A stretch of 39,665 bases of DNA, from positions 1-39,665 of the forward strand of contig CAIMFH010000126.1 of NCBI GenBank assembly GCA_903840265.1, written 5' to 3'. Made by a program: the position numbers and the translations under genes. Of this stretch, positions 1 through 39,665 are shown one piece after another (the first letter of the stretch is position 1; every line of letters starts with the position of its first letter). The notes below the pieces were generated by a model that made no database searches, had not been told where the DNA came from, and saw only the letters and a list, made by a program, of their open reading frames with translations. This DNA is from an uncultured Schlesneria sp. (GTDB lineage: Bacteria; Planctomycetota; Planctomycetia; Planctomycetales; Planctomycetaceae).

Positions 1-405
1 CCAGGGCTTGCCGTTCTTATCTTTATTCTTCAAGTGTGACTCGTGGATGCTCTCCACGTCGCCTTGTTCCGATGCAGTGTGGTGAAGCACGATGTATTTC
101 CAGTCGCGCGTCGCCGTTTCAGGCTTCCAAGGATTGTCTTTTGTAATCGGTGTAACAGGAGAAACCGGCGGAACCTCGGATTCCTGCGGAAGCGTCATCT
201 CCGGTGGTTCAAGCACCGGCAACTGTGGTTGTAGCTGTGGCTGCGGTCGACTGATTGATGCCGGTGGCGGCACTGTCTGTCGATAACAACCTAGGCATCC
301 CACGCTCCAAGTCAGCAGTCCCATAAGCAGCAGCATGCGATGCCGCAATCGAACTGATTGCAGTGCAATGTCGCGGCCTGTGGAGCTGTTGTCCTGTGCT
401 TCCAT
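1..405 (-). CDS. Partial lipoprotein N-acetylmuramoyl-L-alanine amidase (PGRP-like)
   Basis: Read on the minus strand and cut by the left window edge, so the C-terminal part is missing. A hydrophobic stretch (LLLMGLLTWSVGC) gives a plausible lipoprotein signal; it is followed by a Pro/Gln-rich linker and then the segment WKYIVLHHTASEQGDVESIH. The strand-plus-HHT pattern is typical of the start of the amidase_2/PGRP fold, in which the first His binds the catalytic zinc. Family knowledge: these enzymes cut the bond between N-acetylmuramic acid and the stem peptide, or bind peptidoglycan. The start is uncertain: ATG at 405 precedes the signal by about 20 residues, while ATG at 336 starts directly at the hydrophobic segment and looks more like a lipoprotein start. 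An in-frame stop at 421-423 limits the 5' end. The fold call rests on one motif plus the signal. Confidence 0.72.
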   Translation of the reverse strand, partial: MEAQDNSSTGRDIALQSVRLRHRMLLLMGLLTWSVGCLGCYRQTVPPPASISRPQPQLQPQLPVLEPPEMTLPQESEVPPVSPVTPITKDNPWKPETATRDWKYIVLHHTASEQGDVESIHESHLKNKDKNGKPW

Positions 406-693
406 GCCCAGTCCGTTGGGTTATCCATCTATCCTGTTTTCGCCGTTGTACCAAGCGGGCGGAAATTTACAAGCAGACCAAAAGTGTGTCAATGTGCAGT
501 CCTGTTGGAGCGCGCAAAGACCTGCTTGCTTGGAGATTGCGCCGCAAAGACAGGCGCTTGGCGGGGACTTTTCGGGCCAAAAAGAGGCTCGAAAATTCTA
601 CGCAGGCTGTGCAGAGGCCTTATTTCACGTAATGGACGCGATTTTGGGCCAAGCCGAGTACTTCTGCGAGAATCTAGTCAAGTTTCGTGCAGA

Positions 694-1773
694 CTAAATG
701 ATTTCCAGCGATGGCATCTTGGGGGTTTCGAGCAGTTGTCGCGCGATTTGAATCGCCGTTCGCTCGCAGATACCAAGCAACGGGCCGCGCGAGGGATTGT
801 CCTCGGAGAAGAGATTGGCGATGTGTCCGTCATCACCTCGAATCCGGATTCCCGCATCGATGGGGAGTTCGCCCAGAAAGGGAATGCCGAGTTCTTCCGC
901 TTTGTTCTTCGCGCCGCCACGACCGAAGATTTCGCCGGTCATGTTTTCGACCAGACCCAGGATCGGAATCTTGACCTGGCGAAACATGCTGATCGCCTTC
1001 ATGGCATCGAGCAATGCCACCTGCTGCGGTGTGCAAACAACCACCGCGCCGGCCAATCCCAGCATCTGCGAGAGTGTTAGTGAGACATCTCCGGTGCCTG
1101 GTGGCAGGTCGATGATCAAATAGTCCAGTTCGCCCCAGTCCGTATCTTTTAGGAACTGCGTGATCGCGCGATGGAGCAATGGTCCGCGCCAAATTACAGC
1201 CTGGTCTGGTTGCACGAAATAGCCCATCGAGATCACTTTGAGTCCGTTCGCAATCACCGGCTCAATGCGTTCAAACTCTTCGCCGGTCGACGTCTTGTGC
1301 TTGACTGCTACCGGTCGTCCGTGCGCACCGACCATATGAGGGATGCTGGGGCCATAAACGTCGGCATCCATCAAGCCGACCTGACACCCGAGTGATTTCA
1401 GTCCATAAGCCAACGTGGCCGCGACGGTACTCTTGCCGACGCCCCCCTTACCGCTACCGACCGCCACGACGTTCTTGATTTTCAGGCCGAGCGTGCCGCC
1501 CGAATTCAAGCCGCGAACATTGGATTTGAATGCGACTTCGACTGAACCGGCGTCGGCGAATGACTGCGAAATTGTCGAGCGGACGGCGTCAACAATTCTG
1601 TTTTTGCCGGGGTAGGCAGGAGTTGGCAAATCGATGGTCACGGTGACGGCGTTGTTTGGTCCAACAGCCACGCCGCCGAGCATTCCCAGTTCACCGAAAG
1701 ATCGACCAAGTTCAGGATCAGTTAACGTTTGCAAACGGCTCGAAATCTGAGAATCAGTCAACATTTCCGGCAA
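694..1773 (-). CDS. mrp: Mrp/ApbC/NBP35-family P-loop ATPase
   Basis: 359 residues, the usual length for bacterial Mrp. Residues 5-85 form a MIP18/DUF59-type domain (LTDPELGRSFGELGML). The ATPase domain has the deviant Walker A GKGGVGKST at 108-116, DADVYGPSIPHM after it, and DYLIIDLPPGTGD as Walker B/switch II. Family role: carrier or assembly factor for iron-sulfur clusters in the cytoplasm. Odd point: the C-terminal CxxC that holds the bridging cluster in classical Mrp is not present; the equivalent segment reads VENMTGEIFGRGGAKNKAEE with no cysteine. The protein may therefore act as a CxxC-less Mrp, a variant whose substrate is less clear. ATG at 1773 gives a full DUF59 domain; an alternative ATG lies three codons further in. 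Confidence 0.93.
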   Translation of the reverse strand: MPEMLTDSQISSRLQTLTDPELGRSFGELGMLGGVAVGPNNAVTVTIDLPTPAYPGKNRIVDAVRSTISQSFADAGSVEVAFKSNVRGLNSGGTLGLKIKNVVAVGSGKGGVGKSTVAATLAYGLKSLGCQVGLMDADVYGPSIPHMVGAHGRPVAVKHKTSTGEEFERIEPVIANGLKVISMGYFVQPDQAVIWRGPLLHRAITQFLKDTDWGELDYLIIDLPPGTGDVSLTLSQMLGLAGAVVVCTPQQVALLDAMKAISMFRQVKIPILGLVENMTGEIFGRGGAKNKAEELGIPFLGELPIDAGIRIRGDDGHIANLFSEDNPSRGPLLGICERTAIQIARQLLETPKMPSLEII

Positions 1774-1798
1774 ATCCTCTCCGCTGGAAGCGGCTTCA

Positions 1799-1922
1799 AT
1801 GCTGCTGATTCGTCAGTGATCAGCAGGCTTGGTTCGTCGTTCGTGGCTCTCAAACCGTCTCGGATCCCATCGGGCGTCCGTGATCATTCGCCAGCATGAA
1901 GCAGCGGAGATGCTGCTTAAAC
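1799..1922. terminator. Two hairpins between receiver-like gene and mrp
   Basis: Two perfect 7-bp inverted repeats lie in the gap between the minus-strand genes: CTGCTGA at 1802-1808 with TCAGCAG at 1820-1826, and AAGCAGC at 1899-1905 with GCTGCTT at 1912-1918. The second is about 40 bases past the stop of the receiver-like gene. Neither is followed by a T tract on the minus strand, so a terminator role is only possible; mRNA-stabilising hairpins would look the same. Confidence 0.3.
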
Positions 1923-1955
1923 GGCAAAGTCGGTTAGGGCACACGTCGAGTTGTA

Positions 1956-2390
1956 TCACCCTTCGAACACAGCATCAACCGGCGGACGCCTGACGGTGCG
2001 AATCAATCGCGAGCAGATTCGAGCAAGATCTCGCCCGCCGATTTCATCATTCACATAAGCGGCAGCACCTGCTTCGCGAACGGTCCATTCCAACTCGGCA
2101 TACTCAGGAGAGGCGATCACGATGATCGGGGGACCAGCAATGGCTTGCGATTGTTTGCCAATCCAGCTCAAACAGTCGGTGGGTGCAGAATTCAAAGAGA
2201 TCACGACCAGGCAATCGCTGAATTCGGCGATTCTCGGATTCAAGTCGCCGACAGTCCGGCACTCCCGCACAAATAGAGACTGATCTGAGAACTGCCGTTT
2301 GAGTTCCGGCCCCCAGTAAGGCGTTCGTTCAAATACGAGGATGCCGCGTTTCGGATTGTCCGTCAGCAGGAATGTCATCGACAGCCCCAT
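1956..2390 (-). CDS. Receiver-like protein lacking the phospho-acceptor Asp
   Basis: 144 residues with the alternating strand/helix pattern of a response-regulator receiver domain: GILVFERTPYW at the start, CLVVISLNSAP where strand 3 should be, PPIIVIASPEY as strand 4, and GAAAYVNDEIG resembling the receiver GAxGYLxK segment. Where a phosphorylatable Asp is expected after strand 3 the sequence reads SLNSAP, so it is probably an atypical (pseudo-) receiver that cannot take phosphate. No output domain is fused to it. ATG at 2390 is chosen because a GGTGAAG-type ribosome site precedes it; GTG at 2393 is directly adjacent. It is divergent from kdsA, with about 120 bases between them. Function unknown; the fold assignment is inference. 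Confidence 0.6.
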   Translation of the reverse strand: MGLSMTFLLTDNPKRGILVFERTPYWGPELKRQFSDQSLFVRECRTVGDLNPRIAEFSDCLVVISLNSAPTDCLSWIGKQSQAIAGPPIIVIASPEYAELEWTVREAGAAAYVNDEIGGRDLARICSRLIRTVRRPPVDAVFEG

Positions 2391-2510
2391 CACTTCACCA
2401 AATCAGTACGACGAAGCTCGCCAAGACGCTCGAAGTCGGTCGCAGCCGATGGAATGCTCCGCTAACATGCCGCAGGAACGGAGTGTTTCAGTTTTATAAG
2501 GAAAGCAACT

Positions 2511-3350
2511 GTGCCGAACAATCCTGTCGAGATCGGGCAATGGCGTTGTGGTCGCGATGAACCTTTGCTGTTTATGGCAGGTCCCTGCGTCATCGAGAGC
2601 GAAGAGCTTGTCCTGGAGGTTGCCAAACGGCTCGCGGATTTGTCTGCGACTCAAAATGTGCAAATTGTTTTCAAATCGAGCTTCGACAAGGCGAACCGGA
2701 CCAGTATCGATAGCTTTCGCGGGCCTGGCTTAGAGCGTGGTCTGGAAATCCTGGCGAAAGTGCGTGAGGTCACCGGCTTACCGTTGTTGACCGACGTTCA
2801 TGACCCCAGCCAGGCCGAGCCCGCCGCCGCTGTTTGCCAGGTCCTGCAGATCCCTGCGTTCCTGGCTCGGCAGACCGATCTGGTGGAAGCGGTCGCCGTA
2901 GCGACGGCGCGTCATGGGGGCATCATCAACGTCAAGAAGCCGCAATTCATGGCTCCTGAAGACATGATCCATGTCGTAAAAAAATGTGAATCGTCAGGAA
3001 ATCCGAACGTTCTACTGACTGAACGTGGGACAATGTTTGGTTACGGCCGTTTGATCAATGATTTCCGCTGTATTCCGGTAATGCAGGGGTTCGGCGGCCC
3101 GGTCATTTTCGATGCGACACACAGTGTCCAGATGCCGGGGGGAGCCACCACTGGCGGTCGACGCGAACTGGTCCCGTTCCTGGCCCGCGCCGCAGTGGCC
3201 TGCGGCTGCGACGGCGTCTTTTTCGAAACGCATCCCGATCCCGACAAGGCGTTGAGCGACGGTCCCAACATGGTCCCTTTGGCGGAACTGCCTCGCCTGA
3301 TCGACCAATTGGTCCAATTGCGGAAGCTAGCGTTGGAGTTTCGAGATTGA
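2511..3350 (+). CDS. kdsA: 3-deoxy-8-phosphooctulonate synthase (Kdo-8-P synthase)
   Basis: Condenses phosphoenolpyruvate with arabinose-5-phosphate to make Kdo-8-phosphate, the precursor of the inner-core sugar of LPS. 279 residues, normal for the family. Diagnostic segments are [69 protein letters not shown] and [18 protein letters not shown]. Cys26 in AGPCVIES corresponds to the metal-ligand Cys of the metal-dependent class (Cys11 in Aquifex), where the E. coli metal-independent enzyme has Asn. The start is GTG at 2511, supported by AAGGAAAG a few bases upstream. It shows that this organism makes LPS-type glycolipid. No other Kdo gene is adjacent. Confidence 0.97.
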
Positions 3351-3464
3351 GCGGTCATAACTTCTGACTGCAATGATGTTTGGGTAGAGTAATCGGTGGG
3401 GACAGTCGTGCCGCGAGAGGCGACGAACGCCAGCCAGATAGGATTCCCAAATTTGTTCAACACC

Positions 3465-3488
3465 TACGTGCTAAAAGACGTAGGTCAG
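3465..3488 (+). terminator. Hairpin after kdsA
   Basis: ACCTACGT at 3465-3472 pairs perfectly with ACGTAGGT at 3481-3488 around an 8-base A-rich loop, 115 bases past the kdsA stop and 46 bases before the next start. No T tract follows, so it is a weak terminator candidate or a processing hairpin. Confidence 0.35.
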
Positions 3489-3534
3489 CCGAATTCCCCT
3501 TGAGCACGCCATCAATTACCCGAGCATCATCGAT

Positions 3535-5070
3535 ATGAGACTTCCGCGTCTTTTTGCTGTCCCTGCAATTCTTCTGATTCTGGCGAGCTTCGTCGGCTGC
3601 CCGGGGAAACGCCAAGTTTCGAACACGGGGACCAGCTCAAATGAATCGTCCGCCGACGATCTGCTCGTGAGCGCCGTGCATCAGTTGCGGCCGCTGAATT
3701 ATTCGATCGACGCTGCGGCGGATAAGCCGATCAGCCTGTTGAACTCGTGGCGCGGCCTCGCACCTGATTCATCGCCAGTCATCAATGATAAGGTGCCGGC
3801 TGGCTGGATCGACGAAAGCCAGGAAGTGCGGCTGAAAGCAGAGAACTTTGATCTGCTCGACGCAGTTCATATTCGCGACGCGATGCTGACTCACGCCATT
3901 GCCAGTTACCTGTCTACGCGTGCCAGTGACGAAGTTGGGCAGGCTCAAGCGGTGTTTGATTTCGTCATCCGCAACGTGGCGCTTCGCGGTGATGATGATC
4001 CGGAAATGCCGCTCGGGATTTACCAACTCCTGCTGTTGGGACAAGGTAATGCCGAGGATCGTGCGTGGGTCACGGCGTCCCTGTTTCGCCAGTTGCGTCT
4101 CGATTCTGTCATCGTGCGACCAAAGGGTGACAAGTCACCCGACAATTGGCTGCTCGGCGTTCTTTTGAAAGGGCAGGTCTACTTATTCGATCCGCGCTTG
4201 GGACTCGCCCTGCCATCTGGCGACGCCGCCGCGAAAGTCACTCCGCCCGCAACTCTGGCTGAAATTGTCTCCCATCCCGAGTGGTTGGAGCGATTTTCCG
4301 TGCGATCTGATGGGTATCCAATCAAGGCGGAATCGCTCAAGGAAGTCGACGTCTTCCCGATCGTCGAAGTCAACTGGTGGACGCGCCGGATTCGACATCT
4401 GGAGTCCGTATTGCCAGCGAGTGATCTGTGTGTGTTGTCGGATCCTCTGTTCGACGCGACCGGACGCGAGGGGTTGCTGTCACGACTGAAAGGCGCAGGG
4501 TGGTCTCCGGATTCACTGAAGCCTTGGCCGTATCCGCAGCGACAGAACGAAGCGATGAAGAAAGCCACTCCGGCAATTAAGCAGTCGTTTGAGATTGCGA
4601 CGCAGACTTTCAACCTGCCGATCCCATTCAAGGTGAGCGAAGACGGTCAGGTCAAATTTGGCAATCCCGAGCGCAAGCTGTTACGCATCAGAACCGAACA
4701 ATTGCTCGGGAAATTTGACGACGCGACGCAGCGCTACATGTCAATCAGGCATCTGGAGATTGAGCAAGTCCCGGTGCCGGAAATGGCGGTCTTGAACCGG
4801 AAAGGGGCCGAAAATGCGATTTACTGGACGGCGCTCTGCAAGTTTGAGGCGAAGGAATATGACGCCGCTATCGAGCAGTTGAACGCCTACCTCAAACGGT
4901 ATGACAGAAGTGGGCAGTGGAGATTTGCAGCGAGGGCCCTGCTGGCCGACTGCCATGCGGAACTGGGCCACCTGAAGGAAGCAATCGACGCTCTTGAAAG
5001 GTCTCGGTCCGACGATCCTTATCGCTTGGGAAATGCCGTCCGCGTGAAGCAGTGGAAGGCCCGCCAGTAA
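3535..5070 (+). CDS. Lipoprotein with degenerate transglutaminase-like domain and C-terminal TPRs
   Basis: 511 residues. The N-terminus (LFAVPAILLILASFVGC) is a lipoprotein signal with the acylated Cys at residue 22. Residues about 100-230 resemble the transglutaminase-like fold: a helical segment (AQAVFDFVIRNVAL), then GQGNAEDRAWVTASLFRQL where active enzymes have a Cys, then DNWLLGVLLKGQVYLFDPR where the catalytic His is expected but Asn is seen; the final Asp (LFDPRLG) is kept. A catalytically dead, binding-type domain is therefore likely. Residues about 380-500 carry TPR-like helices (NAIYWTALCKFEAKEYDAAI; ALLADCHAELGHLKEAIDAL). ATG at 3535 opens the signal peptide. Likely a periplasmic scaffold; the specific role is unknown. 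Confidence 0.75.
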   Translation: MRLPRLFAVPAILLILASFVGCPGKRQVSNTGTSSNESSADDLLVSAVHQLRPLNYSIDAAADKPISLLNSWRGLAPDSSPVINDKVPAGWIDESQEVRLKAENFDLLDAVHIRDAMLTHAIASYLSTRASDEVGQAQAVFDFVIRNVALRGDDDPEMPLGIYQLLLLGQGNAEDRAWVTASLFRQLRLDSVIVRPKGDKSPDNWLLGVLLKGQVYLFDPRLGLALPSGDAAAKVTPPATLAEIVSHPEWLERFSVRSDGYPIKAESLKEVDVFPIVEVNWWTRRIRHLESVLPASDLCVLSDPLFDATGREGLLSRLKGAGWSPDSLKPWPYPQRQNEAMKKATPAIKQSFEIATQTFNLPIPFKVSEDGQVKFGNPERKLLRIRTEQLLGKFDDATQRYMSIRHLEIEQVPVPEMAVLNRKGAENAIYWTALCKFEAKEYDAAIEQLNAYLKRYDRSGQWRFAARALLADCHAELGHLKEAIDALERSRSDDPYRLGNAVRVKQWKARQ

Positions 5071-5163
5071 TAAGGCTTGAACGCGCATGGCGGCATTGAG
5101 AAACCGAATTTCATTTCATTGCAAATTTCAAATTTCAAATTGAAAAATGCAAATTGGAAGAAA

Positions 5164-5571
5164 TTAGAGCGTTGTTGTCACTAACAACTCGGACGATTCC
5201 ATTGTGGGCGTGGCGATGCTGGTGTCGGATTCCATTTGCAGGTCGTACGTTCCAGCGGCGTTCAAGTGGAAGAACTTGCGGAACCACAGCATCCGTTGGA
5301 CATTGGGCTGCGGCGGAGTCAATGCAAAGCGAACGCCCCGCTTTTCCTGCCAGTCGTAAAGCATCCCGAAGAACCCGCTGGGGATGTACTTCACGAATCG
5401 CATGTCGATCGCAATCGATCGGGCATGTTCGCGTTCGATCAGGTTGAACAGGCCTTCTCTTAAGAGTGCCAGATCGGCACCGTCCCAAATATCCATCTCG
5501 CCCACGTGCAACAGGAGCAGATCATCCTGAACTTCAATCAGCATCCTTTTGAACCGTCGTTGGACTGACAT
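5164..5571 (-). CDS. STAS-domain protein (anti-sigma factor antagonist-like)
   Basis: 136 residues from the chosen ATG at 5571. A STAS fold is suggested by a strand (LLLLHVGEMDIWDGADLALL), a helix, then SIAIDMRFVKYIPSGFFGML, which matches the STAS signature in which a Ser/Thr next to Gly is phosphorylated in SpoIIAA-type proteins; here Ser precedes GFFG. STAS proteins in this class switch sigma-factor partners or bind small ligands in the cytoplasm. No anti-sigma kinase is adjacent, so the partner must be elsewhere. The frame stays open upstream to 5646, but that extension has no STAS-like content; a further ATG at the MLIEV segment is also possible. The C-terminal 20 residues are Ser/Thr-rich. 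Confidence 0.7.
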   Translation of the reverse strand: MSVQRRFKRMLIEVQDDLLLLHVGEMDIWDGADLALLREGLFNLIEREHARSIAIDMRFVKYIPSGFFGMLYDWQEKRGVRFALTPPQPNVQRMLWFRKFFHLNAAGTYDLQMESDTSIATPTMESSELLVTTTL

Positions 5572-5947
5572 GGCGAATGTTCCGGCTTTTAGTCGGTCGA
5601 TGTGGCACCGGGTGACAATTCCCGGTGAGGGTTGACCTGAAAGCAAAGCGCGGACCGTTGGTGGCGCAAACTTCGAGTGAATTCACAACCCATTGCAACT
5701 ACGTGGATTGTGGCGAAGGCGTTGGAAGCAGGTCGAGAATGGCGTGGTGAATTCGCCACTGGCGGTCCACGGATGATGCGGTTTCACATCACCTCACGTG
5801 GCGTAGCCAAGGTCGCCAAGACCTTGGGCGATCACAGGCGGACCCCAGGGATGAATCCGGCCGGCCGCCACGCAATGGCGGGAAATGGACCTCAATCAAC
5901 CGCTGTGAGGCTGTTCACGGTGATCGCCGGGGCGATCCCTGACTGTC
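5572..5947. other. Intergenic stretch, no gene supported
   Basis: 376 bases between two minus-strand genes. It holds one copy of a 26-base hairpin repeat (5801-5826) and, close to the zinc-ribbon gene's stop, the near-palindrome GATCGCC GG GGCGATC at 5922-5937, which could end that transcript though no T tract follows. A plus-strand open frame from 5677 runs over the repeat and into the antisense of the zinc-ribbon gene, and has arginine-rich, shadow-like composition; I do not accept it as a gene. Confidence 0.55.
5801..5826. repeat. 26-base dispersed hairpin repeat, copy 1
   Basis: This 26-base string is identical to 39196-39221. It contains the inverted repeat CCAAGGTC (5807-5814) / GACCTTGG (5820-5827) around the loop GCCAA. 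A hairpin found twice in intergenic DNA 33 kb apart suggests a REP-like family. Confidence 0.7.
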
Positions 5948-6649
5948 TCAGTCCTCGGCGAGATACATCAGCCGCCCGCATGTGCAAAATATACACTTGC
6001 CCGAGCGAAGTTCGACGATCGTTTGCTGGCGCTGTCCGACATAGCATTCGCTGCAGGCTGTCCCAGTCACTGGTGACAAGGCATGAGCACCGTAGGACTG
6101 CACCAAACGTCGGTACTGCGGCACGATCTCGGGGGGAAGGTATTTTTCAGCGTCGCCCACTTGGGCTTCGATCGCTGCCGCCTGAGACTTCAAATCGGGT
6201 TGGCGCTCGCCGACCTTCGCGGCGAACTTCGCGAGTTCCCCTTCGACAACCGTGATCTCGGCTTCGAAGTCCTTGATTTCTCGCTGCATCGCATCGCAGC
6301 CGTCCAACGCTTCCAGGATCTCGTCTTCCAGCACACTGTTGGCCATGCTGTCGGCGGCAATTTGCGATTTCAAAGCGTCGAATTCGCGGTTATTTGTCGC
6401 TCCGTTCAGCTTTCCCTGCAGATCGTGAATCTTGGCTTCGTTGGTCTTAAGTTGCAGATTTTTCTGATCGGCGGCCACTTTCAGGTGCTTGAGTTTGGTT
6501 CGCCGTGCTTCCAGTTCGGCCTTTTTCTTGTCGGCTAACTGCTGGCGAGCGGCAATCTGGCGCGGACCTCTTTCGATTTCCTCGGTCAGCTCCTGCAAAC
6601 GAAGCCGCAACTTATGGATTTCCTTCAACCCAGCGCCATTCGAGGACAT
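5948..6649 (-). CDS. Coiled-coil C4-type zinc-ribbon protein (COG1579-like)
   Basis: 233 residues. Residues about 8-170 are almost all charged heptad-like helix (LRLRLQELTEEIERGPRQI onward), predicted as a long antiparallel coiled coil. The C-terminus has CSEC (Cys199, Cys202) and CIFCTCGRLMY (Cys219, Cys222 and possibly Cys224), a C4 zinc ribbon. This order matches the COG1579 / zf-RING_7 family, cytoplasmic proteins proposed to bind nucleic acid and often of unknown function. The ATG at 6649 has GGAGAG about seven bases upstream, a good ribosome site. It is divergent from the BatA-type gene with a 205-base gap. Confidence 0.88.
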   Translation of the reverse strand: MSSNGAGLKEIHKLRLRLQELTEEIERGPRQIAARQQLADKKKAELEARRTKLKHLKVAADQKNLQLKTNEAKIHDLQGKLNGATNNREFDALKSQIAADSMANSVLEDEILEALDGCDAMQREIKDFEAEITVVEGELAKFAAKVGERQPDLKSQAAAIEAQVGDAEKYLPPEIVPQYRRLVQSYGAHALSPVTGTACSECYVGQRQQTIVELRSGKCIFCTCGRLMYLAED

Positions 6650-6689
6650 CCAAACTCTCCGCGAGAATATTCCGAATCAATGATGTGCG

Positions 6690-6730
6690 TACACTATAAC
6701 AGAAAACCGGCTTCCTGTTCTAATCAACAA
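6690..6730 (-). promoter_or_regulatory. Possible -10 element for the zinc-ribbon gene
   Basis: On the minus strand the sequence TATAGT, about 45 bases upstream of the 6649 start, is close to the sigma-70 -10 consensus. The matching -35 region is poor (GAACAG-like). Offered only as a weak candidate in a divergent promoter region that must also serve the plus-strand gene at 6855. Confidence 0.22.
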
Positions 6731-6854
6731 ACGTGATTCAGTGGACTCCGGAGCCGGTGTCATGGATAGTGGGAATTTGAAAGAAGTCCGCTGGACCTTC
6801 ACCACTAAGAAATCCAGTCCATTTTGTGACTGAATAACGCGTCATTTTTGCACT

Positions 6855-9302
6855 ATGTCGTTCCTGAACCCTGCACTGCTGGTTGGTCTGGCGCTGGCGC
6901 TGATCCCGGTGGCGTTGCATCTGTTTCTCAGGGCAAAACCGAAGCGGATGATTTTTCCCGCGTTGCGATTGATCCAACAACGCCGACGGCAGAATGTTCG
7001 CCGCATCAAATTACGCCATTTCTGGCTGTTGTTACTGCGCGTCGGCATCATCGCCTTGATCGTGCTGGCGATCTGCCGACCTTCGCTGCCGGCGGCAAAT
7101 TATTCGTTGAACGTGCGCGAATGGTTGACGTTAATCGCGATCGCCGCCTTGGCGATCGGTGCGTATTTCGGCTTGATGCAGTGGTGGAAACGGCAGTCGC
7201 TCGCTCGCTCGACCTTGTTGACCAGGCGCTCGGTGCTCCGCGGAGCATTGGGTGCCGCTGCAGTCTTGCTGGCACTCACTGCAGTGGCATGGCCGTATGC
7301 CAGCCGTGTGACGGCCGACATCAAAAATCCTGCGCCGCGTGTCGCCGAGAATGTCCCGGTCGCCGCCGTCTTTCTCTTCGACACCAGCGTCAGCATGTCC
7401 TATAAACAGGCGAACAAGACCCGTCTACGATCGGCGCAGGATGTGGCCAAGGCCCATGTGACTCATCTCCCCTCGGGCAGCAAGATCGCGGTGGCCGCCA
7501 GCGGCGATGGAACACCCGCGGCCTTCTCAACCGATTTGTTTGCGGCCCAGAGTCGGATTGACGCCTTGGACATCAAAGCGGTCAGCGCGCCTCTGAATAA
7601 TCGATTGAACGCCCTCTTGCAGCTTCAGGAAGACGATCGCCAACGAGTCTCGAACGAGCAATCGTCGGTCCCGGCAGAGCAGCGGCAGGACCGATTTGTT
7701 CGCGAAATTTATCTCTTCACCGATCTGACAAAATCGGCTTGGCGAGATGAAGGTCGGCTAAAAGATGAACTTGCGCGTTTGCGATGGGCTGGAATCTATC
7801 TGATCGATGTCGGCGAAAAGGCCCCAGTCAATGCCGCGTTGACGGAAGTCAAACTGTCACGGGAAGCGGTCCCGGCCCGCACCGCAATTCGTGTGGACGC
7901 CGTCGTCTCAGCGGTCGGCTCCATCAGCCCAGAGCAAACTGTGGAACTCTACCTGAAAGCTGGCGACGGACCGCCGACGCGTAAGGGCACCGAAAGCGTC
8001 AAGCTGGAATCGGGAAGAGAAACACGAGTCTCCTTCTACCCCGTGGAACTTCCCGAGCAGTCTTTCACCCACGGTGAACTCCGGTTATCAGGTGCGGATC
8101 CATTGAGTGCCGACGATATTGTTCATTTTAGTGTCCAAACGATCCCGTCTCTAAAAGTGCTGGTTGTTGCCGAACTGCCCGCGATATCGAACTACTGGAC
8201 GCTGGCACTGAAGAACTTGACTGATGCCGGGGTCTCCGCATTTCAAACTGAGAATGCGACTCCCGACCAACTTGTCGATCGCAACCTCGATGATGTCGAT
8301 GTGGTCTGTTTAATCAATGCGAGCCAGCCAACGGATACGATGTGGAATAAGCTGCAAACATTCGTTGATCGTGGTGGAGGTCTCGCGGTCTTTCTGGGAG
8401 CGAGTTCGTCAGCGCTCGCCGAATTGCCGAACAAAGAGCGGATCAACCCGGTGCGTTACCAGTCGGAAGCCGCATTGTCCGTGCTGCCGGCGAAGCCAAT
8501 CGCCGCGTCTAAGCATTTGTTGCCGCACATGTTGGATCTTCGAAAATCACAGCACACGCTGCTGAAGCGACTGGACGACCTGGGCGCATTGACGGAACTT
8601 GGACTTGCCGAGGTTCGCCGCTATTGGAAAGTGGAGCCGGGGCAGGACTCAGTCGTGATTTCTCGTTATATCGGCAACGCCGAGGACGACATCGCCGGGT
8701 CGCCAGCATTGCTGGAACGCCGCATTGGACAGGGGCGAGTGCTGATGTTGACCACCAGCGTTGATGCCAAGTCATGGAACGATTTTCTTTCGCCGGAACT
8801 GTATGTCGTCATCGTCGATCAATTCACTCAATACCTGGCATCACAAGCCTCGGCGATTTTCAACTATCAGGTGGGCGACGAAGTCTCTCTGCCGCTAAGC
8901 CGCAAACAGAAAATTACGAAGGTCATCCTCCGGATGCCGGACTTCAAGCAGCGTGTGGTCGATGTCCCGGCGGATGCGCGATACATTTCCTTACGAGACG
9001 CGACATCGACTGGTTCGTATTCGGTCGACTCCGCCGATCAGACTGTCGACTATCACGTTGGCTTTAGCGTGAATCTTCCCGCAGCGGAAAGTGACCTGAC
9101 GCGGTTGGAAACATCGGATCTCGACACGATGCTGGGAGAAAAACGCTACCGCATTGCCGATAATCCTGCGGAACTGGAACGCATTTCGGACCAAGGTCGA
9201 CTGGGTCAGGAGATGTATGGTATGGTCGTCGCCTTCCTGGTGGCGGTCTTTGCTCTCGAACAATTCACGGCCACCTGGTTCTACCGCACCGACGAATCCT
9301 GA
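6855..9302 (+). CDS. BatA-domain / VWA membrane protein
   Basis: 815 residues. Residues 1-75 match the BatA N-terminal domain: FLNPALLVGLALALIPVALH, then basic RAKPKRMIFPALRLI, then a second membrane helix. Two more helices lie at about 90-108 and 130-149. A von Willebrand A domain follows with the metal-site motif DTSVS (Asp176, Ser178, Ser180). Residues about 430-640 resemble a class I glutamine-amidotransferase-like fold (VLVVAELPAISNYW; GGGLAVFLGA), as often seen in these proteins. A last helix is near 790-807. It is the first gene of a three-gene plus-strand block. In other bacteria such proteins sit next to MoxR ATPase and DUF58 genes and serve envelope stress or aerotolerance; those partners are absent here. 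Confidence 0.9.
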   Translation: MSFLNPALLVGLALALIPVALHLFLRAKPKRMIFPALRLIQQRRRQNVRRIKLRHFWLLLLRVGIIALIVLAICRPSLPAANYSLNVREWLTLIAIAALAIGAYFGLMQWWKRQSLARSTLLTRRSVLRGALGAAAVLLALTAVAWPYASRVTADIKNPAPRVAENVPVAAVFLFDTSVSMSYKQANKTRLRSAQDVAKAHVTHLPSGSKIAVAASGDGTPAAFSTDLFAAQSRIDALDIKAVSAPLNNRLNALLQLQEDDRQRVSNEQSSVPAEQRQDRFVREIYLFTDLTKSAWRDEGRLKDELARLRWAGIYLIDVGEKAPVNAALTEVKLSREAVPARTAIRVDAVVSAVGSISPEQTVELYLKAGDGPPTRKGTESVKLESGRETRVSFYPVELPEQSFTHGELRLSGADPLSADDIVHFSVQTIPSLKVLVVAELPAISNYWTLALKNLTDAGVSAFQTENATPDQLVDRNLDDVDVVCLINASQPTDTMWNKLQTFVDRGGGLAVFLGASSSALAELPNKERINPVRYQSEAALSVLPAKPIAASKHLLPHMLDLRKSQHTLLKRLDDLGALTELGLAEVRRYWKVEPGQDSVVISRYIGNAEDDIAGSPALLERRIGQGRVLMLTTSVDAKSWNDFLSPELYVVIVDQFTQYLASQASAIFNYQVGDEVSLPLSRKQKITKVILRMPDFKQRVVDVPADARYISLRDATSTGSYSVDSADQTVDYHVGFSVNLPAAESDLTRLETSDLDTMLGEKRYRIADNPAELERISDQGRLGQEMYGMVVAFLVAVFALEQFTATWFYRTDES

Positions 9303-9357
9303 CTCGCAAATTGTTTCCGCTGACTGACGCTCAACATAACCTTCCAACGCCGCTCAC

Positions 9358-11625
9358 ATGCCCCTCACCGTCGAACCCATCTGGCCGTGGCCGATCGTCA
9401 TCCTGACGAGCGTGGGGCTTGTGGTTCTGGTGGTGCTGACCTATAGGGTGCAACTCGCTGCTCAACCGTTGGCAATGTCGCGGATCCTGCTCGGACTGCG
9501 GCTGGCAACAGTGGTTGTGCTGATCTTTTCAATGCTGCGGCCGGCGATTCAGAAATCGGAACTCGATGAATCGAAGGTTCAGATGCTCGTCCTGGCCGAT
9601 GTCAGTCGCAGCATGAACACCGAGGATATGCCGAGCAAAGGGACACGGTTCAAGGCGATTCGCGAAGACATTGAAAAGCATCAGTCGAAGTGGAAGGCCT
9701 GGTCCAAGAAGTTCGATGTTCGCTTGTTCGACTTCTCACGCGAATTGGCACCCTTCGATCCGGCGCTCAAAGAAGGGAATGGAGATCAAACCGCATTTGG
9801 GCGTGTGCTGGAAGATGTCCTGCGTGAGACGCGAGGTCATCGAACGATCGGCGTGCTCGTCTTCAGCGACGGTGCTCAGCGTGCCGTGCCCCCGTTCGAT
9901 ATTGATCCGCTGACGGCAGCCCGCAAACTGGCGGATGAGCAGGTTCCGATCTATGGAATCGGATATGGCGCGTCTTCGCTGTCGTCCGCGTCCTTGGATA
10001 TCGGCGTCGAGGATTTGGTTGTTCCCGACGTGGTGTTCTTACGCAGTCGCGTTCCCGTGAAAGCGAAGATTCGAGCGACCGGTGCGGCGGGTCGAAAGGT
10101 TCGCGTGCGAGTCCTGATCGAGGATCGAGCAGGGAAAAAGCCGGACGAATCAGGAGAAATGAAGCCGGCTCCGATGACTCTGCAGGCCAAGCCGTTTCAA
10201 GAATTCGAAATCAAAAAAGATGTGGAAGTGATTCCTGTCGAGCTGACATTCGCCGCCGAAACATCCGGCGAGATGAAGATCGCGCTGCAGGCGGAACCGG
10301 TTGAGAACGAATTGCTCAAGGGGAATAATCAGCGCGAGACAATCATCACGGTGAAACAAGGGGGAGTGAACGTCGCCTATTTTGATCTGCCTCGCACCGA
10401 GCAGCGGTGGTTGCGCCCCGTGAATGGAACCGAACGAATCCAACTCGATTTTCAAGAAATCCGCGGTGGGCGGTTTGCCCCTCAAACCAAGATCGATCCG
10501 TCGTGGTTCCAACGGGGGCGTTATGATGTCTACATCATTGGCGATGTCCGCGCCGATGTGTTCGGGCCAGTGTTGTTGAAGCAACTGGCTGACCGGTTAG
10601 AAGAGGGATCTGCGCTGCTGATGACAGGCGGTGTTCAGAACTTCGCCAGCGGTGGTTATGCCACAAGCCCCATTGCCGACTGGTTGCCTGTGGAGCTGGA
10701 TCCAGCGGATGCCCGTCCACTTGGAAAGATCAATCCCTCGTCACAATTGATGGGCCCGCAGAAGATGGTGCCGACAGATCAAGGGCTGCGGCAATACGTG
10801 ATGCAGTTGGGGCCACCCGATAAAAATCGCGCGATGTGGCTCGACTTGCCCCCCTTGAAGGGGGCCACTCGTCTGAAGCCGCTCAGTGATCTCACGGATG
10901 TCTGGGCCGTCACACCGGATGGTTCACCGTTGTTAATGGCCATGACCATCCAACGGTCGCGCGTGGCAGCCTTTGCCGGCGACACCACCTATCTCTGGTG
11001 GACCGTTGGCAACAAAGCCGAATTGCATCAGCGATTCTGGAGGCAACTGATCATCTGGCTGGCCAAGAAAGAAGCGGATACGGACCAACCTGTCTGGGTC
11101 AAAGTGATGCCGCGAACGTACCCTCCCGGGTCGACCGTCGGTTTGAGTTTTGGTTCCCGTTCCACGGATGGCTCTCCCCTGGAAGATGCTGAGTATCAGG
11201 TTGAGGTGACTTCTCCTGATGGACAGAAAACGAAATTGACACCACGAAAGTCAGGCGGCGAAAATACGGCCGAATTCGCCAAGACGGCACTGCCGGGCGA
11301 CTATTGGGTGCGAGTATCGGCTCGACACAAAGATGTGTCCGTCGGTTTTGACGCGTCCACTCGATTCATCGTTGATGCCCGGGATCTGGAGCTGGATTAT
11401 CCGAGTGCCGACTATGAATTTTTGAAAGAGATCTCGTCCATGACGGGCGGGCAGTCGGTCAAACCGGAAGAGGTCGATGCCTTGCTCGATCGCTTGAACG
11501 AGTCCAAGACGAACGTGACACGAGTTCAAACCATCACGCTCTGGGATAATTGGGGCTTGCTGCTGGTCTTCGTCGGTCTGATGACCGCCGAATGGTTTTT
11601 GCGAAAAAAACGTGGCTTGGTCTGA
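9358..11625 (+). CDS. VWA-domain membrane protein with GATase-like region
   Basis: 755 residues. Two N-terminal helices (about 12-28 and 43-60) precede a VWA domain whose metal site is DVSRS (Asp81, Ser83, Ser85). Later strands include TIGVLVFSDGAQRAVPP and VPIYGIGYG. The middle (about 330-560) resembles the GATase1-like domain seen with such proteins (YDVYIIGDV; GSALLMTGG). A final helix at about 727-745 ends in RKKRG, anchoring the C-terminus. It follows the BatA-type gene by 55 bases with the same orientation, so they are probably co-transcribed. The bulk is predicted periplasmic. ATG at 9358 directly precedes the first membrane segment. Confidence 0.88.
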   Translation: MPLTVEPIWPWPIVILTSVGLVVLVVLTYRVQLAAQPLAMSRILLGLRLATVVVLIFSMLRPAIQKSELDESKVQMLVLADVSRSMNTEDMPSKGTRFKAIREDIEKHQSKWKAWSKKFDVRLFDFSRELAPFDPALKEGNGDQTAFGRVLEDVLRETRGHRTIGVLVFSDGAQRAVPPFDIDPLTAARKLADEQVPIYGIGYGASSLSSASLDIGVEDLVVPDVVFLRSRVPVKAKIRATGAAGRKVRVRVLIEDRAGKKPDESGEMKPAPMTLQAKPFQEFEIKKDVEVIPVELTFAAETSGEMKIALQAEPVENELLKGNNQRETIITVKQGGVNVAYFDLPRTEQRWLRPVNGTERIQLDFQEIRGGRFAPQTKIDPSWFQRGRYDVYIIGDVRADVFGPVLLKQLADRLEEGSALLMTGGVQNFASGGYATSPIADWLPVELDPADARPLGKINPSSQLMGPQKMVPTDQGLRQYVMQLGPPDKNRAMWLDLPPLKGATRLKPLSDLTDVWAVTPDGSPLLMAMTIQRSRVAAFAGDTTYLWWTVGNKAELHQRFWRQLIIWLAKKEADTDQPVWVKVMPRTYPPGSTVGLSFGSRSTDGSPLEDAEYQVEVTSPDGQKTKLTPRKSGGENTAEFAKTALPGDYWVRVSARHKDVSVGFDASTRFIVDARDLELDYPSADYEFLKEISSMTGGQSVKPEEVDALLDRLNESKTNVTRVQTITLWDNWGLLLVFVGLMTAEWFLRKKRGLV

Positions 11626-11940
11626 TCGCGGGCAGTTCGTTGTCTAAAATGACTCGCAGCGCGAAACGGAATCATCCGATGGGGCTTTGGTTTCGTTCAG
11701 CGAGAATCAACGGGCGAATCACCAGTTGAAACAATGACGGATGGATCAGTAATTACGCATTTGTGGCGCGGAGAAGTTCGATTCCGGCAACTCCAGTGGT
11801 TCATGGCACGGTTTCGGGAACATTTCCGAGTGGCGAAGCGTCGATTTATGGGTATGGTAGAAGCATCGATTCGCCTGCGGTCCTTGTGACAAACGGAGTT
11901 ACACGCGGACGCATCAGCGAAATTCTCAGGACAAGCCATT
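11626..11940 (+). other. Intergenic stretch inside the VWA block
   Basis: 315 bases between two co-directional genes. I see no gene, no convincing promoter and no strong hairpin. The end (AGGACAAGCCATT before the ATG at 11941) provides a moderate ribosome site. The length leaves room for a separate promoter for the giant downstream gene. Confidence 0.5.
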
Positions 11941-14900
11941 ATGTCGAGCACGGCGACCGGTTCTGGTAATTCTTCGCGATACCTCGACTTTGACGAATAC
12001 GTCGATCTTAAGCTGCAGAAGACGCGTTCGACTATCAAGACCACAGACATCCTGGTCGCGCTGGCGGGTGTCGCCGCGATGTTTCTCGGTTACCTGCTGG
12101 TGTTCGTCATTTTCGACCAGTGGGTCGTTCCCGGCGGGTTCAGCATCGGTCTGCGGTGGCTGTTGCTCTCCGCGTTGCTGTTGCTCACCGGTGCCTGGCT
12201 GGGCTGGAAAGTTGGTCGTCCCTATCTTCGCACTGTGAATCGACTGTTCGCCGCGAATGAAATCGAAAAGGCTGACGCAGATCTCAAGAGCAATCTGCTG
12301 AATCTGGTCGACCTGCGTGCTTCAGGCCGCGAGGTCGATCCGGCGATCCTGCGAGCCCTCGAGAAGAATGCCGCTGTTGGATTGCAAAAGATCGATGTGG
12401 CCCAGGCCATCGACCACCGACCCTTGATGAGAATCGCCTACGTTCTGCTGGCGGTGGTGGTTCTATTTTGCCTCTACGCACTCTTCTCGCCCAAGAAGAT
12501 TTCCAACTCGATCTGGCGCAGTTTGCTGCCTGCGGCCAAACTGGCGGTGGCGACGCAAACCGAGATCGTGGCCGTTCATCCCGGTGACGACACCGTTCCG
12601 GCCCGCGGAAGCATAGACTTCTGGGCCGACATCGCGGGCGATGTTCCTGACAAGGTCTGGCTGCACTACTCGACCGCCGATGGCAAATTCCAAGATGAAC
12701 CGATCGAATTGCGATCCGATTCGGACGCGCCGACGCGATTCAAAGGGACGTTGCCAAGTGTCGTGCAGAACCTGACCTATATCGTGCGTGCTGGCGATGC
12801 TGTTTCGCACCGGTATCACATCACGGTGAATCAGCCCCCGTCGGCCACCGTGGATCGGATCCGCTTTCAGTTTCCTGCATACATGAAACTGGAAGAGGCC
12901 GAGTTCGCAGGTGGCCAGATTGACGCTTGGGACGGCACAACCGTCAGCGTCACCGCACATACAAACATGCCAGTTAAGTCCGCGACGATTCAATTCCTGG
13001 ATACTCTGGAAACAGGGGTGAATCACGACGATGTGGCGGTGGTTGTCTCTCGCGACGGCCAGCAGTTGACGGCTTCGTGGAAGTTGGGTTTTCGATCCGA
13101 CGGAACATACTCGCGTCTGTACCAGATTCACTGCACCACCGAATTGGGGGCGACGGATCCGACGCCGATCCGGTACGCCATCACGATCCGGCCGGACCTG
13201 GCTCCTGAAGTCTCGATCCTTGAGCCGGTTCGCGACATGGATGTCCCCGCGAACGCGATCCTGCCACTGCTGGTGGAAGCTCGGGATCCCGATTTCCAAT
13301 TGAGCCAAGTGAATTTGCACGTGAAGAAGAATGGGCAGCAGGTTCACAAAGAGTCCCTGTTAAGCACTCCACAGCAACGATTGCTGGCGAAGCACGATCT
13401 GAAGCTTGATCGCCTACAGGTCAAGCCAGGCGACACGGTTGAATTGTGGGTTCAAGCGTTCGACAACCGCCAGCCACGACCGAATTCCAAAGTGACGCCG
13501 GAACTGAAGCTGAAAATTGTTGATCCCCTCAGTGAAAAAGACGCTCAACAGAAACTGGCCAATGATCAGGCGAATCGCGATCAGCGTTTGAAGGACGCAG
13601 AACAGGAACAGAATCAAGAGGGGCGACCCGATCAGAAGGCTGGTGCGGGGGAACCAGGCGATAAGCAACCGCGTGATCTGAAAGATCCCGAGCGGCGTGA
13701 TCCGCAACCGCGTCAGAAAGATCCGACCGCCAAGGACGAGCCATCGCCAAAGGAGAACACGTCGCCCGAGCAGACCGGGGATTCAGGCAAGACAAAAAAT
13801 ACACCCGGCGGACAAGACAACAAACCCAATGGCTCTGGTCAGCAAAAGAGCGACAAGAACCAATCTGGCACGTCTGAGAATAAATCTCCACAAGAGACGC
13901 CACTGAACTCGGACGGCGAGGATGATGACAAAGCCTTGGAAAAGCTGATCAATAGTTTGAAGAGGCCGAAGGACGAGCAGTCGAACCAAAGCAAAGATCA
14001 ACAGAGCAACGAGAACACCAACGAGCGAAAAACAGAACCGAAACCAGAGACATCGAATGGCGGGAATGAAGGGACCACGCAGCCAAGTCAGGAGCCAACG
14101 AAGCCTGATCAGACAGGCGCGAATAACAAGACGCCGAAGCCATCGAACGATAAGACTCAGCAAGCCAATCCGAAGAAGCCGTCTGAGCAGGATCGACCGA
14201 AGCCTGACCCCGCGTCACCGCCACAGCCTAATAAGCCGAATCAAGATTCGTCGACCAGTGGCGAGCCCAAGCAACCAATGCCTGGTAATCAGGGAGCGAA
14301 GAAGCCCGAGAACGGTGGTCCGAAACCAAACGAGACGCCACAACCAAACGGCAACAAGCCAGATATTTCAGCCAAGGGCAACGACAAGCAGGATACCTCC
14401 AAAGAGAAGGGCCCGATGGATCAAGGGGCTGGGGCAAAACCAAATGCCGATCCAAATCAAAACAAAGACGATGGAGCCGGTGCTGGAGAAGCACCGAAGC
14501 CCGACAAAATGAAGGATGGAGGGGCAGAGGGGAAAGATCCGAAGACGAACCCAAAACCCGGTGGCGAAGGCACCGAGCCGGCCGGAGCGGAAAAGCCTGA
14601 ACCAGGCGCTGGTCCGATGGGTGGCACTGAGGGGCCAATGGAGAATGGTGGCGATGCCGAGAAGCCAGCCAATCCTACTAAGGATGCACAGGCGGGTGGC
14701 GAACCCGGGAAGGCTAAGCCAGCCACTGGAAACGGAACTGGCGAAGAAAAGGAAGGTCCGTCAGCCGAAGGCCCCGAGGAACAAACGAGTCCCTCGCCGA
14801 ACGCCCAGAAAAAGACGGCCGATGGGACTGAAACGGGCACGGCGACGCCGGATCGAGATCCTGATGCCAAGTCAACGAAATCTGAAAATCCCGATCTAAA

Positions 14901-16086
14901 ACGCGACCCGAACGAAAAGCCCGCGACTCAGTCTCGAGAGGCTACGGCGCAGGAATCGAACGATCCTGCGCAACAGGCTGCCGACAACAAAGTGAAGACA
15001 CCAAAACCGCAACCCGGTGGCGCCGAGAAACAGAAGATTGAACAGACTGGCGACGGAGAGAAGACTCCACCGGGCAAGGATCCACAGAAGCAGCAGGGTG
15101 ATCCGAACGCGGCCAACGAACCCCAAAAAGGTTCGGGGCAGAAAGATCCACGCTCCAAGCAAGGAGCTGGTGGGCAAAGCGGCTCGTCGAAAGAAGATCC
15201 TGCGGGAGACCCCGGTAGCCCGAGTTCGGGTCAGGGTGATGCCGCCGATCGTTCAGGGAATCAGCAACCGACGAAGGAAAAGTCGAAAGAGGCCGGTGGC
15301 GAGAACAAGCCGGGTGCCGGTAAAGAATCTTCGGGGGGCGGCGAAAAGAAGCCCGGTTCGAAGGAAAAGCAAGACGGGTCATCCAAGAACGGTGCCGGTC
15401 AAAAGGCGGATCAGAATGCATCGGGTAGGTCCAAAGGCGAGGGCGCTGGCAAGGACGGGGCCCAAGGGGGACAGCCCGGTGAAGGTCCTATGGGAGGTCA
15501 ACCAGGCGGGACCGCCGAAGGTTCATCGCCAAGCGGAGCTGCCAGCCCTCCAGGGACGGGTCGCAACACGGGAAGCAGCGGCGAGGGGCGTCCCGGCAAG
15601 CAAGGAAATGTTCCTGCACAGGGTCAACCCGATGGAAATAACGAGCCTGCCGAATCGAACAGTTCAGGCTCAACACCCGAAGGCGAAGAAGCCAATTTGG
15701 AATACAAGAAGCAGGCGACGGAGCTGGTGCTGAAGCGACTTCAAGACGAATTGGAGCGGGGCGAGGTCGATCCCGAATTGCTCGAAAAACTGGGTTGGAC
15801 GAAAGAAGAACTTCGTCGATTCTCAGATCGCTTGAACAAGGCACTAGCAGTATCGAAGTCCGGCGACGAAACACCGGAATCACTGAGCCGGCGACAGCAA
15901 TTCGAAGAAATGCTCAAGGGTCTGGATGTCAACAAGAGCGGCACGAAACGCTCTGGCGAAAACTCACCACAGCGTGAGGTGAACCAGATCGAATCGCGAC
16001 ACAGCACCGTGCCAAAGGCGTACCGCGCCGCGTCTGAAAAGCTGAGCCGTGACGTCAGCCGACAGAAGAAGACAACGCCAAAGTAA
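11941..16086 (+). CDS. Giant DUF4175-like membrane protein with ~710-residue disordered region
   Basis: 1381 residues. Three membrane helices are visible at about 36-60, 68-90 and 160-182. Residues 200-535 form Ig/beta-like segments (PPSATVDRIRFQFPAYMKL; VSILEPVRDMDVPANAIL). Residues about 540-1250 are low-complexity, dominated by Pro, Lys, Gly, Glu, Asp, Gln, Asn, Ser and Thr, almost without aromatic or aliphatic residues and with no Cys. The last 125 residues return to ordered helix (ATELVLKRLQDELERGEVDP; RRQQFEEMLKGLDV). The N-terminal layout resembles DUF4175 proteins, which also have Gln/Pro-rich tails. It belongs with the two VWA genes upstream. Function unknown; a periplasmic spacer or peptidoglycan-spanning role is inference. 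No frameshift is seen across the repetitive part. Confidence 0.88.
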   Translation: MSSTATGSGNSSRYLDFDEYVDLKLQKTRSTIKTTDILVALAGVAAMFLGYLLVFVIFDQWVVPGGFSIGLRWLLLSALLLLTGAWLGWKVGRPYLRTVNRLFAANEIEKADADLKSNLLNLVDLRASGREVDPAILRALEKNAAVGLQKIDVAQAIDHRPLMRIAYVLLAVVVLFCLYALFSPKKISNSIWRSLLPAAKLAVATQTEIVAVHPGDDTVPARGSIDFWADIAGDVPDKVWLHYSTADGKFQDEPIELRSDSDAPTRFKGTLPSVVQNLTYIVRAGDAVSHRYHITVNQPPSATVDRIRFQFPAYMKLEEAEFAGGQIDAWDGTTVSVTAHTNMPVKSATIQFLDTLETGVNHDDVAVVVSRDGQQLTASWKLGFRSDGTYSRLYQIHCTTELGATDPTPIRYAITIRPDLAPEVSILEPVRDMDVPANAILPLLVEARDPDFQLSQVNLHVKKNGQQVHKESLLSTPQQRLLAKHDLKLDRLQVKPGDTVELWVQAFDNRQPRPNSKVTPELKLKIVDPLSEKDAQQKLANDQANRDQRLKDAEQEQNQEGRPDQKAGAGEPGDKQPRDLKDPERRDPQPRQKDPTAKDEPSPKENTSPEQTGDSGKTKNTPGGQDNKPNGSGQQKSDKNQSGTSENKSPQETPLNSDGEDDDKALEKLINSLKRPKDEQSNQSKDQQSNENTNERKTEPKPETSNGGNEGTTQPSQEPTKPDQTGANNKTPKPSNDKTQQANPKKPSEQDRPKPDPASPPQPNKPNQDSSTSGEPKQPMPGNQGAKKPENGGPKPNETPQPNGNKPDISAKGNDKQDTSKEKGPMDQGAGAKPNADPNQNKDDGAGAGEAPKPDKMKDGGAEGKDPKTNPKPGGEGTEPAGAEKPEPGAGPMGGTEGPMENGGDAEKPANPTKDAQAGGEPGKAKPATGNGTGEEKEGPSAEGPEEQTSPSPNAQKKTADGTETGTATPDRDPDAKSTKSENPDLKRDPNEKPATQSREATAQESNDPAQQAADNKVKTPKPQPGGAEKQKIEQTGDGEKTPPGKDPQKQQGDPNAANEPQKGSGQKDPRSKQGAGGQSGSSKEDPAGDPGSPSSGQGDAADRSGNQQPTKEKSKEAGGENKPGAGKESSGGGEKKPGSKEKQDGSSKNGAGQKADQNASGRSKGEGAGKDGAQGGQPGEGPMGGQPGGTAEGSSPSGAASPPGTGRNTGSSGEGRPGKQGNVPAQGQPDGNNEPAESNSSGSTPEGEEANLEYKKQATELVLKRLQDELERGEVDPELLEKLGWTKEELRRFSDRLNKALAVSKSGDETPESLSRRQQFEEMLKGLDVNKSGTKRSGENSPQREVNQIESRHSTVPKAYRAASEKLSRDVSRQKKTTPK

Positions 16087-16216
16087 GGGCTTCAGTCGCC
16101 TAGCGTGGAGCAGCGTTGCCGACTGCTTCGACGGGGAAGATGTACTGCAATGTGCAGGGGATCTCATTTGTCCTGCGCGAACATCACTCTGGTTTCGCCT
16201 TCAATTCTGGAAGCGG

Positions 16217-16810
16217 TCAGACTGACTTCGGACTCAGCAGGACGATGGCTTTCTGCACGTAAAGGTAGCCGCTCCAAACCGTGACGGCCACCATGGTCCA
16301 TAGCAAGACATCTCGTACGGCGACGAATGAGATGCCGCCGATTGAGTAGCTCGCCACGGCGGGATGCATCGACAGCAGGGCCGCGGTGGCTGCTGCACAT
16401 TGCAGGAACATTTTCAGCTTGCCACTGGCGGAAGCAGAGAAGTCGGCTCCTCGCTGCTCTAAAAATCCGCGCAGACTGGTTACGAGCATTTCGCGACCCA
16501 TCACGATCACAACCATCCAGGGGTCGACACCCGATTGCTTAGATATGGGTAGCAGAAACAGGAACGTGCCGCTGGTGATGAACTTATCCACAAACGGGTC
16601 CAAGATCCGGCCCAGTTGTGTGATCAGTTGATACCGACGTGCGATCCATCCATCCAGCACATCGGTCGCCACGGCGAACACGAACAGTCCGGTCGCCCAT
16701 AGCCAGTGGTTTCCCATCTGGATCAGGGCGAACAGCACGAACGAGAGCAGCAACCGCGAGATTGTGATTGCATTTGGCAGGTTCAGTGATCGTTCAGCGG
16801 TATCACTCAT
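16217..16810 (-). CDS. pgsA: CDP-diacylglycerol-glycerol-3-phosphate 3-phosphatidyltransferase
   Basis: Makes phosphatidylglycerol-phosphate from CDP-diacylglycerol and glycerol-3-phosphate in the inner membrane. About 197 residues with several hydrophobic helices and the full CDP-alcohol phosphotransferase signature D-x2-DG-x2-AR-x8-G-x3-D-x3-D (Asp50, Asp53, Gly54, Ala57, Arg58, Gly67, Asp71, Asp75). The N-terminal LNLPNAITISRLLL is typical of PgsA. The ATG at 16810 overlaps the rimO stop (ATGAGTGA), indicating translational coupling; a GTG four codons earlier at 16822 is an alternative start. No clear terminator follows; the convergent giant gene ends 130 bases away. Confidence 0.94.
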   Translation of the reverse strand: MSDTAERSLNLPNAITISRLLLSFVLFALIQMGNHWLWATGLFVFAVATDVLDGWIARRYQLITQLGRILDPFVDKFITSGTFLFLLPISKQSGVDPWMVVIVMGREMLVTSLRGFLEQRGADFSASASGKLKMFLQCAAATAALLSMHPAVASYSIGGISFVAVRDVLLWTMVAVTVWSGYLYVQKAIVLLSPKSV

Positions 16811-18242
16811 CGCTTTCGTCACTCACCGCGATCCCTATTAGGTCGTAGTCGCGACGCTCGACAATCTCGACGGGGACGAACATCCCCGGTTGCAGGTCTT
16901 CGCCGCTGACAAAAACTTCGCCGTCGATTTCAGGGGCGTCCATGTAACCACGACCACGCCACAAGCCCTCTTCCACCTGATCATCGATCAAGACATCGAT
17001 TTCGCTGCCGACAAGCGTATCACCGTAGTCGAAGGCAATTTGCTGCTGCAGAGCCATCATTTCGTCGCGGCGAGCGTTCTTGACCTCTTCAGGGAGATGA
17101 CCATCCAGCTTCGCGGCTGGAGTATCCGGCTCAAGCGAATAGGGGAAGACGCCCATGCGTTCGAACTGCGCTTCCTCGACGAACTGCTTCAGCTCCGCAA
17201 ATTGAGCATCCGTCTCACCCGGGAAGCCGACGACAAAGGTCGTTCGCATCACGAGGTTGTCGATGCGACTACGCAATTTGCGGACAAGTTCTTCTGTCTG
17301 CACGCGATTCACGCGACGTTGCATGCGTCGCAGCATGGTGTCGTTGATGTGCTGCAGCGGCATATCCAGATACGGCACGATTTTGTCTGACGCGGCAATC
17401 GTGTCGATCAATTCGTCGGTGAAGTTGACCGGATACAGGTACATCAAGCGAACCCAGTCGATTCCATCAACCTTATCCAGTTCGCGTAGTAACTGAACCA
17501 GTCGCACTTCGCCGTACAGATCCAATCCGTAGTAAGTGGTGTCTTGAGCGACGATGTTCAGTTCACGGACGCCATCTTTCGCAAGTTCCCTGGCCTCGGC
17601 AATCACCATTTCGATCGGCTTGGTGATGTGCTTGCCGCGCATCTTGGGAATCGAGCAGAAGGTGCAGGTGCGGTCGCAGCCTTCACTGATCTTCAAGTAG
17701 GCATAGTGTTCTGGAGTGAGTCGCAGACGAGCACGATCATCCATCGCCTTCAGTGGTGCTGGGCGGAACAGCTCTCGATACTCTCTCGATCCGCCCATCA
17801 GGCGATCAGCAACAAGGTTGATCTCGTCACGGCCAAACACGCCAACGATATGGTCGATATCGGGCATTTCTTCGAGGAGAGCCGGTCCCAATCGCTCTGG
17901 CAAGCAACCGGCGACAATGACCCCCTTGGTTTTACCGGACTTCTTCAGATCCAGCATCTCGCGGATCACGGCTTTGGATTCGGCGCGCGAGCTTTCAATG
18001 AACCCGCAAGTATTGACGATGACGAAGTCCGCCCCGGCCGGATCGGAGACCAGTGCGTACCCGTCGAGTGCCAGCGTCCCCAGCATCTTCTCGCTGTCGA
18101 CCAGATTCTTAGGGCATCCGAGCGTCACAAACGCGTAAGTGATCGCCCCCTTTGGTCCCACTTTGGGGATGATCGGATTATCTGCCCGTTCGGGTAGATC
18201 TGGCAGGATTTGCAATTGCGGAAAAGTCACGTGAAACCTCAA
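16803..18242 (-). CDS. rimO: Ribosomal protein uS12 methylthiotransferase
   Basis: Radical-SAM enzyme that adds a methylthio group to the conserved Asp of ribosomal protein S12. 479 residues. The N-terminal UPF0004 domain has cluster cysteines Cys43 (TLGCPKN), Cys79 (NTCGFI) and Cys113 (AGCLPER). The radical-SAM motif CDRTCTFC gives Cys189, Cys193, Cys196. GIDWVRLMYLYPVNFTDELI and YLDMPLQHIND are RimO-type, separating it from MiaB. A C-terminal TRAM domain ends the protein. About 30 residues precede the first conserved strand (AITYAFVTLGC), slightly longer than usual, so the start could be further in. Overlaps pgsA by a few bases. Confidence 0.96.
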   Translation of the reverse strand: MRFHVTFPQLQILPDLPERADNPIIPKVGPKGAITYAFVTLGCPKNLVDSEKMLGTLALDGYALVSDPAGADFVIVNTCGFIESSRAESKAVIREMLDLKKSGKTKGVIVAGCLPERLGPALLEEMPDIDHIVGVFGRDEINLVADRLMGGSREYRELFRPAPLKAMDDRARLRLTPEHYAYLKISEGCDRTCTFCSIPKMRGKHITKPIEMVIAEARELAKDGVRELNIVAQDTTYYGLDLYGEVRLVQLLRELDKVDGIDWVRLMYLYPVNFTDELIDTIAASDKIVPYLDMPLQHINDTMLRRMQRRVNRVQTEELVRKLRSRIDNLVMRTTFVVGFPGETDAQFAELKQFVEEAQFERMGVFPYSLEPDTPAAKLDGHLPEEVKNARRDEMMALQQQIAFDYGDTLVGSEIDVLIDDQVEEGLWRGRGYMDAPEIDGEVFVSGEDLQPGMFVPVEIVERRDYDLIGIAVSDESDE

Positions 18243-18444
18243 AACGAACAGGGAACGACGCCAATCAGTCTACGGGATTCGAGCACGAAAACCAAACGGT
18301 AAGTCCTCTCCTGAAGGTACTTACCTCCAATTCCGCCTCGCTTGTGGCAACGACGGCAAATTGTTTACCGAGACCCATTGGCTGCAAACATCAACCGATT
18401 TGACTAGGATCTTCTGCCTGCACTTAACCGAAAGGGGCTTCACC

Positions 18445-19431
18445 ATGGGTCTTACATCTAAAACAGCGGTCGATTTTGGTCGCCGCACGTTTCTGCAGTC
18501 CGTCGCTGCTGGTGCCGCGGCGCTCCAGATCAGCCCAAGCATCTTCGCAGAGGATAAGTCCGTGACCGACCAACTGCCGATCATCGATACTCATCAGCAC
18601 CTGTGGGATCTCTCCAAATTCACTCTGCCCTGGCATGCGACGGAAGAAGTGCCGCCTCTGAAACGCAGTTTTGTGATGTCGGATTACCTGGAGGCGACGA
18701 AGGGGCTGAACGTCGTCAAGACGGTCTACATGGAAGTTGACGTGGCTCCCGAGCAGCAAGTCGCTGAGACGGACTATGTCACGGATCTATGCCAGCGTGG
18801 TGACAACCCGATGAAGGCGGCTGTCGTGTCGGGCAGGCCGGGCACTGCGGGGTTCGAGCCTTATGTTCGCAAGCTGGCCGCGAACAAATACATCAAAGGA
18901 ATCCGACAGGTGCTGCATGGGTCCTCGACACCGGCCGGATTCTGCCTGCAGCCAAAGTTCGTCGAAAGCATCCAACTGCTGGGTGATCTGGGTCTGAGCT
19001 TCGATCTTTGCCTGCGATCGGGCGATGTGATTGACGCCGTCAAACTTGTCGATCAGTGTCCGAAGACGCGTTTCATCATCGATCATTGCGGCAACATGAG
19101 CGTCACATCGACAGACAAGGACGCGCGAGCGAAATGGCTCGACGGAATGCAGCAGATGGCGGCTCGAAAGAATACGGTCTGCAAGATCTCGGGAATCATC
19201 GTCACTGCGAACAAGGACTGGAAGCCGGACGACCTGGCTCCGAACATCAATGATACGATGGACACCTTCGGCGAAGATCGCATCATGTTCGCGGGGGACT
19301 GGCCGGTCTGCACATTGAAGGCGTCATTCGCGCAGTGGGTCGGGGCTTTGAAAACGATCGTGAAGGATCGGCCGATTGCCTTCCAGAAGAAATTGTTCCA
19401 TGACAACGCGGCCAAATTCTATGGAATCTGA
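18445..19431 (+). CDS. Tat-exported amidohydrolase (amidohydrolase_2, COG3618-like)
   Basis: About 328 residues. A twin-arginine signal is clear: GRRTFLQSVAAGAAALQI, cleaved near the IFAED segment. The mature part begins with PIIDTHQHLWD, the HxH metal-binding motif of the amidohydrolase superfamily, and later has RFIIDHCGN and MFAGDWPVC, as expected for amidohydrolase_2 barrels related to L-fuconolactonase. Substrate cannot be told from the sequence; lactones of sugars are a family guess. ATG at 18445 is chosen because AAAGGGG precedes it and the Tat signal starts just after; the frame is open upstream to 18361, but that extension would bury the signal. It is divergent from rimO and converges on the next gene with only 12 bases between stops. 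Confidence 0.86.
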   Translation: MGLTSKTAVDFGRRTFLQSVAAGAAALQISPSIFAEDKSVTDQLPIIDTHQHLWDLSKFTLPWHATEEVPPLKRSFVMSDYLEATKGLNVVKTVYMEVDVAPEQQVAETDYVTDLCQRGDNPMKAAVVSGRPGTAGFEPYVRKLAANKYIKGIRQVLHGSSTPAGFCLQPKFVESIQLLGDLGLSFDLCLRSGDVIDAVKLVDQCPKTRFIIDHCGNMSVTSTDKDARAKWLDGMQQMAARKNTVCKISGIIVTANKDWKPDDLAPNINDTMDTFGEDRIMFAGDWPVCTLKASFAQWVGALKTIVKDRPIAFQKKLFHDNAAKFYGI

Positions 19432-19443
19432 GTCCCGTGAACC

Positions 19444-20811
19444 TTAGGCTGCGCGAAGACGGATCACCGGCTTCGGAGGCCGGATGATCAATTTTGTTTT
19501 GGCGCTTTGGGGATCAACCTCCAGGTTGCTGACGCCGACGACTTCGAATCGAACGTGGTGATCCATTCTTTTTCGCTTTAACCAGTCTTGAATGCCAAGC
19601 TTCGTATCTCGCAGTATTTTCGCTCGATCAAAGGCAGGCGTCTCCGGTGGAATCAAGATGCGAAACAAGAGGTCGGTGGAACTGGTGACGACAAGTTGCA
19701 GTCCTGGTACCTGCGGAATGGGTAGATAGAGAATTGAAAGCGGCCCAATGGGTTCCAAATCGCCATCGTTGTTGGTCAAATCAAACGATTCCTCCCTCCG
19801 TCCGGCGACCCCTTTGATCCAACGAAACGGAGCATCCTGCTGCTGCGACTCGCAAGTCTGCAGGAGATCATTCATTTGATATCGAATCAGCGGAATCGTT
19901 CGATTGAACAGGTTCGTCACCAGGCAATGATCCGCGAACGGTTCCAGCAGATTATCTTCTTCGTACAGCATCATTCCGTCCGCGGAAGATCCACCTGCGA
20001 CTAAAAGTGTCTCGCTGGAACAGTAGAGATCGACCACCTTCGCGCGATACGTCTCCTCCAGCAATTGCCTGAGTGATGGTCGCAAGGGTTCGCCCGAACT
20101 GACGACATACTGAGGGCGAATTGTTAGTCGCCCAAGAATTGCCTGCTGTGCCAGGGCGGCATGCAGATTCGCATAGGCAGATAGTATTTGCGGCTGAAAT
20201 TCGTTCAGGCTCTCCACCATAGATTCGACCGGCAGGTTATGGTCGAGGACGCGGCAATTCATGAACAGACGGTTCAGGCCGCGTCGTCCGGTCAAGGCGA
20301 GACTGACACCCGCGAAGTGCCCCGCTGTGGCACCCACGAAGGCCAGCCGCCGTCGCCATTGCAATCCTGGTGTCTGCCGCATCTGCAGACTGCACCCACG
20401 AATCCATTCGCGAACGGAGAAGGCCATATGGGCGGGCGGGCCGGATGTCCCCGATGACCGAATCACATAGAACTTGCCATCCAGCAATTGTGTCGGATCA
20501 GGATTCGCGGCGATGAACTGCGCGATGCGATTTGCCTTCACCGCCGGAACGGTGCAAATCCGGTCGAAGTTCTCGGTCAAATCCTGCTTTGTCAGCGGGG
20601 GAATGTCCGCCAGCTGAACGGTCTTCGGATCCAACCCGTGTCGGGCGAAGAGAGCTTGATAATAAGGGGATCGCTGCGCCGCAAACGTGACGAGTTGACT
20701 AAAGCGTCGAGACTGCTGCTGCTCGAGCATGTCTCGCGTCCAGCGCAGGGACCGTCGTCGGAAGCGGAAGTCGCTTAACCATGCGACCGCTTCGGAAATT
20801 GATTCCAGCAA
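19444..20811 (-). CDS. PaaK/CapK-like adenylate-forming enzyme
   Basis: 455 residues. Matches the phenylacetate-CoA-ligase-like family: N-terminal helices with QRSPYYQALFARHGLDP and IPPLTKQDLTENF, the phosphate-loop motif RSSGTSGPPA, QPQILSAYANLHAALAQ, VVSSGEPLRPSLRQLLEE, VVDLYCSSETL, and IPLIRYQMNDLL near the C-terminus. These proteins activate an acyl group with ATP. In PaaK the product is a CoA thioester, while CapK-like members act in polysaccharide or natural-product pathways. No CoA-pathway or polysaccharide genes are adjacent, so the substrate is unknown. The start at 20811 is plausible but not decided by a clear ribosome site. The divergent gene upstream is 319 bases away. Confidence 0.82.
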   Translation of the reverse strand: MLESISEAVAWLSDFRFRRRSLRWTRDMLEQQQSRRFSQLVTFAAQRSPYYQALFARHGLDPKTVQLADIPPLTKQDLTENFDRICTVPAVKANRIAQFIAANPDPTQLLDGKFYVIRSSGTSGPPAHMAFSVREWIRGCSLQMRQTPGLQWRRRLAFVGATAGHFAGVSLALTGRRGLNRLFMNCRVLDHNLPVESMVESLNEFQPQILSAYANLHAALAQQAILGRLTIRPQYVVSSGEPLRPSLRQLLEETYRAKVVDLYCSSETLLVAGGSSADGMMLYEEDNLLEPFADHCLVTNLFNRTIPLIRYQMNDLLQTCESQQQDAPFRWIKGVAGRREESFDLTNNDGDLEPIGPLSILYLPIPQVPGLQLVVTSSTDLLFRILIPPETPAFDRAKILRDTKLGIQDWLKRKRMDHHVRFEVVGVSNLEVDPQSAKTKLIIRPPKPVIRLRAA

Positions 20812-21130
20812 CGCTCCCCCTCCCTGGTGGATCTGCGATACGGTCGAATCACCGCCAATCCGTGGCCCATTTGTCTGAATTGATCGGCCTAAGAATGACC
20901 AGAGGTGCGAAGTTTCCGCTAATCCGCTTTATTCGTCAGGGTTTGACAGCGGATTTTGGACGGCGAGGCGAATTTCTTGATTGCCCGTAATCTTTTCGAA
21001 TCGGGCCGTTAAGAAAGGCCAGGAGTGTCATGCGATGTCGCTGGCTCCGAAGGTTACCTGAGGTTCGTCAGGCCGCTAGAATTTGCGGTGGATGTCAGCC
21101 TGTTTTGATCTCTAACGTGAAGATGAACCG
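20812..21130. other. Divergent promoter region, no gene
   Basis: 319 bases between divergent genes. I see only weak promoter-like strings (TTGACA near 20942 without a good -10 partner; TAGAAT near 21077). No hairpin or coding stretch stands out. Confidence 0.45.
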
Positions 21131-21676
21131 ATGCCTTCGCTCCGCATGTCTATCTTAGTTGGTGCCCTTTTTATCTGTGCGATCGGCCACGGGGCCGACG
21201 AACGGCAGCCGGTTGCACCGCCTCTGGTGACAAAGGACCGCGTGCAATTAAATCTGGCGGGTGCAGAACTGGTGCTGTCGGCCGCGAAGCAGAAGGCTGT
21301 GGCGATGGGTTGGAAGATGAATCTGGCCGTGGTCGACGACGGAGGCCATTTGCTGGCCTTTGCTCGCATGGACGGGGCTCGTCCCGCGAGTGCCACGACC
21401 GCATTGACGAAGGCTGTCTCTGCCGCAACATTCCGACAAGAGAGTGGAGCTTTACCGCTGAATGGGGAGCCAGATTTGCTGCTGAACCTCAGCCTGCAAC
21501 ATGCCTCCTCGATCAGCGGCGGTAAAATTACCAGTCTAAAAGGTGGCATTCCGATTGTAATCGACGGCCAAATTGTCGGCGCGATTGGGATCGGTGGGGG
21601 GACGGGCGACCAAGATGCTGAAGCGGCCAAAGCGGGAGTTCAGGCTTTGATCGCTGAACTCGCTAAGGCAAAGTGA
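21131..21676 (+). CDS. Secreted GlcG/HbpS-like (DUF336) protein
   Basis: 181 residues. A signal peptide (MSILVGALFICAIGHGADE) precedes a GlcG/HbpS-type domain: LAGAELVLSAAKQKAVAMGW, NLAVVDDGGHLLAFARMDGA, ALTKAVSAATF, GGIPIVIDGQIVGAIGIGGG and DAEAAKAGVQAL. Family knowledge: HbpS in Streptomyces binds heme outside the cell; GlcG is linked to glycolate use but its function is unsettled. The exported location here fits a ligand-binding role. ATG at 21131 is in frame with the signal. A hairpin follows directly after the stop. Confidence 0.9.
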   Translation: MPSLRMSILVGALFICAIGHGADERQPVAPPLVTKDRVQLNLAGAELVLSAAKQKAVAMGWKMNLAVVDDGGHLLAFARMDGARPASATTALTKAVSAATFRQESGALPLNGEPDLLLNLSLQHASSISGGKITSLKGGIPIVIDGQIVGAIGIGGGTGDQDAEAAKAGVQALIAELAKAK

Positions 21677-21716
21677 CGAGTTCGCTCGCTATCAGTTAAT
21701 GCAGCGAGCGAATTCG
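21677..21716. terminator. Strong hairpin between convergent genes
   Basis: The 14-base arms at 21677-21690 and 21703-21716 pair with a single G-T wobble around a 12-base loop, starting right after the GlcG-like stop. It sits between converging genes (the next minus-strand stop is at 21756) and could end both transcripts, although neither strand shows a long T tract. Confidence 0.5.
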
Positions 21717-21755
21717 CCAAAGATGCGACTTTGTAAAAGAAGAGCTCTGGCGGGC

Positions 21756-22254
21756 TCACCCTTTGAGCTCGATGACAAACTCGTTCTTGCCAGATGCGGT
21801 GATTTCTTCCGCGAGTTGCGAAGTTGCAGGGTCGCCATATCGAGCCGGAACCCCGAGCTTTGGCGCTGGCGGTTCCGGCGGCGGACCGCCAGCCCGAATT
21901 TGCGCTTCCATTTCCGCAAAGGTTGTCGGTTCTTTATTGGTTGGTGCTACCGTCGATTTACGAATCGTGACTCGATACTTACCGGCCGGGACTCCTCGTT
22001 TACCCGGTGGGACATTCAACTGAAACTCCCCTGTGTCGTCAGTCATCGCGACAGCGGTTGCTTGCCCGTCTTCGCGACTGAACGCGACGACAGCGCCATC
22101 AACAGGAGCCCCCCTCGAGGAGAACCTTGCCGGTGGCTTGGTAGCGTGGAGTCTTGTCCGCAGTGCCGCCGCCACAACCAACCGCGAGTGCAATTCCCAA
22201 TATCGAAGCGGCACAACATGTGATGCGATAAAATTTGAGTGAAGCTTTCCTCAT
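21756..22254 (-). pseudogene. Frameshifted lipoprotein with carboxypeptidase-regulatory-like domain
   Basis: Two minus-strand frames join into one protein. The first part, from ATG at 22254 (AAGGAAG upstream), encodes a lipoprotein signal (SILGIALAVGCGGG) and RYQATGKVLLEG, then runs into GSC and a stop. The second part continues as APVDGAVVAFSREDGQAT, DDTGEFQLNVPPGKRGVPAG and ends FVIELKG. The join is a run of six C (22109-22114 on the plus strand); five would restore one reading frame of about 165 residues. This is the small lipoprotein usually found just downstream of DUF1559 genes in planctomycetes. The break may be a sequencing error, a real mutation, or a slippage site. Confidence 0.85.
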
Positions 22255-22267
22255 GAAAACATCTTCC

Positions 22268-23317
22268 TTAGAACTCGCCAAGAGTTTCAGAGCCAGATTT
22301 CGTGCCCAACGCTCCCCAGACACCGTACGGACTGGCGCCCGTGGAAACCGCCACCGCCAGATTTCCTGTACTGATATTGCTCGAGATAAACCGTACAGCT
22401 CCATCGGCCATCAGCGCATGCACGCCACCCGTATGATGGCTGGTCGCACTGATATATGAGTCGGCCACATAGTTCGAACTGTTCGTGCAAGAAGCGGAAT
22501 TCGGTCCCAACGCTGTCGTAAAACCCGCGCAATGCGGGGATCCATCAGACCACATCGACGGCACGTCAGCCCCGCGAACAATCCCGGTGCCGGACGGATA
22601 ATTGAGACCCGTATTGAGGGCCAGGCAGGCTGCTGGAGTACTGACGTCGACTGGTCCCGCAACACCCCAGAGAATGCGAGTTGTATCACCAAAATTCTTG
22701 TTGGCCCGCTCGCTCATGGCGATCGTGTTGCTGGTTCCATCGGTGATGTCACGAATTTGAGATCGAGACGCTGGTCCAAAGACTCCGCGCGTGGAAGAAC
22801 CAGCCCAAGTGCCGGTCGCCGAGTCACCCAGACACAAACGATACGACTGGGTTCCAATATTCGTGTATTTCACATTGGAATTCGGATCAGAAGGACACAG
22901 GTATCCCGCGACTTGGACTTTCCATGGTGGGTAGACCGTATCCCACGAAAACGGAGCATCCATATAGCCCATCGGCGAATAAGTCGTCGCTCCAGATACG
23001 AGAGGTGACGAGAGCTGCTGGAAAAGAGGGGCTTGGTCGACGTAAGGCAGCATCGCCAAGTTGGCATGGTTGTTGTAAATCACGTTGCCGCCCGAATTCC
23101 ATTTCATAAATGGAAATGCCGAGTAAGTGTCGTGATAGTTGTGCAGTGCCAGCCCCAACTGCTTCAAATTGTTCTTGCATTGAGTGCGCCGCGCTGCTTC
23201 ACGGGCCTGCTGCACCGCAGGAAGTAATAGGGCGATCAATACGGCGATGATCGCAATCACCACGAGCAGTTCGATCAGGGTAAATCCCAATCGCCTTGAA
23301 GTCGACTTGTTTGCCAT
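22268..23317 (-). CDS. DUF1559-family pseudopilin-like protein
   Basis: 349 residues from ATG at 23317. The N-terminus has a type IV prepilin-like signal: a basic lead (NKSTSRRLG), then [20 protein letters not shown], with cleavage expected between Gly and Phe. [39 protein letters not shown] and the C-terminal [16 protein letters not shown] are DUF1559 hallmarks. The family is strongly expanded in planctomycetes and is thought to form surface or fibre-like structures after processing by a prepilin peptidase. The frame is open upstream to 23488, but that extension has no family content. The frameshifted lipoprotein gene starts 13 bases after its stop, so the two were likely one operon. Confidence 0.95.
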
Positions 23318-23699
23318 CGAGGTACCTGTCTCAAAACAAAGGAAGGTAATGACAACCTGGAAAACGAGATCGAGAGTGAGGTTTTGCAGTAGTTGTGAGG
23401 AAAGACGAGGTAGGTGGGATGACCAAAGACTGAGGTCAATGCGCAGTTCCGGGTCGCAAACGATGTGCCTGCTACCGTCACATCGCACGAGAGGGGGTTG
23501 TACTTCCCGAACGTGTTCGGAAATGCGAAGTGAATTGATTGATGGCGAGGCTGAGTTCTTCAGGCTGCCTTCAGAAGGGGCTGAAGTCTTGGCGGGATAG
23601 CCGTGTCGCCCCGCCTAATCGCGCGACGCAATTGCCCAATCGGTGATCGCGCCGATCCGCTTCACTTCACAGTTGCTCTTACTCAGGTCGACGTAAGAG
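23318..23699. other. Intergenic stretch upstream of DUF1559 gene
   Basis: 382 bases between two minus-strand genes with no supported gene. It holds an operator-like dyad CCGAAC GT GTTCGG at 23507-23520, about 190 bases upstream of the DUF1559 start, and a hairpin GGCGGG (23591-23596) / CCCGCC (23610-23615) about 85 bases past the HDOD-kinase stop that might end that transcript. Neither has independent support. Confidence 0.4.
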
Positions 23700-25571
23700 T
23701 CATCGCATCACGATTGTGGCCGAAATCGCGTCAGGAATATTCTTATCCAGTGCCCGACGTCGATTGGGCGTCGGGTGCGAAGCGTCATGCGGATTCCACG
23801 TCCCCGCGGAACGACATTGGTTGAGTTGTCGACAGAGTTCCTGAGGGTTGCCTGGCCTTCTGTCTGGAGACTTCTCAAGGCACTGAAGGATTATTGTTTC
23901 GAGGTCGGCTTCTACTGGCGATCCCAATTTCTCGGATGGAGTCTCTGGGATATCGAAGACCTGGCTTCGTAAGATGGCATTGACGTTCATCGCGGAAAAG
24001 ATCGTCTGCCCGGTGAGCAAATAATATCCGATCGCTCCCAGCGAGTAGAGATCGCCCCGCGCGTCCAATGTGTGGGGCGCGGTGATCGCTTCCGGCGACA
24101 TATAGCACGGCGTGCCACTGATCCCGCTTGCGGCCTTGTCGAAGACTGACGAATCGCTGATCACGGTCGCCACGCCGAAGTCGAGCACCTTGACGGTGTC
24201 GGGAATGCCGCCTCGATTGCAGATCATGATGTTTTCGGGCTTCAGATCGCGATGAATCAATCCGACGGCATGTGCTTCTTTCAATGAGGCGCACGCCTGG
24301 GTCAGGAAATGAATGACGCGACTGGCTGGCAAGGGACCATGAGTTCGGACGAGCTCCGCGAGCGTCACCCCTTCCAGGTACTCCATAGCGTAGTAAAACA
24401 ACCCTTCTGGTGTGACACCGTAGTCATACACGGCGACGGTGTGCGGGCTAGTCAACTGGCTGGTCAGTTGCACCTCTGATTCAAACATCGCCAGCGCTGC
24501 AGGGCTGATCGTCGAGGTCTGCAGGACTTTGATCGCCGCGCGGCGTTTCAGCATGCAGTGGCGGGCCAGGTAAATGACCCCCATCGCACCTTGACCAATC
24601 TGGCTTTCTAGAATGTAGCTGCCAACTTGACGCAGTTGCTGCACTCGATCGGCGCGCCGTTGTTCCAAGCTTTCTTCAGCCATACTCGCCAGTTGGTCGT
24701 GAAGACTGTTGGCATGCTTGTGGTAGAGATCAACGCCGAGCAACTCCTGATCGACCTCGCCAGCGACATCAAGGAAACTGAAGTCGGGCAGTTCATTCTG
24801 CAGGCCCAACAATGTTTCAAAGCTGGTGGCGGACTCCCACAGACCGCCCGGCAGGCAAGCTGTCGCCACGCTTGTTGCGACGGTGCTCTCGCGCAGTGCT
24901 GCGCTCGCCAAGACAGCGTCTTCTTCGTGATGCAACAGGACGCAGGCCACCAACTCGTCCGGAAATCCCCAATCGTGCATGACCAGCGCACCAACTTGAG
25001 CATGATTCCAACCGAAACGCCGATTCTCTTCTTGATACAGGTCCACACCCGGTTGCAGGGCTTCCACGTAATCGTCGTAGTAGGCTTCGGTCAACAGCGG
25101 CAGTAGAAAGTCTTGAAGCAGCCCCGCGAGGTAGGCGATTTCCACATCGATGCCCAACTGGCGGGCCATTTGCTGCGCGAAGAGCGCCTTCATTCGGTTC
25201 GTCTTCTGGAACTGTGCCGAATTGACGAGTCGTGAAAATACTGTCGACGATGCGGACTGCAGCGCCGTTGTTAGCACTAGCGTCTTGGTGCGGCGCGAAC
25301 CGAGCAGGTTGACAGCTTGCCTGACCGAAGTCACGGGCTGTCGCACCCCGACCGCAGTAGAGTTGACCTGGCGCAGCAATCCCGATGTCAAAGCCGCATC
25401 GACTTCAATAGGTGCGGCAAGTTCTTTGGGGCCGGCATCCGGATCCTTCGAGATCGCAGTGAACTCAATGACAGACTGTGGAATACAGGGAAGCTTGAAA
25501 TTGCGAGGCAGGTCCAGTTGCGGACGGACCGCGACCGCAGCATCGACTATTTCATTCCAGTAAGGGGGCAT
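23700..25571 (-). CDS. HDOD domain fused to Ser/Thr protein kinase
   Basis: 623 residues. Residues about 25-290 form an HDOD domain, a catalytically degenerate HD-like regulatory fold: FKLPCIPQSVIEFTAISKDP, AVNLLGSRRTKTLVLTTAL, IAYLAGLLQDFLLPLL, WNHAQVGALVMHDWGFP and LLHHEEDAV. Residues about 317-585 are a Hanks-type kinase: glycine loop GQGAMG near 325-330, AAIKVL for the ATP-binding Lys, HRDLKPEN near 440, DFG near 462, then SGTPCYMSPEA. The active-site motifs are all intact. No membrane helix is seen, so it is cytoplasmic. HDOD domains are linked to signalling and stress in bacteria; here one probably gates or positions the kinase. The C-terminal 35 residues are unordered. Confidence 0.92.
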   Translation of the reverse strand: MPPYWNEIVDAAVAVRPQLDLPRNFKLPCIPQSVIEFTAISKDPDAGPKELAAPIEVDAALTSGLLRQVNSTAVGVRQPVTSVRQAVNLLGSRRTKTLVLTTALQSASSTVFSRLVNSAQFQKTNRMKALFAQQMARQLGIDVEIAYLAGLLQDFLLPLLTEAYYDDYVEALQPGVDLYQEENRRFGWNHAQVGALVMHDWGFPDELVACVLLHHEEDAVLASAALRESTVATSVATACLPGGLWESATSFETLLGLQNELPDFSFLDVAGEVDQELLGVDLYHKHANSLHDQLASMAEESLEQRRADRVQQLRQVGSYILESQIGQGAMGVIYLARHCMLKRRAAIKVLQTSTISPAALAMFESEVQLTSQLTSPHTVAVYDYGVTPEGLFYYAMEYLEGVTLAELVRTHGPLPASRVIHFLTQACASLKEAHAVGLIHRDLKPENIMICNRGGIPDTVKVLDFGVATVISDSSVFDKAASGISGTPCYMSPEAITAPHTLDARGDLYSLGAIGYYLLTGQTIFSAMNVNAILRSQVFDIPETPSEKLGSPVEADLETIILQCLEKSPDRRPGNPQELCRQLNQCRSAGTWNPHDASHPTPNRRRALDKNIPDAISATIVMR

Positions 25572-25819
25572 GCTTGTTCCGAATCCTTGGCTCGAATCAC
25601 TTCGAATGTGCAGCTCTGGGGCGATGGGGCTGCTCTATGGATGAATATAACACGCGAACATCGGGTCGGAGCGAGCTTTGGTTACGTATCTACCACGTCT
25701 CATCCGTGCGGCAGAGCAAGAATAATCCGCGTTATCGGTACAGCCGGTTGTCCGATTGCCGATCCGCTGCCGTGACGAATTCACTTTGACGTACGGCCGT
25801 AAATCAAAGTCGCGACAAC

Positions 25820-26890
25820 CTAATAGACTTCGGCGACAGACAACTTGGACAGAGTCTGACTTGTCACCACAGGCGGGCATGACCATACCTGAAAGAAGAG
25901 TGACTCGCGAAGAGCACGTTCTGCGGGATGTCCTGTGACGAAGCCGGCCCCCTTCGCGCAACAGACATACGCGTGTGCCGCCCGCATTGCGATGGAGTTC
26001 GCTCGAAAGCGGAATTGCTCAGCCTGTATTCGACGCTCATCGTCTGACTTCGGATCAGTGACCGCGACCACTAAGTCTGCTCGAAGGTCGTCGCGCTCGC
26101 GCGTCAGCGAATCGACCAGGCTTCGAAGATCTGGCCGCCGTTTCGCTTCCGACTGCAGCCCATCAATCGTGTGGCTGGCCGCTCCCAGCGCGACGGCTGA
26201 TGTCGTTAGCGAACCGGTTCCGCCTGTCGCGCCAACTTTCATCACCTGAGGAATCGGTCCGGCAACGATCTCATCTGCAGAGATCGCAACATGATCCAGA
26301 ATTACGGTTCCGGTGCAGGACGCATTTAATGCTAACAGTTCCAGTGGCGTGGCGATTTGAACGCCCGCTCGATCTCGCGGAACGACAGCAATAATCTGAT
26401 CGCCGTTTTCCAGCGTACCACCCGTGACCAGCAGGTTCGCGTGAGTGGCCCCCGTCACCCAGGGGGCCTCACCGCTTAGTTCAAACCCGTGAGGCGTACG
26501 AATCGCCACCACCGATGGCTTCGACCAGTGCTGACGCGATGTCGAGAGATGAGAGATTCCCACCGTCGCAAACAAGCGCCCGGCGCACAGGTCCGGCAAC
26601 AGGGTGCGCCGTAGTTCTCGGTTTTTGCTAGCGGCAATCCGGTGGCAGGCGGCGTCCCGTTGGGTCATGACGAATGCCGTGGTCAAGCAAACCCGTGCAA
26701 GATCGATGTACCCGCACAACAGGTCGGCGGCGGTCTCTTCACTCCCTCCCGTTTCTGCTGGCAGTCCCCATCGGAACACACCCGCATCGCGCAAGCATTG
26801 TAAGCGAGATAAGGGCCAGAGGCCGGATTGCTCGGGATCGTCAGCCACCCTGATCCGTTCAACCAATTCCGTACTAACTAGCGGCGGCAT
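25820..26890 (-). CDS. Acyl-CoA dehydrogenase-like flavoprotein
   Basis: 356 residues. Resembles the acyl-CoA dehydrogenase fold: an N-terminal helical part (WPLSRLQCLRDAGVFRWGLP, AETGGSEETAADLLCGYIDL, LTTAFVMTQRDAACHRIA), a middle beta part (TVGISHLSTSR, FELSGEAPWVTGATHANLLV, GVQIATPLELLALNASCTGT) and a C-terminal helical part. The WVTGA segment corresponds to the substrate/FAD-binding beta domain. The catalytic Glu cannot be placed with confidence, so activity is uncertain; a role in oxidising an acyl or nitro compound is family-level inference only. The small TPR gene lies 64 bases upstream in the same direction and may share a transcript. Confidence 0.75.
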   Translation of the reverse strand: MPPLVSTELVERIRVADDPEQSGLWPLSRLQCLRDAGVFRWGLPAETGGSEETAADLLCGYIDLARVCLTTAFVMTQRDAACHRIAASKNRELRRTLLPDLCAGRLFATVGISHLSTSRQHWSKPSVVAIRTPHGFELSGEAPWVTGATHANLLVTGGTLENGDQIIAVVPRDRAGVQIATPLELLALNASCTGTVILDHVAISADEIVAGPIPQVMKVGATGGTGSLTTSAVALGAASHTIDGLQSEAKRRPDLRSLVDSLTRERDDLRADLVVAVTDPKSDDERRIQAEQFRFRANSIAMRAAHAYVCCAKGAGFVTGHPAERALRESLFFQVWSCPPVVTSQTLSKLSVAEVY

Positions 26891-26954
26891 ACTCTGGCTT
26901 TGTCGGGACGCAATGGCTTTGGATCGGCAAACGTTGCCGCTCCCTGCGCGCAGC

Positions 26955-27257
26955 TTACAAAGATTCCATCAGTTCGTGCATCTCAGCGGCCGCATGATCG
27001 TCGCCAAGTCGACGCGCGACTTGGATCCCCATCGACAGGATCTGACGCGCCTGGATTGCATCGCCCACTTCGGCCAACAACTGTCCGTGGCGGAAGAATG
27101 CCGGGATGTGATCCGGAAACTTGGTGTTCATTTCGGCCAGCAAGTTCAAGGCGGCGGGGCGATCTTCCTTAGATGTCTCTAGTGCGAAAGCGTAGTTCAA
27201 AAATGGATCATTCGGTTCCGATTGGAGCATTTCTGCCAGCTTGGCCAGGCGCGACAT
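26955..27257 (-). CDS. Small TPR-like protein
   Basis: 100 residues from ATG at 27257, preceded by AGGAT about ten bases upstream. The sequence is TPR-like helical repeats: DPFLNYAFALETSKEDRPAA, FPDHIPAFFRHGQLLAEVGD and AIQARQILSMGIQVARRLGD, ending in DDHAAAEMHELMESL. It lacks a signal peptide and should be cytoplasmic. Such small tetratricopeptide proteins are common planctomycete hypotheticals; the partner is unknown. The frame is open upstream to 27431, but the extra 58 residues are Arg-rich and shadow-like. It lies upstream of the acyl-CoA-dehydrogenase-like gene. Confidence 0.75.
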   Translation of the reverse strand: MSRLAKLAEMLQSEPNDPFLNYAFALETSKEDRPAALNLLAEMNTKFPDHIPAFFRHGQLLAEVGDAIQARQILSMGIQVARRLGDDHAAAEMHELMESL

Positions 27258-27736
27258 AAGAATCATCCTAAAAACGTGGGGACTGCATTTCGACTGGCTT
27301 GCTCTTCGGTGACGCCGAGGGGTGCGGAACGGCTGCGCCGCTCTAGTGTATCTTGACCTAATTCGTGGCAGGCGACAATTCGACCTCACTTTGCACTTCA
27401 ACCGCTGGCTGATTGCTGGCCTGCAAAGCACTCAATCAGCATCATCGTCTGATCCAGATTGATCTTATGGCGACATGATGAAATGTCGTCGTCAATCCGC
27501 GAAAGCGTCCAATCCCCAGCGGGGTGGCCCGTGCAATCTGCCCACACTAACGCATAGTTGGTTTAGGCAAGCTCTGCGTCATACGACGGACGCGTTTCAA
27601 GCGCCTCACCGCAAATCGACGATCCAAAGGCTTACGGAGCCCAATGGATTGCTCCGCTACAGCGAAGGAATGTGGCAAACGCGAAGTCCGTACACCTTTT
27701 GATCGAACCTGAGCGGCCCACGAGTAGACCTTCCCC
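27258..27736. other. Divergent intergenic region, no gene
   Basis: 479 bases between the TPR gene and the HtrA-like gene. I find no supported coding sequence. Short inverted repeat GGAGC / GCTCC brackets 27637-27655. The segment near 27641-27660 shares most of about 17 bases with 2451-2467 upstream of kdsA (ATGGA-TGCTCCGCTA), which may be chance. It must hold the promoters of both genes. Confidence 0.4.
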
Positions 27737-29137
27737 ATGACAAAGCGGTATCAGTGTATTGGTCTGTGGAGTATCGTGATCCTGTTCACAGGAGTCGCGA
27801 CCCTCGAGGCTTCCGAACGCGAGACTGCTGAAGTCGCTGCGGTCAGGCGGGCGCTCCCATCGGTCGGAAATATCCACACCGAAAAGTCGGCGAATTCAAA
27901 CACCCAGAACAACATCTTCAACTCCGATAAGGGGCGGAAGATCAATGGCATGGGAACTGGAATTGTCGTCGACGAACGTGGTTATCTCGTCACGAACTAT
28001 CACGTGATTGCAGATGTCGACACGATTCGCGTCGACTTCCACGACAAGAGCAGCTATCTGGCGCGACGAATCAACGTCGATCGCGAAAATGATCTCGCGC
28101 TGATCAAGATCGAGCCCGCCCATCCGCTGAAAGTGATGCCCAACGGCACCTCTTCAGACTTGATGCTGTGTGAAAAGGTCATCGCGATCGGCAACGCCTT
28201 TGGCTATCAAAGCACGGTCACAGTCGGCTACATCAGCTTCCTGGGACGTGATGTCGAAGCGAACGAAACCCAGTCCTATCGCAACCTGATCCAGACCGAC
28301 GCCGCCATTAATCCTGGTAATAGCGGTGGTCCCCTGATCAATCTGATGGGTGAAGTCATCGGAATCAACGTCGCGATTCGCGCCGGGGCCACGAAGATTG
28401 GGTTCGCAATCCCCAATGATGACGCTCGTAAAGCGATCGCCCGATTGATGAACATTGAGCAACTCGATCGAACCTATCATGGTGTGATCGCTAAGGACGT
28501 GCGAACAGCATCATCCCGCATGCTGGTCGTGGAAGGTGTACATCCCGACAGCCCAGCCTCGGCGGCCGGTCTGCGAAATGGCGACATCATCACGAAGGCA
28601 GGTCAAATCGAAATCATCGACTGTGTCGATCTGGAACGAGCCTTCCTGGGCCATCCCGTTGGCGACAAGGTCGAGTTGAGCATCAAGCGTAACGATAAGA
28701 CGGAAGCGGCATCAGTTGTCGTGGCCGCATACAGTGGCGGTCGAGTCTCGATCACCCCCGAGATTGCCACCGTCCCTCGAGCCACCGCCGTCGAAGATGA
28801 TCGCTTCTGGCAAACATTAGGTGTGAAGATCACTCTGCTGCCAACGGCTCAACGTGGCCTCGTTGGACCAAAGTACCGCGGCGGCATGCGAGTCACCGAA
28901 GTCCGCAACGATGGTCCTGCCGCTGCGAATGGGATTCAAAAGGGTGATGTCTTGGTCGGATTGGACAAGTGGGAAACACTGTCAACCGACAACGTGACCT
29001 GGATTTTGAATCAGCAACAGGCACAACTGACAGATGGTCAGGTCTCGATGAAGTTCTACCTGATCCGCGGACAGGAAACGCGATACGGGTATCTGGCGGT
29101 TTCGCTGGCACCACGGATTGCCTCCGGACAGAACTGA
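27737..29137 (+). CDS. HtrA/DegP-like serine protease with two PDZ domains
   Basis: 466 residues. A signal peptide (SIVILFTGVATLEAS) sends it to the periplasm. The trypsin-like domain carries an intact triad: His89 in TNYHVIAD, Asp119 in ENDLALIKI, Ser196 in NPGNSGGPL. PDZ1 lies at about 240-325 (VEGVHPDSPASAAGLRNGDI) and PDZ2 at about 350-450 (VTEVRNDGPAAANGIQKGDV), the DegP/DegQ order. Such proteases degrade or refold damaged envelope proteins and can sense unfolded ends through PDZ. A good rho-independent terminator follows. ATG at 27737 directly precedes the signal. Confidence 0.94.
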   Translation: MTKRYQCIGLWSIVILFTGVATLEASERETAEVAAVRRALPSVGNIHTEKSANSNTQNNIFNSDKGRKINGMGTGIVVDERGYLVTNYHVIADVDTIRVDFHDKSSYLARRINVDRENDLALIKIEPAHPLKVMPNGTSSDLMLCEKVIAIGNAFGYQSTVTVGYISFLGRDVEANETQSYRNLIQTDAAINPGNSGGPLINLMGEVIGINVAIRAGATKIGFAIPNDDARKAIARLMNIEQLDRTYHGVIAKDVRTASSRMLVVEGVHPDSPASAAGLRNGDIITKAGQIEIIDCVDLERAFLGHPVGDKVELSIKRNDKTEAASVVVAAYSGGRVSITPEIATVPRATAVEDDRFWQTLGVKITLLPTAQRGLVGPKYRGGMRVTEVRNDGPAAANGIQKGDVLVGLDKWETLSTDNVTWILNQQQAQLTDGQVSMKFYLIRGQETRYGYLAVSLAPRIASGQN

Positions 29138-29166
29138 TATCCTCGCAGGTTGAGACGATAGAATGC

Positions 29167-29209
29167 ACCGCTCGAGTGTCACCAAGGACGCTCGAGCGGT
29201 TTTGCTTTT
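29167..29209 (+). terminator. Rho-independent terminator of the HtrA-like gene
   Basis: ACCGCTCGAG (29167-29176) pairs perfectly with CTCGAGCGGT (29191-29200) and is followed by TTTTGCTTTT. It lies 30 bases past the protease stop. Confidence 0.85.
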
Positions 29210-29296
29210 GTCGTCGCGAAAACAGTTGCTGCTGTTCAGCATCCGGGTAACGCAACTGCTACCATACTTTTGGCGTGTGAATTCCTCAGTCAGTCA

Positions 29297-30256
29297 ATGT
29301 GTCGCGGCAATGAACAAACGGGTGCTGTTGTGAATCGCGCTGAGTTCTCATTGATCGATTGGATTCGCAGTCGCGTCGTTGACCGTGATCCCGTCAAACT
29401 GGGAATCGGCGACGATGCGGCGATTTTGCGATCGACCTCTGATCGCGACTGGCTGCTGGCAACCGACATGCTGATGGAGGGGACTGATTTCACCTTTCCC
29501 CCGGCGACGCCCAGACTCGCTGGCCGAAAAGCGCTGGCGGTCAATCTGAGTGACATCGCCGCCATGGGTGGTCGAGCGACAGCCGCCTTCGTCTCCGTCG
29601 CGCTGCCGATTGATCGCGGGGTCGAGTTTGCGAAGGAACTCCACGCTGGCCTGCTGGATCTGGCAGATCAGTACGGTGTCGTTCTGGCCGGCGGAGACAC
29701 GAACAGTTGGCATGGGCCGCTTGTAATCAATGTCGCCGTGGTGGGGGAACCTGCGAGCTCTCAGTCTGTCACGCGACAAGGAGCTAAGCCGGGGGATTGG
29801 ATTTTTGTCACCGGTGCTTTGGGCGGCAGTATCATAGGGCATCATCTGACGTTTGAGCCGCGACTTCGCGAAGCCGCAAAATTGATCAGTTGCGTCGACG
29901 TTCATGCCATGATTGATATCAGCGACGGCTTGGCAGCGGATCTGCATCACTTGCTTGATCAAAGTCATGTGGGAGCAACGATCGACGCGGCCAGCATTCC
30001 GGTGAGTGACGCCGCGCGTGCGATGACCGACGGAGTTTCACCATTGATGCACGCTCTGTCCGACGGTGAAGATTTCGAACTGTTGTTCACCGTCGCGGCA
30101 GCGAATGGTCCGCGTCTCCTCCGCGACTGGCAGGACGCGACGCCGATCCGCTGTATCGGACGCGTCACTGTCGAGAAGGGCTGCTGGTTAGAACGCGACA
30201 GCGATCAACGCGAATCACTACCGCCGTTGGGCTGGAGTCACTCCCTCAAGGATTGA
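29297..30256 (+). CDS. thiL: Thiamine-monophosphate kinase
   Basis: Phosphorylates thiamine monophosphate to thiamine diphosphate, the active cofactor, in the cytoplasm. About 320 residues. ThiL segments are EFSLIDWIRSR, KLGIGDDAAIL, LATDMLMEGTDF, GRKALAVNLSDIAAMGGRAT, GVVLAGGDTNS, MIDISDGLAADLHHLL and SDGEDFELLFTV, covering the AIR-synthase-like ATP and magnesium sites. Start choice: ATG at 29297, while GTG at 29330 gives a shorter N-terminus that starts right at the conserved EFSLIDW; neither has a strong ribosome site. A TTG at 29270 is also in frame but unlikely. No TPP riboswitch or other thiamine gene is nearby. Confidence 0.95.
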   Translation: MCRGNEQTGAVVNRAEFSLIDWIRSRVVDRDPVKLGIGDDAAILRSTSDRDWLLATDMLMEGTDFTFPPATPRLAGRKALAVNLSDIAAMGGRATAAFVSVALPIDRGVEFAKELHAGLLDLADQYGVVLAGGDTNSWHGPLVINVAVVGEPASSQSVTRQGAKPGDWIFVTGALGGSIIGHHLTFEPRLREAAKLISCVDVHAMIDISDGLAADLHHLLDQSHVGATIDAASIPVSDAARAMTDGVSPLMHALSDGEDFELLFTVAAANGPRLLRDWQDATPIRCIGRVTVEKGCWLERDSDQRESLPPLGWSHSLKD

Positions 30257-30262
30257 CGGCTG

Positions 30263-31231
30263 CTATTTCTTTTCATCGACCACGGCCGCAATCTTGGCTG
30301 ACAGCTCGTCCGCCTTGGCTTCCGCCTGATCAACAGGAAGCCCCTTCGCCACGCCCGGTCTTTTATGGCCGGCAGCACCGACGTAGGCATCGCGCAGTAC
30401 TCCCACACGCGCCGACGTTAACGCAAGCAACGTCTCAGGTATCCCCTTCGCTTTCAGCATCTCTGGTGGAGAGGCCGTCGCGGACGACTTGTCATCCCCA
30501 GCCCAGCGGATCAACTGCTGTGCGACCAGCCAGTGCCCCGCGTCGTTGGGATGAACGCCATCAGGCTGAACCGTGAACTGCTGATCATCTTTGCGCATAG
30601 CTTGTACGAACTTGGTCATGGGTGAATGGACGTCGATCACCGTCCAGCCTTCTTTGCGCTGGCTGACAAGCCAGTCGCTGTATCGATCGAGTACCGCGTT
30701 GTAAGAGAAATTGCGAGGTGCGCGTTGATCGTCATAAAACGGCGGCGTCACTACGACGAATTTCGCTCCTGAGCGTTCCACTGCCGCTTTCAGACGCGTC
30801 ATACCCTCCTGGTACTTTTGGAGTCGCGATTCGTCGAACGGAAGATAGATCCCACAGTTGATGCCATAGCACGCGATGACCAGATCCGGCTTCACTGCGG
30901 TCAGCACTCGATCTAGTCGCTCCGCCAAGTCAGGCCGCGGAAACTGACCGCCAGCATGTCCGTCTTCGCTCAGCCCCGATACGGTTTCGCTAGGCAAGCC
31001 GCAGTCGATCAATCGCGGTGCCTTGTCCTTAAGTTCCGTGACCAACCAGGCATCAAAGTAGCCGATATACTGGCCCGCCGCGGTGATACTGTCGCCCAGA
31101 AACATCACTCGCTTGGAGTTCGCCAGCAGTTCACGTCCAGATGTCTCTTGTGCCGAGGCATCGTGTTGAGTGCGGACGATCGCGGCGACGGCCCACAGTC
31201 CAACCAAAGCAATCTTCAGACGCGAGTTCAT
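30263..31231 (-). CDS. Exported SGNH/GDSL hydrolase
   Basis: 322 residues. A signal peptide (ALVGLWAVAAIVR to about residue 27) leads into RVMFLGDSITAAGQYIGYFD, block I of SGNH hydrolases with the nucleophile Ser48 after Asp47. VIACYGINCG is block III (Asn), and VQPDGVHPNDAGHWLVAQ is block V with the Asp-x-x-His pair. These enzymes remove acyl groups from sugars, lipids or other esters; the substrate here is unknown, but planctomycetes use many such secreted esterases on polysaccharides. It converges on thiL with only 6 bases between stops. The C-terminal 50 residues are Ala/Lys-rich helix. Confidence 0.88.
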   Translation of the reverse strand: MNSRLKIALVGLWAVAAIVRTQHDASAQETSGRELLANSKRVMFLGDSITAAGQYIGYFDAWLVTELKDKAPRLIDCGLPSETVSGLSEDGHAGGQFPRPDLAERLDRVLTAVKPDLVIACYGINCGIYLPFDESRLQKYQEGMTRLKAAVERSGAKFVVVTPPFYDDQRAPRNFSYNAVLDRYSDWLVSQRKEGWTVIDVHSPMTKFVQAMRKDDQQFTVQPDGVHPNDAGHWLVAQQLIRWAGDDKSSATASPPEMLKAKGIPETLLALTSARVGVLRDAYVGAAGHKRPGVAKGLPVDQAEAKADELSAKIAAVVDEKK

Positions 31232-31405
31232 CGAGATGTCCTACCAAGGAGTGTTGTCATTCGTCCGAAATAGTGATCATTTCGCGATGCGACAGCAATC
31301 GTCGCCGACTTCGCCAACGTGACTCAATTGATCCTGGCGACGTATTCCGCCATTCTTTGCGACGCAGTTCCGAATCAAAGATATTACCACGTGGGGTCGT
31401 AGACG

Positions 31406-32251
31406 ATGCGCATCGCTGGCGTGCAGATGGATTTTCAACTTGCTGACATCGAAGGCAACCTCAGCCGGATGATTGAAAAGATGCGCCAATCGCGCGCAGG
31501 CGGCGCCACTCTGACCATCTTTCCCGAATGCGCCCTGACAGGTTATTGCTTCAGCAGCATCGAAGAAGCGCGACCCTACGCCGAGACGATTCCCGGTCCC
31601 TCGGTCGATCGCATGCAACAAGTCTGCCGGGAACTGGGTGGCTATGTCGTCTACGGTCTGTTGGAATCAGACGGCACTCGCATCTTCAACGCGCTGGCGA
31701 TGGTGGGGCCTGAAGGATTGATCGCGTCCTATCGCAAGACGCATCTTCCATACTTGGGTGTCGACATGTTTACCGACTACGGTGATCGTCCGTTCGCCGT
31801 CCATGAAGTGGATGGCGTCCGCATCGGTCTGTGCATCTGCTACGACGGAGGCTTTCCAGAGACCGCGCGTTGCCTCACCTTACTGGGTGCCGACCTGATT
31901 CTCCTGCCGACCAACTGGCCCCCAGGAGCCGACGGTGCCGCTGAATTCACAATCAACGCGCGAGCGATGGAGAACACCGTTTATTATGCCGCGGTGAACC
32001 GAATCGGCACCGAACGCGATGTCCCGTTCATCGGCCGCAGTCGTATTTGCGATCCTCTCGGCAAGACAGTCGCAGTGGCCGACCACACGGACGAAGCGAT
32101 TCTCTATGCCGATATCGATGTCGCTCGTGCTCGTCAGAAGCATCTCATTCGCAAGGCGGGCGTTAACGAGGTCAATCGGATCGCCGATCGTCGACCGGAA
32201 CTGTATGGCGAAATCGTCGAACCGCGCGACCTGAAACGCCCTGGGAGATAA
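31406..32251 (+). CDS. Nitrilase-family carbon-nitrogen hydrolase
   Basis: 281 residues, cytoplasmic, with the Glu-Lys-Cys triad of the family: Glu41 in FPECALTGY, Lys111 in YRKTHLPY and Cys145 in GLCICYDGGFPE. NARAMENTVYYAAVNRIG and FIGRSRICDPLG are typical later segments. The length and motifs fit the amidase/omega-amidase-like branches; nothing tells the substrate (an amide or N-carbamoyl compound). ATG at 31406 is preceded by GGGGT, an acceptable site, and starts directly at the first strand (RIAGVQMDFQLADIEGNL). Confidence 0.92.
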   Translation: MRIAGVQMDFQLADIEGNLSRMIEKMRQSRAGGATLTIFPECALTGYCFSSIEEARPYAETIPGPSVDRMQQVCRELGGYVVYGLLESDGTRIFNALAMVGPEGLIASYRKTHLPYLGVDMFTDYGDRPFAVHEVDGVRIGLCICYDGGFPETARCLTLLGADLILLPTNWPPGADGAAEFTINARAMENTVYYAAVNRIGTERDVPFIGRSRICDPLGKTVAVADHTDEAILYADIDVARARQKHLIRKAGVNEVNRIADRRPELYGEIVEPRDLKRPGR

Positions 32252-32575
32252 TGGAACCCAGAACCGTCGGCGTTGCACCACCGGTGCGTGTTTGTTGAAT
32301 GCAACGTCTGAACGAGCAATGGACTGGAGCAACGCGTCGTCGAAATGTAAAGAAAATTCGAGCCTAATTATTTGCCAAAAATTCGCTAAAAAAGTCCGAT
32401 CTTGCAGATCGCGACGCCATCCAGCAATGCTGGCGGTCAATTGCTGACCATAGTTGCCTTCAGAAGGTGGCGAAGTGATCCTCTGTTGAGTACTTTTTGG
32501 AACGTCGGTGCTTCCAGCAGTGAATAGGATTTCGCCGCCTAGTCGACTGCCAGCAAGTTCACCAAGGGAAATGTC
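32252..32575 (+). other. Intergenic stretch with AT-rich segment
   Basis: 324 bases upstream of the kinase-protease gene. There is an AT-rich run at about 32343-32396 that could hold a promoter, and a small nested hairpin near 32269-32311 (CGTTGCA / TGCAACG) that may end the nitrilase transcript. No gene is supported. Confidence 0.45.
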
Positions 32576-35500
32576 ATGAGCGATTCGGGACTGGCTCGTC
32601 GCAAGCAACTTCTGCTGGATAAATTTCTGGCAGGCGAGATCGACAAAGCAACTTACGATGACCTCCTCTCCCACCTGACCGAGTTAGATTCCGCTGTTGC
32701 CGCAACGCCAGATCTCATCGACCCCGCCCCTCAAGTCTCTTCCAACGCCTCATTCGTTGTGACGGAATCGAAAACAGGAGCGAAGCAGTCCGCTTTTGCC
32801 GCTCCGATTCCCCTGTTAGATGCGGGAATGGAACTCGGCGGGTTTAAGCTGGAGCGTCGTCTGCGTCGCGGCGGCATGGGCGAAGTTTGGAGAGCGATCG
32901 ATCCCACCGCCGAGCGAATCGTCGTCATCAAGGTCTTGCCTCCTGAACTCCAGCGCAATCCCGATGAGATCGCGCGGGTCAAACAGACCTTCAATCGCGT
33001 TCACAATTTGCAGCATCAGCATATCTGTCCGGTTTACCTGCTGGGCCACGACGCCCGCTTCGGATATTTCATTGTGATGAAGTATCTGGAAGGTGACACG
33101 CTTTCTGCCTATCGCAAGACGCAAACACAACGATCGAGTCCCTTCTCGGTGGAGGCTCTGCTGCAGGTCCTGATGCCAATCGCGAAGGCGCTCGACTACG
33201 CGCACGCGCAGCACATTATTCATCGCGATGTCAAACCGCAAAACATCATGTTGAACGCCGATGGCAGCGACGTGCAACTGGTCGATTTCGGGTTGGCCGC
33301 CGAAGTCCGGACCAGTGTGATGCGGGTCAGTCAGGTTCAGATGGAAACCTGCGGCACCTATCCGTATATGGCACCTGAACAATGGCGTGGCGAACTTCAA
33401 GACGCTCGAACCGATCAATACGCACTGGCTGTGGTTGCCTATGAACTGTTGGCAGGACATCTTCCGTACGAGGCGACTGACCCCACCGTCCTCCGGATGT
33501 GCGTGCTGAATGACGCTGTGCCGCCCATCAAGGGGGTATTGCCTGACGTCCATAAAATCATCGCCAGGGGGATGGCGAAATCGCGCGCTGACCGATATCA
33601 ATCGTGTACCGCGTTGTTGCACGCGTTGTCTGAAGCCAATTCAACCGATGCCTTGGAAATACTTGATGACGACGACAACTCACCGGTGTCGCGGCCAGTT
33701 TCAAAGCCCGATCCACGTCCGTTAACATCAGTCCGCAAGCCTGCGGAGACCAAGTCGATCCGGCCGACATCGGACGCGGTGAAATCCAGTCGTCCAGTCG
33801 TCACGGGATCTACGGCTGGCGCAAAACAACCTGCGGCCAAACCTCCCAAAGCACCGTCAGTCCGAAACAAGCCGGTCGCTAACAAGTCGAAAGGCGAACA
33901 GTTCGATGATGTTGAATTTCTCGACGATGACGATGTCATTGAACCCCGTACGAATCGCCCGAAGCCCAAGTCCGTTCGAGGGCTAAAGTCCCAGGTTCGG
34001 CCGGCACCGAAGACCGCGTCGTTGGAGCAGATGAATTCACGGGCAATGCTGTGGATAACGCTGATCGGTGGGTCTGCCTGCGTCCTCTTTATCGGACTGT
34101 TTGGCTGGCTGATCTGGGCTGGAACACATCTATTCCAATCGAAAGAGGGAACGAACTCTTCCCAGCTCGCCACAAATGTGGAGGGGAATTCCGGGAATCA
34201 GGGAGACAAAGGCTCGAACGTGGCGGTCGTCCCCAACCCGGTGGAACAGGGGGGCGTTAAACCTGTCGAAAACACCGCCTTGGGTTTGAGGTATCGCTGG
34301 GAACAGGGCAAGCCTTATGTGTATGCGGTCAAGATTGAAATGGAACCTGATCCCGACGTTGTCGTGTCCATGAGCGGCAATACAACGTATACGATCGGCC
34401 AGCCAGTCGCACAGAAGAAGGACGATGCCGAACCGGGAACAGGGACCGGAACCGGCTTCGTCGTGCAATCCAACGGGTATCTCGTAACTTGTCATCACGT
34501 CGTCGAGGACGCCGCGGAAATCGAAGTGGCGGTCGGTGGGAAAAAATATCCCGCGACAGTCGTCATGGAAGATATCGAGCACGATCTGGCAGTTATTCGC
34601 ATTCAGGCCACTGGGCTTCCGGCTCTGAGGATCGCGGATTCCGAGCAGGTTCAAGTCGGAGAAGAAGCTCGAGCCATCGGCTTTCCGTTCTCCAGTATCC
34701 TGGGGGACAACATCAAAGCGACACGTGGCACGATCTCGGGCATCAATCAGGAAGACGGCCGCAAGGTCTTTCAAGTCGACGCCGGAATCAATCCGGGCAA
34801 CAGCGGCGGTCCGTTGGTGAACGAGCGAGGGGAAGTCATTGGTGTCAACTTCGCCAAGCTGAAAGAAGAGATGGCGACGAATGTCGGCTTTGCCGTTCCC
34901 AGCAATGACGCCATCGCGTTACTTCGCAGTGCCAACGTCGGTTTTTCTGCGAGTACCGGAAGATCGCCAAAATTGGAAGGCCCCGAACTCGTCAAGCAAG
35001 TCTCTGCGGCAACCGCCTTGATCACTGTGAAAACGGGGGGTGGCCTGGCCAAGGGATTGCATCATTTTGAATTGCGAAGCTATGGCACCTTGAATACGTC
35101 GGTTCGATCGAAAACGGGCAAATCCGTTGATCATTCCAGTCCAGCGATGCGACGTGCGCATCTCAGTTCGGTGGTCAACGGATCGGAATCGCAGCCTGCC
35201 ATCGTCGAAACCGACGCGCTGGGGCGAGTTCATGAACGCTCAGGCGACGGAGGTGCGTTGCCAGCGTATCTGGGGCCGCTGTCGATTCTGGTGCTGGAGC
35301 AACTCCCCTCGGTCCGTCAGCAAACGTGGATCAATTCCTTTGCCGTGACGATCGTCATGAGCGAAGAGGCAGGGCCGGGATTTGGTGGGCCTGGGGGATT
35401 CGGCCGTCGCTTCCGTCCGCCGCGATTTCCAGGTTTTGGTGATAGCGAAACCAAGACGACGCGAATCCCCGCCACAATTCGCATCGCTTACCACATGCAG

Positions 35501-36601
35501 GACGCAAAGGGTGACCTGCTGAAGATCAAGAAGGATTTCGTCCTGGAAACGCGAGAACCGCGAATCAAACTGACCGGCACGGGTACCTTCACCTTCGATT
35601 CCAAAATCGGTGTGCCACGAAATCTCGATTACTCGGCGATGCTGATCGAGAACGAAAAGAACGAGACGACCAAGCTGCCGATCAAAGTCATGTATGATTT
35701 GATCGACGGAAACGTGCCGCGCGACAACATCGCTCAAGCTCCCCCGAACCCCGTTAAGCCGGCGACGCCCGGTAAGCCAGTCGACAAGGATACTCCATTG
35801 CCGTCGGGCACAAAATTGTTGGCCGAATGGGCTGATAAGTGGCTTCCGGTCGAGGTCCTGGAATCGAGACCTGATGGCACCGTCAGAATTCATTGGGTCG
35901 GTTGGGGCGACAATTTCGACGAGAATCTGGCTCGATCTAAGCTGCGGTTTCCCGAAGGTGGCTCGCCGTTTGTTCCTGTGCAGACTGTCGCTGCTGCCGA
36001 ACCACAGGAACAGTTGCTGCGATTGAGCGCACAAGAAATTGATCAATGTCTGGCAGACCTGAGCGGCGGCCATGCTGGGAAAGCGAATGCCGCTGCGAAT
36101 CGTCTACAACTCGCGATCCCGCTGGACGAACGACGGACGATCGTCGTGAAGTCCTTGGAGCCAATGCTGAAAGCCAAGGACACGTTTCGACGCAAGCAGG
36201 CTGTTGATATATTGGGAACGTGGGCCGGACCGGAAACGATCCCAGCCTTGATTCGCTGCTTGGATGAATCCGCGCTGCTAGTTAAGCTGGCAGCGATTGA
36301 TGCCTTGGGCAAACTGAAGGACGAACGGGCAGCGGAACCGCTGGCCCGACTGATGGCAGAGCCCGGGCCTCGAGTTCAGGCTGTTAAGGCACTGCAATTG
36401 CTCGGTGCCAAAGCCGAGACTGCGATCGCCGCCATGCTGACGCACCCGGAACCAGAGGTGCGACAAGAAGCTTGTCGTCTGTTAAAAGACGCGGGGACTG
36501 CCAACAGTTTGCAAGCCTTGGAATCGTTGCGCGACGATGCGAACAAGTCCGTGGCGAACGCGGCGAAAGACGCGATTGCCGCGATTGGAAAGCGAATGTG
36601 A
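32576..36601 (+). CDS. Ser/Thr kinase - membrane helix - trypsin-like protease - Tudor-knot-like - HEAT fusion
   Basis: 1341 residues. Kinase at about 85-345: RRGGMGEVW near 98-106, VVIKVL, HRDVKPQN near 216-223, DFGLA near 238, TCGTYPYMAPEQW. Residues 350-485 are a Pro/Lys/Ser-rich linker. One membrane helix (WITLIGGSACVLFIGLFGWL, about 492-515) follows. Outside it lies a trypsin-like protease with an intact triad: His641 (TCHHVV), Asp670 (EHDLAVI), Ser743 (GNSGGPL); no PDZ is seen. Residues about 780-1060 are beta-rich with a Gly/Pro/Phe/Arg-rich insert. About 1081-1131 (WLPVEVLESRPDGTVRIHWV, then GWGDNFDEN) resembles a Tudor-knot/chromo-like barrel. Residues 1155-1341 are HEAT repeats. AAGGGAAA upstream supports ATG 32576. 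Likely a transmembrane sensor or effector; the pairing of functions is inference. Confidence 0.92.
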   Translation: MSDSGLARRKQLLLDKFLAGEIDKATYDDLLSHLTELDSAVAATPDLIDPAPQVSSNASFVVTESKTGAKQSAFAAPIPLLDAGMELGGFKLERRLRRGGMGEVWRAIDPTAERIVVIKVLPPELQRNPDEIARVKQTFNRVHNLQHQHICPVYLLGHDARFGYFIVMKYLEGDTLSAYRKTQTQRSSPFSVEALLQVLMPIAKALDYAHAQHIIHRDVKPQNIMLNADGSDVQLVDFGLAAEVRTSVMRVSQVQMETCGTYPYMAPEQWRGELQDARTDQYALAVVAYELLAGHLPYEATDPTVLRMCVLNDAVPPIKGVLPDVHKIIARGMAKSRADRYQSCTALLHALSEANSTDALEILDDDDNSPVSRPVSKPDPRPLTSVRKPAETKSIRPTSDAVKSSRPVVTGSTAGAKQPAAKPPKAPSVRNKPVANKSKGEQFDDVEFLDDDDVIEPRTNRPKPKSVRGLKSQVRPAPKTASLEQMNSRAMLWITLIGGSACVLFIGLFGWLIWAGTHLFQSKEGTNSSQLATNVEGNSGNQGDKGSNVAVVPNPVEQGGVKPVENTALGLRYRWEQGKPYVYAVKIEMEPDPDVVVSMSGNTTYTIGQPVAQKKDDAEPGTGTGTGFVVQSNGYLVTCHHVVEDAAEIEVAVGGKKYPATVVMEDIEHDLAVIRIQATGLPALRIADSEQVQVGEEARAIGFPFSSILGDNIKATRGTISGINQEDGRKVFQVDAGINPGNSGGPLVNERGEVIGVNFAKLKEEMATNVGFAVPSNDAIALLRSANVGFSASTGRSPKLEGPELVKQVSAATALITVKTGGGLAKGLHHFELRSYGTLNTSVRSKTGKSVDHSSPAMRRAHLSSVVNGSESQPAIVETDALGRVHERSGDGGALPAYLGPLSILVLEQLPSVRQQTWINSFAVTIVMSEEAGPGFGGPGGFGRRFRPPRFPGFGDSETKTTRIPATIRIAYHMQDAKGDLLKIKKDFVLETREPRIKLTGTGTFTFDSKIGVPRNLDYSAMLIENEKNETTKLPIKVMYDLIDGNVPRDNIAQAPPNPVKPATPGKPVDKDTPLPSGTKLLAEWADKWLPVEVLESRPDGTVRIHWVGWGDNFDENLARSKLRFPEGGSPFVPVQTVAAAEPQEQLLRLSAQEIDQCLADLSGGHAGKANAAANRLQLAIPLDERRTIVVKSLEPMLKAKDTFRRKQAVDILGTWAGPETIPALIRCLDESALLVKLAAIDALGKLKDERAAEPLARLMAEPGPRVQAVKALQLLGAKAETAIAAMLTHPEPEVRQEACRLLKDAGTANSLQALESLRDDANKSVANAAKDAIAAIGKRM

Positions 36602-36705
36602 TCGTTGGCGGGGCCAAGCCACGATCGGGGCGACACTCCGGTGTGAACGCTCGATCAGTTTGTTTGTTGAAGTGGCGAAAGCCGTAAGTTTGATGGAGAC
36701 AGCCG

Positions 36706-36993
36706 ATGTCCGATCTCGTTCAATCGAGTACGGTACCCCCCGAAGATGAGCCAAGATTTCCTTTCGTGAACCTCACTGACTATGTGGCCAAGGCTCTTGC
36801 GGAAGGTCAATCTGATATCTATCGCCAGGTCATTCTGGAAGTGGACCGTCATATGCTTCGCGAAGTGATGAAGCACTGCCGCGGTAACCAGTTGCAGGCC
36901 GCCGAACGCCTGGGGATCTCTCGCATGACCCTGCGATCAAAACTAAGAGCGCTCGGAATGCTGCAGGATCGGTCCAAGATCGCAGAGACATAA
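36706..36993 (+). CDS. Small Fis-type helix-turn-helix DNA-binding protein
   Basis: 95 residues. The C-terminal half matches the Fis/NtrC DNA-binding domain: VILEVDRHMLREVMKHCRGN, QLQAAERLGISRMTLRSKLR, with RALGM finishing the recognition helix. The N-terminal 30 residues are unstructured, and no sigma-54 ATPase or receiver part is present, so it is a stand-alone Fis-like regulator or nucleoid protein. It lies 104 bases after the kinase-protease gene in the same direction, so co-transcription is possible. ATG at 36706 is the only reasonable start. Confidence 0.9.
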   Translation: MSDLVQSSTVPPEDEPRFPFVNLTDYVAKALAEGQSDIYRQVILEVDRHMLREVMKHCRGNQLQAAERLGISRMTLRSKLRALGMLQDRSKIAET

Positions 36994-37330
36994 CAGCCCC
37001 GTGCGCGATTCTGTTCACCTCATTCACGAGGGCAGATCGCTGCGGACTCGAAGTCCTCGACATGGCCGTGTCTTTGACGAAAGACACAGCCACCTCGATG
37101 ACACTCAGGGGAATAACAGCCTCAGTCAGCTACGTCATTTTGTCGTGGTGGTTGGACAATCTGCCGTACTTAGCAGATTTATTTGCTCTAGTAGTGCGGG
37201 TTTCCAGCCCGTCATTCTTCGCAGCCCGCGATGTGCAGTTCAATGCAAAGCCCCTGAGATGCTAACGAAAACAGCTCGCAGGATTACTCCTGCGGGCTGT
37301 CTGATTCGTTTTGCACCTTAACTTCACTGT
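36994..37330. other. Intergenic stretch with strong hairpins
   Basis: 337 bases between convergent genes. At 37063-37092 the stem GTGTCTTT / AAAGACAC extends by TGGC / GCCA with one mismatch and could end the plus-strand Fis transcript. A segment near 37190-37215 (GCGGGTTTCCAGCCCGT) looks like a short repeat-type hairpin. The terminator at 37267-37300 serves the minus-strand gene. A small open frame from 37062 starts inside the hairpin and is not believed. Confidence 0.5.
37264..37300 (-). terminator. Rho-independent terminator of the 37331-38785 gene
   Basis: Read on the minus strand, a 13-bp stem (ACAGCCCGCAGGA with its partner, one G-T wobble) and a 4-base loop are followed directly by TTTTCGTT. 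It lies about 30 bases past the stop. Confidence 0.82.
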
Positions 37331-38785
37331 CTACTGAGGCACGGAAGGGGTAGGTGGCTCGACTGCCGGTGGAGGCAGCATCGGGGCATCATCCTGAGGC
37401 AACGCCATCGGAGCGGGCTCGACGGCCGCAGCCGCTTCCGTTGGTGATTCATCGGGCAGCAGGGCCGGAGCTGGGGCCGCCGGCACGGCTTTGACTGGGA
37501 TCACCGGGCTTGGTGTCGATGATAAGCCAGGGATCACCGGACTGGGGGCGATGTTCTTCGCTTCAACTGCGGGCGCCACTGGAGCGGATTGCAAGGCGGG
37601 TAACTGCGAAACTGCTGGAGTTGCCTGTGAAGCGGGCGTCGTGGTTGGGGGCACCGTGGCGGCCGGAGGAGTGGTTGGCTGCACTGGTGTAGCGGGCTGA
37701 ACGGGCGCGGCTGGCGTCACCGCAGGTTGCGTGACGGGTGGAGTCACCGCGGGAGTTGTCGCCTCGATCGGCTTGGTTTGCGAAATTCGCTGAGCTGGCA
37801 CGCCCGCCGTCTGAGCTGGAGGCGTATACGGACGGGTCGCGACGAAGACCTTTGGATCGTCAACGATCCAGCGGGTCGACCAGGTCCGACCGTCATCCTG
37901 GTTGACAACATTGAAGAAGTAAGTGCTGGACTGCAGGCACTTGTATCCATAAGGGAAGTTCGAATAGAGGTGATCCTTTGACGTCAGGTTCGCCACCCCT
38001 TCATGACCGTAGTAGTGAACCTTGCCATCGGGCGAAATGGTCATCCCCAGCGTCCACCATCCTGATTTCGTGATGACGGGGCCCTGAATATCTTCGCCAC
38101 GTTCCCCGGATCTGATCAAGATCGTTGCCGTGTTTTCCTTGGGGTGCTGGGGATGGTTTTTAGCATTGAACTGGAAAAAGAAGCCGGGCCAGTACTGTTC
38201 AATCTCTTTTGACGTTCCGCCTGTGCGAAACAGTCGGCCGACTTTAGTTGGCTTGTTGATGATCGTCTGGCAATCGGCGCGGAAACCGAAAGAACTCCCC
38301 ACGCGCTGTTCCCACTGTTCGAATGGTGGAACATAGACGCGGACGGTGTAGCTCGGGGTCCACGTTGCGGGCAGCATGAACCCCAGCTTCTGGCTGACGT
38401 TCGCAATCAGATCGTCTTGCTGGAACTTGTTCGACAACTGTCCGGGAATCCCCGAATACAGTGTCTGCATGGCGAGTGCGCCTTTGCTCCCCGGCAGCCC
38501 ACCTTCAGGTGTGTCTACCCGCTTGACGAAGTCAGGCGTTCCCCGGAACCCACTCTCGAACCACATGCCGTTGGTGGAGTAACCAGTCGGTTGGCGATCG
38601 ACCTTATCGATATTGCTGCTGGCCTTGGGCAGGTTCAGCACGAAGCTCCATTTATCGTCTTCAAAGTCGTCAGCGACTTCCGTCAACTGTTGACCGGTGC
38701 CAGGCACGATCTGAGCCTGAACTGGTGCCTGCCAACCAAAAATAGCAGCAGCAAACAACAATCCGAGCGATTTCTTCACCAGCAT
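37331..38785 (-). CDS. Secreted protein with Pro/Thr/Ala-rich tail, function unknown
   Basis: 484 residues. A signal peptide (GLLFAAAIFGWQAPVQAQ) is cleaved near residue 25. Residues 30-315 form one folded domain rich in aromatic residues and beta strands (DDFEDDKWSFVLNLPKAS; WTPSYTVRVYVPPFEQWEQR; YWPGFFFQFNAKNHPQHP; SGWWTLGMTISPDGKVHYYG), which by texture could be a lectin/glucanase-like sandwich, but I do not recognise a family. Residues about 325-484 are a low-complexity Pro/Thr/Ala/Val tail. Probably a secreted or surface protein. AGGAT lies upstream of ATG 38785. Its own terminator follows it. Confidence 0.85.
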   Translation of the reverse strand: MLVKKSLGLLFAAAIFGWQAPVQAQIVPGTGQQLTEVADDFEDDKWSFVLNLPKASSNIDKVDRQPTGYSTNGMWFESGFRGTPDFVKRVDTPEGGLPGSKGALAMQTLYSGIPGQLSNKFQQDDLIANVSQKLGFMLPATWTPSYTVRVYVPPFEQWEQRVGSSFGFRADCQTIINKPTKVGRLFRTGGTSKEIEQYWPGFFFQFNAKNHPQHPKENTATILIRSGERGEDIQGPVITKSGWWTLGMTISPDGKVHYYGHEGVANLTSKDHLYSNFPYGYKCLQSSTYFFNVVNQDDGRTWSTRWIVDDPKVFVATRPYTPPAQTAGVPAQRISQTKPIEATTPAVTPPVTQPAVTPAAPVQPATPVQPTTPPAATVPPTTTPASQATPAVSQLPALQSAPVAPAVEAKNIAPSPVIPGLSSTPSPVIPVKAVPAAPAPALLPDESPTEAAAAVEPAPMALPQDDAPMLPPPAVEPPTPSVPQ

Positions 38786-39524
38786 AATGAGGCATCCTAT
38801 TCCTCAAGGACCGATCAAATCCGCCATTCAGTCACAGGTGCCTGCCGCTACACTTTTTGCAGTCGTTAAAGTCACCATCGACTTTTCCGACTGAGTAGAC
38901 CGTGAGGGCGGTCTGCGAGTGGAACTCTTTTGCAGGCAGGGACTTCTGTGCGGCGCGTATGGGAAGTATCGGACCGTCACGATGGTCCGGTTGAATCAAA
39001 TCTCAGGCCAGTCGCCGCCACCGACGAGAAGCCCGCATTCTCCGCAGCCAATCTCGTTCAACGTAACCAATCTCGCCGCCTTCGTCGCAACAAAAATCCT
39101 TCGATGAAATTTCCCACTTCTCCGAAATAGGGGATTGATCGAGTCACCATTTTTATGGCACAAGAGGATCACAATCCAAGTGCCGATTAGCCTCTGCGTA
39201 GCCAAGGTCGCCAAGACCTTGAGCGAATGTCAGTGGACGTTATTCGCACAGCGGAATGGCTCTTTCACAAGTGAACGCCGATCAGCAGCGACCTTTGGAG
39301 TGCGGTGGCTCGACACCGCTTTGGCTCCATTCGCCAGACACCTCCCGTCACGATCTGGCGACTCCACCTGTGCTTTGACAGGGGGGCCCAGCCTGTGACC
39401 GCAACTGTCAGTCGAATCGAAGTTCGTTCCCGGCAGCTTGGGCTGCGTAAGGGAGTCTTCAATTCTGGCGTCCAGACATTGAACCAGAGCGCCAAGTAAA
39501 CGGTACACTCAGTACTGCGTACTC
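38786..39524. other. Long non-coding stretch with repeats and hairpins
   Basis: 739 bases in which no gene is supported. It holds the hairpins AGACCG (38897-38902) / CGGTCT (38909-38914) and CGGACC (38970-38975) / GGTCCG (38984-38989), the second copy of the 26-base hairpin repeat (39196-39221), and a stretch at about 39296-39400 with short internal inverted repeats such as GCGGTG / CACCGC. Open frames here overlap in several phases and have no recognisable protein features. Confidence 0.55.
39196..39221. repeat. 26-base dispersed hairpin repeat, copy 2
   Basis: Identical over 26 bases to 5801-5826, with the same CAAGGTC (39203-39209) / GACCTTG (39215-39221) stem and GCCAA loop. The flanking bases differ from copy 1, which argues for a discrete mobile or amplified unit rather than a longer duplication. 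Confidence 0.7.
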
Positions 39525-39665
39525 GGTTGTGTCACGCGGCCGGGAGCGGAGGTTGTGTCACGCGGCCGGGAGCGGAGGTTGTGTCACGCGGCCGGGAGCG
39601 GAGGTTGTGTCACGCGGCCGGGAGCGGAGGTTGTGTCACGCGGCCGGGAGCGGAGGTTGTGTCAC
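39525..39665. repeat. Perfect 26-bp tandem repeat (minisatellite), cut by window end
   Basis: Five complete, identical 26-bp units begin at 39525, 39551, 39577, 39603 and 39629, and 11 bases of a sixth begin at 39655. Each unit contains GTGTCACGCGGCCGGGAGC. There are no spacers, so this is not a CRISPR array. The array continues beyond the window, so the true copy number is unknown. Confidence 0.97.

Follow-up and report, generated by a model that had tools for sequence, protein, structure and literature searches.

A planctomycete receptor-like Hanks-type kinase with an HtrA-type protease nested in a predicted outer beta domain

In the window (39,665 nucleotides of DNA from an uncultured Schlesneria sp., the whole stretch that was analyzed), a single open reading frame with an ATG start encodes one polypeptide of 1341 amino acids in which a Hanks-type kinase is followed by a single membrane helix, a serine protease of the HtrA type, a barrel resembling the Tudor knot and HEAT repeats (Table 1). 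The protease is nested in a predicted 11-strand beta domain, with two strands before it and nine after it. From the domain order, read in the sequence and by comparison with relatives, we consider the window protein a probable receptor kinase that spans the membrane once and belongs to the planctomycete envelope, and we assign this explanation as a whole a probability of about 0.55.

Table 1. Features of the kinase-protease gene and its product in the window
Feature	Residues	Position	Strand	Basis
Whole gene, 1341 aa		32576..36601	+	ORF call; full-length homologues
Conserved N-terminal motif RRKQLLLDKFLAGEIDKATYD	5-36	32588..32683	+	Alignment; dN/dS 0.02 (residues 1-40)
Hanks-type kinase; K119 (32930-32932), D218 (33227-33229), D237 (33284-33286)	86-350	32831..33625	+	Pfam; conservation
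Cytoplasmic linker, weakly conserved	351-488	33626..34039	+	Alignment; dN/dS
Single membrane helix	491-513	34046..34114	+	Hydropathy
Outer linker, weakly conserved	514-569	34115..34282	+	Alignment; dN/dS; pLDDT <50 in modelled part (540-567)
Host beta domain, first half, strands 1 and 2 (predicted)	570-612	34283..34411	+	Model; adjoins second half in protease-less relatives
HtrA-type protease core; H641 (34496-34498), D670 (34583-34585), S743 (34802-34804)	621-797	34436..34966	+	
Helix-strand read as displaced HtrA N-terminal helix-strand	798-822	34967..35041	+	Permutation tests; model helix 802-811, strand 813-820
Host beta domain, second half, strands 3-11 (predicted)	831-1042	35066..35701	+	Model; profile match to protease-less SHD1 family, prob. 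99.8%
Tudor-knot/chromobarrel-like domain	1076-1127	35801..35956	+	Pfam sub-threshold and PDB profile; missing in some relatives
HEAT repeats	1152-1341	36029..36598	+	Pfam; helical in model

Pfam detected Pkinase at residues 91 to 343 (E 4e-37; 128 bits against a cut-off of 31.7), Trypsin_2 at 625 to 757 (E 7e-34) and HEAT_2 at 1195 to 1273 (PF13646, E 8e-17; 61.7 bits against a cut-off of 27.7, with helices in the model), and hydropathy placed one membrane helix from residue 491. These matches bear out the domain list and topology of the original prediction, and the motifs that it had called intact in both enzymes are indeed so. In the alignment, K119, D218, N223 and D237 were present in 39 of 40 rows, the exception being P0018, whose called start falls within the kinase; the HRD motif reads HCD in P0034 to P0039, with the Asp retained. 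By comparison with G012, all folded parts of the window protein are under purifying selection (dN/dS of 0.06 for the kinase, 0.07 for the protease, 0.05 for the displaced segment and 0.08 for HEAT, versus 0.25 to 0.32 for the linkers). The conserved N-terminal motif is tentatively labelled SHOCT-like; a Pfam search with residues 1 to 45 gave no SHOCT match up to E 10, the top match being Death (E 0.096). A second hydrophobic peak was observed in the outer linker of P0008 and P0009, and it is uncertain that every relative has a single helix.

The fusion recurs in the databases, where kinase and protease occur together in 45 proteins (one of them truncated), 18 of which have the exact order of the window protein. 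The view that this is one real protein, against which a lack of homologues with the same order would have spoken, is upheld by these 18, and a misassembly or gene-calling artefact was ruled out because 45 further proteins contain the kinase-protease fusion. L101 was rejected as such a fusion, its kinase and protease matches lying in separate ORFs, and in a scan of genome contigs for generic kinase and protease motifs none of 80 loci matched the barrel profiles. On the tree of the barrel domain, the protease label changes twice and the kinase label twice, one of the latter changes being P0018, and the trees are compatible with one kinase fusion. The neighborhoods in G012, G011 and G009 gave no conserved partner gene that would indicate a pathway: synteny with G012 held over the stretch compared, a nitrilase lies about 4 kb upstream in G011, and no neighbor gene shared with G009 was found.

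The catalytic triad H641/D670/S743 was complete in all 40 aligned rows and, in the wider set, in 44 of 45 kinase-bearing rows (all but the truncated or frameshifted P0129) and in each of the 82 rows that lack a kinase. With this His-Asp-Ser triad in a protease fold, the domain is a predicted protease of the HtrA/Deg (S1C) type. HtrA proteases usually carry one or more C-terminal PDZ domains. Different from DegS, DegP and HtrA, the window protease is inserted in another domain, has a kinase attached and is without a detectable PDZ domain (Pfam, up to E 0.1), while its N-terminal helix-strand appears to lie at the other end; all scores of the window protein against TIGR02037 and TIGR02038 (DegS/DegP/HtrA) were under the family cut-offs. 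A disulfide of Cys639 was considered and dropped; its candidate partner, position 835, is Cys in many relatives and Ser in the window protein and its close relatives.

The original prediction had listed the parts correctly and had missed both the beta domain around the protease (residues 570 to 612 plus 831 to 1042) and the apparent permutation of the latter. No Pfam match to this beta domain was obtained up to E 0.1, and a further Pfam search with the second half alone returned nothing at its cut-off. The gap between the two halves has a median of 185 residues in 44 proteins with kinase and protease and of 183 in 35 kinase-less proteins with protease, as against -22 in the 33 proteins that lack the protease (range, -28 to -6) and a gap of -26 in P0121; with no protease between them, the halves are contiguous in these 33 natural proteins and in that one relative with a kinase. 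P0121, which has a full kinase and barrel and no protease, sits inside the kinase-protease group in the trees and is represented by one 4,641-base contig of a 1,560-contig draft genome. The beta domain is shared with planctomycete SHD1 proteins in which it is secreted (P0221 to P0283; hhalign probability, 99.8%); unlike the window protein, these have neither protease nor kinase, and 58 of 60 scanned members contain SLA1 homology domain 1. The hhalign alignment with this protease-less family reached E 5e-30 across the second half and the Tudor part, and the models of the window protein and of protease-less P0221 agree in strand number and order. As candidates for the barrel fold, lipovitellin/apoB is equalled or closely trailed by outer-membrane porins and by barrels of autotransporters, and we therefore claim no barrel family.

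Several tests strongly indicate that the HtrA domain is circularly permuted, the usual N-terminal helix-strand being placed after the catalytic part, from which it follows that the host beta domain would stand where the HtrA LA loop is expected. The helix-strand that HtrA carries upstream of the LA loop and the GxGSGF strand was not recognized there: in 120 of 126 rows the upstream segment scores lower than the downstream segment, and the latter fits it. De-permutation gave a median gain of 6.85 bits, with 71 of 126 rows beating all 40 controls (3.1 expected). When 273 positions were scanned, the nine best lay 12 to 20 residues past the protease profile and no other place stood out.

Alternatively, there may be no permutation, and the helix-strand after the protease may be the start of the second barrel half, resembling HtrA by chance. 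The kinase clade gives this some ground: only 5 of its 45 rows beat all controls, the matrix score exceeds 0 in only 15 of 45, and for the window protein 1 of 40 controls did as well; moreover, a cruder test with a 45-residue tail yielded no median gain. However, the signal is strong in the kinase-less rows (66 of 81 beat all controls), and the scan of the kinase clade alone peaks at the same place (6.3 bits at offset 13; 4.1 for the next elsewhere). The segment would also not fit in most protease-less barrels, whose halves leave no room for it, and in the model it is confident (pLDDT about 93 to 94), with a stretch near pLDDT 53 between it and the barrel, the first model having a pTM of only 0.52. 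A chance resemblance is improbable in our judgment. By eye, the ends of two alphaproteobacterial proteins, L177 and L178, look like this helix-strand; the score backs the likeness for L178 only, and weakly (0.6), with 25.5 and 19.8 for two canonical controls at the usual position. Among the matches listed, no literature title or abstract start reported a circularly permuted HtrA.

For the Tudor-knot-like barrel proposed originally, the fold is backed and the family assignment is not: PF11717 reached 14.7 bits in the window protein and 17.2 and 12.8 in two relatives, under the Pfam cut-off of 20.8, and a search of the PDB with a 14-row Tudor profile matched barrels of EAF3/MRG and PHF20L1 (E 1e-4 to 5e-3). 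Among the 45 kinase-protease relatives, 18 have Tudor and no HEAT and 6 have HEAT and no Tudor; as far as these sequences go, both parts are optional, not essential.

PASTA kinases have the kinase inside and a sensor outside. Of the NCBIfam families, theirs (PknB/Stk1; NF033483) matches the window protein best, at 221 bits and so under the cut-off of 450; the window protein differs from them in having no PASTA domain by Pfam and a protease-barrel unit as its outer part. The arrangement of cytoplasmic kinase, one helix and large periplasmic domain is that of the transmembrane Hanks-type Ser/Thr kinases of Planctomycetota, whose membrane forms are mostly single-pass, with TPR, WD40, sulfatase-modifying and DUF1080 among the periplasmic accessory domains reported in a survey (PMC11032199). 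In contrast to the kinases described there, the window protein has as its outer part a beta domain that encloses a complete protease of the HtrA type; the words "trypsin," "protease" and "peptidase" do not occur in the main text of that survey, which lists accessory domains in its supplements (PMC11032199). No kinase-trypsin or kinase-HtrA fusion appeared in the literature titles and abstract starts among the matches listed. An anti-phage defense kinase (PADLOC) was also considered and rejected, the 25 best of 34 matches being confined to the kinase part (some reaching into the linker, to residue 427) or the protease part.

Since P0121 keeps kinase and barrel without the protease, and barrel and protease persist together in many relatives that lack the kinase, the likeliest shared input is the barrel, with the protease as a gated output or amplifier. 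The barrel could bind an envelope ligand or a damaged protein, with Tudor and HEAT as optional outer docking surfaces; binding would rearrange the protease at what was once the LA-loop junction, and kinase domains, drawn together by way of the outer linker and helix, would phosphorylate one another and afterwards cytoplasmic targets. We infer in this way a coupling of outside proteolysis to inside phosphorylation. The full proposal, of a permuted HtrA with new ends at the LA loop, set in a hairpin of a soluble beta-barrel of the lipid-transfer type whose ligand gates proteolysis, and wired by the helix to a Hanks kinase in one clade to give a protease-kinase receptor in one chain, is offered as a tentative possibility.

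The protease might instead be the main output, with the kinase as one of several interchangeable cytoplasmic attachments that control or place a membrane-anchored HtrA-like protease from the inside out. Consistent with this, the protease-barrel unit also occurs in 81 rows that gave no kinase match, a count that includes the miscalled P0018; fusions to the kinase make up less than half of the family in this data set, and in P0041 and P0043 to P0047 the kinase is replaced by PF13717/PF13719, termed Zn-finger-like by one source. Yet P0121 retains kinase and barrel without protease, and the kinase ranks among the best-conserved parts in the dN/dS comparison; we find this account unlikely. The long, variable linkers flanking the helix would suit two independent enzymes tethered at the same membrane spot with no allosteric coupling; against such an arrangement, which we consider rather improbable, both active sites are retained in one chain and kinase-label changes on the barrel tree are few. 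The self-cleaving receptor of the original prediction, whose protease would cut its own outer linker and thereby free or switch the kinase half, draws on the presence of a protease and a flexible 56-residue linker in one chain and is otherwise left without support. Against G011 and G009, conservation is lowest in the linkers on either side of the helix (outer linker identity, 27% and 34%, respectively; dN/dS, 0.25 versus G012), no fixed or conserved cleavage site is seen because the outer linker is not conserved, and a protease-less relative still has the kinase, all of which makes self-cleavage very improbable. As for a coupled receptor, the sequences suggest that the co-occurrence of kinase and protease is selected, which is no proof of coupling.

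The permutation, if true, represents a natural HtrA fold opened at the LA loop and rebuilt within another domain, and it would show protease regulation shifting from PDZ domains to the barrel. How a protease outside the cell and a kinase within it can share one receptor becomes testable in this protein, for which the relatives lacking either enzyme provide natural controls. The design is common to many relatives and so has the look of a genuine sensor, one that may link outside cutting to inside signaling.

An ORF of 1341 aa on the forward strand bore out the original prediction of a kinase, a membrane helix, a protease, a Tudor-knot-like domain and HEAT repeats in one polypeptide. In its source genome (204 contigs, 7.5 Mb), the fusion protein was the sole one of 65 matches to span both kinase and protease, and protein P0003 (source label Schlesneria sp., a planctomycete) is 90% identical to it. 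Judged by title and start of abstract, a literature coverage with few subscription papers contained nothing on a fusion or permutation of this sort, and the words protease, peptidase and trypsin are absent from the main text of a survey (PMC11032199) of kinases in planctomycetes and the accessory domains that these carry in the periplasm. Elsewhere in the window, AT skew reaches 0.57 at 14 to 15 kb, in the region of a 1381-aa ORF around which a search for a tandem array found none.

Features of the fusion protein (in residues) and of the window (in nucleotides)
Feature	Position	Strand	Basis or remark
Fusion gene	32576-36601	+	ORF, 1341 aa
Kinase	residues 91-343		Pfam
Single membrane helix	starts at residue 491		Hydropathy
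Trypsin-like peptidase	residues 625-757		Pfam
HEAT repeats			Pfam
Second kinase gene	23700-25571	-	N-terminal HDOD 27-216, Pkinase 320-577 (Pfam)
HtrA-type protease gene (P0293)	27737-29137	+	3.4 kb from fusion gene; usual N-terminal order
1381-aa ORF	11941-16086	+	No Pfam match up to E 0.001

In all, 292 proteins were collected in three homologue searches, and since two of these list the best 120 of 209 and the best 120 of 3330, the counts are lower bounds. With segment profiles (domain E < 0.05), kinase and protease were found together in at least 45 proteins, with both Tudor-knot-like domain and HEAT repeats, as in the window, in at least 18, the former without HEAT in at least 18 and HEAT alone in at least 6; P0007 (partial according to its source) and P0128 have neither, and P0129 is frameshifted or truncated. 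Of these 45 proteins, 44 have an intact protease triad, as do all 82 rows without a kinase match. A Cys at position 639 (34490 to 34492), two residues N-terminal of the catalytic His, is shared by 126 of these 127 proteins; canonical HtrA proteins have Asn there in all 21 readable rows of 23. A redox or metal role of the Cys is possible. Six proteins without a kinase match (P0041 and P0043 to P0047) contain PF13717/PF13719, Zn-finger-like by source name. At genome level, a single-sequence query of limited reach detected the second beta-domain half in 61 of 170 family genomes and in 10 of 392 phylum genomes. Among the loci examined, of which the one on the G013 contig lacks everything before a point inside the barrel and some others are cut at the start, the kinase is seen only in the window's genus (the window, G012, G011, G009 and the protease-less G004). 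Constraint acts on the folded parts. When the window is compared with G012, the kinase has a dN/dS of 0.06, the protease 0.07, the helix-strand segment after it 0.05, the second barrel half 0.10, the Tudor-knot-like domain 0.12 and HEAT 0.08, as opposed to 0.25 to 0.32 in the three linkers; the first barrel half has zero amino acid changes.

The protease is nested in a beta domain. In the AlphaFold model of residues 540 to 1341 (mean pLDDT 83.7, pTM 0.52), it is flanked by a two-strand segment (570 to 612) and a nine-strand segment (831 to 1042). In P0121, from locus L155 of the same genus, kinase and helix are followed by both beta segments, adjoining, and the protease is absent. The same domain stands alone in the secreted-looking SHD1 family (P0221 to P0283), where hhalign aligns its second half plus the Tudor-like part with 99.8% probability (E 5e-30); the first half has a profile match in 33 of 63 protease-less proteins. 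In the AlphaFold model of P0221, 11 main strands form the barrel region, and strands 2 (55 to 71) and 3 (74 to 89) are linked via a two-residue turn. The gap between the halves is about 185 residues with the protease and a median of -22 (-28 to -6) without it, and -26 in P0121. These planctomycete SHD1 proteins consist of beta domain, helices and SHD1, and bear source names that point to no function.

Moreover, the protease looks circularly permuted. In canonical HtrA, an N-terminal helix-strand, which in L132 reads VAKKVSPSVVQIKV, precedes the variable LA loop, and the GSGF strand comes next. In the fusion protein, the segment upstream of GTGTGF is barrel strand 2; behind the protease come a helix (802 to 811) and a strand (813 to 820) with pLDDT about 93 to 94, and between these and the barrel pLDDT falls to near 53. 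A matrix was built from 23 canonical segments, which score 4.6 to 43.7 when each is left out in turn. In 69 of 126 proteins, its top site in the whole sequence lay directly behind the protease, and in the remaining 57 this place ranked 2 to 20. The downstream segment outscored the upstream one in 120 of 126, its offset being 15 to 18 in 117 of 126, and its score exceeded zero in 74 of 81 kinase-less versus 15 of 45 kinase-bearing proteins. When the displaced segment (LAGPEVARRVTPSVAYIKV in the kinase-less P0094) was moved ahead of the protease core, the canonical profile score rose by a median of 6.85 bits. Shuffled segments gave 1.6 bits, random segments from the same protein 1.2 and the segment natively upstream 0.6. 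The displaced segment surpassed all 40 controls in 71 of 126 proteins (3.1 expected; 66 of 81 kinase-less, only 5 of 45 kinase-bearing), though such counts are not probabilities, because related sequences lack independence. Since the offset had been picked after the matrix result, 273 offsets were then scanned: the nine top medians all lie at 12 to 20 (peak 7.4 bits, next elsewhere 2.2), and the kinase clade by itself peaks at offset 13 with 6.3 bits (4.1 for the next elsewhere). De-permutation with a 45-residue tail gave no median gain. That the protease is not permuted seems to us unlikely, the more so after the scan of offsets. Two alphaproteobacterial trypsin-like proteins (L178:2845-3879 and L177:2281-3657) have STVFIRCE(R) or THFIRCE at the C-terminus and, by eye, no helix-strand at the usual N-terminal place. 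They perhaps have the same permutation; of the two, only L178 gave a score, a weak one, for a permutation-like C-terminal helix-strand.

A quick-method kinase-domain tree, which takes in 45 of the other kinases, places the fusion proteins on one side of a branch (SH-aLRT 94, not starred), together with P0121 and two kinase-only rows, P0127, whose tail appears frameshifted, and P0130 (511 aa), which ends right after the membrane helix. The HEAT-bearing (27 rows) and HEAT-less (22 rows) sides are both starred. In the barrel-domain tree (186 rows), the protease and kinase labels require two changes each, and the sole kinase-less row within the kinase group, P0018, has its called start inside the kinase. 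These placements and label changes therefore fit one fusion with later protease loss in P0121, such trees being blind to gain versus loss.

The anatomy read from the sequence suggests a receptor. In a competing explanation, the fusion is a protease with a regulatory kinase; that kinase and protease are simply tethered, or that the fusion cleaves itself, we regard as improbable. In a receptor, the sensor is likely the barrel, because it is the one outer part common to kinase-only (P0121), protease-only and double forms. As for the steps downstream of binding, we infer that the barrel could gate the protease, which joins it at the former LA loop, and that the kinase domains would cluster and so be activated, clustering being the usual activation route of this kinase type.
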